From Natronomonas aquatica (GTDB taxonomy: Archaea > Halobacteriota > Halobacteria > Halobacteriales > Haloarculaceae): a DNA stretch of 47,107 bases. The position numbers and the translations under genes were made by a program. The stretch is taken from assembly GCF_024449025.1 (NCBI RefSeq), contig NZ_JAHLKM010000012.1, forward strand, positions 31,924 through 79,030, written 5' to 3'. This document shows, piece by piece, positions 1 through 47,107 of the stretch (position 1 is the first letter of the stretch; each line of letters opens with the position of its first letter). The notes under the pieces were generated by a model. That model saw only the letters and a list, made by a program, of their open reading frames with translations. It was not told where the DNA came from and did no database searches.

Positions 1-975
1 CTCGCCGTGACAGTCACTTCGACCGTCTCGTTGGGTGCGGGGAGTTCGACGGTGCCGTTCTCGTCGGTTTCGTACGCGCCCGTCCCGGCGTACGTCGTGT
101 TTTCATCGACAGTCTCGACGTCAATCGTCGTGTTCTCGGCCGGCTTGTCGTCGGCCAGCACCGTCACCGTCGCCGGCAGCCCCGGCCCGTCCTGGGCGAG
201 ACTCACGTTCAGCTCCGGCGCGGCTTTCAGTTCCGTTTCGGTGGAATCCGAGGCACCCTGGAACTCGGCGGTGACGCTCACCGCGACGGTTTCCTCGGGT
301 GTGGGGAGTTCGACGGTGCCGTTCTCGTCGGTTTCGTACGCGTCCGTCCCGGCGTAGGTAGCGTTCTCATCGACGGTCTCGACGTCGATCGTCGCGTTCT
401 CGGCCGGCTTGTCGTCGGCCAGCACCGTCACCGTCGCCGGACGACCGCGGTCCTGATCGACGGCCACGGCGAGGTCCGGCGGGGCGGTTAGCGTCGCCTC
501 GGCGGACGTCGATGCGCCCCGATACTCGGCGGAGACGTTCACATCGACCGTCTCGTTCGGAACCGGAAGTTCCACGGTCCCGTTCGCGTCGGTCTCGTAC
601 GTCCCCGTCCCGTCGTAGGTGGCGTTCTCATCGATCGTCCCGACGTCGATCGTCGCGTTGTCGGCCGGCTCGCCGTCGGCCGTGAGAGTCACCGTGGCGG
701 GCTGGCCGGTCGCCCCCTCGACCGAGAGATCGAGTTCGGGCCGGTACTCCAGTGTCGCTTCCGTGGACACCGTCTCGTTGTCGACCGTCGCGGTGACGAG
801 GATATCGACCGTCTCGTTGGGTGCGGGGAGTTCGACGGTTCCGTTTCGGTCGGTCGTGTAGTCCCCGGTCCCGTCGTAGGTGACGTTCTCATCGACGGAC
901 TCGACGGTCAGGGAGGCGTTCTCCACCGCCTGTCCGCCCGAATCGACGACTGTCACCGTCGCCGGTTCGTTCGGT
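1..975 (-). repeat. Tandem protein-coding repeat, period 261-264 bp
   Basis: The conserved block gtcaccgtcgccgg recurs on the + strand at 163, 427, 688 (one mismatch) and 952, giving spacings of 264, 261 and 264 bases (88, 87 and 88 codons). The two copies nearest the left edge are almost identical in DNA for long stretches, for example from about 103 to 180 against about 367 to 444. This points to recent duplication or conversion between repeats. Confidence 0.8.
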
Positions 976-1076
976 TCCTGGGCTACCTCGACAGACGCGT
1001 GGTCCGTGGCCGCGACTGCCGCCGCACCGAAGGCGACGGACAGGGCGATCACGAGAACGAGCACCTTGCGTTGCAT
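1..1076 (-). CDS. Secreted tandem-repeat (Ig-like/carboxypeptidase-regulatory-like) protein, 3' end off the window
   Basis: The frame is open from ATG at 1076 to the window edge, giving 358 residues without a stop, so the C-terminus is missing. Residues 1-22 (MQRKVLVLVIALSVAFGAAA) look like a Sec signal peptide. The rest is built from at least four copies of an 87-88 residue unit. Each unit has a PATVTV strand, a short loop with AENATIDV, a Y.GTG.YETD.NGTVELP segment and a NETV..NVTA strand. This pattern resembles beta-sandwich domains of the carboxypeptidase-regulatory-like or bacterial Ig-like kind found in archaeal surface proteins. It is probably an exported stalk or adhesin-type protein; the function is not known. 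The many N-x-T/S sequons would permit N-glycosylation. It lies downstream of katG on the same strand, across a gap of about 280 bases. Confidence 0.75.
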   Translation of the reverse strand, partial: MQRKVLVLVIALSVAFGAAAVAATDHASVEVAQEPNEPATVTVVDSGGQAVENASLTVESVDENVTYDGTGDYTTDRNGTVELPAPNETVDILVTATVDNETVSTEATLEYRPELDLSVEGATGQPATVTLTADGEPADNATIDVGTIDENATYDGTGTYETDANGTVELPVPNETVDVNVSAEYRGASTSAEATLTAPPDLAVAVDQDRGRPATVTVLADDKPAENATIDVETVDENATYAGTDAYETDENGTVELPTPEETVAVSVTAEFQGASDSTETELKAAPELNVSLAQDGPGLPATVTVLADDKPAENTTIDVETVDENTTYAGTGAYETDENGTVELPAPNETVEVTVTA

Positions 1077-1354
1077 ACCGTTCCGATCGCCAGCGGATCA
1101 CATAAACCGGGGACGCCGTTCTGACCGTTCAAACATAGTAAACCGTTCACGACTGTTTTTGCGCTGTTTCGCGGCGGGTCGATCGTACTCCGAAACGACG
1201 AACGATACGGGTGTCTCCCCGTCGAACCTATCTTTCGGCCGTCGCTTCGGTTCTCATCCACTTCGTAGTTTCCGTGGCTCTCGGCGGGTAGTATCGATGA
1301 ACACGGAGCCGATTTCCGCGTAATCGCCGGCGGCGGTCGGACGGCGGAGGCGAT

Positions 1355-3553
<2,199 letters not shown>

Positions 3554-3566
3554 TCATGCCCAAATA

Positions 3567-3583
3567 TACGCCGTATCGGCATA
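3567..3583. promoter_or_regulatory. Dyad in the katG promoter region, candidate operator
   Basis: The 17-base stretch holds the inverted repeat TA-n-GCCG-nnn-CGGC-n-TA, about 40-57 bases upstream of the katG start. It overlaps an AT-rich segment (tatatttggg on the katG strand) that could serve as the TATA element. A repressor bound here would block the basal factors. The dyad is visible in the sequence; a role as a peroxide-responsive operator is inference. Confidence 0.4.
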
Positions 3584-3665
3584 TTAATCTTCCCCAACTT
3601 AGCAAGGAATTTTAGCTACTAGCGAAAGGATCTACACGATTTATAAACTTCGTCGGTCGGATGGC

Positions 3666-4544
3666 TCACTCGAAAACCGTTGCACCGCCCCCGATCCGCG
3701 TCTGGTACGCCCGCGCCTCGACGTCGACCTCGGCGAACGCGTCGATCATCGCGCTCGCGATCGTCCGCCGGTCGCTCTCCCGGCAGGCGGCGATGATCGC
3801 CGGACCGGCCCCCGAGATCGTCACGCCGGTCGCGCCGGCCTCGAGGGCGGCCGTCCGAACGGCCGCGTATCCAGTGATCAGTTCCGCCCGGGCCGGCGTC
3901 ACGATCGCGTCCTCCATCCCTCTGCCCACCAGCGCCGGATCGTCCCGGGCCATCCCGACGGCCAGCGTCGACGCGTTGCCGACTACCTCGACGACGTCGG
4001 TCATGCTCGCGGTCTCGGGGACGACCTTCCGGGCGTCCCTCGTCGAGATGACGACCTCCGGCAGACACGTCACGAGCGGGATCGACGCGTCGACCGACGT
4101 CACGCCGTCGTGACGGGCGATGGTGAAACCCCCCATGATCGACGGGGCGACGTTGTCGGCGTGGGCGGCCCCCGAGACGACCGCCTCACCCTCCGCGGCG
4201 ATCGGGACGAGCTCTTCCCGCGTCAGCCCCCTCCCGTAGAGTTCGTTCAGTCCGACCGCGGCGGCTGCCGCCGACGCCGCCGAGGAGCCGAGCCCGGAGG
4301 CCGGCCGGACGCCCTTGTCGATCTCGATGTGGGCCGGCGCCTCCAGCGCCTCCGCGACCGCACCGACAGTGTTCTTTTCGGGGTCTTCGGGAATGTACTG
4401 GCTGCCGACGCCCGTCACGTCGATCGTGGTGCGGTCGGCTTTCTCTACCCGGACGACGTCGGCCGGCCGGCCCAGCGCCGCCCCGAAGACGTCGTAGCCA
4501 CTCCCCAGGTTCGCGCTCGTAGCGGGCGCCCGCACCGTTACCAT
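3666..4544 (-). CDS. thrB: Homoserine kinase
   Basis: GHMP-family kinase that phosphorylates L-homoserine with ATP, the step before threonine synthase in threonine biosynthesis. It has 292 residues, typical for archaeal ThrB. The N-terminal RAPATSANLGSGYD segment (residues 5-18) is the usual start of archaeal homoserine kinases. The GHMP phosphate-binding loop PASGLGSSAASAAAAA is at residues 81-96, and the C-terminal GHMP motif VTISGAGPAIIA is present. The start at ATG 4544 places the first beta strand directly after the Met. The gene lies 64 bases downstream of the AI-2E-type gene on the same strand and 139 bases beyond the katG start. No other threonine gene is in the window. Confidence 0.93.
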   Translation of the reverse strand: MVTVRAPATSANLGSGYDVFGAALGRPADVVRVEKADRTTIDVTGVGSQYIPEDPEKNTVGAVAEALEAPAHIEIDKGVRPASGLGSSAASAAAAAVGLNELYGRGLTREELVPIAAEGEAVVSGAAHADNVAPSIMGGFTIARHDGVTSVDASIPLVTCLPEVVISTRDARKVVPETASMTDVVEVVGNASTLAVGMARDDPALVGRGMEDAIVTPARAELITGYAAVRTAALEAGATGVTISGAGPAIIAACRESDRRTIASAMIDAFAEVDVEARAYQTRIGGGATVFE

Positions 4545-4608
4545 GCTGGGAACATCCGGACGCCCCCCGATAAAGGTATCCGCTTTCGACGCGGCGACCG
4601 CTTGTCGG

Positions 4609-5607
4609 CTAGATCCGGTCGTACTCAGTTCGGAAGGTTTCGAGCGTCGCCGCGAGGACGCCGATGACGATCGGTCCGACGAACAGACCGGTGAAACCGA
4701 TCGAGTAGATCCCCCCGGCGACGCCGACGAGGATCACCCCCGGGTTCAGCCCCGCCTGCTGGTCGATGAGGATCGGACGGGCGTAGTTGTCGAACAGACT
4801 CACCACGACGATCCCGTAGAGGGCCAAAACGACCCCTGCCGTCACCTCGTCGACGACGACGAGATAGCCCGCCGCGGGTCCCCACACGAGAAACGACCCG
4901 ATGAGCGGCAGCAGCGCCAGCACCGCCATCACGAACGTCCAGAAGATCACTTTCGGGATTCCCGCGGCCCAGAGCCCGATGCCGGCGATCAGCGCCTGCA
5001 GCACCGCCACGACGATGTGCCCGATGACGACGCCCCACGTCGTCGCGTCGATCTTCGAGAGCAGATCCTCGGTGACGTCCGGCGGCAGCGGAACGGTTTC
5101 TTTCCCCCACGCGACGAACGCCGGGCCGTCCCGCAACAGGTAGTAAACGAGAAACAGCATGAGCGCGGTTCCGATGCCGGCCTGGAGCGCGAACGTGACG
5201 ATGCCGGCGTAGCTGCCGAAGAGTACCCTGATGAGCTGATCGCCGGCCGCCGCGAGCAGATCGCCGAGTTCGATTTCGGCATCCGGGCCGAGGAGCTCCG
5301 AGAGCCGACGCTCCACTGCGGCGGTATCCAGCCCCGTTTGGCCGGCCGAAAGCGCCCGGAGGTCGGCGACGAATACCGAGACGATGTACGCCAGCGGCAC
5401 GATGACCGCGACGACCGTCCCGGTGATGAGCGTGACCGCCGAGGCGACCCCGCCGATCCGGCGTTCGAGCCGTCGATGAACCGGATAGAGGACGTACCCG
5501 AGAATGAGTGCCCCGATGACGTACTCGAGAAACGGGACGACGACGAAAAGCGTCACTGCCGAGACGAGCCCGATGAGGACGAGGAGGAACGCCTGTCCGC
5601 GGTTCAT
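4609..5607 (-). CDS. AI-2E family transporter-like membrane protein
   Basis: Integral membrane protein of the AI-2E transporter/PerM family (332 residues). Hydrophobic segments form the family's usual pattern: two or three N-terminal helices (about residues 6-45 and 58-85), a soluble stretch with a predicted helical hairpin (about 90-130), then five or so C-terminal helices ending near LFVGPIVIGVLAATLETFR. The conserved glycine-rich C-terminal region (NPGVILVGVAGGIYSIGFTG) is visible. Members have been linked to autoinducer-2 export or to ion antiport, but the substrate of the haloarchaeal members is unknown. It reads in the same direction as thrB, 64 bases upstream, so the two may share a transcript; no functional link is evident. 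Confidence 0.85.
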   Translation of the reverse strand: MNRGQAFLLVLIGLVSAVTLFVVVPFLEYVIGALILGYVLYPVHRRLERRIGGVASAVTLITGTVVAVIVPLAYIVSVFVADLRALSAGQTGLDTAAVERRLSELLGPDAEIELGDLLAAAGDQLIRVLFGSYAGIVTFALQAGIGTALMLFLVYYLLRDGPAFVAWGKETVPLPPDVTEDLLSKIDATTWGVVIGHIVVAVLQALIAGIGLWAAGIPKVIFWTFVMAVLALLPLIGSFLVWGPAAGYLVVVDEVTAGVVLALYGIVVVSLFDNYARPILIDQQAGLNPGVILVGVAGGIYSIGFTGLFVGPIVIGVLAATLETFRTEYDRI

Positions 5608-5666
5608 ACCCTGCCCTCGACGGCCCGTCGCAAAAGACTACGGGACGCGCCGACCGCCCGTCGACC

Positions 5667-6494
5667 TCACCTCCGTACGGACGCCGACGCGGTCCCGACC
5701 GATTCGACGACGGCGCGCACCTCGTCGCCGGGCTCGATCGGGGCCGCCCCCGGCGTACCGGTGCTGAACAGATCGCCGGGCTGTAGCGTCATCACTCCCG
5801 AGTGGAAGGCGACGATCTCGGCGGGCGGAAACAGCATGTTCTCGATTCGGTTTTCGGCCTCGGTCTCGCCGTTCACCTCGGTCCGGACCGAGAGCGACGA
5901 CAGCTCCACGGACTCCTCGGGAACGACGATCGCCGGTCCGGGGATCAGGAACGTATCGAAGCTTTTTGCGCGCGTGAGAAAGCGTGGGTTCCGCTGGAGG
6001 ACGTCCTCGGCGGTCATGTCGATGACCGGCAGATACCCCGCGACCACGTCTTCGACGTCGGCTGTCTCGATATCGCGACAGGTCCGACCGACCAGTACGC
6101 CGAGTTCGGCCTCGGCGGTCACCCGCTGGCTCCGGTCGGTCGGCGGTAGCCGGATCGGACCGCCCGGCCCCGCGAGTGCGGTGTTCGGCTTCATGAAGCT
6201 CGCCGGCTCGTCGGGGCGCTGTTCGTCGAGGTCGCCCGCGTGTTCGGCGTAGTTCAGCCCGATCCCCCAGAGCTTGCCGAACTCGGCAAGCGGCGGTCCA
6301 AAGGAGAGATCCGTCCGCGGGACCCGATCGGCCACCGCGTCGTCCGGACTGCCGAGGCCTCCCGATGCGGCCTTCGGGAGCGCCGCCCGGACGCTTCCGA
6401 GTCCGGGGTGGACGCTCGAAAGCGGGACGAAGCCCGCCTCGTCGCCCAAAATCGGCTCGCCGGTCGCGGTGCGGGCGAGGTACGTGGCGTTCAT
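5667..6494 (-). CDS. Fumarylacetoacetate hydrolase-family protein (2,4-diketo-3-deoxy sugar-acid hydrolase candidate)
   Basis: FAH-superfamily enzyme of 275 residues. The family cleaves C-C bonds of beta-diketo acids or hydrates/decarboxylates oxo-acids using a divalent metal. The metal ligands are visible as EAELGVL (Glu128, Glu130) and Asp159, followed by KSFDTF (177-182) and the family signature FSTGTPGA (243-250). The N-terminal part (GLNYAEHAGD) is typical. The start at ATG 6494 is set by a 4-base ATGA overlap with the stop of the upstream cupin gene, so the two should be translationally coupled. Beside an SDR and sugar-acid dehydratases, the most likely role is hydrolysis of a 2,4-diketo-3-deoxy-aldonate to pyruvate plus a hydroxy acid, as in oxidative L-rhamnose or L-fucose routes. 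The exact substrate is not determined. Confidence 0.85.
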   Translation of the reverse strand: MNATYLARTATGEPILGDEAGFVPLSSVHPGLGSVRAALPKAASGGLGSPDDAVADRVPRTDLSFGPPLAEFGKLWGIGLNYAEHAGDLDEQRPDEPASFMKPNTALAGPGGPIRLPPTDRSQRVTAEAELGVLVGRTCRDIETADVEDVVAGYLPVIDMTAEDVLQRNPRFLTRAKSFDTFLIPGPAIVVPEESVELSSLSVRTEVNGETEAENRIENMLFPPAEIVAFHSGVMTLQPGDLFSTGTPGAAPIEPGDEVRAVVESVGTASASVRR

Positions 6495-6835
6495 TCCCGG
6501 TCGGTCCAGAAGTCGAACGACCGCCCCGGCGCGAACACGTCCAGCCCGATCGCCGTCTCCTCGCCGGTGTTCTCGACGCGGTGGGTCTCGTTGGACTCCA
6601 GGTGGACCGAATCGAACTCGCCCAGCCGGACCTCCTCTGTTTCGGTCGCGACGGTCAACTCCCCGTCCAGACAGACACAGACCTGCTCGTTTTCGTGGTC
6701 GTGCATCGGGGAACTGTGGCCCGGGGGCTTTTCGAACCACTCGAAGGAGAACCGGTCGCTGCCGGCCATGGCAACGCGGCGCCACCCCGCCTCGGGTTCG
6801 TACGTCTCGGCGTCGTCGAACGACACGGGGTTCAT
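6491..6835 (-). CDS. Small cupin-domain protein
   Basis: Single-domain cupin of 114 residues. The first cupin motif is GHSSPMHDHENEQVCVCLDGEL (His45, His47, Glu51 as likely metal ligands) and the second is around HLESNETHRVENTG (His86). It probably binds a metal and a small carbonyl or sugar compound. In catabolic operons such cupins are often isomerases or sugar-acid binding proteins, but no specific reaction can be named here. The ATG at 6835 overlaps the SDR stop by ATGA, and its own stop overlaps the FAH start by ATGA, so it is the middle gene of a tightly coupled three-gene operon. A longer frame upstream to 6973 lies inside the SDR gene and is not used. Confidence 0.85.
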   Translation of the reverse strand: MNPVSFDDAETYEPEAGWRRVAMAGSDRFSFEWFEKPPGHSSPMHDHENEQVCVCLDGELTVATETEEVRLGEFDSVHLESNETHRVENTGEETAIGLDVFAPGRSFDFWTDRE

Positions 6836-7623
6836 AGGTTCGCCCCGGTCGTGCCGCCGTCGATCGTGATCGCGGTGCCGTTGATAAAGCCCGACTTCGG
6901 CGAGGAGAGGAACGCGACGGTGTTGCCCAGTTCCATCGGATCGCCGATCCGTTCCAGTGGGTTGCCCGCCCACTCGTCGAGTCCCTCCTCGTAGGAGTCG
7001 TACTCGCCGCGCTCGACGGCCGCCTCGACGAGGTCCTGAATGCGCGAGGTCTCGTGGGGGCCCGGGAGGACCGCGTTGGCGCGAATATCGGGAGCGAACT
7101 CCTTCGAGAGGGTCTTCTCGAGCCCGATGACGCCCATCCGGACCGAGTTCGACAACACGAGGTCGTCGATCGCCTCCTTGACGCTCCGGGAGGTGATGTT
7201 GACGATCGTCCCGGTCTCCTCGCCGGCCGCGAGGTGGGGGTGGGCTTCCCGCGCGAGGCGGACGACGCTCATCACGAGCAGTTCGTAGGCCTGCTGCCAG
7301 TCCTCGTCGTCGGTGTCCAGGAACGAACCCGACGGCGGTCCCCCGGCGCTGGTAACGAGGTGATCGAGGCCGCCGAACTCATCCACCGTCCGTTCGACCA
7401 TCGCCTCGATGTCGTCGGCTTCCGTGAGGTCCCCCGGCTGGACGACGACTTCGCCCTCCGCGACGGCTTCGACCTCAGCGCGTGCGTCGGCCAGCCGCTC
7501 CTCGTCGCGGCCGTTGAGCACGACGTTTACCCCATCGCGAGCGAGTGCCTTCGCCGATGCTCTGCCGAGACCGCTCGAGGATGCCGTTACGAGCGCCGCG
7601 TTGCCGTCAATCTCTAGGTCCAT
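6832..7623 (-). CDS. SDR-family oxidoreductase with non-canonical active site
   Basis: Short-chain dehydrogenase/reductase fold of 263 residues. The cofactor loop is TASSSGLGRASAKALA (normally TGxxxGxG), followed by DLTEAD, TSAGG in place of NAG, and a catalytic-type serine in NITSRS. The Tyr-x-x-x-Lys pair is replaced by SNSVR, aligned through the following MGVIGLEKTLSKEF helix, so both catalytic Tyr and Lys are changed. This matches a known SDR-like subgroup near beta-ketoacyl reductases that lacks a perfect tetrad. The start at ATG 7623 begins the first strand directly (MDLEIDGNAALV); upstream codons run through the regulatory region. It is the first gene of an SDR-cupin-FAH operon and could act as a dehydrogenase on a 2-keto-3-deoxy sugar acid, if it is catalytic at all. 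Confidence 0.85.
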   Translation of the reverse strand: MDLEIDGNAALVTASSSGLGRASAKALARDGVNVVLNGRDEERLADARAEVEAVAEGEVVVQPGDLTEADDIEAMVERTVDEFGGLDHLVTSAGGPPSGSFLDTDDEDWQQAYELLVMSVVRLAREAHPHLAAGEETGTIVNITSRSVKEAIDDLVLSNSVRMGVIGLEKTLSKEFAPDIRANAVLPGPHETSRIQDLVEAAVERGEYDSYEEGLDEWAGNPLERIGDPMELGNTVAFLSSPKSGFINGTAITIDGGTTGANL

Positions 7624-7664
7624 ATACGACCCAATCAGGGAGCGGTATGAAAACGTTTCCCTCC

Positions 7665-7746
7665 GTGGCAAGATAGCATTCCTCGGTGGGGATGTCCGAT
7701 TCGGACCCTCCCACGATCCGCCACACAATGCGACAGTACTTGCCAC
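7665..7746. promoter_or_regulatory. Outer inverted repeat GTGGCAAG ... CTTGCCAC flanking the dyad
   Basis: GTGGCAAG at 7665-7672 and its exact complement CTTGCCAC at 7739-7746 stand symmetrically around the central dyad, with centres within about 6 bases of each other. They lie 66 bases apart (about six helical turns), which would suit cooperative binding of a second regulator or looping. The repeats are seen in the sequence; the role is inferred. Confidence 0.4.
7686..7714. promoter_or_regulatory. 29-bp nested dyad between the divergent sugar-acid operons, probable operator
   Basis: The core GTCCGA-T-TCGGAC (7694-7706) is a perfect palindrome centred on 7700. It is framed by a second symmetric pair, GTGGG at 7686-7690 and CCCAC at 7710-7714, with the same centre and 3-base spacers. 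The site sits in the 162-base gap between the start of the leftward SDR gene (7623) and the rightward dehydratase gene (7786), so one dimeric regulator could control both directions. The regulator is not identifiable in the neighbourhood. Confidence 0.6.
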
Positions 7747-7757
7747 AACACGAGGCT

Positions 7758-7764
7758 GTTTATG
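7758..7764 (+). promoter_or_regulatory. TATA element of the rightward dehydratase operon
   Basis: The sequence tttatgg is centred about 25 bases before ATG 7786, the usual distance for a leaderless haloarchaeal transcript. It overlaps an alternative ATG at 7762, which argues for 7786 as the true start. Confidence 0.5.
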
Positions 7765-7785
7765 GGTATGTGGTGCCGCTCGGGT

Positions 7786-8892
7786 ATGGAGATCACCGAC
7801 GTAGAATCCTACGCGATCGAGATCCCCCTCGAAGAGCCGGTGTCGTTTTCGAACCGGACGCTGCACTTCCGGGATCACGCGATCACGCACGTCCGAACAG
7901 ACAGCGGGCTCGAGGGTGTCGGGTACTCGCTCGGCTACGAGGCCGCCGAACTGGTCGCCGGCGCCGTCGACTCGCGGCTAACCGAGGTCGTCCTCGGGGA
8001 GGACCCCCGCGACACCGAGCGGCTCTGGCACGAGATGTACGAGGACAACGTCCAGATCGGCCGGACCGGGCTGTTCCTCCGGGCCATCTCGACGGTCGAT
8101 ATGGCGCTTTGGGACCTGAAGGCCAAAGCCGCCGGCGAGCCCCTGTATAAACTGCTCGGCGGCCACGCCGAGGCGGTCCCCTCCTACGCCAGCGGCGGCT
8201 ACTACCGCGACGACAAGGGCCACGAGGGGCTGCGATCGGAGATCAACCGCTACCTCGAGGAGGGCCACGACGTCGTCAAAATGAAGGTGGGCCGTCGATC
8301 GATCCCCGAGGAGGTCGACCGGGTGGCGGCCGTCCGCGAGGAGATCGGCCCCGACCGGACGCTGTTGCTCGATGCCAACGGCGTCTGGTCCTCGGCGCCC
8401 GAGGGGATCCGGGCCTGCCGGGCGTTCGAACCCTACGACCCCTACTTCATCGAGGAGCCGGTGATGATCGACCGGGTCGAGACGATGGCGCAGGTCAACG
8501 AGGCGATCGATTACCCGGTCGCGACGGGCGAACTGGAGGGGACCCGGCACAGCTTCGCCGACCTCTACGACCGGGGCGCCGCGGGAATCCTCCAGCCCGA
8601 CGTGACGGTGTGTGGCGGGGTCACCGAGTGGCTCCGGATCGCCGATTACGCCTCCGCCTACGACGTCCCGATCGCCCCCCACTACAACTGGAACATCCAC
8701 GCCTCCCTGCTCGGTGCGATCGAGAACGGGCTGTGGGTCGAGTACTTCTACCGCGATCAGGACGTGAAGGTCTTCGACGACGTGGTCGAAGACCCCCTGG
8801 AACCCGACACCGAGGGAACTATACCGCTCCCTGACGATCCCGGACACGGCGTCGAACTGGACGAAAACGCTCTACAGGAGTACCGCGTATGA
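7786..8892 (+). CDS. Mandelate racemase/muconate lactonizing enzyme-family protein, likely sugar-acid dehydratase
   Basis: Enolase-superfamily enzyme of 368 residues. The N-terminal capping domain (about 1-120) contains GLEGVGYSLG, and the barrel carries the mandelate-racemase-type catalytic set: KMK (Lys165, Lys167), the metal ligands Asp196 in LLLDANG, Glu223/224 in FIEEP and Glu249 in ATGE, and His299 in APHYNWN. The family abstracts the alpha-proton of a carboxylate, and the KxK plus His arrangement fits an aldonate dehydratase or an epimerase. ATG 7786 is preferred over 7762 because a TATA element covers the upstream codon. It is the first gene of a rightward pair, 22 bases before a second dehydratase, and diverges from the SDR-cupin-FAH operon. 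The substrate is unknown. Confidence 0.87.
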   Translation: MEITDVESYAIEIPLEEPVSFSNRTLHFRDHAITHVRTDSGLEGVGYSLGYEAAELVAGAVDSRLTEVVLGEDPRDTERLWHEMYEDNVQIGRTGLFLRAISTVDMALWDLKAKAAGEPLYKLLGGHAEAVPSYASGGYYRDDKGHEGLRSEINRYLEEGHDVVKMKVGRRSIPEEVDRVAAVREEIGPDRTLLLDANGVWSSAPEGIRACRAFEPYDPYFIEEPVMIDRVETMAQVNEAIDYPVATGELEGTRHSFADLYDRGAAGILQPDVTVCGGVTEWLRIADYASAYDVPIAPHYNWNIHASLLGAIENGLWVEYFYRDQDVKVFDDVVEDPLEPDTEGTIPLPDDPGHGVELDENALQEYRV

Positions 8893-8914
8893 GCAATATT
8901 GGAGAGCATACACC

Positions 8915-10129
8915 ATGAGAGATTACGGCAACCACGCGACGCGAACCGCCGACCGAGAGGTCGAGATCACCGACATCGACACCTGTGTCGTCGAGGGTAA
9001 CTTCGAGTGGAACCTCATCAAAATCGAGACCGACGCCGGCGTCACCGGGATCGGCGAGGCCTACCGCGGGGGCGGGATCCCGCGGATCGTCGAGTACACG
9101 AAACGCTTCCTGCTCGGGGAGAACCCCCTCGATCACGAGCGGATCGTCCAGCGGATCGTCCAGGAGATGTCCGGACACGGCGGTACCACTGGCAAGGTCG
9201 TTACCGCCGCCTCGGGCATCGAGATCGCCTGTCTGGACGCCGCCGGGAAGATCCTCGGGCTGCCGATCTACGAACTCCTCGGCTCGAAGTACCGCGACGA
9301 GGTGCGGATCTACTGTGACACCCACGCTGGCGAGGCCTATCAGGTCGAGGACGGCGCCACTGCCTACGCCGACGAGTCGGCGTATTCGCCGGACGCCTAC
9401 GCCGCGGCGGCGGCCGACGTCGTCGAGATGGGGTTTTCGGCCCTGAAGTTCGATCTCGATCTGCCCGAGGACAACGATCCCGACCGGACGAACGGCCGGC
9501 TGACGAACGACCGCATCGAGCGCAAACGCGAGCGGGTCGCGGCAGTCCGCGAGGAGATCGGGTACGGCGTCGATTTAGCCTTCGATTGCCACTGGGATTA
9601 CTCCGTCGAGAGCGCAAAGCGGCTGGCCCACGAACTCGAGGCGTTCGATCTCATGTGGCTCGAGGACCTGATCCCGCCGGAGAACATGGACGCCCAGATC
9701 GAGGTCACCAAGGACACCCGAACGCCGATCGCCACCGGCGAGAACCGGTTTCGGGTCCACGAGCTCTCGGAGCTGCTCTACGAGTACGGCGTCGACATCG
9801 TCACGCCCGATCCGACGACCGTCGGCGGGCTCGCCGAGACGATGCGGATCGCCGATCGGGCCCAAGAACAGTACATCCCGGTCTCGCCGCACAACGTCTG
9901 TAGCCCGATCGGGACGATGGCCTGTGTCCACCTCGGGGCGGCGATCCCGAACTTCGACGTGCTGGAGTATCACGCCCTGGAGGTCGACTGGTGGGACGAG
10001 TTGCACACGAACGACGAGCCGCTGATTCAGGACGGCTCCATCGAGGTGCCCGAAGCGCCCGGACTCGGGATCGAACTCGACGAGGACGTCGTCGCCGAGC
10101 ACACCCTCGAGGGCACCGACCCTTTCTAA
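8915..10129 (+). CDS. Enolase-superfamily aldonate dehydratase (gluconate/galactonate/xylonate type)
   Basis: A second enolase-superfamily enzyme, 404 residues, more like haloarchaeal gluconate, galactonate or xylonate dehydratases. Visible features are the capping domain with GIGEAYRGGG, the barrel lysine region ALKFDLDLP, the DxHW motif in AFDCHWDYS (metal Asp plus catalytic His), the ligands in WLEDLIPPEN and ATGENRF, and the His in VSPHNVCSP. It would convert an aldonic acid to a 2-keto-3-deoxy acid. GGAGAG lies 8 bases before the ATG, and the gene follows the first dehydratase closely, so they are co-transcribed. Two different dehydratases in one operon suggest two epimeric substrates or a dehydratase plus an epimerase. 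Its stop overlaps that of the convergent gene by 4 bases. Confidence 0.87.
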   Translation: MRDYGNHATRTADREVEITDIDTCVVEGNFEWNLIKIETDAGVTGIGEAYRGGGIPRIVEYTKRFLLGENPLDHERIVQRIVQEMSGHGGTTGKVVTAASGIEIACLDAAGKILGLPIYELLGSKYRDEVRIYCDTHAGEAYQVEDGATAYADESAYSPDAYAAAAADVVEMGFSALKFDLDLPEDNDPDRTNGRLTNDRIERKRERVAAVREEIGYGVDLAFDCHWDYSVESAKRLAHELEAFDLMWLEDLIPPENMDAQIEVTKDTRTPIATGENRFRVHELSELLYEYGVDIVTPDPTTVGGLAETMRIADRAQEQYIPVSPHNVCSPIGTMACVHLGAAIPNFDVLEYHALEVDWWDELHTNDEPLIQDGSIEVPEAPGLGIELDEDVVAEHTLEGTDPF

Positions 10130-11097
10130 ACAATCTGGTTCCGCAGGCCGTCGTACTCGCCGGTCGCTTTCGCCGTCTCGACGTTCTCGGCGACGATATC
10201 CGCCAGCCGCTCCCAGCAACGAGGCGTATGTCCCGCCGCGTGGGGCGTGATAAAGACGTTCTCGAACCCCCACAGCGGGTGTCCCTCCGGCAGGGGTTCG
10301 GGATCGGTGACGTCGAGCCCGGCGCCGTGAAGGCGGTTGTCCCGGAGCGTCTCGACCAGTGCGGGCGTGTCGACGACCGGCCCGCGGGCGACGTTGACGA
10401 CGACGGCGTCGGTCGGCAACACGCCCAGTTCCGTCGCCCCGATCAACCCCTCGGTCGTCTCGGTCAGCGGACACGCGAGCACGAGAAAGTCCGTTTCGGC
10501 CAGCGCCGCGAGGAGGTCCCTGCGGTCGAACCCGATCACCTCGTCGGTCGGGCCGCCCTTCTCGGGAGTGTACCTGACGCCGATCGTCCCGACGCCGAAC
10601 CCCTCGAGACGCTCGACGACCGCCTCCCCGATCGCCCCCAGTCCGACGACGGTCACCGTCTTTCCCGTCAGTTCGCCGAAGGACGGATACCGGCGCCACT
10701 CCCGGCGCTTTTGTCTGCGTAGCCCCTCGTCGAGCCGGCGGGTGAACATCAACAGCCAGCCGAGCACGTGTTCGGCGACGTTCGGCCCGTGAATCCCCGA
10801 GGCGTTCGTCACGGCGACCCCGTGTTCTTCGAAGGTCTCGAGCGGCAGGTGATCGACGCCGGCGCTCCGACACGCGAAAAGCCGGAGGTTCCCGGCGTCG
10901 GCGATCAGGTCCTCGCCGAGGGTTGCGCCGGTGACGACCGTCGCGTCCGGGACGAGCCGTCGTTCCTGTGGTGGGGTCTTCGCCAGCGAAACCTCGGCGT
11001 CCGGGAGCCGATCCCGCAGCGTCTCGGCGTATTCGGCCGCCGGAATCCCGTGGGCGTCGTCGTCGAGTACGGTGATCTTCACCGGGTCCGTATCCAT
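10126..11097 (-). CDS. D-isomer-specific 2-hydroxyacid dehydrogenase
   Basis: NAD(P)-dependent 2-hydroxyacid dehydrogenase of 323 residues. The nucleotide-binding loop is VVGLGAIGEAVVERL. The catalytic triad is visible as Arg in NVARGPVVDT, Glu in DPEPLPEGHPLW and His in ITPHAAGHTP. The family reduces 2-keto acids such as glyoxylate, pyruvate or hydroxypyruvate, or oxidises the D-hydroxy acid. ATG 11097 begins MDTDPVKITVLDDD, a normal first strand; the longer frame upstream lacks family character. It is convergent with the dehydratase operon and shares 4 bases at the stops. Next to a pathway that may yield lactate or glycolaldehyde products, it could handle an end product, but that is inference. 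Confidence 0.88.
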   Translation of the reverse strand: MDTDPVKITVLDDDAHGIPAAEYAETLRDRLPDAEVSLAKTPPQERRLVPDATVVTGATLGEDLIADAGNLRLFACRSAGVDHLPLETFEEHGVAVTNASGIHGPNVAEHVLGWLLMFTRRLDEGLRRQKRREWRRYPSFGELTGKTVTVVGLGAIGEAVVERLEGFGVGTIGVRYTPEKGGPTDEVIGFDRRDLLAALAETDFLVLACPLTETTEGLIGATELGVLPTDAVVVNVARGPVVDTPALVETLRDNRLHGAGLDVTDPEPLPEGHPLWGFENVFITPHAAGHTPRCWERLADIVAENVETAKATGEYDGLRNQIV

Positions 11098-11174
11098 GGG
11101 CCGGCTTCGGCCGCGGGAACGAAAGTCTGGTGGGGACGACCGTGATCGATCCCCTCCCGTCGCGACCGGTCGCG

Positions 11175-11774
11175 TCACTCAGTACTCACGTCGTCGGGAT
11201 CGACGCCGGGGGCGTCCCGTGGATCGATCCCATCGGGAGCCTCGGTGTCTCCGCCGCCGACCGTCTCGCCGTCGGGCGTCTCGACGTAGACGTCGTCGGC
11301 GAAGCCGGCGATCGCGTTCTCGTATTCGGGCGTCTCGAGCTTTCCGGGGGTCGCGGGGGCGGCCGGAACGCCGTCGTCGGGCGAAAACGTCCCGAGCGGG
11401 TCGTCGATCGAGATCCCATACCGTTCGAAGAACTCCTCGTACCGGCGGTAGTGGTCCTCCAGTTCCCCGCCGGGGATCTCCATCATCTCCGTCCAGCCGT
11501 GGTTGAAGAAATCGAAGTTCGCCTGGATGTGAGTGATCTCCCTGGCTTCGGCCTCCGTATAGCCCGACTCGAGCGCGGCGACGTAGGCGTCCATCGTCGC
11601 CTCGAAGAACACATCGAGGTGTTCCCGGCGCTCCTCTCGGCGGTCCGCGTCGGCCTTCTCGAGGAAGATTCGCGTGTGCATCTTCACCAGCGCGTAGTTG
11701 GCGACGCTCCGGATACCCGGCGTCGTCAGCGCCTTCTTCGAGGCCCAGTGGCGAGGGTTCTGGACGATCTTCAT
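11175..11774 (-). CDS. Conserved haloarchaeal protein (DUF6149-like)
   Basis: A 199-residue acidic soluble protein. The N-terminal MKIVQNPRHWASKKAL and the following helical region (TPGIRSVANYALVKMHTRIFLEKAD) agree with the conserved haloarchaeal family I know as DUF6149. The middle (about residues 40-125) is predicted helical, and the C-terminal 70 residues are low-complexity, acidic and proline-rich, probably disordered. The start at ATG 11774 is chosen because the upstream frame runs antisense through the neighbouring promoter region. No catalytic motif is visible and the function is unknown. It is a single gene 77 bases from the hydroxyacid dehydrogenase start, on the same strand. Confidence 0.75.
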   Translation of the reverse strand: MKIVQNPRHWASKKALTTPGIRSVANYALVKMHTRIFLEKADADRREERREHLDVFFEATMDAYVAALESGYTEAEAREITHIQANFDFFNHGWTEMMEIPGGELEDHYRRYEEFFERYGISIDDPLGTFSPDDGVPAAPATPGKLETPEYENAIAGFADDVYVETPDGETVGGGDTEAPDGIDPRDAPGVDPDDVSTE

Positions 11775-11975
11775 ACTACCGGGTACGTATCGGTCCGTCT
11801 TCAAGCGTCCGTTCCCGGAACGTTTCGGACTGCCCACGCCCCCGGCATTACCGGACACATTCGGGAGATAAGACGACGAACGCTGTATTAACCGATAGAT
11901 TTCCGACTTTCCGTCCACTGTGCTCTCTACGCGCGGTGTCCTCGTACGGCTCTCCGAGCCCCAGATGGCAATCCA

Positions 11976-11983
11976 CATTAACC
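11976..11983 (+). promoter_or_regulatory. TATA element of the FAD oxidoreductase gene
   Basis: The sequence cattaacc is centred about 25 bases before ATG 12004. This fits a leaderless transcript and supports that start over one 84 bases upstream. Confidence 0.45.
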
Positions 11984-12003
11984 CGGGTGGCCTACTTCCG
12001 CGC

Positions 12004-13245
12004 ATGTGTGCGTCGCACGTAATCATCGGTGACGGCATCGCCGGAGCCTCGGCCGCCGAGACGGTTCGGGAAGCCGACCCGGACGCCGACATCACCGTCG
12101 TTACAGAGGAGGGGGAGGCCCTGTACAACCGGATCCTGATAAAGGAGTTCGCCAAGGGGAAACTCCCGGAGGCGCCGGTCTCGATCCACGACCCCGAGTG
12201 GTACGACGAACGCGACATCGAACTCCGGCTCGATACCGTCGTCACGGACGTCGAGACGGACGCCCACGAGATCCACACCCACGGGGGGGACGTCATCGAG
12301 TACGACAAACTCCTCATCGCCACCGGCGGGACGCCGATCCAGCTGCCCGTCGAGAACAGCGACGCCGAGGGGATCCATCACTTCTGGACGTTCGAGGACG
12401 CCCGGGCGATCAAAGAGAGCGCGGCGAACGCCGAGACGGGCGTCGTCGTCGGCGCGGGGCTGCTCGGGATCGACCTCGCGGCGATCTGTGGCGCACAGGA
12501 CGTCGATGCACACTACCTGATGCGCGGCCAGTCGTGGTGGCGCTACGCGCTCTCGCAGGACGGCGCCGGGATCATCCACGACGCCCTCGAGGAGATCGGC
12601 GTCACGCCGGTCTTCGACTCCGGGGTTGACCGCTTCGAGACCGACGAGTCGGGCCACGTCACCGCCGCGGTCGACCCCAACGGCGAGCGCTTCGAGGCCG
12701 ACTTCGCGGGCGTCGCCATCGGGCTGGACTTCAACATCGAGTTCATTCAGAACACCGACATCGAGACGGACAACGGCATCATCACTGACGAGTACATGCG
12801 GACGAACGCCGAGGACGTCTACGCCGCCGGCGACATTACCCAGTTCCACGACGTGATCCTCGGCGATCGCGCACAGAACGGCGCGTGGGGATCGGCCAAA
12901 GAACAGGGCTCGATCGCCGGCCAGAACATGGTCGCCGACGCCCCCGAGGCGGAGTTCCAGTGGGTCTCCTCGTATTCGATCACGCACTTCGATTTCCCTT
13001 TCCTCTCGTTCGGTCACCCGACCCGCGGGGACGACTCGGTCGAACACAAATACGAGGACGGGACCTGGCGCCGCGTCGCGCTCAAGGACGGCCGCGTCAT
13101 CGGCGGCGTGCTCATCGGCGATCTCTCGGCGCAGTCGGTGCTGAAAAAGCTCGCGAGAAAGCAGATCGACGTCTCCGATCGGACCGACCTCCTCTTAGAG
13201 CAAGGCGTCGATATCGAGGCGTTCGAACCCGCGACGGCGAACTGA
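12004..13245 (+). CDS. NAD(P)/FAD-dependent oxidoreductase (pyridine nucleotide-disulphide family)
   Basis: Two-dinucleotide-binding flavoprotein of 413 residues. The FAD loop IIGDGIAGASAAET is at residues 7-20, and the conserved KLLIATGGTP, the NAD(P)H loop VVVGAGLLGIDLAA and the second FAD motif DVYAAGDITQFHD are in the usual order. The architecture matches rubredoxin/ferredoxin reductases and the N-terminal part of NirB. It lacks the CxxxxC redox disulphide of true disulphide reductases, so electrons must pass directly from FAD to a partner. The C-terminal domain (about 320-413) ends in a helical LLLEQGVDIEAFEPA tail. The electron acceptor is unknown. The start is fixed by a TATA element at leaderless spacing. 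Confidence 0.88.
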   Translation: MCASHVIIGDGIAGASAAETVREADPDADITVVTEEGEALYNRILIKEFAKGKLPEAPVSIHDPEWYDERDIELRLDTVVTDVETDAHEIHTHGGDVIEYDKLLIATGGTPIQLPVENSDAEGIHHFWTFEDARAIKESAANAETGVVVGAGLLGIDLAAICGAQDVDAHYLMRGQSWWRYALSQDGAGIIHDALEEIGVTPVFDSGVDRFETDESGHVTAAVDPNGERFEADFAGVAIGLDFNIEFIQNTDIETDNGIITDEYMRTNAEDVYAAGDITQFHDVILGDRAQNGAWGSAKEQGSIAGQNMVADAPEAEFQWVSSYSITHFDFPFLSFGHPTRGDDSVEHKYEDGTWRRVALKDGRVIGGVLIGDLSAQSVLKKLARKQIDVSDRTDLLLEQGVDIEAFEPATAN

Positions 13246-13300
13246 TAGGATACCGTCGACCGTCTCGCGGTCCGACACCATGGGGTAGCCGTCCCCGACG

Positions 13301-13312
13301 GTCGGATCCGAC
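13301..13312. promoter_or_regulatory. Perfect 12-bp palindrome GTCGGATCCGAC
   Basis: It lies in the gap between the FAD oxidoreductase and the next gene, 34 bases before ATG 13346. It could be an operator of the downstream gene. Palindromes of this length can occur by chance in GC-rich DNA. Confidence 0.25.
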
Positions 13313-13345
13313 AGGACTTTCTCCGGTCGCTCCTCTTCTTGGAGT

Positions 13346-13759
13346 ATGGATGGCGGCGGCTCGACTGATATGACACTCGCGTTCGAGTTGGAAGCACTCA
13401 AGGAACTGACCGACCCCGAGGCGGTGTTCTCGGACGCCCGTTCCTGGAGCGAGTACGTGGGCGTCATCTCCGAGAAACCGACGTACGTGGTGACGAACTT
13501 CACCCGGAAGAACCGGATCAGACAGGACTTCTTCTCCGGCCCCCGTGGCCGGGCCGAGAGCCTCGAGAACGTCCGATCGCAGTTCCAGACCGACCGACAC
13601 GTCTTCGTCGGCCTCACCGACGAGGACGAGGAACTCGCCGAGTCCGTCGACTGGGAGTTTTTGCCCCTAGAGCAGGCCGCCGAGGCGGCCGGGTGGGCAA
13701 TCGACGAGGCCGAGGACACAGCTGACCCCGAGCCCGAACAGCGCGACGACTGGCCGTAG
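13346..13759 (+). CDS. Conserved haloarchaeal protein (DUF7124-like)
   Basis: A small acidic protein of 137 residues. The central part (LAFELEALKELTDPEAVFSDARSWSEYVGVISEKPTYVVTNFTRKNRIRQDFFSGPRGRAESLENVR) matches a conserved haloarchaeal family I recall as DUF7124; the C-terminal 25 residues are acidic and probably disordered. The basic TRKNRIRQDFF segment in an otherwise acidic protein could touch nucleic acid, but this is only a guess. ATG 13346 is used; ATG 13370 (MTLAFELEAL) is a possible shorter start. It follows the FAD oxidoreductase by 100 bases on the same strand. Confidence 0.7.
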   Translation: MDGGGSTDMTLAFELEALKELTDPEAVFSDARSWSEYVGVISEKPTYVVTNFTRKNRIRQDFFSGPRGRAESLENVRSQFQTDRHVFVGLTDEDEELAESVDWEFLPLEQAAEAAGWAIDEAEDTADPEPEQRDDWP

Positions 13760-13893
13760 GTCGAGTCTGTCGTCGCCTCTCCTATAGTAACCATCGCAAC
13801 TACTTACACTTCGATCGCACTGCGATCGTGCGATGATTCGCCTGGGACCCCGGCAACCGCCCCCGGACCGTTCGCCGGCAGCCTTCGGCTACC

Positions 13894-13900
13894 CTTAAGA
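13894..13900 (+). promoter_or_regulatory. TATA element of the DUF7847-like gene
   Basis: The sequence cttaaga is centred about 27 bases before ATG 13924, as expected for a leaderless start. Confidence 0.45.
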
Positions 13901-13923
13901 GGCCGGCGAACGCGAGGGTGAAC

Positions 13924-14787
13924 ATGGGTCTCGACATCGGTCAAGCGCTCCGTGAAGGGGCGTCCCGTACGGCCGGAACGCACGGGCTGATTTTGGCCGC
14001 CGTCTTCGCCGGTATCGCCCTCCTCACGACGGTACTGTTCCAGACGTTTTCGGCTGCCGTCGTCGACACGATGCTCTCGACCGTCCAGAGCGCGTCACCG
14101 GCGGAACTCGGGATGACGCAGGCCGAGTACGATCAGGCGGTCACCGAGTTCGAAACCGCCGCCGAGAACGCCCGGGGGACGGCGCCGCTCGCGTTGGATC
14201 TTTCGGCCGGCGCCGCCGCCGCCGGACTGGTGGCGCTCGTGCTCGTCGGCGAGGCGGTCTCGATCGTCGCCGTCCGCGTCTTCGCGACCGACGACGGGGA
14301 AGCGGTCTCGAGTGACCTCGTTACCGGAAACATCGTTTTGGCCACGCTGAACGGGTTCGTCGGCGCGGTCGTCGTCTGGGGGCTGATCCTCCTCGGCTTG
14401 GTCTTCCTCGTGATCCCGGGGATCGCCCTCGCCGTCCTGTTTTATTTCCTCAGACAGGAGATCGCTCTCAAGGACAAGAACTTCGTGCAGGCGATGGCCG
14501 ATTCCTGGCGACTCACGAAGGGCCACCGGGTGGAGGTGTTTCTCGTCGGGGCAATCCTCGTGGTCGTCTCCCAGCTCGAACAGCTCGGTGCTGTCGCCGT
14601 CGGCACTCTCTCGACGATCGGCGGCGTGGTCGCGGCGGCCGCGGTCGGCGGGCTGCTTTCTGCCTTCGGGGCCGCCGTCGTGACCCGGGCGTACGTCCAG
14701 ATCGACGAGAGCGAGGCCGAGCCGGTCGACGCCGAACCCGAGGATCCCTACGACGCCGCGCTGGGTCCCGACGATCTCACCCGGTAA
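13924..14787 (+). CDS. Haloarchaeal polytopic membrane protein (DUF7847-like)
   Basis: Integral membrane protein of 287 residues. After a short cytoplasmic start (MGLDIGQALREGASRT), hydrophobic helices are seen at about 25-45, 95-120, 140-175 (a long hairpin around ILLGLVFLVIPGIALAVLFYF), 205-225 and 230-255. A polar loop with FLRQEIALKDKNFVQAMADSWRLTKGHR follows the hairpin and resembles the glycerophosphodiester phosphodiesterase-type membrane domain of many archaeal DUF7847-type proteins. The C-terminal tail is acidic. The function is unknown. ATG 13924 is used rather than GTG 13918, because the GAGGGTG element and the TATA spacing both fit it. Confidence 0.75.
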   Translation: MGLDIGQALREGASRTAGTHGLILAAVFAGIALLTTVLFQTFSAAVVDTMLSTVQSASPAELGMTQAEYDQAVTEFETAAENARGTAPLALDLSAGAAAAGLVALVLVGEAVSIVAVRVFATDDGEAVSSDLVTGNIVLATLNGFVGAVVVWGLILLGLVFLVIPGIALAVLFYFLRQEIALKDKNFVQAMADSWRLTKGHRVEVFLVGAILVVVSQLEQLGAVAVGTLSTIGGVVAAAAVGGLLSAFGAAVVTRAYVQIDESEAEPVDAEPEDPYDAALGPDDLTR

Positions 14788-14797
14788 CCGAACGCTG

Positions 14798-14805
14798 TTT
14801 TTAAC
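14798..14805 (+). promoter_or_regulatory. TATA element of the DUF5815-like gene
   Basis: The sequence tttttaac is centred about 28 bases before ATG 14830, consistent with a leaderless transcript. Confidence 0.5.
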
Positions 14806-14829
14806 CGCGTCGACGGCTCACTGTCTGTA

Positions 14830-15360
14830 ATGCCAGCGCCGCGTGTTCCCGGCAGCGACGACGATCGTCTCGAACTCCCCTGCGGTGAGACGGTCCGCCC
14901 CGTCGATCTCGATATGGGCGTTCGGGATCTCGAATGCGACTGCGGCGACCGACACGCCGTCGTCGTCGACGCCCATCCGCTCTCGCGGTTCGTTCCCGAG
15001 TCGGTCGTCGAGACGCTCCGGGCCGCGATCGAGACGGCCGACGAGTTCGAGGAGTTCGGCCTCGTCCACGCCATGGGGATGGTCACCGAGGAGTTCCCCG
15101 ACGCGGTCGCGACCGAGGACGTCTCCGAGGACGGCCGGGTCGGATACGCGCTCCTGTGGGTGTGTGACTTCGATAGCCGCCGGCTCCACGAGATCGTCGT
15201 CGAGTTGCTCGTCGAGCTGATGGAACACGCCGCCAGCCACGGCGACGAAGGGACCGCCACACAGTTCGAACAGCAGATGCTCGAGTTCGATGTCGGGGCG
15301 TTCGTCGATGCGTACCGCCGCGAGCGCGGGTTCGATTCGGAGTTCGACACCCCCGCTTGA
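14830..15360 (+). CDS. Conserved haloarchaeal protein (DUF5815-like)
   Basis: A soluble, very acidic protein of 176 residues that agrees with the haloarchaeal family I know as DUF5815. An N-terminal beta-rich segment contains two cysteines in LECDCGDRHAVVVDAHPLSRFVP (about residues 34-56). It is followed by helical stretches (ESVVETLRAAIETADEFEEFGLVHAMGMV and RRLHEIVVELLVELMEHAASH). The CxC pair, together with His44, Cys128 and other histidines, might hold a metal, but no known metal-site pattern is complete. The function is unknown. The start is set by the TATA element about 28 bases upstream. It has its own promoter 42 bases after the previous gene. Confidence 0.75.
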   Translation: MPAPRVPGSDDDRLELPCGETVRPVDLDMGVRDLECDCGDRHAVVVDAHPLSRFVPESVVETLRAAIETADEFEEFGLVHAMGMVTEEFPDAVATEDVSEDGRVGYALLWVCDFDSRRLHEIVVELLVELMEHAASHGDEGTATQFEQQMLEFDVGAFVDAYRRERGFDSEFDTPA

Positions 15361-15469
15361 GGAACCGGCGGTGGCTGTCAGGCGCCGATCGTGAACGTCT
15401 GTCACACGACACTCGCGCCCGTGTCGGACGAAGCAATCGGCTCCCTGCTATCGGTTTTCGACGAACGCG

Positions 15470-15488
15470 TGTCTGACATCTGTCTGAC
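15470..15488 (+). promoter_or_regulatory. Direct repeat TGTCTGAC, 11-base period, next to a TATA box
   Basis: TGTCTGAC occurs at 15470-15477 and 15481-15488, one helical turn apart, ending 3 bases before the TATA element of the small gene at 15524. Two half-sites on the same DNA face beside the BRE suggest a bound activator or repressor; this is inference from position. Confidence 0.4.
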
Positions 15489-15490
15489 GG

Positions 15491-15499
15491 ATACTTATG
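15491..15499 (+). promoter_or_regulatory. TATA element of the small winged-helix-like gene
   Basis: The sequence atacttatg is centred about 29 bases before ATG 15524. It overlaps the alternative ATG at 15497, so that codon would lie upstream of the transcript start. Confidence 0.5.
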
Positions 15500-15523
15500 G
15501 TATGTGAGCCCGTGTGTACCTGT

Positions 15524-15754
15524 ATGCGCATACGCCGGGGTGAGTTCGAACGTATCCGAACCGTGCTCTCGGAGGCCGACCCCGACGAGCCACTGACCGC
15601 CAGAGAGATCCTCGATCTCCTGGAGGAACACGGCGAGGAGTTCGACAGCGCCCACCGTGTGGCGACGGTGCTCGGCCGCGAAGCCGAGATCGGCCACGTC
15701 GAGGTGATCAGGGACCGACCCTATCGCTATCGGCTCGAGGGAAACCACAACTGA
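15524..15754 (+). CDS. Small winged-helix-like protein, unknown function
   Basis: A 76-residue protein beginning MRIRRGEFERIRTVL. The pattern of helix (GEFERIRTVLSEA), helix (TAREILDLLEEHG), recognition-type helix (SAHRVATVLGREAEI) and a C-terminal beta hairpin (HVEVIRDRPYRYRLEG) is that of a compact winged helix, so DNA binding is plausible. I do not recognise a named family. The start at 15524 follows from the TATA element; ATG 15497 would add nine residues including two cysteines but overlaps that element. It stands alone between the DUF5815-like and CBS genes, with a direct repeat in its promoter that may be an autoregulatory site. Confidence 0.65.
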   Translation: MRIRRGEFERIRTVLSEADPDEPLTAREILDLLEEHGEEFDSAHRVATVLGREAEIGHVEVIRDRPYRYRLEGNHN

Positions 15755-15847
15755 CCTCGGAGTCACGACGTGATACGTTCGCACGGCTCGTTTCTTGGGA
15801 CAGTGAGGTAGTTTCAAGAGCCGTCGTGGCTAACCTCCGGGATAGAG

Positions 15848-16993
15848 ATGAACATCGTAGACATCGCCACCGAGGAGTACCTCGAGGTGGACGCCGACGA
15901 GCGGCTCGGGAAGGTGCGGTCGCTCTTCGATCGGGAGAACCCGAAGGGGATCGTCGTGACCGACGGCGGCGAGTATTCGGGAATCCTCACGGAACGACAG
16001 CTCCTGCAGTCACACATCGAGGACGACGCGAAGGTACAGGTGCTGGCCAGAAACAACATCCCCCAGGTCGGCCGCGAGGACGACGTCCGGAAGGTCGCCC
16101 GCATGCTCGTCGAGGGCGGTACGAAGGTCGCGCCGGTCTTCGAGGACGGCGACCTGTGGGGGATCGTCACCGAGGACGCCATCCTCCGGGCGGTGCTCGG
16201 TAACCTCGACGTACTCACCGTCGAACAGATCTACACGGACGAGGTCATCACGCTGCGCGAGGACGACCACCTCGGGAAGGCGATCAACTACCTACGCGAG
16301 AACGACATCTCCCGGCTCCCCGTCGTCAACGACAGCGGGCGGCTGTCGGGGATGGTGACGACCCACGACATCGCCGACTTCGCCGTCCGGACGATGGAGC
16401 GACAACACTCCGGCGACCGGTCGGGTGACACCGATCGAATGCTCGATCTCCCGGTCTACGATCTGATGAACAGCCCGGTCGAGACGATCACCGGCGACGC
16501 GTCGGTCGAGACGGCCGTCGAGCGGATGTTCGAACACGACTACGCCGGGCTCGTCGTCACGCCCGAAGACGACGACACTGCTGTCGCCGGAATCCTCACC
16601 AAGACCGACGTGCTCAGAGCGTTGACGTATACCGAGGAGGAAAGCATGGACGTCCAGATCACCAACATCGACCTCCTCGATACGATCTCCCGGGAGATGA
16701 TCCAGGGGGCGATCACCGAGGTCGCCGACAAGTACCAGGACATGCAGGTCCACCACGCCCACGTCCGGTTCAGCGAGCACAAAGAGCGGCTCCGTGGCAC
16801 CCCGCTGATCCACTGTCAGACCCGGCTCCGGACGAACCGGGGCCAGATCGCCGGCTCCGGTGAGGGGTACGGTGCCGAAACGGCGTTCCGCGTCGCCTTG
16901 GACAAACTCGAGCGTAACGTCCTCGAAAAGAAGGAGATCCGCGCCGACGCCGAGTACGAGGGCCAGCTCCTCCGGAAGCTCAACGAACTGTAG
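15848..16993 (+). CDS. Four-CBS-domain protein fused to a C-terminal HPF/RaiA-like domain
   Basis: A 381-residue cytoplasmic protein. Residues about 1-120 form one CBS pair (VDADERLGKVRSLF...GIVVTDGGEYSGILTER; EDDVRKVARMLVEGGTKVAPVFEDGDLWGIVTEDA). Residues about 125-265 form a second (EDDHLGKAINYLREN...LPVVNDSGRLSGMVTTHD; DASVETAVERMFEHDYAGLVV). CBS pairs bind adenine nucleotides or related ligands. The last 110 residues read strand-helix-strand-strand-strand-helix: QITNIDLLDTIS, then MIQGAITEVADKYQ, VHHAHVRFSEH, PLIHCQTRLRT, GQIAGSGEG and a final AFRVALDKLERNVLEKK. This is the order and closing motif of ribosome hibernation-promoting factors. A nucleotide-sensing ribosome or RNA-binding factor is the best inference. 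It is transcribed alone and convergent with hemA. Confidence 0.82.
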   Translation: MNIVDIATEEYLEVDADERLGKVRSLFDRENPKGIVVTDGGEYSGILTERQLLQSHIEDDAKVQVLARNNIPQVGREDDVRKVARMLVEGGTKVAPVFEDGDLWGIVTEDAILRAVLGNLDVLTVEQIYTDEVITLREDDHLGKAINYLRENDISRLPVVNDSGRLSGMVTTHDIADFAVRTMERQHSGDRSGDTDRMLDLPVYDLMNSPVETITGDASVETAVERMFEHDYAGLVVTPEDDDTAVAGILTKTDVLRALTYTEEESMDVQITNIDLLDTISREMIQGAITEVADKYQDMQVHHAHVRFSEHKERLRGTPLIHCQTRLRTNRGQIAGSGEGYGAETAFRVALDKLERNVLEKKEIRADAEYEGQLLRKLNEL

Positions 16994-17109
16994 ACGCTCG
17001 AATCCCACCGGATCCGGCCTCCCGTTTCGTGGCAAACGCGAGGAAACGCTACGCGAGCCACAGCTGGGCGAGAAATATCGCGATAAACAGAACCGAAAGC
17101 GCGTCGGCG

Positions 17110-18465
17110 TTACTCGTCTTCGGTCCGTAGCTGATCGATAACGTGGGCGGGCATCCGATCGCGCATCTCCTCGGGGATCGATCCGGGGCGGTCCGGTTCG
17201 GCGGGTGGCTCGGCGGGTTCGAGTTCGAAGGCCGGTCCGAACAGCTCGAGTGCGGTCCGGATCGTCGACCACTCGTCGTTTTCGGCCGCCTCCCGCAGGC
17301 TCTCGGTCGGCGCCGAGAGCAGCTGTCCGACGAGGGCGTCGGCCATCGATTCGAGGATCTCCCGTTCGGCTTCGGAGACGCCGCCCTCGTTTTCGAGCTT
17401 CGAGAGGGCGGTCCGGAGCTCGCGGGCCTTGATCCGTTCGGCGCCCTCGTACATCGCGCCGATGACCTGATCGGCCCGCTTGCGCTTGTACTGGGCCATG
17501 AGGTGGTCGAACTCCTCGTCGATCATCGCCTCGACGGTCTCGGCGGCGGCCTCCCGCTTCCGTCTCGTCTCGTCGGTGATCGCCTCGATCGCGTCGAGAT
17601 CGTACACAGAGACGCCCTCGATTCCGTCGGCCGCCGGCGGGACGTCCCGCGGCCGTGCGATATCGACGACGTGGGTTCGGCCGGCGTCCTTGAAGTCCCC
17701 GACGTCGACAACGTGCCCGGAGCTCCCGGTCGCCGAGACGACGACGTCTGCCTCGTCGGCGGCGGTCGCGACCGCGTCGAGTCCGACGGCCTCGGCGTTG
17801 CTCTCCAGCTGTTCGGTGAGGTGTTCGGCGTGCGAAAGCGTCCGGTTGGCGACGAGGATCCGATCGACCGCCCGATCGAGCGCTTCGGCGGCCAGCCGCG
17901 CCATCTCGCCGGCCCCGACGACGAGGGCGGCCGCCTCTTCGAGGTCGCGTTTCGACTCGAGAAAGCGGACTGCCGCCGATCCCAGCGAGACGACGCCCTC
18001 GTTGATCGCCGTCTCGTCTCTGGCCCGTTCGCCGACGTGGAGCGCCTTCAGCACCGCGTCGTCGAGCACCGGTCCCATCGCCCCGACGCCGCGTGCGTCC
18101 TCGTAGGCGTCTCTCAGCTGTCCGATGATCTGGTCTTCGCCGACCACGAGCGATTCGAGACCGCAGGCGACGGCCATGAGGTGGCGGATGCTCTCCTCGT
18201 GGTCGAGGGTCCGGACGACGGCGGGATCGACGTCGCCGAGATACGCCGCGAGGGCTTCCTTTCCCGCCTCGGGCGTTTCGGTGACGACGTACGCCTCCGC
18301 CCGGTTGCAGGTCTGGAGGACCAGCGCCTCCGAGACCGACGGCAGATCGAGGAGGTCCTCGATCGCCGCGTGTTGTGAGTCGACCGCCGCCCGCTCGATC
18401 GCTTCGACCGACGCGTCGCTGTGTGAGACGCTGACGCCGGCGAGGATGTCTGTTCCTGTTTTCAC
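17110..18465 (-). CDS. hemA: Glutamyl-tRNA reductase
   Basis: Reduces glutamyl-tRNA(Glu) to glutamate-1-semialdehyde with NADPH, the first committed step of tetrapyrrole synthesis by the C5 route. The protein has 451 residues. The catalytic cysteine Cys53 sits in the signature LQTCNRAEAYV, followed by GLESLVVGEDQIIGQLRDAY (tRNA/substrate domain) and the nucleotide-binding VVGAGEMARLAAEAL near residue 185. The helical dimerisation domain (about 315-420) and a proline-rich acidic tail follow. The start is GTG 18465; its GTGA overlaps the stop of the upstream met8 gene, indicating translational coupling. It is the last gene of the ahbAB-met8-hemA operon. Confidence 0.95.
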   Translation of the reverse strand: MKTGTDILAGVSVSHSDASVEAIERAAVDSQHAAIEDLLDLPSVSEALVLQTCNRAEAYVVTETPEAGKEALAAYLGDVDPAVVRTLDHEESIRHLMAVACGLESLVVGEDQIIGQLRDAYEDARGVGAMGPVLDDAVLKALHVGERARDETAINEGVVSLGSAAVRFLESKRDLEEAAALVVGAGEMARLAAEALDRAVDRILVANRTLSHAEHLTEQLESNAEAVGLDAVATAADEADVVVSATGSSGHVVDVGDFKDAGRTHVVDIARPRDVPPAADGIEGVSVYDLDAIEAITDETRRKREAAAETVEAMIDEEFDHLMAQYKRKRADQVIGAMYEGAERIKARELRTALSKLENEGGVSEAEREILESMADALVGQLLSAPTESLREAAENDEWSTIRTALELFGPAFELEPAEPPAEPDRPGSIPEEMRDRMPAHVIDQLRTEDE

Positions 18466-19109
18466 GTCCGATCACCCAGCGCCGCCTCGACGACGGCGTC
18501 GGCTGTTTGTCGGGGGTTTGAGTCACCCTTACCTAAATCCTTCCAAACCGCTTTCGATCGCACGACCTCCCCGACAGCCCGCCGACGGAGCGCCGGATCG
18601 ACGCCGCGTTCCTGTAACGATGTCCGTATCTCGGCGGTCAACTCGGCCAGTTCGTCGGCTCCGTCGATCTCGTCTTCGATCCGTTCTCTGAGTTCCTTCG
18701 CCAGGGCCGGACTCCGTCCCCCGGTCGAGACGGCGACCACCACGTCTTCGTCCCGGACGGTCGCCGGGACGACGACGCTGCCGGCGTCCCGCCGGCCCGA
18801 ACGGTCCGTCCGGTTGACGAGAACGCCCCGTGTCCGGGCTGTCGATTCGATCGCCTCGTTTACCCCCGGATCGTCCGTCGCGGCGATCGCGAGCGCCGGT
18901 TCGACCCGCTCGAACCATCCGGGGACGCCCTCTGCGGCCGGCGCGGCCCGGACCCGCTCGGCGTCGCCGTACGCCTCGGCGGGGAACGCCGGGCTGATCA
19001 CGACGACTGTGGCCTCGCGGGCGAACCGGCGGGCCTTCCGGGCGCCGACGGGGCCGCCGCCGAAGACGAGGACGGTTTCACCGGTAAAATCGTGGTACAG
19101 CGGAATCAT
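18462..19109 (-). CDS. Precorrin-2 dehydrogenase / sirohydrochlorin ferrochelatase (Met8/CysG-N type)
   Basis: Bifunctional siroheme synthase of 215 residues that oxidises precorrin-2 with NAD and inserts Fe2+ to give siroheme. The N-terminal MIPLYHDFTGETVLVFGGGPVGARKARRF is the Rossmann loop of this family. The conserved region NRTDRSGRRDAGSVVVPA holds the Asp used in both reactions in Met8-type enzymes, and VSTGGRSPALAKELRERIE marks the dimerisation/substrate domain. Its ATG (19109) overlaps the upstream stop by ATGA, and its stop overlaps the hemA GTG. Between a siroheme decarboxylase and hemA, its product would feed the archaeal siroheme-dependent haem pathway. Confidence 0.92.
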   Translation of the reverse strand: MIPLYHDFTGETVLVFGGGPVGARKARRFAREATVVVISPAFPAEAYGDAERVRAAPAAEGVPGWFERVEPALAIAATDDPGVNEAIESTARTRGVLVNRTDRSGRRDAGSVVVPATVRDEDVVVAVSTGGRSPALAKELRERIEDEIDGADELAELTAEIRTSLQERGVDPALRRRAVGEVVRSKAVWKDLGKGDSNPRQTADAVVEAALGDRT

Positions 19110-20170
19110 CTCTCGCCCGTGTTGGCCTCGGCTCGTTCCCCGAGTCTGATGCCGGTCTTTTTCAGTATCTCCGTCGAAAACAGCGTCGCCCAGTCGTCTC
19201 CGTCGACCTCGAAGTGTTCCTCCATCACCGCCTCGATCCGTCCGATCCGCCGTTCGCTTTCGGCCTCGCTTCGGCCATGCGTCATCGCAAAGAAGTTGTA
19301 CGGCCAGACGCCCTCGTGTCGCGGCCGCTCGTAGCAGTGGGTGACGAACGGCAGTGACGCGACTTCGGGGCCGACGGCATCGAGCAGTTCGTCGGGGACG
19401 TCCCAGACCGTCATCCCGTTTTCGGTGTACCCGAGCGCGTAGTGGTTCGGGATGACGCCGACGCGGCGGACCTTCCCCTCGGCGTCGAACCGTTTCATCG
19501 TCCGGAGGACCCACCCGGTGTCGACGCCGAGCCGTTCGGCGACGTCGGCGTACGGTGTCGCTGTGACCGGCAAGCCGTCCTGGATCTCGACGACGAGGTC
19601 GCGTTCGTCGGGGGTCAGCGTCTCGCTTTCGGTCGGCTCGACCGTCGGTCCGAGATCCGAACGGTCGACGTCACCGTCGGGGATCGGCCCCTCGAGGTAG
19701 AACTTCGCCTCGACGCGGAACTCCTGCCGTTTCGGGAGGTTGTAGGTCTCCTGACCGGTTTCGGCCTCTATCTCTCCGAGGACCCGCCCGATGGTGTCGG
19801 AGTCGGCGACCGAGACGACGAACCACATGTTCAGATGGGGGTGCTCGCGCCGATAGTTGTGGGCGACTTCCCGGTGACCGTTGACCTGCTCTTTGATCTC
19901 CTCGAAGCGGTCCTCCGGGGCGTGCATCGCCACCAGCGTCGCGGCGCCGCCGATCGCCGCCGCGTTGATCAACGCCCCGAACCGCGTCAGGGTGCCGTTC
20001 TCCTCGAGGGTCCGCACGCGATCGAGGAGTTCTCCGGCGGTGATCTCGACCCCGCGGTTACGGAGCGCCGCCGCTGCGGGCCCGAACGGCTCTTCGACGA
20101 CCGGAAACCCGCCCTGGTAGGCGTTGATGACGGCGCGGTCGATCCGATCCAGTCCGGCGGTTTCGCTCAT
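19106..20170 (-). CDS. ahbAB: Siroheme decarboxylase, fused AhbA-AhbB type (Lrp/AsnC fold)
   Basis: A 354-residue protein made of two Lrp/AsnC-like halves. The first (about 1-170) has an HTH-like N-terminus (LDRIDRAVINAYQGGFPVVEEPF) and the motif HNYRREHPHLNMWFVVS. The second (about 185-354) repeats it with LTPDERDLVVEIQDGLPVTATPYADVAERLG and THCYERPRHEGVWPYNFFAMTHG. In the siroheme-dependent pathway AhbA and AhbB together remove two carboxylates from siroheme to make didecarboxysiroheme; here both are in one chain. Older annotation would call it an Lrp-type regulator, but the conserved His/Tyr/Arg motifs and the neighbouring met8 and hemA favour the enzyme. Start ATG 20170 is chosen because upstream codons lie in the leader. 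Confidence 0.88.
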   Translation of the reverse strand: MSETAGLDRIDRAVINAYQGGFPVVEEPFGPAAAALRNRGVEITAGELLDRVRTLEENGTLTRFGALINAAAIGGAATLVAMHAPEDRFEEIKEQVNGHREVAHNYRREHPHLNMWFVVSVADSDTIGRVLGEIEAETGQETYNLPKRQEFRVEAKFYLEGPIPDGDVDRSDLGPTVEPTESETLTPDERDLVVEIQDGLPVTATPYADVAERLGVDTGWVLRTMKRFDAEGKVRRVGVIPNHYALGYTENGMTVWDVPDELLDAVGPEVASLPFVTHCYERPRHEGVWPYNFFAMTHGRSEAESERRIGRIEAVMEEHFEVDGDDWATLFSTEILKKTGIRLGERAEANTGER

Positions 20171-20252
20171 TACCGTCCCAAGGGACGTCAGCGAAATAAG
20201 CCCCTCGCTCGATCCCACCGTGCGGGCCGAGCCGGCGGCGACCGGTGGTGTC

Positions 20253-21389
20253 CTATAGTTCGCCGCTCATCGCGGCGAAGAATCGCTCCCGTAGTTCGCC
20301 CTGCCCGTCGCAGTCGGGAGCCGACGCCGGAAGCATCGCCTGACCGCCGCCCATCCGGGCGTGGCCGCCGGCGCTGGCGTCCGGGATGACGTTCAGGGCC
20401 GTCGAAACGGATTTTCCCATGTGGACGCGGTCGTCGCGGGACCGTCCGGAGATGTGCAGCGTTCCCTCGTGTTCGCCGGTGATCACGGCCGCCGTGATCC
20501 CTTCGAGGCGTATCAGCTCCTCGGCGGCGATCGGGAGCGCGTCGAGGTTCGACACCGAGCCGACGTGGCTGACGAGAAACGACCCGTCGATCTCCCGCCG
20601 GGTGATAGCCCGGGCCTTGATTTCGAGCGTCTCGCTGTCGACCTGTGGGTTCGCGATACGGTCCAGCGAATCCGGGTCTGCGGCCGGAAACAGGTACGCT
20701 GCGGCGTCGAACTCGGCGTGCGTACAGCCACGGGTGAACGAGGTCGTATCCGACTGGATGCCGTACAGGAGCCCTGTCGCCAGCACCGGCGTCAGGGACT
20801 GACCGTCCGCGTCCGGCCGGTTCGACCAGCCCCGTTCGCGGACGTAGTCGGTGAGAATGCTCGCACACGACCCGCGATCCGTCCGGATGTCGGTGAAAAC
20901 CGCCCCCTCCCCGTTTCCGGGGTGGTGATCGACCACTGCGTGGGGAACGATATCGTCCGCCCCCTGAAACCCCCGCGGCTCGTTGTGGTCGACCAGCACG
21001 ACCGTCTCCGCGGCGAGGTCCTCGATCCCCTCGACGTGCTCGAACTCACAGTCGAGCACCGTCTCGAAGGCGCGGTTCTCCGGATGCCGTATCTGTCCCG
21101 GATACTGGATGCTCGCTGCCGTGCCGCCCGCCCTGGCGAGAGCGCCGACCGCCATCGCGGAGGCCATCGCGTCCGGGTCGGGGTTCGGGTGCATGAGCAC
21201 GGTGATCCGGTCGTGGTCGGTGATCGCGTCGACGAACCGGTCGCCGCTGTCGGGACGGAGATACCACCATACCCCGCCCGCGAAAACCAGCGCCGCCGCG
21301 ACCACCGCGATGAGTTCCGGCTGTCGGGTGACCGTTTCGATGGCCTCCCTCCCCACGGCTGGCACTTCGCTGGCGATCTCCGACTGCAT
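20253..21389 (-). CDS. Membrane-anchored DHH-DHHA1 family phosphoesterase
   Basis: A 378-residue protein with a single N-terminal membrane helix (about residues 26-43, LIAVVAAALVFAGGVWW) followed by a cytoplasmic DHH-DHHA1 module. Metal-binding motifs are HPNPDPDAMASAMA (residues 67-80), VLVDHNEP, VVDHHPGNGEG and the Asp in GLLYGIQSDTTSF. The DHHA1 nucleotide-binding signature GGHARMGGGQA is near the C-terminus. The family hydrolyses nanoRNA, pAp or cyclic dinucleotides, and anchoring in the membrane recalls GdpP-type c-di-AMP phosphodiesterases without the PAS and GGDEF parts. The substrate cannot be fixed from sequence. It is a single gene, 34 bases upstream of ahbAB-facing sequence, with an insertion element just behind its promoter. 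Confidence 0.85.
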   Translation of the reverse strand: MQSEIASEVPAVGREAIETVTRQPELIAVVAAALVFAGGVWWYLRPDSGDRFVDAITDHDRITVLMHPNPDPDAMASAMAVGALARAGGTAASIQYPGQIRHPENRAFETVLDCEFEHVEGIEDLAAETVVLVDHNEPRGFQGADDIVPHAVVDHHPGNGEGAVFTDIRTDRGSCASILTDYVRERGWSNRPDADGQSLTPVLATGLLYGIQSDTTSFTRGCTHAEFDAAAYLFPAADPDSLDRIANPQVDSETLEIKARAITRREIDGSFLVSHVGSVSNLDALPIAAEELIRLEGITAAVITGEHEGTLHISGRSRDDRVHMGKSVSTALNVIPDASAGGHARMGGGQAMLPASAPDCDGQGELRERFFAAMSGEL

Positions 21390-21460
21390 GTCTGATACGT
21401 CTTCCGTAGTGCAGTAAGTAGCTTCGGGCCCTTCTGGTTATAGGTGGAGCAGGCGCAATA

Positions 21461-21480
21461 CCACGTCCTTCAGGGCGTGG
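21461..21480 (+). repeat. Left-end hairpin of the IS element
   Basis: CCACGTCC-TTCA-GGGCGTGG forms an 8-bp stem with one T-G wobble and a TTCA loop, about 100 bases before tnpB. Subterminal hairpins like this are what TnpA recognises in IS200/IS605 elements. Confidence 0.65.
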
Positions 21481-21577
21481 ATACGCGCCGTCACTCCATG
21501 AAACAGTCCACCGGCTACACCATCGCTGGATATTCCACGATATTTAAAAATTAGTAGCTCATAACAATACGTAACGG

Positions 21578-22837
21578 ATGCCGACAACACGCCGAACCTA
21601 CGTCTGCCGCATCCAGAACCACACGCAAGTGGCTGGTGCGCTCGACAGACACGGCTGGTCGGCATCCAAACTCTGGAACGTCGCCAACTACTACGCCCGC
21701 CAACAGTGGGACGAAACCGGCGAAATACCCGACGAAAATGAACTCAAACGCGAACTGAAAACGTATCCAAAATACAAAGGACTGCATAGCCAGTCCAGCC
21801 AGAAAGTTTTAGAAGAGCTTTCTGAGGCGTTCAGTTCGTGGTTTGGCTCCGACGACAACCGGGATAACCCACCGGGCTACCGCAAAACCAACTACTACGA
21901 CGAAGACGGCAACAGAGTCCACGAAGAACACCCACGAAGCACGGTGACGTGGAAGCAGAAAGGTATCCGCCACGACACCAAACACGAAAAAATCCGTCTG
22001 GGCAAAGGAAAAAACCACAAAGACGGACATGACTTCATCCTCTGTGAGTATCAAGCACCACCAGAAGTCGAACTGGAGAACATCCAGCAGGTGCGTGCTG
22101 TCTGGTGTCGCTCCAAACAACGATGGGAGTTACACGTCGTCTGTAAAGAAGAAATCGCCGTAGAGTCGCCCGGCGAGAAAACCGCAGGTGTTGACCTCGG
22201 TATCTGTAATCCCGCCGCTGTCGCGTTCCCTGACGATGCCGTACTGTATCCGGGGAACACGTTGCGCGAAGACAAGCACTACTTCCAGCGAGAAGAATAC
22301 CAGACAGAAGGGCCGCATGGCCCCAGTCAGATGGCACAGTGGGCACGGGAGAAGCTGTCACGGCGGAAAGACCACTTCCTGCACGCTCTGTCGAAAGACA
22401 TTGTTGAACGATGTGTTGCCCACGACGTTGGAACGCTCGTTGTGGGCGACCCGAGCGGTGTTGACGACGATGACTGGGGCAGGCACGGCAACAAACGCCT
22501 CGATAACTGGGCGTACAAGCGGCTGATGAACCTCATCGACTACAAAGCCCGAGAGCGTGGCATCGAGGTAGAAATGCCCGACGAACGCGGTACGTCATCG
22601 TCGTGTAGCGTGTGTGGGAACGAGGATGATGACAGTCGTGTTGAACGTGGACTGTGGAAGTGTGGTCGCTGTGGGGTTGTCGCGCATGGCGACGTGAATG
22701 GAGCCGATAATATCAGACAGAAAACGCTACCCGTGACTCCCCCACTTGGGGATAGCGGTAACGGCTGTTTGGCCCAGCCTCGCGTCATTCACTTCAGCCG
22801 GACTCGTGGATTCCAACCGCGAGCACCCGCCGAGTGA
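21578..22837 (+). CDS. tnpB: RNA-guided endonuclease TnpB family protein
   Basis: Full-length TnpB of 419 residues, no frameshift. The RuvC-like nuclease contains the first Asp (Asp206, in AGVDLGICNP), the second-motif region LVVGDPSGV (286-294), ERGTSSSCSVCG with a four-cysteine zinc finger (Cys343, Cys346, Cys362, Cys365), and the last Asp (Asp372, in HGDVNGADNIR). At the second catalytic position the usual Glu is not seen; Gly290-Asp291 stand there, as I recall for other haloarchaeal IS1341 members. TnpB proteins cut DNA guided by an RNA made from the right end of their element, helping the element persist. The C-terminal tail (GNGCLAQPRV...) overlaps the presumed RNA. Start ATG 21578 follows an AT-rich leader. 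Confidence 0.92.
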   Translation: MPTTRRTYVCRIQNHTQVAGALDRHGWSASKLWNVANYYARQQWDETGEIPDENELKRELKTYPKYKGLHSQSSQKVLEELSEAFSSWFGSDDNRDNPPGYRKTNYYDEDGNRVHEEHPRSTVTWKQKGIRHDTKHEKIRLGKGKNHKDGHDFILCEYQAPPEVELENIQQVRAVWCRSKQRWELHVVCKEEIAVESPGEKTAGVDLGICNPAAVAFPDDAVLYPGNTLREDKHYFQREEYQTEGPHGPSQMAQWAREKLSRRKDHFLHALSKDIVERCVAHDVGTLVVGDPSGVDDDDWGRHGNKRLDNWAYKRLMNLIDYKARERGIEVEMPDERGTSSSCSVCGNEDDDSRVERGLWKCGRCGVVAHGDVNGADNIRQKTLPVTPPLGDSGNGCLAQPRVIHFSRTRGFQPRAPAE

Positions 22838-22881
22838 TGCGCAAACCCTAATATCCCAACGCTTGCGGTGCAGTCGGGATT

Positions 22882-22901
22882 CCTGCGTCTTCAGGCGCAG
22901 G
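22882..22901 (+). repeat. Right-end hairpin 1 (TTCA loop)
   Basis: CCTGCGTC-TTCA-GGCGCAGG, an 8-bp stem with one T-G wobble, directly before aggaggtcaa. It is very similar in design to the left-end hairpin. Confidence 0.6.
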
Positions 22902-23029
22902 AGGAGGTCAAGTGTACCTTTCGGGACGGAAACCGATCCGTACTGGCGGTCCGTCCGGGATACCCGGCTGGGGAGACGCCTGTATCTACCGCGGTGTGGT
23001 CCGTCGGCTCATACAGTAAAGCGAGGATA

Positions 23030-23049
23030 CCCACGCTTCAGCCGTAGGG
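23030..23049 (+). repeat. Right-end hairpin 2 (TTCA loop), probable element boundary
   Basis: CCCACGC-TTCA-GCCGTAGGG pairs imperfectly with two bulges. The corresponding position in the remnant copy (47053-47070) is a perfect 7-bp stem with the same loop. Confidence 0.5.
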
Positions 23050-23054
23050 TAATG

Positions 23055-23780
23055 TTAATGTGACTCTATGAGTCCGTACGTGGACTCGAGATGGTCGATG
23101 ATCCAGTCGACAGTCGCCGGATCGTAGGTCCAAAAGCCGTAAAACGAACGCTCCTCGCGTTCTTCGGCCAAGAGTGCACACTTGTTCACGTCGACGCCGG
23201 CGCCGTCGTAGGCGACGAACCACGACCGCTCGATCTCGTCGCTTCGCTCGACGTGGATCGTCAGGCCGGTGTCGTGTTCCGGTACCTCGGTGTCGGGCAC
23301 GGCGTAGGCGTGGACATCGAGAGAGCCCTTCTCGGCCAGCTGCTCGTAGATGTCCATCTGATCGTGAAGGATCGAGAGCCGCTGGAATCCGGAGCGCAGC
23401 GACCCCTTGCCGATCCGCCAGGCCCGGTCCTCGATCTCCCGGGAGGCCGCGACCATCTGGCCGATGTCGTAGGAGGTAAACATCGTTTGGTCGAGGTGAT
23501 CGAGGATCGGTCGGTAGGGGTCGCCATCGAAGCCCGGATCGGTCCGTCCCTCGTCGGGTTCGAGAATGTTCTCCGCGTCGGCGGCGGTGACGAACTCACC
23601 GTCGTCCGAGAGTACCACGAACGCGTTCGGTCGACCGCTCGATGTCCGCTCGGTCGAGACAGAGATGTTCCGGTCGTGGAACTGCTCGCGGAGGGCGGAC
23701 GTGACCCCTTTGTCGGCGTTGAAGACCGTCAACACCTTCTCGTGGTCTTCGACACCCGCGATGAGTTCGGTGAATGACAT
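23055..23780 (-). CDS. DICT sensory domain-containing protein
   Basis: A 241-residue soluble protein. The middle and C-terminal parts (TMFTSYDIGQMVAASREIEDRAWRIGKGSLRSGFQRLS ... SWFVAYDGAGVDVNKCALLAEEREERSFYGFWTYDPATVDWIIDHL) agree with the DICT domain, a predicted sensor associated with diguanylate cyclases, two-component and light-responsive proteins. The first 80 residues (MSFTELIAGVEDHEKVLTVFNADKGVT..FVVLSDDGEF) form a typical N-terminal alpha/beta part of haloarchaeal DICT proteins. No output domain is attached, so it probably acts through a partner protein. It is a single gene; its stop lies a few bases from the end of the insertion element. The ligand is unknown. Confidence 0.82.
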   Translation of the reverse strand: MSFTELIAGVEDHEKVLTVFNADKGVTSALREQFHDRNISVSTERTSSGRPNAFVVLSDDGEFVTAADAENILEPDEGRTDPGFDGDPYRPILDHLDQTMFTSYDIGQMVAASREIEDRAWRIGKGSLRSGFQRLSILHDQMDIYEQLAEKGSLDVHAYAVPDTEVPEHDTGLTIHVERSDEIERSWFVAYDGAGVDVNKCALLAEEREERSFYGFWTYDPATVDWIIDHLESTYGLIESH

Positions 23781-23893
23781 CCGATACAGACGGACTCAAG
23801 ACGTTGTGACTAATAAGCTTATGGCCTGTCTTGCCGGTCGGATCCGGAAAAGAAAGCAACACTCATACAGGTCGGTCCCGTCGGCCCTGACAG

Positions 23894-24823
23894 ATGCTAG
23901 GGCGTCTCCGGGCGGCCGTGTGGGGGATCTACGAGCGGCTGTTAGAGCGTGAAATCTCGGGGGCGCCGACACACGTCGCGGTGATACAGGACGGTAACCG
24001 CCGCTACGCGAGAGAGCACGGCGAGGAGGCGACCGAGGGCCACCGGGCGGGCGCGGACACGACCGAACGGGTACTCGAGTGGTGTTCTGACCTCGGCGTC
24101 GAGGAACTGACACTGTATGCGTTCTCGACGGAGAACTTCGAGCGCCCCGACGGGGAACGGGAAGCGCTGTTCGATCTCATCGCCGAGAAACTCCGGGACT
24201 TCGCCGACCGACCGGAGGTTCACGACCGGCGTGTCCGGATCAGGGCCATCGGTGAGACCCACCGGCTCCCCGAGCGGGTTCAGGACGCTATCGAGTACGC
24301 AGAGGGAAAGACGGCCGACTACGACGAACTGTACCTGAACGTCGCGCTCGCCTACGGTGGCCGGGCGGAACTGCTCGGCGTTACCCGGGCGATCGCCCGG
24401 GAAGCGGCCGCCGGCGAACTGGATCCGGGTGACGTAACCGTCGCGGAGATCGAGGAACGGCTCACGACCGGGCCGACGCAGGCGGTCGATCTCATCATCC
24501 GGACCGGCGGCGCCGAGCGAACGTCGAACTTCCTCCCGTGGCACGCCAACGGTAACGAGGCGGCAGTCTACTTCTGTGCGCCCTACTGGCCGGAGTTCTC
24601 CCGGATCGATTTCCTCCGAGCGATCCGGACCTACAGGTCCCGCCAGGAGTCGTGGCGCCGGACCCGCGTCCAGCGGGCGGCCGCCCTCGTCGGCGCGGTG
24701 AGCGACGTCGAACTCGAGGAGGCGGCCCGGATCATCGGGCAGTTCCGCGGGTCGGTCCCCGAATACGAGACCGACTGCGAGGACATCGACGATCGCGACG
24801 ACGGGAACTCCCCGGCCGGCTGA
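23894..24823 (+). CDS. uppS: cis-Prenyltransferase (polyprenyl diphosphate synthase)
   Basis: Adds isopentenyl diphosphate units in cis to an allylic primer, making the long polyprenyl chain used for dolichol-type glycosyl carriers at the membrane. It has 309 residues. The catalytic motif is VAVIQDGNRRYAREHG with Asp33 (archaeal variant of MDGNGRWA). STENFERP follows, then the C-terminal substrate site LIIRTGGAERTSNFLPWHANGNEAAVYFC, with the Arg and Ser that hold the homoallylic diphosphate. All key residues are present. The start ATG 23894 gives the common haloarchaeal N-terminus. It is followed by a convergent, shortened paralogue at 24855-25463. Confidence 0.93.
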   Translation: MLGRLRAAVWGIYERLLEREISGAPTHVAVIQDGNRRYAREHGEEATEGHRAGADTTERVLEWCSDLGVEELTLYAFSTENFERPDGEREALFDLIAEKLRDFADRPEVHDRRVRIRAIGETHRLPERVQDAIEYAEGKTADYDELYLNVALAYGGRAELLGVTRAIAREAAAGELDPGDVTVAEIEERLTTGPTQAVDLIIRTGGAERTSNFLPWHANGNEAAVYFCAPYWPEFSRIDFLRAIRTYRSRQESWRRTRVQRAAALVGAVSDVELEEAARIIGQFRGSVPEYETDCEDIDDRDDGNSPAG

Positions 24824-24854
24824 GTGAATCGGGTACCCCCGTTCGAGATTTGGC

Positions 24855-25463
24855 CTACCGGCCAAACCGCCGCTTCCGTTCCTGATACTCCCTGACTGCC
24901 CGCAGGAAGTCCCGACGGCGAAAGTCCCGCCAGTTGACGTCGGTGAAGTATAGCTCCGAGTAGACCGACTGCCAGATGAGGAAATCCGAGAGCCGTTCGG
25001 CGCCGGTCTTGATGACCAGATCGGGGGAGGACTGAAACACCAGCCGCCGTTCGATCTCGTCCTCGTCGATCTCTTCGGGGTCCAGCTCGCCTTCGGCGGC
25101 GTCGGCCGCGATCCGACGGACCGCCGCGGCGAACTCCCGTCGCCCCCCGAGGCCGATGCTGATCTGGACCGGCGTCTCGGCGGCCGAGTCGGCGTCCGGC
25201 CCGCGGACGGAGACCTCGCGGGGGCTGTCGAGATCCGACAGCGCCGTCCGAAGCGTCGGGATCGCGGCCTCGTCGAGGACGCTCACGTAGATCATCACCG
25301 TACTCGTTCCGGCGTCGAACGCCCACCGCAGAAACGACGAGAGCGTCCCGTAGGCGCCCTGTTCCAGGAGGTCGTGTTCCGTGATCACGAGCGCGATCCG
25401 CTCCGGGACGGCCGCGTCGCTCAGGCGGATCCGTGCGCCGAGATACCGGTCGTACAGGCCCAC
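24855..25463 (-). CDS. cis-Prenyltransferase-like protein lacking the catalytic N-terminal motif
   Basis: A paralogue of cis-prenyltransferase, shorter at 202 residues against 309 for its neighbour. In the N-terminal motif the DGNRRYA of the partner is replaced by EHDLLEQ (residues 29-35, [17 protein letters not shown]), so Asp becomes Glu and the Gly-Asn-Arg phosphate loop is lost. The central part is compressed. The C-terminal part is well kept: [27 protein letters not shown] retains the second Arg, Ser and Glu of the diphosphate site, and the family tail [16 protein letters not shown] is present. This is the pattern of the non-catalytic subunits of heteromeric cis-prenyltransferases (NgBR/Nus1 type), so a subunit role with the adjacent enzyme is the favoured inference. 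It diverges from the DUF92 gene. Confidence 0.85.
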
Positions 25464-25546
25464 AGCCGAACGTTCGTCGCCGGCCGGGTGAACGTATCGG
25501 TCCGGCCTTCGGGAAGGTTAAGTGGACAACGGGGGAATCCCGCTCC

Positions 25547-26869
25547 GTGAGACGCGACACCAGCCGGGCCGTCGGGTATCTGCTCGTCGGGAGCCTCGCG
25601 TTCTTCCCGCCGATCCTCGAGGGGCGGGTCGGCGATACGGCGGCCGCCATCGGGTCAGTTGCTCCGCTCGCGCTCGTCGCCGCGCTCGCGTTACGTTCGC
25701 GGGGCGGTCCGGTCTTCGATCGCCTCGCCAGCGCCGACGACCGGGAGGAGGGACGGCTCTACAGTCTCGCGTCTTTCACCCTCGCCGTGACGGCGCTTTC
25801 GGTGCTCGCCGTGGCGTTCGCGCTCCCGGTCGCGGCGTTCGTCGCCGCCGTGTTCGTCCTGACCGTCGGGAGGCTCGGTCGAACTCTCGCCCGGCCGTGG
25901 ATACGGACGGCCGCCGCCGGGGCGGCAGTGTTCGTCGCCACCGGAACGCTCGGCGCGATCGCGGCGATCCGTCTGGCGGGCGAACTCGGCGCCGCCGTCC
26001 CCCCGCTTCCGGTCGTCGCCTTCGTCGCCGCCAGCGGCGGCGTCCTCGGGGCGCTCGTCCGATCGACGCTGACTCCCCGCGACGATCCGATCGTGCTGCT
26101 TTTGAGCGCGCTCGTGCTGTGGTTCCTGCTCGGTCTCGATCTCGAGCCGACGACCGGCCGGATCGCCGTCGGACTCGCAGTGACCGTCGCGCTCGGGTAC
26201 GTCGCCTACGCGCTCGGGACTGCCTCGGTCACGGGCATGCTCACCGGCGTCTTGCTCGCGCTCTTTGCGGTCGTCCTCGGCGGCTACGGCTGGTTCGTCC
26301 TCCTGATGACCTTCTTCGGGCTCGGCGGCCTCGCCTCGAAGTACCGCTACGAGGAGAAACTCGAACGCGGCATCGCGGAGGAAAACGAGGGCGCCCGCGG
26401 GGGCGGCAACGTCCTGGCGAACTCGGCGGTCGCGCTCGTCGCCGTCGTCTCTTATGCCGCCTCCGATCACCTCGGGGTCGACCCCACGGTCTTTCAGTTC
26501 GCGTTCGGCGGCGCCGTCGCCGCGGCGCTTGCCGACACGTTCTCCAGCGAGTTCGGCGGGCTCTTCGATTCGCCGCGGCTCATCACGACGTTCGAGCCCG
26601 TCGCTCCCGGGACCGACGGCGGGGTCACCTGGCAGGGAGCCGCCGCCGGAGCCGTGGGGGCCGTGATCATCGCGGCGCTGGGCGGGCTGTTCTTCGGGTT
26701 CGAGGCGATCGCCGTCGCGACGGTACTCGGCGCCGGAATCGTCGGCATGGTCGTCGACAGTATCCTCGGTGCGACCCTCGAGGGGGGACGGGTCGGCAAT
26801 CAGGGCGTCAATCTGCTGGCGACGCTCGCCGCCGGGATCACGGCCGGCGTCGTCTCGATCGTGATATGA
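25547..26869 (+). CDS. DUF92/TIGR00297 integral membrane protein
   Basis: Polytopic membrane protein of 440 residues with about 11-12 hydrophobic segments. The conserved C-terminal half contains the family signature: GLGGLASKYRYEEKLERGIAEENEGARGGGNVLANSAVA, LADTFSSEFGGLF, GTDGGVTWQGAAAG and DSILGATLEGG. The family includes TMEM19 and the plant chloroplast VTE6-type phytyl-phosphate kinases; no archaeal function is established. The N-terminal half is a haloarchaeal extension of extra helices. Start GTG 25547 comes shortly after a gttaagt TATA-like stretch; frames further upstream overlap the divergent gene. Its stop overlaps the GNAT start by ATGA. Its position beside two cis-prenyltransferase genes hints at a role in polyprenol phosphate metabolism. 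Confidence 0.82.
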   Translation: MRRDTSRAVGYLLVGSLAFFPPILEGRVGDTAAAIGSVAPLALVAALALRSRGGPVFDRLASADDREEGRLYSLASFTLAVTALSVLAVAFALPVAAFVAAVFVLTVGRLGRTLARPWIRTAAAGAAVFVATGTLGAIAAIRLAGELGAAVPPLPVVAFVAASGGVLGALVRSTLTPRDDPIVLLLSALVLWFLLGLDLEPTTGRIAVGLAVTVALGYVAYALGTASVTGMLTGVLLALFAVVLGGYGWFVLLMTFFGLGGLASKYRYEEKLERGIAEENEGARGGGNVLANSAVALVAVVSYAASDHLGVDPTVFQFAFGGAVAAALADTFSSEFGGLFDSPRLITTFEPVAPGTDGGVTWQGAAAGAVGAVIIAALGGLFFGFEAIAVATVLGAGIVGMVVDSILGATLEGGRVGNQGVNLLATLAAGITAGVVSIVI

Positions 26870-27276
26870 TCCGCCCGATGACGGCGGCCGACACGCCGGC
26901 GGTTCGGGCCCTCCAGACCCACCTGGTGTACGCCGATCCGGACCTCGTCGAGGCCGCCGTCGACGGGCCGTTCCACGGACGCGTCGCGGTCGACGATGGG
27001 CCCGTCGGCTACGCGATCGCTTTCCCGGGGAGTCCCGCGAATCTCTCCGAACTCGCTGTCGCGCCCGAACACAGACGCTGCGGCCACGGTCGCGCACTCG
27101 TCGAGGCAGCGATCGTGGCGGTCGGTGCGGAAGGGGAAACAATCGCGGTTACGACGCCGGCCGACGACACGGCGGCGCGACGTTTTTATACGGCGATCGG
27201 CTTCGAACCGGACGGTCGGCTCCCCGGGTTTTATTCCGACGGGGCCGACGCCTTACGCTTCGTTCGGCGCGAGTAG
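26866..27276 (+). CDS. GNAT-family N-acetyltransferase
   Basis: A 136-residue GNAT-fold protein. The acetyl-CoA-binding motif A is at about residues 65-82 ([20 protein letters not shown]), and the C-terminal [21 protein letters not shown] is the usual motif B. It transfers an acetyl group from acetyl-CoA to an unidentified amine, possibly a protein alpha-amino group or small molecule. Its ATG overlaps the DUF92 stop by ATGA, so it is translated with it. The 3' end overlaps the convergent dnaG gene by 24 bases. Confidence 0.88.
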
Positions 27277-28620
27277 CTGATCGGCGGTCCGGATCCGGAC
27301 GCTCGTCGGCTGTTTGACGAACTCGCCGGTCGATTCGGCGACGACGTGGTCGATCCCGCGCTGGGCGGCGATATCGAGGAGCCGCTGATCGAGTTCGGCG
27401 TCGACGACGACGGCCGTCGGGACCGTCTCGGCGTCCGAAACCAGTTCGAACGCCTCCCCGGTATCGCCCTCGGCGAGCGTCCCGAACGCCGAATCGAGGA
27501 GTCGAACGCGGCCCGTACCGTCCCCGATGATCGCCCGGGTGTGGCCCCGAAGCGTTTCCGGCGCGTCGTCGGTCTCGCCGCCGCCGGCTTCCTCGCTCGC
27601 CCGCCCGTTCGAGTCGGCCGGCTCGTCGGTCACCGGCTCGATCTCGACGTCCGGGGTATCGGCGGTATCCCCTGTGGCACCCTCCGTCGGGGGGTCCCCG
27701 TCCTCGCGGGTCGGCATCGGTTCGGCGCCCTCCTGGGGAACCGTTTCGGCGGCGCCGTCGGCTCGCTCTCCGGCGTCGGCGGGGTCGGTTTCTTCGGCCG
27801 ACTCGTCCGCCGTTCCCTCCTCGAGTTGCTCGTAGGAGACTTTCTCGCGGAGCGCCTCCATCACTTCGCGTCTATCGAGGTCCTCGACGGACTCGCCTTC
27901 GGGCGCGAACGCGACGTAGTCGATGGCGCCGACCTGTGCGAGTTCTTTGCGGATCAACTCCCCGCCGCGGTCGCCGTCGAAAAACGCCGTGACGGTCCGA
28001 GAGCGGGTCAACTCCGCGACGGCGTCGGGGACGTCGGTCCCCTCGACGGCGATCGCGTTCTTGATCCCGTACTGCAACAGCGTGAGGACGTCGGCCCGCC
28101 CCTCGACGACGACGATCGCGTCCGAGTCCTCGACGTGTGGTCCCGCCGGCAGCCCCTCGTATTCGGTGATGTCCTCGATACGAACCTCTTCCCGAACCTC
28201 CTCGACGAGATCGCGGCTGGATTGCATCGACTCGGCGAACCCCTCGGTCAGAAGCGCCTTGGCCCGCTCGACGACCTCACGGCGTTTCGCGGCCCGGACG
28301 TCCTCGATCTTCCTGACCTCGATCGTCGACCGACACGGGCCGACCCGGTCGATGGTCTCTAGGGCCGCCCCGAGGATGGCCGTCTCGACGCGATCGAGGC
28401 TCGTCGCGATCGTGATCCGGCCGAACGACTGGCCGTTCTGTGAGTCGATCTCGACGTCGATCCGGCCGACCTTCGAGGCGTCCTGTAGCTCCCGGAGGTC
28501 CAGTTCGTCGCCGAGCAGGCCTTCGGTCTGTCCGAAGACGGCCCCCACGACGTCCGATCGCTCGACGATTCCGTCGGCAGTGATGTCCGCGTGAACGAGA
28601 TATTTGGCTGTGTCTTGCAT
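27253..28620 (-). CDS. dnaG: Archaeal DnaG (primase-like TOPRIM protein, exosome subunit)
   Basis: A 455-residue archaeal DnaG. The N-terminal domain ([37 protein letters not shown]) is the archaeal-specific part that binds the exosome. The TOPRIM domain follows with Glu173 in [17 protein letters not shown] and the acidic pair Asp215/Asp217 in [11 protein letters not shown]. Residues about 280-370 form a long acidic linker rich in Glu, Asp, Ala and Thr, longer than in non-halophiles. A C-terminal domain ([20 protein letters not shown]...) completes the protein. In archaea it sits in the RNA exosome and helps poly(A)-rich RNA recognition; weak primase activity has been described for some members. 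A short hairpin lies just upstream of its start. Confidence 0.95.
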
Positions 28621-28949
28621 TAGTGATCTGCCCGTCTCCGGGCGGTGATGGTGGTGATAGTGATCGTCCCATGAGCGCTCCCATGGCTAATTTAAATACG
28701 GCCGCTCGGACGTATAAATGATGCGGCGCGATGACCGTCGGCCCGACCTCCGCGGCTCCGGGTCGAACGCCCCCACGACCGACCGTCACCGGTGTGACGA
28801 CCGACCGGCGTCCGACAGCGGCGGCCTCGATCGCCCCGCGAAATCGCGTCCCTCGCCGACATGCTTTGAAGAATATTTATCTTCGATAGAACGATATCAC
28901 TGCCAATCGATATTATTTAGTGATCTGGGTCAATATTATTCTTCAAGAC
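28621..28949. other. Intergenic region between dnaG and the symporter operon
   Basis: This 329-base gap holds divergent promoters. A symmetric AT-rich box (aatttaaat, 28690-28698) could serve dnaG leftward, and tgaagaatatttatct near 28867-28882 is a TATA candidate for the rightward operon. No protein-like frame or tRNA/ncRNA signature was seen. The stretch 28717-28850 is GC-rich and unremarkable. Confidence 0.5.
28630..28643 (-). promoter_or_regulatory. Small hairpin in the dnaG leader
   Basis: GCCCG-tctc-CGGGC (read on the + strand) forms a 5-bp stem ending 10 bases before the dnaG start codon, where a ribosome would bind. A regulatory role is possible but unproven. Confidence 0.25.
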
Positions 28950-29174
28950 ATGGCTTCGATGGTGGAGCGCTATGGATGGGCGGTATTGATTGGTTTGTTG
29001 ATTACGTTCGCGATCCCGTGGTTCCTGTGGGGCGACAGCCGGACCGCCTTCGGGTTGCCGCTGTGGCTGTGGTGGCACGTTGGGTGGATGCTCCTTGCCG
29101 CGGTCGCGTTCCGGCTGTTCGCTCGGCGGGCCTGGGGGCTGTGGATCGTCGAATCGGAGGGTGAGACCGCATGA
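28950..29174 (+). CDS. DUF3311 small membrane protein, symporter partner
   Basis: A 74-residue protein with two membrane helices (about 8-25, YGWAVLIGLLITFAIPWFLW, and 38-57, LPLWLWWHVGWMLLAAVAF). The spacing and the PWFLWGDSRTAFGLPLWLWWH loop are typical of DUF3311 proteins, which are regularly encoded just before a sodium:solute symporter and may be an accessory subunit. The start ATG 28950 (MASMVERYGW) is preferred; an ATG at 28920 would add ten residues. Its stop overlaps the symporter ATG by ATGA, so the two are co-translated. Confidence 0.82.
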   Translation: MASMVERYGWAVLIGLLITFAIPWFLWGDSRTAFGLPLWLWWHVGWMLLAAVAFRLFARRAWGLWIVESEGETA

Positions 29175-30700
29175 GTGTGCCGCTACAGCTCGGAATCGTC
29201 GTCGGCTACCTGTTCGTCGCACTCGGTGTTGGGCTGGCCGCCTACCGGGTGACCGAACGCGCCGCCGAGGACTTCTATCTGGCGAGCCGGACGTTCGGGA
29301 CCGTCGTGTTGCTCTTTACCGTCTTTGCGACGCTGCTTTCGGCCTTTACCTTCTTCGGCGGGCCGGATACGGCCTACGCGTTCGGTCCCGAGTGGATCCT
29401 CGTGATGGGGCTCATGGACGGGATCGTCTTCGCCGTCCTGTGGTACGTCGTCGGCTACAAGCAGTGGCTGTTGGGCCAGCGTCACGGCTACATCACGCTC
29501 GGTGAGCTTCTCGGCGACCGGTTCGGCTCGCGGGCGATCCGGGCGCTCGTCGCCGGTGTCTCGCTTTTCTGGCTCTTCCCGTACGTCATGCTCCAACAGA
29601 TCGGCGCCGGCGGCGCGCTTGCGGCGCTGACAGACGGGGCGCTTCCCTTTGCCGGTGGGGCCGCGCTCATCACGGGATTTATGATCGTCTACGTGGTGCT
29701 GGCGGGGATGCGCGGGATCGCCTGGACCGACACGCTACAGGGAGCGTTCATGCTGCTTATGGTCTGGACCGCGCTCCTGTGGGTCCTCGCTGCGGTCGAC
29801 GGCGGGGTCGGGACGATCAACGCGGGACTCGCGGCCTCGAACCCCGAATTTCTCGCGCTCGGTAGCGACTTCTACACGCCGGGGACGATGCTCACCTTCG
29901 CGGTCTCGATCGCCTTCGGCGTCGCGATGTTCCCGCAGGTGAACCAGCGTTTCTTCGCCGCCGGCTCCGAGGGCGTCCTGAAGCGCTCGTTTGCGCTTTG
30001 GCCCGTCCTCGTTCTCTTGCTTTTCGTCCCGGCTTTTCTGCTCGGCACGTGGGCCCGCGGGCTCGGTCTCGAGGCGAACATCGGCGCCGGCGAGAGCATC
30101 CTCCCGGTGATCCTCGCCGAGTACACCCCGCCGTGGTTCGCCGCCCTCGTCGTGGCCGGCGCGATCGCCGCGATGATGTCCTCTTCGGATTCGATGCTGC
30201 TTTCGGGGTCGTCGTATTTCACCCGCGATCTCTACCGGCCGCTCGTCGACGATTCGATCTCCGAACGGCGGGAGGACCGGCTCGGCCGGATCGGCGTCGT
30301 CGTCTTCGCGACCGCCGCCCTGGCCGCGAGCGTCTGGGCCGAGGCCGAGGCCTTCGGCGCGGTGACTGTCGGATCGGTCCTCGTCGAGATCGGCGATCTC
30401 GCCTTCGGCGGCTTCGCCCAGCTCACCCTCCCGGTCGTCGTCGCGCTCTACTGGCGCCGGACGACCGCCGCGGGCCTGGCCGCCGGGATCGTCGTCCCAC
30501 AGGCCGTCTATCTCGCCTTCAACTTCCTGCCCGAGACCGCGGCCGGCCCGATCGTCCTCTTTTCGGACGCCTACCTCGGGTGGGGGATCTCGATCTACTG
30601 TATGCTCCTGGGGCTCGCGACGACCGTCGCCGTCTCGTCGGTCACGACCCCGAGTCCCGACGCGAACGTCGACGGCCACTTCGGATTGCGGGCGGACTGA
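29171..30700 (+). CDS. Sodium:solute symporter family protein
   Basis: Integral membrane transporter of the SSS family, 509 residues, with about 13 hydrophobic segments. The N-terminal part has the family look (VGYLFVALGVGLAAYRVTERAAEDFYLASRTFGTVVLLFT, then SAFTFFGGPDTAYAFG). The sodium-site region VVAGAIAAMMSSSDSMLLSGSSYFTRDLYRP, near residues 325-355, carries the conserved serines. The adjacent DUF3311 gene is the usual partner in pantothenate-, proline- or organic-acid-type symporters; the substrate is not predictable. It ends 24 bases before the convergent MoaD-like gene. Confidence 0.9.
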   Translation: MSVPLQLGIVVGYLFVALGVGLAAYRVTERAAEDFYLASRTFGTVVLLFTVFATLLSAFTFFGGPDTAYAFGPEWILVMGLMDGIVFAVLWYVVGYKQWLLGQRHGYITLGELLGDRFGSRAIRALVAGVSLFWLFPYVMLQQIGAGGALAALTDGALPFAGGAALITGFMIVYVVLAGMRGIAWTDTLQGAFMLLMVWTALLWVLAAVDGGVGTINAGLAASNPEFLALGSDFYTPGTMLTFAVSIAFGVAMFPQVNQRFFAAGSEGVLKRSFALWPVLVLLLFVPAFLLGTWARGLGLEANIGAGESILPVILAEYTPPWFAALVVAGAIAAMMSSSDSMLLSGSSYFTRDLYRPLVDDSISERREDRLGRIGVVVFATAALAASVWAEAEAFGAVTVGSVLVEIGDLAFGGFAQLTLPVVVALYWRRTTAAGLAAGIVVPQAVYLAFNFLPETAAGPIVLFSDAYLGWGISIYCMLLGLATTVAVSSVTTPSPDANVDGHFGLRAD

Positions 30701-30724
30701 TCCGAACCGCCGGCCGACGTTCGT

Positions 30725-31003
30725 TCAGCCGCCGGTGACGGGCGGTGTGATCGAGAGCCGATCGTCCCCTTCGAGAACCGTCTCGACGCCTTCGAAGTGC
30801 GTCACGTGGGTCCCGTTCCGGAGGACGGTCACGCCGCCGGCGACGCCGCCGTCTTCGAGCAACAGTCCCTCCAGCCCGGAATGTTCTTCCTCGAGGTCGG
30901 ACAGCACCGACCCGACGGTCGTCCCCGCCTCTACGGACCGCCGTTCCGTCGATTCGCCGACCGCCTCCCGGACCGTCCCGAAGTACCGGAGTTCGACCTC
31001 CAT
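30725..31003 (-). CDS. MoaD/ThiS-family sulphur carrier protein
   Basis: A 92-residue ubiquitin-fold protein beginning MEVELRYFGTVREAVGE and ending in the diglycine tail ITPPVTGG, which would be thiocarboxylated to donate sulphur to molybdopterin. Archaeal MoaD proteins of this type also serve tungsten cofactors, and related SAMP proteins tag other proteins. Its ATG shares one base with the stop of the upstream aldehyde ferredoxin oxidoreductase gene (TGATG), so it is coupled to it. A dedicated role in supplying that enzyme's tungstopterin is likely. Confidence 0.88.
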   Translation of the reverse strand: MEVELRYFGTVREAVGESTERRSVEAGTTVGSVLSDLEEEHSGLEGLLLEDGGVAGGVTVLRNGTHVTHFEGVETVLEGDDRLSITPPVTGG

Positions 31004-32853
31004 CAGACGGTCTCGGCGACGTCCTCGATGTCGAGCCGCTCGACGGTGTCGGTCGTCGGGTGGCCGTTGTCGTTCCATCCGCGGGCGGCGTAATACTCGT
31101 CGAGCATCGACTCCAGTTCCTCCGGCGGGCAGTACATCCCCTCGGCGGGACCCTCGGAGATCGGCTCGTTCATCACGCGGTGGGGGAGGGTGTCCGCCTC
31201 CCGGTCGGCGACGCCGCGGGAGACGTTGATGAGCCGCTCGAGGTTATAGACCCGCTCGCCGATCCGCTCGACCTCCTCGACGGAGAGGTCCCAGCCGGTC
31301 GCGAGGTTGATCGCCTCCGTGTAGTTCTCGTTGATGCGGGGGCCCCAGCCGCCCTCGCTGACGAACCGACACTGGGTGAGCGAATCGCCGAGTGCCGTGA
31401 AGTGCTGGCTGCGCGCGGCGAACTCCGGGGTTCCTTCGGTCGTCTCGTCGTGATTGCCGTCGTACTGCAGCGTCGGACGGGTGTCGTGGTGTGAACCTCC
31501 CCGAGTCCCGGTCGCGTAACCGATACTCATCCCCTTCAGCCCGCGGGCCGAGTGGGCCGCGAACTCCAGGCCCTTCGCGCCGTAGAGGTACTTTTCGGCT
31601 TCCGCTTCGAGCGACTCGGCCATCCGGAACGAGCCCTCCGCGATCCGGTCGCCGACGCCCTCCCGGTGGGCGGTCTTCTCGGCGAGTTCGACGAGACCGT
31701 CGGCGTCGCCGAACGACAGATGCGGCGACTCCTCGCTTAGGAGGCCCTTCTCGGAACACTCCCGGGCGAAGGCGACCGTGACGCCCCACGAGATCGTGTC
31801 CATCCCCAGCCGATCACAGAGGTCGTTGGCCGCGATCACGCGCTCGATTTCGTAGACCTCCTGTAGCGTCGCGGTGCCGAAAAGCGACTCGAACTCGGGG
31901 ATCTTCGCGTCGGTGATCCCCTCGCTTTCGACGGTGACGTGTTTGCCGCATTTGACTGCACAGTTCGCGCAGGTGGTGTCCTCCGTGACGTACTCCGTTT
32001 TGAGCGTTTCGCCGCTTACCGCCTCGGCGTTCTCGGGGTCGGTCTGTTCGGTCTGCATGTTCCGCTGGCCGAGTTTCCCCATCTCGTTGATCGGGTTGAC
32101 GAGCCCCGCGGTCCCGTACTCCTGGAGCATCTCGGTGTCCTCCATCAGCCGGCCCATCTGCTGGACCGCCCGCCCGCGGAGGTCGCCCTCGGGTTCGGGC
32201 TCGAAGCTCCCCTCGCTGACCGCGATGGCCTTGACGTTCTTCGAGCCCAGCACGGCCCCGTTGCCGCCGCGGCCCGCGACGCCCTCCCGGATCTCCGAAT
32301 CGTGCAGCGAACACGCAAAGCGGACCTCGTTCTCGCCGGCGGGACCGATCGCCAACACGTGGGTGTCGTAGCCCTCGCCCTCGGCTTCGCGGATCGCCTC
32401 GCAGGTCTCGTAGGTGTCCAGCCCGGCCAGGTCCCCGGCGGGCTTGATCTCCGCTCCGTCCCCGTCGATGTACACGTACGAGAGTTCCTCGGCCGCCCCG
32501 TGAAGAGTGATCACCTCGAAGCCGGTCGTCTTCTGGGCGCGGGGAAGGGTTCCGCCGAACGTCGAATCAAAAAAGCCGTTCGTCATCGGGCTGACGAACC
32601 CGAGAACGCCCCGGGAGGTCGACTGGAACGGCGTCCCGTTCATCGGGCCGACCGCCATCGCGAGGACGTTTTCGGGGCCGAGCGGATCGGCCTCGGGCGG
32701 GACGTGTTCGGCGATCTGTTTCGCCGCGAACCCGTTGCCCCCGAGGAAACGCCGGGCATCCCCGGGGTCGATCGCTTCGGTCTCGGTCGCCCCGTCCCCG
32801 AGGTGGATCCGGAGGGCCTCGCCGCCGTAGACTGAGGGGAGTTCGTTTGCCAT
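31003..32853 (-). CDS. Aldehyde ferredoxin oxidoreductase family protein (tungsten)
   Basis: Tungstopterin enzyme of 616 residues that oxidises aldehydes to acids with ferredoxin as acceptor. The 4Fe-4S cluster cysteines are Cys295, Cys298 and Cys302 in TTCANCAVKCGKHV, with a fourth Cys expected in ALGDSLTQCRF. Pterin-binding regions include GPMNGTPFQSTSRG, RGGNGAVLGSKNVKAIAV and DLCDRLGMDTISWG. Such enzymes in haloarchaea occur in several paralogues with unclear substrates. ATG 32853 (MANELPSVYGG) is chosen; codons further upstream lie in the leader. The coupled MoaD-like gene follows directly. No dedicated W or Mo transporter is seen nearby. Confidence 0.92.
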   Translation of the reverse strand: MANELPSVYGGEALRIHLGDGATETEAIDPGDARRFLGGNGFAAKQIAEHVPPEADPLGPENVLAMAVGPMNGTPFQSTSRGVLGFVSPMTNGFFDSTFGGTLPRAQKTTGFEVITLHGAAEELSYVYIDGDGAEIKPAGDLAGLDTYETCEAIREAEGEGYDTHVLAIGPAGENEVRFACSLHDSEIREGVAGRGGNGAVLGSKNVKAIAVSEGSFEPEPEGDLRGRAVQQMGRLMEDTEMLQEYGTAGLVNPINEMGKLGQRNMQTEQTDPENAEAVSGETLKTEYVTEDTTCANCAVKCGKHVTVESEGITDAKIPEFESLFGTATLQEVYEIERVIAANDLCDRLGMDTISWGVTVAFARECSEKGLLSEESPHLSFGDADGLVELAEKTAHREGVGDRIAEGSFRMAESLEAEAEKYLYGAKGLEFAAHSARGLKGMSIGYATGTRGGSHHDTRPTLQYDGNHDETTEGTPEFAARSQHFTALGDSLTQCRFVSEGGWGPRINENYTEAINLATGWDLSVEEVERIGERVYNLERLINVSRGVADREADTLPHRVMNEPISEGPAEGMYCPPEELESMLDEYYAARGWNDNGHPTTDTVERLDIEDVAETV

Positions 32854-33012
32854 GGAAGACCTTTCTATCGGCTGGCAAGTAAAGCTGTATGCCGCCGCCG
32901 TCGCGACGCGTAGTCGGACCTGACCCACGAACGGCCGGGCCGGACCGCCCTCTCGCCCGTTCGAGTTAGTGTTTGCTGCCCGCCGGGCGGTGTCCCGCAG
33001 GGATTGTCGCGG

Positions 33013-33225
33013 TTACTCCTCCTCTCTTATCCCGTCAGAGCCGGCCCCCTCTCCCAACTCGAACACCATGACTTCGAGATCCTGGGCGACCCCGTCGGTA
33101 CGGAGCACCCACGACCCCCACGGCTGGACGTCGTTTCGAAGGGCCATGAGGAACAACTCCTTCATCGCGGTTTCGAACTCTTCGGTACTCTCTATCTCGC
33201 CGTCGAAGCTGAAATCAGATGTCAT
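33013..33225 (-). CDS. Small acidic haloarchaeal protein, unknown function
   Basis: A 70-residue acidic protein beginning MTSDFSFDGEIESTEEFETAMKEL. It seems to have a strand, a helix (TEEFETAMKELFLMALRND) and two strands (GSWVLRTDG, DLEVMVFELGE), a small alpha/beta fold, with a disordered acidic tail. No known family is recognised. The start ATG 33225 overlaps by ATGA the stop of a 39-codon frame upstream that opens with the same 11-base leader (ACTACTATGAC). It lies divergent from a Bat-type regulator gene, which may control it. Confidence 0.65.
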   Translation of the reverse strand: MTSDFSFDGEIESTEEFETAMKELFLMALRNDVQPWGSWVLRTDGVAQDLEVMVFELGEGAGSDGIREEE

Positions 33226-33341
33226 AGTAGTGAAACTCGTTCCGACACGGCTGGGCACCGTCGTCGCGTGGGCCCTCCTGTCCGGATCCTCGAGGGAATC
33301 CCGTCGTTGCGTTCGGTGCCGGTTATGTTCTCGGCGGTCAT
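33222..33341 (-). CDS. Possible 39-residue small protein, coupled to the 70-residue gene
   Basis: An open frame from ATG 33341 to TGA 33222 codes MTAENITGTERNDGIPSRIR and a further 19 residues, rich in Arg and Thr. The stop overlaps the next ATG as ATGA, the spacing used by true operons in this window. The leader ACTACTATGAC at its start is repeated exactly at the next gene's start. The composition is unlike the acidic neighbours, so it may instead be an untranslated leader or a translational coupler. Confidence 0.3.
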   Translation of the reverse strand: MTAENITGTERNDGIPSRIRTGGPTRRRCPAVSERVSLL

Positions 33342-33441
33342 AGTAGTATCGAATAGCATGACACACCATGTTCGATTCTCGGCCGACAGAGGGACCCTAC
33401 CGAGCTTTTAACGCAGTTGAGATGAAATATCCTGATATCTA

Positions 33442-34098
33442 ATGAGCGTCATCATCGAACTAACCCTCCCATCGGACGCGTTCGAGCTGGGACGTATCTT
33501 ACGGGTCGAAGCGTCGACCCAACTCAGACTCGAGACGCTGGTCCCGCTGGGCGGGCGGCCCACGCCGTTCATCCGACTCAAGGACGACGGCCGGGAGTCG
33601 TTCGAAGGGACCGTTCGTGAGCACTCGTCCGTCCAGAATATCCAGCTGGTCAGCTCGCACGACGACGAGATGCTGTACGCGTTCGAGTGGGATCCCTCGG
33701 AGGGATCGCTGTTCCGGAAGCTGTTGGATATGGACGTGGCGGTACTGGGGGCGACCGGCACCACCGAGGCGTGGGAACTCGAACTCCGGTTTCCGAACCA
33801 CAAAACCCTCTCGGAGTTTCAGGAGTACTACGTCGACCGTGGGATTCAGGTGACGATCCTGCGGATCTACAACCCCACGAAGCCGGACGCCGGCCCCTGG
33901 TTCGGTCTGACGACGCCGCAGCGGGAGACGCTCACACAGGCCGTCGAGGCCGGGTATTACTCGCTGCCCCGCGAGGTGTCGACGAAGGAACTCGCCGCCG
34001 AGTTCGACATCTCGGATCAGGCCGTGACCGAACGGCTCCGCCGGGGGATCACCACGCTGGTGACGAACACGCTCTTGACCGCCGAAACGGAGCCGTAA
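33442..34098 (+). CDS. Bacterio-opsin activator (Bat)-type HTH regulator
   Basis: DNA-binding regulator of 218 residues. The C-terminal HTH-10 domain starts at about residue 155: LTTPQRETLTQAVEAGYYSLPREVSTKELAAEFDISDQAVTERLRRGITTLV, the hallmark of haloarchaeal Bat-type proteins. The N-terminal 150 residues are the associated beta-rich domain (MSVIIELTLPSDAFELGRIL..., then ELELRFPNHKTLSEFQEYYVDRGIQVTILRIY) found in standalone HTH-10 regulators. No PAS or GAF domain is present. It is divergent from the 70-residue gene. A TATA-like gctttta (33404-33410) lies 35 bases upstream, leaving a short leader. The targets are unknown. Confidence 0.9.
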   Translation: MSVIIELTLPSDAFELGRILRVEASTQLRLETLVPLGGRPTPFIRLKDDGRESFEGTVREHSSVQNIQLVSSHDDEMLYAFEWDPSEGSLFRKLLDMDVAVLGATGTTEAWELELRFPNHKTLSEFQEYYVDRGIQVTILRIYNPTKPDAGPWFGLTTPQRETLTQAVEAGYYSLPREVSTKELAAEFDISDQAVTERLRRGITTLVTNTLLTAETEP

Positions 34099-34150
34099 GC
34101 TCCCGTAACGTCGCTGTCGACGCGTCCGATAACCGTGCCCGGAGGTGGTG

Positions 34151-34160
34151 CTTTATTTAC
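34151..34160 (+). promoter_or_regulatory. TATA element of the CARF-like regulator gene
   Basis: ctttatttac is centred about 27 bases before ATG 34183, the leaderless spacing, which fixes that start. Confidence 0.55.
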
Positions 34161-34182
34161 GCGCCGTCCCGTTTGCTCGCGT

Positions 34183-35079
34183 ATGCAGACCCACATCGTG
34201 CCGGTCGGGTTCGACTACGATCGGCTCATCGCGCCGCTCGTCCGGGACCAACTCGACGTCGACCGGGTCGTCCTGCTGGAGGGGGCGGTCGGCAGCGAAG
34301 CCAACGTCGAGTACTCGCGGAACCTCGCCGCCAAGCTCCAGAAAGACTTCACCAACCTGCTCGGCGCCGAAACCGAGGAGTACGTCGTCGAGGACGTTTA
34401 CGACTACGATGCGGCCTTCGAGCAGGCCTACGATCTGATCAACGGCGAACTCGACACCGGCAGCGAGGTGTGGGTCAACGTCTCGGCGATGCCCCGCACC
34501 GTCTCGTTTGCCTTCGCGACCGCCGCCCACTCGATCATGGTCGAACGCGAGGGCGACCGCGACCGGATCCACACCTACTACACCGTCCCCGAGAAGTACC
34601 TCGAGACCGAACTCGCCGAGGAACTGCGGGCCCAGTGTGGCCTGCTCGAGGACCTTCTGGAGGGGGAGGTCGACGACGACCGCATCGGAGAGCGGCTCTC
34701 GGTCGCCCGCGATCTGCTCGCGGAGTTCGACGAGCGCGGCACCACGATCGGCGCCAAACGGTTCGGCGATAGCCACATAATCGAACTCCCGGTCGCCTCC
34801 TTCTCGAACGTCAAGCCCTTCGAGGAGCTGATCCTCTTTACGCTGGGCGAACACGGCGAGTTCGAGTCCGTCTCCGAGCTGGCCCAGACGCTCGCCCGCG
34901 AACTCGGCGAGGAGTACACCGACTCGTTCCGCTCGAAGGTCATCTACAACGTCGACCGGCTCGGCCCCGGCGGCAAGGGATACATCGAGCAGGAGGAACA
35001 CGGCAAGTCCTACCGGACGCGGCTCTCCCGTATCGGCGAGCTATGGGTCCGCTCGCACGCCGACGAATCCGAGCTGTGA
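34183..35079 (+). CDS. CARF-like domain plus winged-helix regulator (DUF6293/HFX_2341-like)
   Basis: A 298-residue protein. The N-terminal half (about 1-150) is Rossmann-like: QTHIVPVGFDYDRLIAPLVRDQLDVDRVVLLEG, then VWVNVSAMPRTVSFAFATAAHSIMVE. This resembles the CARF domains of Csa3/Csx1 proteins, with a probable ligand-contacting VNVSAMPRT loop. After a helical linker (about 150-210), the C-terminal part (VKPFEELILFTLGEHGEFESVSELAQTLARELG..., FRSKVIYNVDRLGPGGKGYIEQEEHGKSYRTRLSRIGELW) is a winged helix. It matches a haloarchaeal family I recall as DUF6293. No CRISPR genes are in the window, so it probably senses some nucleotide outside CRISPR defence; this is inference. Confidence 0.8.
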   Translation: MQTHIVPVGFDYDRLIAPLVRDQLDVDRVVLLEGAVGSEANVEYSRNLAAKLQKDFTNLLGAETEEYVVEDVYDYDAAFEQAYDLINGELDTGSEVWVNVSAMPRTVSFAFATAAHSIMVEREGDRDRIHTYYTVPEKYLETELAEELRAQCGLLEDLLEGEVDDDRIGERLSVARDLLAEFDERGTTIGAKRFGDSHIIELPVASFSNVKPFEELILFTLGEHGEFESVSELAQTLARELGEEYTDSFRSKVIYNVDRLGPGGKGYIEQEEHGKSYRTRLSRIGELWVRSHADESEL

Positions 35080-35162
35080 CGTGTGTGGGACCGCCGCCGT
35101 GACGAAACGCTGACGGTCCAGACACAAGCGCTTTCCGCCCGCGACGCCACTCCTTTGACGGA

Positions 35163-35729
35163 ATGTCTCCGCTACTGGACTCCGATAGCCCTCCGTTTCT
35201 CGAAAGCGCCAGCGTCGGCGCCGCGGCGTGGCTTTTCGGATACGTCTTCACGTACCTGCTCGTCGCGACTGATCTCGAATCGTCGCCGCTGAACCGCCTG
35301 ATCGAAGCCTTCGACGGCAGGTCGGTGACATACGAACTCGTCGGCTGGGTGTTCTACAACGCCCACCTCGTCGATATCTCTTATACCGGCATCAGCATCT
35401 TCACGCCGCCCCGGAGCTTCATCGGCGGCGACGGCGGCTTTACCGCCCTCCTGTATCTCGTCCCGCCGGCGCTTTTGCTCGTCGCCGGGCTCGCACTCGG
35501 CCGGTATCGGGGCGTCACGGAGCCGACCGGCGGGGCGATAACCGGCGCGCTCGTGGTGCCGGGATATCTGGTCCTCTCCGTCGCCGGGGTCTTCCTGTTT
35601 ACCGTCTCGGTGGGCGGTGCCTCCGGCGCGCCGGAGCTGCTTCCCGCGGTCTTGCTTGCCGGCCTCGTCTATCCCGCCGTCTTCGGCTCGATCGGTGGCG
35701 TCCTCGCGGCGGTGACGAGCGACCGGTAG
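35163..35729 (+). CDS. Haloarchaeal membrane protein (DUF7978-like)
   Basis: A 188-residue protein with about four to five membrane helices (about 17-37, 58-70, 97-116, 126-150 and 160-183) and a loop of about 60 residues after the first helix (ESSPLNRLIEAFDGRSVTYELVGWVFYNAHLVDI). This matches the pattern of a haloarchaeal transporter-like family that I recall as DUF7978, though the number is uncertain. No catalytic motif is visible. It follows the CARF-like gene by 83 bases on the same strand and is convergent with the membrane hydrolase pair. Confidence 0.7.
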   Translation: MSPLLDSDSPPFLESASVGAAAWLFGYVFTYLLVATDLESSPLNRLIEAFDGRSVTYELVGWVFYNAHLVDISYTGISIFTPPRSFIGGDGGFTALLYLVPPALLLVAGLALGRYRGVTEPTGGAITGALVVPGYLVLSVAGVFLFTVSVGGASGAPELLPAVLLAGLVYPAVFGSIGGVLAAVTSDR

Positions 35730-35744
35730 TTCGGTCGGGTCGCG

Positions 35745-36437
35745 CTATTGTCGCTCTTTTCGGCCTCCACCGTCGGCCTCCGGCGGCCGCGCTGTCTGGA
35801 GCCGTTTCGCGACGAGCGCGAACGCGCCGGTGAAAAGCAGATACAACTGCCAGCCGTTGACAGCGATCGGGAACCGCCTGTCGACCGGTCCCGGCTCCGG
35901 TTCGTCGGAGGGCTCGGCGGGATTGGGGACGTGGGTGTCGGCCCGCGTGCCGCCCTGGCCGGCGTCGACCACCCCGCCTCCCGTTTCGGGATCGCGACTG
36001 ATCTCGACGAACGTCTGGACGAACCCCTCCGTCGTCGACAGCGCGAGTTCCCCATCGAGCGTGAAAAACCGGTCTTCGAGGGGCCACAGGAGGTTGATTC
36101 CCGACAGGTGCGCCCAATCGAGAGAGATGTGGACGAGGGTGTGGACGAAGAGCCCGACCCACACCATCCGGACGCCGCGTGCGCCCCACCGCGTTCGGAT
36201 CCACGATCCCTCCCTAGCCGTCTCCCAGTAGAGAAGGCCCCCGATGACGACCGGAAACACCATGTTGTGCAGCACCGTCCGGTGGGCGCCGTCCATGAAC
36301 CACCCGAAAGCAGTGTCGACCTCCGGTACGACGACGATCAGAAGGACGATCGACAGCGCCCGCCGATCGTAAAAGCGGCCGAGCAGGCCGACGGCGACCA
36401 GAGCGGCGAGCGCGCCGTGGACGACCGAGGAGGGCAT
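35745..36437 (-). CDS. Membrane-bound metal-dependent hydrolase family protein (DUF457/YdjM-like)
   Basis: A 230-residue membrane protein. The N-terminal MPSSVVHGALAALVAVGLLGRFYDRRALSIVLLIVVVPEVDTAFGWFMDGAHRTVLHNMVF has the family's His and Asp ligands on the first helices (His8, Asp41, His52, His57). A second pair of helices contains HTLVHISLDWAHLSGINLLWPLEDRFFTL, with further His/Asp. A non-cytoplasmic acidic segment (about 160-195) and a last membrane helix (about 200-217) follow. The family comprises zinc-dependent hydrolases of unknown substrate. The ATG shares one base with the stop of the upstream paralogue (TAATG). Confidence 0.82.
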   Translation of the reverse strand: MPSSVVHGALAALVAVGLLGRFYDRRALSIVLLIVVVPEVDTAFGWFMDGAHRTVLHNMVFPVVIGGLLYWETAREGSWIRTRWGARGVRMVWVGLFVHTLVHISLDWAHLSGINLLWPLEDRFFTLDGELALSTTEGFVQTFVEISRDPETGGGVVDAGQGGTRADTHVPNPAEPSDEPEPGPVDRRFPIAVNGWQLYLLFTGAFALVAKRLQTARPPEADGGGRKERQ

Positions 36438-37081
36438 TACCGTCCCCCCAACGCGGCGCGGTCGCCCCGTTCGACGAGCCCTTTCACCGGAACGGCGACC
36501 GCGGCGGTCACGACGAGGACCGCCTGCCAGCCCGATTCGACGAGACGGAGTCGCCGTTCCTCGCCCGCGGGATCGATCCACGTGTCGACGTGGTGTGTTT
36601 CGATCGTACCGGGCGTCGCCAGTTCGATCCACCCGTCGCCGACGCCGACGTACGTCTGGACGATCCCCTCCTGCGTCGAGAGCAAAAACCCGCCGGTGAC
36701 GGCGTAATACCGGTCCGAAAGCGGATACAGGAACGCGGCGCTTTCGGGGCTGAACAGGTCGGGGGCGATCCCCGCGACGGCGTAGGCGGCGACTGCGACC
36801 CACGCGACCCGGACGCCGTACCAGCCGTAGCGGTCGGCGAGCCACGATCGATCGCCGTAGGCGGTGTCGTAATAGAGCAACGCCGCCGCCCCGATCGGGA
36901 GGAATACGGAGTGAAGCGTCGCGTTGGCTGCCCCGATCCCGACGGGTCCGAGGACGGCGTCCAGATCCGGCAGCGCCGCGACGAGGGCCACGACCGCGAT
37001 CGACCGCCGATCGAAGGCCGCACCCAGAAGGGCCACCCCGAGGAGGGTTCCGGCGGCGACGTTGAGCAGTGTCGGCGGCAT
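36437..37081 (-). CDS. Paralogous membrane hydrolase-like protein
   Basis: A 214-residue paralogue of the next gene, sharing the layout: N-terminal helices with VVALVAALPDLDAVLGPVGIGAANATLHSVFLP, then IAPDLFSPESAAFLYPLSDRYYAVTGGFLLSTQEGIVQTYVGVGDG, an outside segment and a final helix VESGWQAVLVVTAAVAVPVKGLV. The neighbour's HISLDWAH motif is reduced to GIAPDLFS and the first His is gone (PPTLLNVAAG), so several metal ligands are missing and it may be inactive. ATG 37081 (MPPTLLNVAAG) is chosen over an upstream Met. The two genes overlap by one base and form an operon. Confidence 0.75.
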   Translation of the reverse strand: MPPTLLNVAAGTLLGVALLGAAFDRRSIAVVALVAALPDLDAVLGPVGIGAANATLHSVFLPIGAAALLYYDTAYGDRSWLADRYGWYGVRVAWVAVAAYAVAGIAPDLFSPESAAFLYPLSDRYYAVTGGFLLSTQEGIVQTYVGVGDGWIELATPGTIETHHVDTWIDPAGEERRLRLVESGWQAVLVVTAAVAVPVKGLVERGDRAALGGR

Positions 37082-37135
37082 ACGTGGCCGTTGGTCTCGA
37101 TGTCCAAAGCGTTGTCCCGTCGCGCCGGAGGGCAC

Positions 37136-37145
37136 GCTTATACCG
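37136..37145 (+). promoter_or_regulatory. TATA element of the COG1709-type regulator
   Basis: gcttataccg is centred about 27 bases before ATG 37167, indicating a leaderless transcript. Confidence 0.55.
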
Positions 37146-37166
37146 TCTGCGCCCCGACCCGGGGGT

Positions 37167-37871
37167 ATGCGCGAACCACGCGCGGAACTCGCCGAGCGGA
37201 TCGCCGGCGAGGTGGCGCTTTCGGACGCTCCGGGGGCGACCCTCCGGAAGTGGCGCGAGGAGTTCGACGTCGCCCAGACGACCCTCGCCGGCGAACTCGA
37301 CGTGTCGGCGTCGGTCGTCTCCGACTACGAGAGCGGCCGCCGGGAGAACCCCGGGATCGGCGTCGTCCGCCGGTTCGTCGAGGGACTTCTGGCGATCGAC
37401 GAGCGCCGCGGCGGCGATCGCGTCCGCCAGCACGCCCGCGTTATCTCGGCTGGCTTCGATCAGGACGTCGTCTACGACCTCCGGGAGTACTCGACGACGG
37501 TGCCCCTCTCTCGGTTCTACGCCTCGGTCGGCGCCGAGCGGATCGCCACCGGCGGCGACGACGCCATCGCCGGCCACACCGTCATCAACAGCGTCGAGGC
37601 GATCAAACGGCTCTCCAGCGAAGAGTTCTACCGGCTCTACGGCCAGTCGACGAACCGCGCGCTCGTGTTCACCGGCGTGACCCGCGGGGAGTCGCCGCTG
37701 GTCGCGTTGCGCGTCGTGACGCCGACGCCCTCGGCGGTCGTCCTCCACGGCCTCGAGCGCGAGGACCTCTGGGAGCACGCCCCGGCTCTGGCGAACGCCG
37801 ACGGCGTCTCCCTCGCGACGACGACCGACTCGCTCGATTCGATCCTCGAGTCGCTCAGAGGCTTTCGCTGA
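37167..37871 (+). CDS. XRE-type HTH transcriptional regulator (COG1709-like)
   Basis: A 234-residue archaeal regulator. The helix-turn-helix lies at about residues 22-62 (ATLRKWREEFDVAQTTLAGELDVSASVVSDYESGRRENPGIGVVRRFVEGLL), a clear Cro/C1-type motif. The remaining 160 residues are an archaeal domain with IAGHTVINSVEAIKRLSSEEFYRLYGQSTNRALVFTGVTRGESPLVALRVVTPTPSAVVLHGL, typical of COG1709 proteins, perhaps sensing a ligand. The start is set by the TATA element. It diverges from the membrane hydrolase operon, sharing about 85 bases of promoter region. The targets are unknown. Confidence 0.85.
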   Translation: MREPRAELAERIAGEVALSDAPGATLRKWREEFDVAQTTLAGELDVSASVVSDYESGRRENPGIGVVRRFVEGLLAIDERRGGDRVRQHARVISAGFDQDVVYDLREYSTTVPLSRFYASVGAERIATGGDDAIAGHTVINSVEAIKRLSSEEFYRLYGQSTNRALVFTGVTRGESPLVALRVVTPTPSAVVLHGLEREDLWEHAPALANADGVSLATTTDSLDSILESLRGFR

Positions 37872-37907
37872 GCGTGGAGTTATCCGGCTCGATCCCCTAC
37901 CGGACGT

Positions 37908-38759
37908 ATGGACGTCGAAGCCAAAACGACAACCGTTCGCGGCGTCGAGATCCCGGCTGTCGGGCTGGGAACGTGGCGGCTCACCGGCGAGGCGTGCCGG
38001 CGGGCGGTCCGGACGGCGCTGGAACTCGGCTATCGGCACGTCGATACCGCCCAGGCGTACGGCAACGAACGACAGGTCGGGGGCGCCCTCCGGGCCAGCG
38101 ACGTCGACCGGGAGGACGTCTTCGTGACGACGAAACTCGGCCGGGGGAGTCGCGGCTACGACGACGTCCGCCGGTCGGTCGAGGAGAGCCTCGCGAAACT
38201 CGGCACCGAGTACGTGGATCTACTCTTGATCCACTGGCCGAACCTACGGACGCCGCTCCGGGAGACGCTGGCCGCGATGAACGAACTCGTCGACGACGGG
38301 GCGGTTCGGCACGTCGGCGTCTCGAACTTCGATCTCGACCGGCTTTCGCGTGCCCGCGAGCTTTCCGAACACGGGATCTTGACGAACCAGGTCCAGTACA
38401 ACCCCTACTGGCCGCAGTCGGAGCTACTGGATTACTGTCGGATCCACGATATCTCGCTGACGGCCTACTCGCCTTTGGCCCACGGCGGCGTCCTCGAGGA
38501 TCCGGTCCTCGAAGAGATCGGCGTCCGGTACGACAAGACGGCCGCCCAGGTCGCACTCCGGTGGCTCCTCCAGCAGCCGAACGTCCTCACCGTCCCGAAG
38601 GCCTCGAGTCGCGAACACCTCTCGGAGAACCTCGCGGTCTTCGATTTCGAGTTGACCGACGAGGAGATGGACCGGATCCCCCGTCCCTCGAAAACACGTG
38701 CCGTCTCCGGCTTCCTGAAGGGGCGACTCCGGAGCGTCCGGAGCGCGTGTCCGCTATGA
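37908..38759 (+). CDS. Aldo/keto reductase
   Basis: NADPH-dependent oxidoreductase with a TIM barrel, 283 residues. The catalytic tetrad is visible: Asp46 and Tyr51 in RHVDTAQAYGNE, Lys76 in VTTKLG and His109 in LLIHWPN. The cofactor region VALRWLLQQPNVLTVPKASSREHLSENL is at the usual C-terminal place. It reduces aldehydes or ketones such as 2,5-diketo-gluconate or methylglyoxal in related members; the substrate is not known. A TATA-like agttatcc (37878-37885) lies about 27 bases before the ATG, so it may have its own leaderless promoter despite being 36 bases after the regulator. Confidence 0.92.
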   Translation: MDVEAKTTTVRGVEIPAVGLGTWRLTGEACRRAVRTALELGYRHVDTAQAYGNERQVGGALRASDVDREDVFVTTKLGRGSRGYDDVRRSVEESLAKLGTEYVDLLLIHWPNLRTPLRETLAAMNELVDDGAVRHVGVSNFDLDRLSRARELSEHGILTNQVQYNPYWPQSELLDYCRIHDISLTAYSPLAHGGVLEDPVLEEIGVRYDKTAAQVALRWLLQQPNVLTVPKASSREHLSENLAVFDFELTDEEMDRIPRPSKTRAVSGFLKGRLRSVRSACPL

Positions 38760-38776
38760 GCCGATAAAAGGCGCCG

Positions 38777-39148
38777 CTACTCCCCGATGAGCACCGCGTT
38801 TACGAGACCGTCCTGCCCGGGACGGGAGGTGACGCGCGCTCGCCCGAGGTCGGTCTCGACGACCGCGCCCTTCGTGATGATGTTCCGGCGGACGTAGTTG
38901 GGGTTCGAGGGGTTCTCGACGACGTCATCGATGGTAGCGCTCTCGACGCCGTCGTCGGTGGCGACGCTCGCCGTGTCGGCCGCGATGGCGCGGACCTTCC
39001 GGTTGCCGCCGTGGGTCTCGACGACCTTCAGTTTCCCCTCACCGACCTCCGTCTCGGTCGGCGACGAGCCGAGTTCGTGTTTGCGCTTCTTGCGGACGTT
39101 CCGGCGGCGACCACCCGTTCGCTTCTTCGCGGATCGAGCGTGGTTCAT
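38777..39148 (-). CDS. rps8e: Small ribosomal subunit protein S8e
   Basis: Ribosomal protein of the archaeal and eukaryotic small subunit, 123 residues. The N-terminal basic tail RSAKKRTGGRRRNVRKKRKHELGSSPTET and the core VGEGKLKVVETHGGNRKVRAIAADTASVAT match S8e, as does NPSNPNYVRRNIITKGAVVETDLGRARVTSRPGQDGLVNAVLIGE. The start ATG 39148 gives MNHARSAKK, one or two residues shorter than many homologues. It lies 76 bases downstream of the RuvC-fold gene and is convergent with the aldo/keto reductase gene. Confidence 0.96.
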   Translation of the reverse strand: MNHARSAKKRTGGRRRNVRKKRKHELGSSPTETEVGEGKLKVVETHGGNRKVRAIAADTASVATDDGVESATIDDVVENPSNPNYVRRNIITKGAVVETDLGRARVTSRPGQDGLVNAVLIGE

Positions 39149-39224
39149 ACGGGAACGTGTCCGGGCGCGTACTTGAATGGATCGGGTTGGGATCGCCCAA
39201 GCCGGCCGTACGGCGGCCCGACGA

Positions 39225-39947
39225 TCACTCCCTCCGGTGTCGCCGCAGCGCCTCGGCCATCGACAGCTCGCCCAGCGCGACCTTCCGGGCGAGGGCCTCG
39301 TCGATGCTCCTGTCGTCTTCGCTTTGCTCCCGGGAGCGGGCCTTGATCTGTCTGAGTTCGCCGGCGGTCGGCTCGATCTCGCGAGACTCGATCTGCTCGC
39401 CCTCCAGGCGCGCGATGTTCACCGCCGCCAGTATGTCCCCCATCCCCCGGACGCCGGTCCCCTGATACGGCGTCGTCCCCGTCTCGTCGACGAGCTCGAC
39501 CGGGACGTCCTCGAGGTCGTCGACGATCTGTGCCCCTTTGAGCCGCGCGCCGTCGCCGATCCGGACCAGCGGGTCGGCCGTCCCTTCGGTCTCGCGGGCG
39601 ACGACGCCGGCGACTCCCGAAAGCGGCACCTGAAACGCTGCCACGACCGTCTCCCCCGACAGCACGGCGATCCCCGGCCGGTCGCCGGGGTCGATCCCGA
39701 CGACGGTGCGACCCTCCCCGCCGCGGAGCACCGAAAGCGCCTCCTCGATCGCCCGGCGCGGCTGCTCCGGGTCGGCCCGGACCGTCCGGATCGGCGGGTG
39801 TTCGTCCTCCGGACCGACGATCGCGACCGTCGCGTCGTCGGGGAGTTCCGCGCCGGACTCGACCGTCGTAAACGCGACGCCGCGCTCGCGGAGCTCGCCG
39901 ACCACCCCGTGATACACCTCGAAATCCGCGGTCGCGACGACGATCAC
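39225..39947 (-). CDS. RuvC/RNase H-fold protein, predicted Holliday junction resolvase-like nuclease
   Basis: A 240-residue protein of a conserved archaeal family. The N-terminal 75 residues form a small alpha/beta part (MIVVATADFEVYHGVVGELRERGVAF). Residues 81-200 resemble the RuvC/YqgF fold: TVVGIDPGDRPGIAVLSG gives the first strand with Asp86, followed by strand VVAAFQV, a later VELVDETGTTPYQGTG with an acidic residue, and GMGDILAAVNIARL with Asp. The C-terminal 50 residues are helical and charged (TAGELRQIKARSREQSEDDRSIDEALARKVALGELSMAEALRRH). A nuclease acting on branched DNA is plausible, especially near radB, but is not proven. Confidence 0.72.
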   Translation of the reverse strand: MIVVATADFEVYHGVVGELRERGVAFTTVESGAELPDDATVAIVGPEDEHPPIRTVRADPEQPRRAIEEALSVLRGGEGRTVVGIDPGDRPGIAVLSGETVVAAFQVPLSGVAGVVARETEGTADPLVRIGDGARLKGAQIVDDLEDVPVELVDETGTTPYQGTGVRGMGDILAAVNIARLEGEQIESREIEPTAGELRQIKARSREQSEDDRSIDEALARKVALGELSMAEALRRHRRE

Positions 39948-39985
39948 GCCGACGGCTTGGCTCCGGTCCGATATAGCATCACCGC

Positions 39986-40105
39986 TCAGCCCCCGCCGGG
40001 ACCGCCGTTACCGTTACTGGGACCGCAGTTACCGTTGCCGGGACCGCCGCGCGGACTGTCGGGTGGGCCGCCCCCGGCTCCACCCCCATCCCCACCGCCG
40101 GCCAC
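39986..40105 (-). CDS. Possible 39-residue Gly/Asn/Pro-rich peptide
   Basis: A frame from GTG 40105 to TGA 39986 codes a peptide that is almost only Gly, Pro, Asn, Asp and Ser with one Cys. A TATA-like gttaattcg on this strand lies about 24 bases upstream of the GTG, the spacing of leaderless genes here. The end contains a 21-bp tandem repeat. The frame could also be chance in low-complexity DNA. Confidence 0.25.
   Translation of the reverse strand: MAGGGDGGGAGGGPPDSPRGGPGNGNCGPSNGNGGPGGG
39998..40050. repeat. 21-bp tandem repeat, two full copies and a partial third
   Basis: The units gggaccgccgttaccgtta.. (39998-40018) and gggaccgcagttaccgttg.. (40019-40039) differ at three positions, and a third begins at 40040 (gggaccgccg) and then diverges. 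The 21-base period preserves reading frame. Confidence 0.75.
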
Positions 40106-40170
40106 CCGGCGCTGTAACCCGGGCGAATTAACCCGAACTCGACCGGATTCTCCGGGCGGTGTGCGTGGGT

Positions 40171-40177
40171 TTTTAAT
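40171..40177 (+). promoter_or_regulatory. TATA element of radB
   Basis: ttttaat is centred about 26 bases before GTG 40200. This makes GTG 40200 the start of a leaderless message. Confidence 0.55.
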
Positions 40178-40199
40178 CGAACACGCCGAACGGTCGACC

Positions 40200-40901
40200 G
40201 TGAACGAGCCGATCTCGACGGGGTGTGAGACGATCGACGGGCTGCTCGGCGGCGGCGTCGAACGGGGCGTCGTCACACAGCTGTACGGTCCCCCGGCGGC
40301 GGGCAAGACGAACCTCGCGCTGTCTACGTCCGTTCAGGCCGCCGCCGCGGGCGGGAAGGCGCTGTACATCGACACCGAGGGGATCTCCGTCGATCGGTTC
40401 GAGGCGCTCGCCCGGGCGGCGGCCGACGGCGAGGATATCGAGCCGATCGCGAGCCGCGTTATCGTCTCTGACGCGCTGGACTTCGAGGAACAGCGGGAGG
40501 CCGTCCGGGACGCCGGCGATCTGGCCGAGAGCGTCGATCTGATCGTCCTCGACAGCGCCACGGGTTTTTATCGGCTCGAACGCGACGACGGGGACGACGG
40601 CGAGACGCTCCGGGCCGTCGCCAAGCAGGTGACCCAGCTGCTCGCCTTCGCCCGCCGACACAAACTGGCCGTCCTCATCACGAACCAGGTTTATACCGAC
40701 CCCGACGCGGACTCCTCGCGGGCCCGCGCGCTGGGTGGCCACACCCTGACCCACTGGTCGGGCGTCGTCGTCAGACTCGAGCGGTTCCGGGGCGGGAACC
40801 GACGGGCCACCCTGGAGAAACACGGCTCGAAGGCCGCCGGCGAGACCGCGCGTTTCCGGATCACCGACGGCGGCCTCGAGGGCGTCGAGGACGAAGTATA
40901 G
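40200..40901 (+). CDS. radB: DNA repair and recombination protein RadB
   Basis: RecA/RadA-family ATPase paralogue of archaea, 233 residues, lacking the N-terminal HhH domain of RadA. Walker A is GPPAAGKT (residues 30-37), and Walker B lies in SVDLIVLDSATGFYRLER. The C-terminal part (VLITNQVYTDPDADSSRARALGGHTLTHWSGVVVRLERF) is typical of RadB. It assists RadA in homologous recombination and interacts with Holliday junction processing enzymes in other archaea. Start GTG is set by the TATA element. It is convergent with rnhA, with only 6 bases between the stops. Confidence 0.93.
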   Translation: MNEPISTGCETIDGLLGGGVERGVVTQLYGPPAAGKTNLALSTSVQAAAAGGKALYIDTEGISVDRFEALARAAADGEDIEPIASRVIVSDALDFEEQREAVRDAGDLAESVDLIVLDSATGFYRLERDDGDDGETLRAVAKQVTQLLAFARRHKLAVLITNQVYTDPDADSSRARALGGHTLTHWSGVVVRLERFRGGNRRATLEKHGSKAAGETARFRITDGGLEGVEDEV

Positions 40902-40907
40902 CCGGCG

Positions 40908-41573
40908 TCAGTCGGAGGCCGGCTCCCCGCCGACCCCGTTCGAGCGCTCCCGGTCGGCCCGGGACGGCGGCGGGTACCGATCCTCGCCGGGGGCGCGCCA
41001 CCGCTCTTCGTCGCGGGGGAGAACACACCGGTCCGGCTCGCGGTTGACGTGGGCGTACCGGTCGGGGGCGTTCGCCAGCGGGTGAGCGGGGTTCTCGCCG
41101 CTGTCGATGCGTGCCGCCCGGAGCCCAGCGAACCCGGCGACCCGGGCGCGGATCCCCCGCCAGTGGTGGTCGGTCTCGCCGGGGACACGGAACGGGTGCG
41201 GCGGCCGCGGGTTCGGTCCCTTCCCGGCCAGCGTCGCCCGGTTGACGTTGGCCGCCAGATCGTCGTGATCGACGAGCACCCCGACTCTGGCGTCGCCCGG
41301 CACCCGCGCGGCGAGTACGTCCAACCCGAGGTGGAGCGCCCGGTACTCCGCGACGTTGTTGTCCGGAACCGTATCCGGTATCGAGAGCCGGGCGACGCGC
41401 TCGCCGTCGCGCGTTTCGATCACGACGCCGAGGCCGCCGTCGTCGCCGTCCCGATAGGAGCCGTCCGTCGCGATATAAAAGTCCCGGCGGTGGGTTCGCG
41501 GCGGGTGGGCGATGTGGGGCGTGGGCGATTCGTCGAAGAGGTTCCGCAGTCCCGGCCGGCGGTAAGCGGCCAT
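40908..41573 (-). CDS. rnhA: Ribonuclease H, type 1
   Basis: Type 1 RNase H fold protein of 221 residues that cuts RNA in RNA-DNA hybrids. Residues 31-170 form the domain: DFYIATDGSYRDGDDGGLGVVI with Asp37, NNVAEYRALHLGLDVL with Glu76, and VGVLVDHDDLAANV with Asp102/Asp104. At the fourth catalytic place the usual NxxADxLA reads ENPAHPLANAP, so His164 stands where Asp is expected. The N-terminal 30 residues and a long polar C-terminus (about 170-221) are haloarchaeal extensions. Start ATG 41573. It lies beside radB and the RuvC-fold gene in a nucleic-acid-processing neighbourhood. Confidence 0.86.
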   Translation of the reverse strand: MAAYRRPGLRNLFDESPTPHIAHPPRTHRRDFYIATDGSYRDGDDGGLGVVIETRDGERVARLSIPDTVPDNNVAEYRALHLGLDVLAARVPGDARVGVLVDHDDLAANVNRATLAGKGPNPRPPHPFRVPGETDHHWRGIRARVAGFAGLRAARIDSGENPAHPLANAPDRYAHVNREPDRCVLPRDEERWRAPGEDRYPPPSRADRERSNGVGGEPASD

Positions 41574-41626
41574 ATCTCTGCTTGGTTCCCCCGCTTATAT
41601 AAATCCACGGCCGGGGACGCTATCGT

Positions 41627-42748
41627 CTACCGGACCGCCGCGGTCGCCTCGCGCATGATCCCGATGGCTTCCTTGAGCGTCTCGAGATCGGTCGCATACG
41701 AGATCCGGGCGTGACCCGCGCCGCCGTCACCGAAGGCCTCGCCGGGGACGACGACGACGCCGCGGTCGATGACGGCGTCGGTCCACCCCTCGGGAACCCG
41801 CGGCATCGCATAGAAGGCCCCCCGCGGCGTCGGTACCTCGAGCCCCATCGATTCGAGACCCTCGAGCAACACGTCACGGCGCTCCTCGAAGGCCGACCGC
41901 ATCTCCTCGACGCGGTCCTGGGGTCCCGATAGCGCCGCCTCGGCGGCGTACTGGGCCGGCGCCGAGGCACAGGCCTGGGCGTACTGGTGGACCCGGAGCA
42001 TCCGCTCGATCCGTTCGTGGGAGCCGGCCACCCACCCGAGCCGCCAGCCGGTCATCGAATAGGCCTTCGAGCAGGCGTTGACGACGACGACGTTGTCGGG
42101 ATCGGCGAAGTCGGCCGGCGAGTGGTGTTCGCCGTCGAAGACGAACGGCTCGTAGACCTCATCGGAGAGACAGAGGAGGTCGTGTTCGTCCGCGATCCGG
42201 GCGAACTCCCGCATGTCGGCCTCGCTCTGTACTGCACCCGTGGGATTCGCGGGGCTGTTGACGACGAAAAGCGCCGTCTCCTCGGTGATCGCGTCCTCGA
42301 CGGCCGCGGGATCCAGGGTCAGGTCCGCCCGCAGTTCGACCGGTTTCGGCTCGCCGCCGGCGAGATGCGTCAGCGCCTCGTAGGAGACGAATCCGGGGTC
42401 CGGAATGATGACTTCCTCGCCCGCATCGACGTGGGCCTCCATCGCGATGTGGAGCGCCTCGCTGCCGCCCGCGGTGGCGATGACGTTCGAAGGATCGACC
42501 GTGAACCCGTTGTCGCGTTCGTGTTTCGCGGCGATGGCCTCACGGAGCGATTCGGTTCCCTTGTTCGAGGTGTAGCCGTCGGTCTTCCCGGCCTCGATCG
42601 CCTCGATCGCCGCCTGTCGGGCATGCTCCGGTGTCGGAAAGTCCGGCTGTCCCAACCCGAGGTTGATCGCGTCCTCGCCGGCCGCCTCGAACACCTCGCG
42701 GATCCCGCTGATCGAAATCCGCTCGACGCGGGATGAAAACTCACCCAT
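41627..42748 (-). CDS. Class I/II (fold type I) PLP-dependent aminotransferase
   Basis: Aspartate-aminotransferase-like enzyme of 373 residues. PLP-binding features: TAGGSEALHIAM (phosphate loop), NSPANPTG (Asn168), CLSDEVYEPFVF (Asp196) and the Schiff-base Lys228 in NACSKAYSMTGWRLGW. It moves amino groups between an amino acid and 2-oxoglutarate; the neighbours do not reveal which amino acid, though this branch often acts on aspartate, aromatic amino acids or prephenate. Start ATG 42748 (MGEFSSRVERISISGIREVFE) is chosen because homologues of this type begin here; the upstream extension is unlikely. It is a single gene, divergent from the ABC operon. Confidence 0.92.
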   Translation of the reverse strand: MGEFSSRVERISISGIREVFEAAGEDAINLGLGQPDFPTPEHARQAAIEAIEAGKTDGYTSNKGTESLREAIAAKHERDNGFTVDPSNVIATAGGSEALHIAMEAHVDAGEEVIIPDPGFVSYEALTHLAGGEPKPVELRADLTLDPAAVEDAITEETALFVVNSPANPTGAVQSEADMREFARIADEHDLLCLSDEVYEPFVFDGEHHSPADFADPDNVVVVNACSKAYSMTGWRLGWVAGSHERIERMLRVHQYAQACASAPAQYAAEAALSGPQDRVEEMRSAFEERRDVLLEGLESMGLEVPTPRGAFYAMPRVPEGWTDAVIDRGVVVVPGEAFGDGGAGHARISYATDLETLKEAIGIMREATAAVR

Positions 42749-42949
42749 ACGCACGTCGCCGTTCGGAAGCGGCATAATTCTGCCGTGTCGACCCGACGTC
42801 CTCGCATTTACCGGCAATTATTGCTTTTTTCTGAGACAGTACTGTTTTCACGCAACCGGCGTAGAACCGACCGAGTACCGGCAAGCCGTCGACACAGGGG
42901 TTCGATCCCCATCACACCTCAAAGCCGTCCCTACCGCTAACTGTCCGGG

Positions 42950-42956
42950 CATATGG
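42950..42956 (+). promoter_or_regulatory. TATA element of the ABC importer operon
   Basis: catatgg is centred about 25 bases before ATG 42978, supporting that start and a leaderless transcript. Confidence 0.45.
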
Positions 42957-42977
42957 CTCTGGGGCCTACAGCCGTTG

Positions 42978-44003
42978 ATGAGTGATTTGACGGTTTCTCG
43001 ACGGACGTATCTCGGCGGATTGGGTTCGGCCGGCGTCGCCGGACTCGCCGGCTGTCTCGGTTTCGGTAGCGGGGGCGAAAGCAGTATCGACGAGCTGACC
43101 GTCGCCTACATGCCGATCTTCCCCGATCTCCAGTACTTCGTGATGGAGTCCGAGGGCTACTTCGATGCGGTCGACGCCGAGATCGACGGCCGGGAGTTCA
43201 CCGACGGGCCGGCGATCGTTCAGGCCTACGGCGGCGGCGAACTCGACGTCGCCATGTTCGGTATCGTCCCGTCGATGGTCGTCATCGATCGGGGACTGCC
43301 CGCGAAGGTCACGGCGGCCAACATCAGAGAGCCGATGGCGATCATGGCTCACGAGGAGCTCCAGGCGCTGTGGGAAGAACACGGCGCCGACGCCTTCGGT
43401 GTCTTCGAGGAGGAACACGGCCGGAAGTTCCGTTTCGGGACGTTCCCGCAGGGCTCGGTTCCGGACGTGCTGTTGCGCTACTGGCTCTCGGCGGTCGCCG
43501 GCGTCGACCCCGAATCGGCGGTCGAGATCACCGAGATCGGCGGGGCGAACGCCGTGTTTCAGGCGATCGTCAACGACGAGATCGACGGGACCTCGATCAT
43601 GGAACCGGTCCCGACCAGACTCGGGGGAGCGGACTCGCCGGTCGGAACTTTCCGGACCGCGAGCGAAATCATGCCCGGCCAGCCCGCGGCGGTCACCCTG
43701 ATGAGCGACGAGGTTCGCGAGTCCGACCTCGCCGGACAACTCCTCGAACAGCACGTCCGTGCAACGGAGTTCATCGCCGACAATCCCGACGGGACCGCGG
43801 ATATCGTTGAAAGCGGGATCGGGATGGATCGGGACCTCGCGCGCCAGGCGCTCGATGGCCCGCTGTCGAACTTCGTGACCGACCCCCGCGAAATCGAGAG
43901 CGGTGTCGAGATCTTTTCGGAGTTCGCACACGACAACGGGCAGATAGACGAAACACTCTCGATGGATCAGATCTTCGATTACAGCGTTTACGATGATCTG
44001 TAA
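42978..44003 (+). CDS. Tat-exported lipoprotein, ABC substrate-binding protein (NitT/TauT type)
   Basis: A 341-residue solute-binding protein. The N-terminus holds a twin-arginine signal (VSRRTYLGGLG, residues 6-16) and a lipobox LAGC with the lipid-anchored Cys26, so it is exported folded and tethered to the membrane, as most haloarchaeal binding proteins are. The mature part (VAYMPIFPDLQYFVMESEGYFDAVDAEIDGREFTDGPAIVQAYGGGELDVAMFGIVPSMVVIDRGLPAKVTAAN) has the NMT1/SsuA-type pattern of nitrate, sulphonate, taurine or thiamine-precursor binders. The substrate is not predictable. The permease follows after 32 bases, then the ATPase. Confidence 0.9.
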   Translation: MSDLTVSRRTYLGGLGSAGVAGLAGCLGFGSGGESSIDELTVAYMPIFPDLQYFVMESEGYFDAVDAEIDGREFTDGPAIVQAYGGGELDVAMFGIVPSMVVIDRGLPAKVTAANIREPMAIMAHEELQALWEEHGADAFGVFEEEHGRKFRFGTFPQGSVPDVLLRYWLSAVAGVDPESAVEITEIGGANAVFQAIVNDEIDGTSIMEPVPTRLGGADSPVGTFRTASEIMPGQPAAVTLMSDEVRESDLAGQLLEQHVRATEFIADNPDGTADIVESGIGMDRDLARQALDGPLSNFVTDPREIESGVEIFSEFAHDNGQIDETLSMDQIFDYSVYDDL

Positions 44004-44035
44004 GCGTGATCGCTTCCGGAGAGTGAAAAATAAAC

Positions 44036-44842
44036 ATGGCGACTGACATCAGAAACGAACTCGAACGGGCGAGGACCGACGAGGAACTCCCGCTGGCCGG
44101 CGTCGACGGCTCCCGGGCGCTGCTCGGTAGCCTCGGCGTCGTCGCCTTCCTCGGTCTCTGGCACGTCGCTTCGCTGTTTCAGCCGGCGTACGTGTTGCCC
44201 TCGCCGCTCGCGGTCGGCGGGACGTTCTACGCCGAGGCGGCGAGCGGCGAAATGATCACGGCGCTCGGACAGAGCATCCAACACTGGCTCCCCGGTGCCG
44301 TCGTCGGGACGACACTCGGCGTCGCCGTCGGGATCGCCCTGGCGTGGAGCCCGCTTCTCGACGACCTCTCGGCGCCGGTCGTACGGTTGCTCCGACCCGT
44401 TCCACCCCTGGCGCTCATCGGCTTTGCGATCGCGTGGTTCGGCATCAACAACGCCGGCGCGGCGTTCATCATCGCGATCGGCGCCTTCTGGATCAACTTC
44501 TATGCAGCCTACGGCGGCGTGGAAGGTGTTTCCGAGGACCTACTCGACGTCGCGCGCAGCCTCGGCGTCGAGGGCGATCTCGAACTCGTCAAGTCGGTCG
44601 TCATCCCTGCGGCTTCCCCGGAAATCATGACCGGGATCCGGACGGGGCTGGGCCGGTGTTGGATGCTCGTCGTCGCATCGGAGATCTTCGGCGTCCCCGG
44701 CATCGGGCGGCAGATCCTCCGGGCGGGTCAGAACCTCCAGGTCGACGTCGTCATCGCGTACATCCTCGTGTTGAGCCTGATGTTTCTGCTCGTCGATACG
44801 GCGTTCCGCGCGGTCCAACGGAGGATGCTGCGGTGGCGATGA
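44036..44842 (+). CDS. ABC transporter permease (SsuC/TauC-like)
   Basis: Inner-membrane permease of 268 residues with about six membrane helices. The cytoplasmic EAA loop GVEGVSEDLLDVARSLGVEGDLELVKSVVIPAASPEIMTGIRTGLGRCWM (about residues 160-205) contacts the ATPase and is clearly of the NitT/TauT family. The N-terminus is an acidic cytoplasmic segment (MATDIRNELERARTDEELP). It overlaps the ATPase gene by ATGA at its stop, so subunit synthesis is coupled. Confidence 0.93.
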   Translation: MATDIRNELERARTDEELPLAGVDGSRALLGSLGVVAFLGLWHVASLFQPAYVLPSPLAVGGTFYAEAASGEMITALGQSIQHWLPGAVVGTTLGVAVGIALAWSPLLDDLSAPVVRLLRPVPPLALIGFAIAWFGINNAGAAFIIAIGAFWINFYAAYGGVEGVSEDLLDVARSLGVEGDLELVKSVVIPAASPEIMTGIRTGLGRCWMLVVASEIFGVPGIGRQILRAGQNLQVDVVIAYILVLSLMFLLVDTAFRAVQRRMLRWR

Positions 44843-45603
44843 ACGCCGCCAGCGCCGACTCGGGCGTCCGCATCGAGGGGGTTTCGAAACACTACGATGC
44901 GGAAGGCGGCGTGGTTCGGGCCCTGGAGGGCGTCTCCTTCGACGTCGACAACGGCGAGTTCGTCTGTATCGTCGGTCCCTCGGGCTGTGGCAAGACGACG
45001 CTGTTCCGGATCATCGCCGGGCTGGACGATGCGACCGACGGTGCGGTGTATCTCGGCGGCGACCGGGTCGAGGGCCCGACCCCCGACATGGGCGTCGTCT
45101 TTCAGGAGTATCACCTCTTTCCGTGGCGAACCGTCCGGGGCAACGTCGCCTTCGGCCTCGAAAAAAGCGGCGTCCCGGAGGCCGAGCGCCGAACGCGCGT
45201 CGAAGAACTCGTCGAACTCGTCGGGCTGGAGGGGTTCGAGGACAGCTACCCGAAGGCGCTCTCCGGCGGGATGAAACAGCGCGTCGCGATCGCCCGGGCG
45301 CTTGCGGCCGATCCGGCGCTTTTGCTCATGGACGAGCCCTTCGGCGCGGTCGACGCCCAGACGAGAGAGATGCTCCAGACCGAACTGCTCGAGATCCGGG
45401 AGGAAACCGGAAAGACCGTACTGTTCGTCACTCACGACGTCGAGGAGGCGGTCAAACTCGCCGACCGGATCGTCGTGATGGACAAAGAGCCGGGACGGAT
45501 ATGCGAGACCGTCCCGGTCGATCTCCCCCGCCCCCGGTCGCGATCGGACGCCGAGTTCGGCGGCTACTACGAGCGCGTGTTGGACCTCATTCGGAGCGCG
45601 TAG
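44839..45603 (+). CDS. ABC transporter ATP-binding protein (SsuB/TauB-like)
   Basis: ATPase subunit of 254 residues powering the preceding permease. Walker A GPSGCGKTT (residues 46-54), Q-loop VVFQEYHLFPW, signature LSGGMKQRVAIARALA, Walker B LLLMDEPFGAVD and the switch His in VTHDVEEA are all intact. ATG 44839 overlaps the permease stop by 4 bases. The complete three-gene importer has no catabolic gene beside it, so its substrate stays open. Confidence 0.95.
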   Translation: MNAASADSGVRIEGVSKHYDAEGGVVRALEGVSFDVDNGEFVCIVGPSGCGKTTLFRIIAGLDDATDGAVYLGGDRVEGPTPDMGVVFQEYHLFPWRTVRGNVAFGLEKSGVPEAERRTRVEELVELVGLEGFEDSYPKALSGGMKQRVAIARALAADPALLLMDEPFGAVDAQTREMLQTELLEIREETGKTVLFVTHDVEEAVKLADRIVVMDKEPGRICETVPVDLPRPRSRSDAEFGGYYERVLDLIRSA

Positions 45604-45615
45604 AGCCTCCCGGGC

Positions 45616-45765
45616 TCAATTGCCGACCGCATCCCTGAGCGCGTCGATGTGGCTCTTCAGCCGTCGGAGCGTCACGTCGGCGTCGGCGTAGCCCTGTTCG
45701 TACTCCTCGTATGTCGAGTCGGCTTTCCGGAGGAAACGTTCGACCGCCTCGTCGGTATCGGTCAT
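45616..45765 (-). CDS. Small 49-residue helical acidic protein
   Basis: A frame from ATG 45765 to TGA 45616 codes MTDTDEAVERFLRKADSTYE and 29 more residues, ending LRRLKSHIDALRDAVGN. The whole sequence is predicted alpha-helical with heptad-like hydrophobic spacing, so a coiled-coil hairpin is likely. The amino-acid composition fits haloarchaeal proteins and the codon third positions are GC-rich. It follows the amidotransferase gene by 45 bases on the same strand. I do not recognise a family. Confidence 0.6.
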   Translation of the reverse strand: MTDTDEAVERFLRKADSTYEEYEQGYADADVTLRRLKSHIDALRDAVGN

Positions 45766-45810
45766 GGGCAGCCTTTCGAAGGCCTCGCACATAGACGTTC
45801 GTCCCTGCGG

Positions 45811-46515
45811 TCAATCGGCCTCGATCCGCCCGGTCCGTACCTCGGTGACGTACGTGAGGAAGTTATCGAAGAGCCGCTTGGCCTCGCAGGCGGCCCGGTA
45901 GTTCTCCGCGTGGATCCCCTCCAGTACCGCCTCGATCCGCTCTTCGGAGAGCCGGTCGTCTTTGCCCTCGGTGACCGATTCGGCGGTCTCCATGTCGTAT
46001 TCGGGGTGGAACTGGACGGCGAAGACGCGGCCCTTCCGGAAGCCGTGGATCCCGTAATCGTTTTTCGCAAACACCGTCGCCCCGGGGGGCGCGTCGACGA
46101 CGTGATCTGAGTGGGTCGTAAAGACGGTCATCTCGGCGTCGATCCCCTCGAGCAGGCGGTTCTCGCCGTCCTGTTCGACGGTCCGGTAGCCGATCTCGTA
46201 TTCGCCCATCGCCTCGACCTGTCCGCCGAGGACGTCGGCCAAAAGCTGGTGGCCGTAACAGACGCCCAGCCCCGGCAGTCCGGCCTCGATCGCGTCGCCG
46301 ACCCACACCTTGAGTCGGCCGATCCACTCCTCGTCCCAGTAGACCGAAGCCCGAGAGCCCGTCACGACGAAGCCGTCGTAGTCGAACCCCTCCGGGAACT
46401 CCCCCGATGGACAGTGGAATTCGGTAATGTCCGCATCGAGTTCGCGGCGGAAGTTCCGGCTGGTCGACTCCGGCCCGTGAGCAGCGTTCAACAGCGCGAT
46501 ACGTGGCCGTTCCAT
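45811..46515 (-). CDS. Class I glutamine amidotransferase-like protein
   Basis: Cytoplasmic type 1 glutamine amidotransferase of 234 residues, similar to the GuaA-like stand-alone GATase group. The nucleophile is Cys86 in GLGVCYGHQLLA, and the His/Glu pair is His170 and Glu172 in FAVQFHPEYD. The N-terminal RIALLNAAHGPESTSRNFRREL and the VVTGSRASVYWDEEWI segment are typical of the family. It would release ammonia from glutamine or act as a peptidase-like hydrolase; no synthetase partner is adjacent. ATG 46515 (MERPRIALL) is preferred over a GTG 24 bases upstream. Confidence 0.9.
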   Translation of the reverse strand: MERPRIALLNAAHGPESTSRNFRRELDADITEFHCPSGEFPEGFDYDGFVVTGSRASVYWDEEWIGRLKVWVGDAIEAGLPGLGVCYGHQLLADVLGGQVEAMGEYEIGYRTVEQDGENRLLEGIDAEMTVFTTHSDHVVDAPPGATVFAKNDYGIHGFRKGRVFAVQFHPEYDMETAESVTEGKDDRLSEERIEAVLEGIHAENYRAACEAKRLFDNFLTYVTEVRTGRIEAD

Positions 46516-46654
46516 CGGTTGCTCTTCGGCCACAGACACACAAAGACGGTCGTATCCCGTCAGTATTTACCGAATACTCGAGGCGAGAGCCTCGCCGTTC
46601 CCGGCGGAGACGAAGCCGCCACCGAGGAACCAATCTACGGGACAGTTCCATACG

Positions 46655-46905
46655 GGAGTTTTATGTTCAATCAAGACGGCAGCGTGATCACACCGAGGCG
46701 GCTTTCGCCGCCGTCGTAAACGGATAATATCGGGATTCGGGCCACGCCACGTCTGAAGGAATCCCCTTCAGGCCGCTGGCTGTGGATCCCGAACACACAC
46801 GGTAACTCTGAATCCCATGCCGGGATAGGAGTAACGGCGGTTGGCCCCGCCAACAGTCCGGTCATGCCGACCGGCCTGCAAACCTGAAACTCCCAACCAA
46901 GCGGT
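46655..46905 (+). pseudogene. Decayed 3' end of a tnpB gene
   Basis: Around 46692-46730 the translation HTEAAFAAVVNG then a stop corresponds to the ending CG..AHGDVNGADNIR of intact TnpB, with the catalytic Asp changed to Val; at DNA level gtaaacggataatatcgg parallels gtgaatggagccgataatatca. Further on (46790-46890) the reading TVTLNPMPG, two stops, then RRLAPPTV matches the tail PVTPPLGDSGNGCLAQPRV, with gggatag-n-gtaacggcggttggcc at 46822-46845 close to 22749-22774. No 5' part of tnpB is present, since the amidotransferase gene starts about 140 bases away. The exact left boundary is unclear. Confidence 0.6.
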
Positions 46906-47085
46906 GCGGTGCCGTGGGAATCTTCGCCCTCTAGCGCGGAGAGGAGGTCAACGGTTGCCCGTCGTCGATCCCTCCCGGTGCAGTTCCCCGGGCGGTTCCG
47001 GGCCGTGTGGTCCGGGCCTGATAGGCGGGACCACCTAAATCAGCGAGGGAGTCCCGCCGTTCACGGCGGGCGGGAATCGCGTAAG
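46820..47085 (+). mobile_element. Right-end/omega-RNA-like module of the decayed IS1341-type element
   Basis: The blocks shared with the intact element come in the same order: gatag-n-gtaacggc (46825), gaggaggtcaa (46941), gtgtggtccg (47005), gcgagg (47043), and a terminal hairpin CCCGCCG-TTCA-CGGCGGG (47053-47070) with a perfect 7-bp stem. The tnpB part is dead, but the RNA-coding end is better preserved than the protein part. Confidence 0.55.
47053..47070 (+). repeat. Right-end hairpin of the decayed element
   Basis: A perfect 7-bp stem CCCGCCG/CGGCGGG with a TTCA loop, the same loop as in three hairpins of the intact element. Confidence 0.6.
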
Positions 47086-47107
47086 CTCCGAAGGGCAAAC
47101 AACACTC

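Follow-up and report, generated by a model that had tools for sequence, protein, structure and literature searches.

A probable HibA ribosome hibernation factor of Natronomonas aquatica and the linkage of its gene to radB among haloarchaea

The window examined here (47,107 nucleotides of Natronomonas aquatica contig NZ_JAHLKM010000012.1, positions 31,924 to 79,030) contains a gene that very probably encodes a HibA ribosome hibernation factor. HibA is an archaeal family of hibernation factors, joining a CBS module to an HPF/RaiA domain, that plug idle ribosomes and so shield them under stress; ribosome structures, inhibition of translation in vitro, AMP binding, and a deletion phenotype were reported in Nat Commun in April 2026 (PMC13324472). 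A first-pass annotation made from the sequence had flagged this combination of domains as potentially new. Both the family and the layout of tandem CBS domains with a C-terminal hibernation-factor domain, the latter for Haloferax volcanii HVO_2384 in 2025 (mBio, PMC12607858), had been reported before, and the window gene adds a new member to the family. Our analyses establish its architecture, fold, family membership, motif conservation, and near-universal presence among haloarchaea.

Gene and domain layout

The hibA reading frame is intact from ATG to stop, and the start methionine is common to all 15 aligned orthologs. Pfam detected four CBS domains in tandem, each about 60 aa long, within residues 1–269 (E 2.5e-41), ahead of the C-terminal domain. 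The closing helix singled out in the first-pass annotation, AFRVALDKLERNVLEKK, is the last helix of the HPF domain and is followed by an 18-residue tail; in P. abyssi HibA the equivalent end lies near the SD:anti-SD helix (PMC13324472). The features of the window discussed below are as follows.

15848..16993 (+): hibA gene, 381 aa plus stop codon; core haloarchaeal HibA
15848..16642 (+): CBS module, residues 1–265, two Bateman pairs (four Pfam CBS stretches; AF2 model)
16349..16369 (+): ribose/phosphate motif of CBS3, GMVTTHD, residues 168–174 (G168, T171, and D174 invariant in 16 orthologs)
16403..16447 (+): equivalent of the PTC loop between CBS3 and CBS4, residues 186–200, RQHSGDRSGDTDRML region (by comparison with P. 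abyssi HibA)
16589..16609 (+): CBS4 motif GILTKTD, residues 248–254 (G248, T251, and D254 invariant)
16649..16936 (+): C-terminal HPF/RaiA domain (Pfam S30AE, homology, AF2 model, structure search)
16937..16990 (+): C-terminal helical tail, residues 364–381 (low confidence in the AF2 model)
40203..40892 (+): radB, a Rad51-like recombinase gene, 23.2 kb from hibA

The C-terminal domain has the HPF/RaiA fold

The Pfam profile Ribosomal_S30AE matched residues 273–363 of the window protein with 20.2 bits (E 0.00099; 22.8 bits in another search), which is below the Pfam cut-off of 23.7 bits, yet the profile was matched by all 16 hibA orthologs, with a best E-value of 1.9e-5. When used alone, the C-terminal 115 residues matched the HibA-type chains 9l96 (E 7e-18) and 9sr9 (E 2.7e-7). 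E. coli RaiA was aligned over 40 columns with an E-value of 6.7e-5, compared with 0.17 for a control protein.

Because the Foldseek and VIA lists obtained with the whole model were filled by CBS proteins, the C-terminal domain was modelled and searched separately. The resulting AF2 model has the HPF fold, and Foldseek gave 22 hits with E <= 0.001, every one of them an HPF, RaiA, or protein Y chain. Its best structural match (Z 12.5) is chain x of the hibernating 100S ribosome from E. coli, and the first unrelated entry in the search is a dsRBD at Z 8.1. The fold is shared with bacterial HPF/RaiA proteins (E. coli RaiA and HPF; protein Y), which lack a CBS module and have very low sequence identity (about 20%) to the window domain. 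Homology of the C-terminal domain, the S30AE matches across the orthologs, and the Foldseek hits together rule out a chance likeness to HPF. The reading of four CBS domains fused to an HPF/RaiA-like domain, proposed in the first-pass annotation from the order of strands and helices, is therefore borne out, and the model does not show the different fold that would have refuted it. A search for a second HPF-like gene in the genome returned a single match (E 0.17) inside an 825-aa frame, which we take as chance.

The two parts of the protein differ in charge. With a mean pI of 7.2 across 38 orthologs, the HPF part is close to neutral, beside a strongly acidic CBS module (pI 4.3), as would be expected for an rRNA-binding part in a halophile.

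Family membership and predicted action on the ribosome

Over its full length (residues 3–378) the window protein aligns collinearly with residues 6–388 of P. abyssi HibA as solved on the ribosome (9sr9; E 3.7e-45), which the ortholog profile matches with an E-value of 5.8e-64. Both P. abyssi HibA (Pab0961) and Thermococcus barophilus HibA have the same make-up of four CBS domains followed by an HPF/RaiA domain at the C-terminus, although the window protein is remote from them in sequence and has an acidic, halophilic surface. This remoteness, seen as a long branch of P. abyssi HibA in the tree, may count against the assignment. The best full-length PDB match is 9l96 (E 4.3e-72), a CBS domain-containing protein of 406 aa with the same architecture. 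It groups with a paralog clade (see below) rather than with the core clade, and its CBS3–CBS4 loop is longer than that of the core proteins. Our literature search found no paper describing this structure, and a paper on rRNA circularisation that was checked as its source (PMC12918454) makes no mention of it.

Judging from size, architecture, and phyletic pattern, HVO_2384 is a probable ortholog of the window gene from a different genus; at 42.5 kDa it has the size of a core HibA. Its reported interactions are so far with Pat2 Y154A, RadA, and RadB, not with ribosomes (PMC12607858, PMC3820547). Other CBS-module proteins found on archaeal ribosomes are Dri of Pyrobaculum and SriA-D of Methanosarcina, whose CBS modules superpose on that of the window protein (Z 18–21) and for which no HPF domain is reported. 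Dri carries two CBS modules (eight CBS domains) and no HPF domain, whereas the window protein combines four CBS domains with one.

By analogy with the P. abyssi and T. barophilus proteins, the window HibA would be expected to bind ribosomes, inhibit translation, and preserve 70S particles. If homology is a guide, its HPF domain would block the mRNA/tRNA channel of the 30S subunit and its CBS module would cover the tRNA sites of the 50S subunit, and 70S ribosomes may thus be both silenced and preserved. The genome also encodes aSBDS, the partner seen with HibA (PMC13324472).

The CBS module, its adenylate site, and the PTC loop

Structural matches to the AF2 model of the CBS module include SriD (9zng, Z 21.4), MJ1225 (Z 21.0), AMPK gamma (4eak, Z 19.0), and Dri (9e7f, Z 18.5). 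Among 16 orthologs the GxxTxxD motif is invariant in CBS3 and CBS4 but not in CBS1 and CBS2. This pattern agrees with the single adenylate site of P. abyssi HibA at CBS3/4, where both motifs are likewise intact and where AMP, ADP, and ATP bind with affinities of 12, 65, and 113 uM, respectively (PMC13324472). Since the motifs are invariant, the window protein likely binds AMP at CBS3/4, and this interface would probably prefer AMP over ATP. On the ribosome, P. abyssi HibA inserts its CBS3–CBS4 loop into the peptidyl-transferase centre (PMC13324472). The equivalent loop of the window protein is of the same length; its residues G189, R191, G193, and R197 are invariant among the orthologs, and P. 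abyssi HibA shares the two glycines G189 and G193.

The first-pass annotation had further suggested a hibernation factor gated by ligand, acting as a sensor of energy charge. Its ribosome-binding part stands by homology and by the published HibA structures. The gating is not supported so far, since HibA–ribosome complexes showed no clear response to either AMP or ATP: in reconstituted P. abyssi complexes neither nucleotide affected ribosome binding and HibA conformations were essentially unchanged, and native complexes contained no nucleotide (PMC13324472).

Distribution and paralogs in haloarchaea

A full HibA of core or deep-branching type was listed in 53 of 60 haloarchaeal genomes, that of the window included. 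These matches are without internal stops, and all but one are full length or nearly so, the exception (G053) covering residues 36–381. Genomes lacking a core HibA are mostly incomplete. One genome that is 98% complete in a single contig (G044) has only a paralog (L066) and no core copy listed.

In a tree of 70 sequences, the core clade (38 sequences, support 99/99) is separate from the other haloarchaeal HibA-type proteins, which fall into two paralog clades with good support and a few deep branches. In the paralogs (L043–L069, L078, L079, and L082; for example L051 and L050) the PTC loop has a Gly-rich extension of roughly 15–25 residues and the chain ends in an aromatic tail (YGWW or RFGWM). 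The genome of the window holds the core copy only. One Natronomonas genome has the two types in tandem, with a paralog (L054) upstream of core hibA (L027) at a distance of about 110 bp. We found no paper on the split between core and paralogs, in a search whose reach excluded most subscription papers.

Gene neighborhood and linkage to radB

No conserved operon partner of hibA was found in the loci compared across haloarchaea. Operons with hemA or with the DUF5815 gene were considered and rejected as functional links: hemA adjoins hibA in just 5 of 50 genomes, which all belong to one genus, and the DUF5815 gene does so in 1 of 39. Within the window, an 85-aa ORF without a Pfam match lies directly upstream of hibA (15497–15754, +) and is absent from the hibA loci of relatives that we read. 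A DHH/DHHA1 phosphoesterase is encoded a few genes past hibA (20253–21389, −); among the loci read, it is near hibA only in that of the closest relative (L026). An ORF at 21578–22837 (+) resembles by eye a TnpB/IS1341-type transposase-associated protein with a C-terminal zinc ribbon.

The one gene that persistently keeps close to hibA across haloarchaea is radB. The two are convergent and less than 1 kb apart in 19 of 53 genomes and within 25 kb in 31 of 53, while control pairs are within 1 kb in 5 of 50 genomes or fewer (hibA–hemA 5/50, from one genus; hibA–DUF5815 1/39; radB–hemA 0/50; radB–DUF5815 0/39); the genomes are related and hence not independent, and the comparison is with these pairs rather than with a genome-wide background of conserved pairs. 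The linkage was absent from 16 more remotely related members of the phylum that were checked. It fits earlier protein data, in which RadB, GINS23, and GAN were recovered together with P. abyssi HibA (PLoS One 2013, PMC3820547) and HVO_2384 was reported, as a personal communication in the same paper, to interact with RadA and RadB, and gene order in these genomes hints at a second role. Since HibA-type proteins co-purify with RadA/RadB, GINS23, and Pat2, hibernation may not be their sole role.

Alternative explanations

These same observations allow a quite different account, in which the main role of the haloarchaeal protein is to couple energy state to DNA recombination or replication: the CBS module would bind adenylates and regulate RadB/RadA (and GINS), and ribosome binding would be a side activity or a form of sequestration. 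We regard this as quite unlikely. Co-purification and close linkage both speak for it, but convergent genes are not co-transcribed, linkage can reflect inherited gene order, and the association was not seen in the 16 more distant archaea checked. The 2013 study that introduced the partners of Pab0961 stated that the protein has no domain other than CBS, and therefore missed the HPF domain (PMC3820547); the fold and the published HibA structures point directly to the ribosome. It is far less credible that the protein is a CBS regulator whose C-terminal domain resembles HPF by fold only and binds some other RNA, for example double-stranded RNA. Weak dsRBD matches (Z up to 8.1) would favor such a protein, but they rank among the lowest HPF entries or after them and cover only about 70 residues, and the full chain and the C-terminal domain each match ribosome-bound HibA in sequence.

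A strict nucleotide switch, with AMP driving ribosome binding and ATP driving release, would refine the assignment to HibA and is compatible with it. The invariant CBS3 and CBS4 motifs and the nucleotide affinities of the P. abyssi module speak for it; set against the nucleotide-free native complexes and the unchanged conformations in P. abyssi, we consider it doubtful, if the most plausible of the three.

Implications

The assignment to HibA is thus the reading we retain, and the linkage to radB and the split between core and paralogs are the parts worth following. The survey confirms that almost all haloarchaea, a group with easy laboratory genetics, possess core HibA, and that several of them carry additional, diverged copies. 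The linkage supports, independently and from sequence, older co-purification results that had lacked an explanation. Both points are testable in Haloferax volcanii. We offer as a speculation, one we think unlikely as it stands, that haloarchaeal HibA also has a conserved functional tie to RadB and that the long-loop paralogs serve specialised hibernation states. If the tie to RadB is true, one adenylate-binding protein would connect ribosome hibernation with DNA recombination or repair.

Follow-up and report, generated by a model that had tools for sequence, protein, structure and literature searches.

In homodimeric cis-prenyltransferases the RxG motif of one chain reaches into the active site of its partner, and a heteromeric member of the family, Af1219/Af0707, is reportedly present in Archaeoglobus fulgidus. 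According to PMC8131916, the arginine of RxG in the homodimeric enzymes contacts Mg2+ via water, and in some of their structures the backbone of its glycine binds the acceptor phosphate; the same source cites Emi et al. 2019 for a heteromeric enzyme of Methanosarcina mazei, composed of MM_0618 and MM_1083, that gives C45-50 products. In the human enzyme, as described in PMC7573591, the RxG tail of NgBR completes the active site of DHDDS, where L291-G292 binds the S2 phosphate, and the NgBR chain stops at K293, a single residue past RxG; DHDDS and yeast Nus1 are each said there to be able to homodimerise alone, DHDDS homodimers being poorly active. For Haloferax volcanii a C60 dolichol phosphate is mentioned in PMC10821996, and a long cis-chain synthase is therefore to be expected. 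The two-subunit design is thus already known from methanoarchaea and human, and what is added here is its haloarchaeal reach, a quantified motif split and the tail of the long subunit. In the literature searched, from which most subscription papers were absent, no haloarchaeal heteromer is described by title or abstract opening.

The window, a stretch of 47,107 nucleotides from Natronomonas aquatica, contains two convergent cis-prenyltransferase reading frames whose stop codons are separated by 31 nt (Table 1). Both lie where the earlier note had placed them, and the sequences on which it relied are present: IQDGNRRYA with its catalytic Asp in the long protein, and EHDLLEQ and a 16-residue diphosphate-binding stretch in the short. 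Residues 31-252 of the long protein match positions 1-216 of the 219-position Pfam profile PF01255 (2e-68), residues 97-201 of the short protein match positions 115-219 (1.2e-28), and a search of the complete genome at E <= 1 found no further PF01255 protein. The short paralogue had been called truncated, which holds in so far as it is reduced; it is, however, shortened and not merely broken off, its N-terminal half having diverged. Unlike homodimeric UppS, neither window protein combines DGNxR and RxG in one chain. A gene for a TnpB-family RNA-guided endonuclease (21578-22837, plus strand; NF040570, 7.4e-56) is found upstream of the pair, and a DICT-domain protein (PF10069, 4.3e-16) is encoded on the minus strand at 23055-23780, adjoining the long gene.

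Table 1. Features of the paired cis-prenyltransferase genes and their neighbour, in window coordinates.
Feature	Position	Strand	Match or conservation
Long catalytic cis-prenyltransferase subunit (putative), 309 aa	23894..24823	+	PF01255 2e-68; genome's only full-length member
DGNRR catalytic motif, D33 (= E. coli D26)	23990..24004	+	DGN[RG]R in 150/150 long proteins read
RTGGAERTSNF diphosphate-binding loop, R203, R209, S211	24500..24532	+	E. coli R194, R200, S202 columns invariant in 150/150 long proteins
Ser-Trp-Arg where homodimeric enzymes have RxG	24650..24658	+	RxG absent at aligned columns in 150/150 long proteins
C-terminal extension of long subunit, predicted helix-turn-helix	24659..24820	+	AlphaFold2 helices 237-268, 271-287
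Short non-catalytic subunit (putative; NgBR-like in role), 202 aa, GTG start	24855..25463	-	PF01255 1.2e-28, C-terminal half only
RxG motif R199-F200-G201, one residue before C-terminus (RRFGR-COOH)	24861..24869	-	RxG in 145/146 short proteins
Ten-residue KTGAER loop, Lys at E. coli R194 position	24981..25010	-	K in 120/146, R in 24/146 short proteins
EHDLLEQ in place of catalytic motif	25359..25379	-	DGNxR in 0/146 short proteins
DUF92 membrane protein, divergent from short gene; context, not part of the enzyme	25433..26869	+	PF01940 5.8e-53

The division of motifs between the two proteins is general. In an alignment numbered by E. coli UppS, D26, N28, R77, R194, R200, S202 and N203 are kept in all 150 long rows, and in all 146 short proteins the R77 column is gapped while G244 and E213 are kept; Asp stands at the D26 column in eight short proteins, without GNxR behind it. 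The region aligned to UppS residues 72-122, which, going by what is generally known of this fold, covers part of the product tunnel, has a median of 30 residues in short proteins versus 53 in long. Every one of the 146 short proteins stops exactly one residue after the glycine of the RxG position, one of them having KFG instead, and 14/14 further short proteins, read later and outside the genome count that follows, end in R[FY]Gx. The exact split, with DGNxR in the long protein only and RxG in the short only, holds in 133/134 Halobacteriota genomes in which both genes were read, the sole exception being G164, where K replaces R (KFG for RxG); for the remaining 27 of 161 genomes a single locus was fetched or a gene was cut at the locus edge, which implies no absence. 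Near-remnants of the RxG motif stand at the ends of two Archaeoglobaceae-like long proteins (RVFGQHL and RQEGV). The short subunits of genus g13 (L322, L323, L329, L332) have a variable insertion ahead of a conserved GLGGK strand; wherever both genes were listed for a g13 genome, the short gene lies apart from the long.

Enzymes encoded by a single gene provide the control. Among 27 named genomes searched, 12 from Halobacteriota or Marine Group IV carry long and short proteins, the long matches stopping at profile position 214-217 of 219, and 12 other archaea have one protein each, with both motifs in one chain in 11; the N-terminus of the twelfth is cut by a contig end. By pattern, DGNxR is present in 37 of 38 bacterial loci and RxG in 35; in the others R is replaced by N or K. 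As judged from sequence, the C-terminal RxG, unnamed in the earlier note, is the defining feature that the short protein has kept and the best evidence for its role. The KTGAER loop had been put forward there as the element completing the partner's site, a part for which the RxG tail is better supported, because KTGAER has Lys where active chains have an invariant Arg.

Co-occurrence across haloarchaea, proposed in the earlier note as a survey, proved near-universal: in a class sample of 145 genomes, the long gene was detected in 144, the short in 145 and both in 144, with only the short gene and no long match in G072, a draft of about 120 contigs. The short protein is thus independently conserved, the opposite of what had been named as a refutation. 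In 113 of the 144 genomes with both, the genes lie within 10 kb and are always convergent, an arrangement that therefore provides no shared transcript to balance the subunits. The other 31 keep both although unlinked (18 farther apart on one contig, 13 on different contigs), and we accordingly rejected linkage hitch-hiking as an explanation. Beyond the class, the short profile was matched in 142/148 genomes of a phylum sample, and long and short occurred together in 51/55 genomes of a mixed set. Five of the six phylum-sample genomes without a short match belong to family f17, where no PF01255 protein was found in either genome tested (G151, G169), which suggests joint loss of both genes. In the genus Methanosarcina the short gene was found in 30/30 and the long in 29/30 genomes, unlinked; in one of these (G303, 4.1 Mb) a third paralogue, the long gene and the short gene are spaced by about 770 and 552 kb, which would fit the gene numbers MM_0014, MM_0618 and MM_1083.

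Additional paralogues occur in places. Four haloarchaeal genomes, G068, G061, G105 and G098, have a second catalytic paralogue (L313, L314, L315 and L316) and one short gene each; these second copies keep DGNxR and, by eye, lack RxG at the matching place. In G002 a 622-aa frame (L317:1114-2979, minus strand) ends in a divergent cis-prenyltransferase-like domain with PDGHRRYA and the end RRNEGR. Of the third paralogues in three non-haloarchaeal genomes, L081 and L101 end in TLGG, as reported for MM_0014, and L082 has a similar tail.

A 120-row tree unites all short proteins in a single clade (SH-aLRT 100) and places the long proteins, together with third paralogues of the MM_0014 type, in another (97), with single-copy archaeal and bacterial enzymes outside both. 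The long and short proteins of Methanosarcina spelaei fall inside the respective clades, so that orthology with the Methanosarcina pair is seen at clade level, through this species. A more careful 88-row tree, which excluded the long-branch short rows of G153, G162 and G171 along with the matching long rows and the third paralogues, and in which other genomes were thinned, recovered the short clade at 100/99 and the long clade at 100/97; grouping of long with short is weakly supported (84/71). This is in keeping with a homodimeric enzyme having been duplicated once, probably in the common ancestor of the phylum, to give the pair.

Both chains are predicted to have the fold of the cis-prenyltransferase family. 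Compared with PDB structures by VIA-align, the AlphaFold2 model of the long protein (mean pLDDT 84.8) matches UppS and DHDDS with Z up to 29.7. The model of the short protein (mean pLDDT 87.1) scores nearly alike against DHDDS, homodimeric enzymes and NgBR (Z 13.6-15.1); in the NgBR alignment its residues 1-202 correspond to NgBR 80-293. The RxG end of the short model (200-202) has pLDDT under 50, and this single-chain model is therefore silent on where the tail lies. An N-terminal membrane anchor was looked for in the short protein and none was found, its first 16 residues containing no hydrophobic stretch. There is presumably an ITE-like stretch common to the short protein and NgBR. We do not claim a special kinship between the two, considering that the fold scores are nearly tied and that the short profile favours homodimeric UppS (5.5e-29, compared with about 1e-4 for NUS1); because it is so much nearer UppS than NUS1, common descent of the haloarchaeal and eukaryotic heteromers is likewise not claimed.

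In the long model the last domain helix (237-268) passes through the RxG position; after a turn comes another helix (271-287). Confidence in this part is moderate, with pLDDT about 70-77 as far as residue 280 and 58 over 281-290. Past the RxG column, 102/102 haloarchaeal long proteins have a tail of 32-87 aa, the median in 48 others being 13. Alignment of DHDDS to the long model reaches only DHDDS residue about 262-267, and the resemblance of the haloarchaeal tail to the DHDDS helix-turn-helix is suggestive only. According to PMC7573591, the DHDDS element at this place does not fit with the contact network of the active site and serves to assemble the tetramer.

The division into catalytic subunit and pseudo-enzyme that the earlier note had drawn from DHDDS/NgBR and the methanoarchaeal pair is well supported by the motif split, the co-occurrence, the clades shared with Methanosarcina and the predicted folds. 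Because the motifs are split, because the genes co-occur also when unlinked, and because both clades include Methanosarcina, we consider it highly likely that the pair is a heteromeric cis-prenyltransferase making the polyprenyl diphosphate from which the dolichol-type glycan carrier of haloarchaea is derived, and very probably an obligate heteromeric synthase of that carrier. We infer the complex itself and its stoichiometry, a requirement of both chains for activity, and the product and its use. We hypothesize that the long subunit would hold the Mg2+/allylic diphosphate site (D33, RTGGxxRxSNF) and the product tunnel, and that the short would be a pseudo-enzyme of the same fold, without the catalytic Asp and with the tunnel region reduced. 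By analogy with DHDDS/NgBR, the short tail R199-F200-G201-R202 would cross the dimer interface into the active site of the long subunit, where the RxG backbone would bind the diphosphate of incoming isopentenyl diphosphate. The long subunit presumably could not supply such a tail to a copy of itself, because its RxG is lost and its last helix continues into the C-terminal extension. By analogy it might nevertheless have weak activity by itself, which is conceivable because DHDDS and yeast Nus1 can form homodimers alone (PMC7573591). Also counting against the heteromer are the convergent gene order, KFG in place of RxG in G164, the short gene without a long match in G072, and the near-remnants of RxG in the two Archaeoglobaceae-like long proteins.

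An alternative is that the long protein works as a homodimer and the short one is an optional stimulator or modulator of chain length. All examined catalytic-site columns are indeed kept in the long protein, and the poorly active homodimers that DHDDS is described as forming alone (PMC7573591) provide a precedent; but RxG is missing from 150/150 long proteins while single-copy enzymes retain it, and not one of 145 haloarchaeal genomes is missing the short gene, making this alternative improbable. Less probable still, and in our estimation very unlikely, is that the short protein does not bind the long at all and has a separate, non-enzymatic role in binding isoprenoids or in regulation. Such a role would be in keeping with the gene order, in which a DUF92 gene lies divergent beside the short gene in 69/81 haloarchaeal loci tested and may be its best gene-order partner, a pairing that persists in genomes whose long gene is at another locus (e.g. 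G033, G129). In the window the true start of this DUF92 frame is probably near 25547 (PF01940 4.8e-53 from there); a conserved DUF92-uppS link (e.g. HVO_2318) has already been published in PMC5898192, together with the guess that the family has a kinase-requiring role in isoprenoid biosynthesis. Against a separate role, however, the only known use of a conserved C-terminal RxG is inside a partner's active site, its retention in the short protein mirrors its loss from the long, and the Methanosarcina homologues belong to the same two clades. That the short gene is a decaying duplicate, as its lack of the catalytic motif and of part of the tunnel region could imply, has practically nothing left to recommend it, since it is conserved in 145/145 haloarchaeal genomes with invariant residues in 18 aligned copies (77% mean column identity), which also shows that the frame is no chance ORF.

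Returning to the heteromeric synthase, it is tempting to speculate that the haloarchaeal long subunit has evolved, apart from DHDDS, a conserved C-terminal helix-turn-helix that bars activity as a homodimer and joins heterodimers into a tetramer, and that a single short subunit is shared by two different catalytic subunits in certain genomes, giving two chain-length programmes, much as yeast Nus1 serves both Rer2 and Srt1. Haloarchaea would then have gone further towards the human arrangement than other archaea, a proposal that, taken whole, we regard as doubtful.

A heteromer of this kind would name the likely carrier synthase for haloarchaeal protein N-glycosylation, genetically tractable species included, and would mean that a gene annotated as a synthase is inactive or weak without its small partner. 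It would also provide a natural comparison for the human enzyme, in which mutation of RxG is described as causing disease (PMC7573591). The two-subunit design itself would date back to the base of an entire phylum of archaea.

Compared with the described systems, the locus resembles M. mazei MM_0618/MM_1083 in that each genome pairs a catalytic with a non-catalytic PF01255 paralogue, but the Methanosarcina genes are unlinked whereas the haloarchaeal ones are mostly convergent neighbours. Long and short proteins of family f14, which we take to be Archaeoglobaceae, fall in the same two clades, and among the rows listed their long proteins stop some 1-11 residues from the RxG position, without the long haloarchaeal tail. 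Homodimeric UppS from bacteria, Thermoplasmata, Bathyarchaeota and Desulfurococcales belongs to the same family and fold, but has DGNxR and RxG in one chain. With human DHDDS/NgBR and yeast Rer2/Nus1 the pair shares a catalytic subunit that lacks RxG and has a C-terminal extension, and with the human enzyme also a pseudo-subunit that stops one residue after RxG and predicted folds that align to the DHDDS and NgBR chains; NgBR, however, has an N-terminal membrane anchor, whereas the short protein starts directly with the cytosolic domain.
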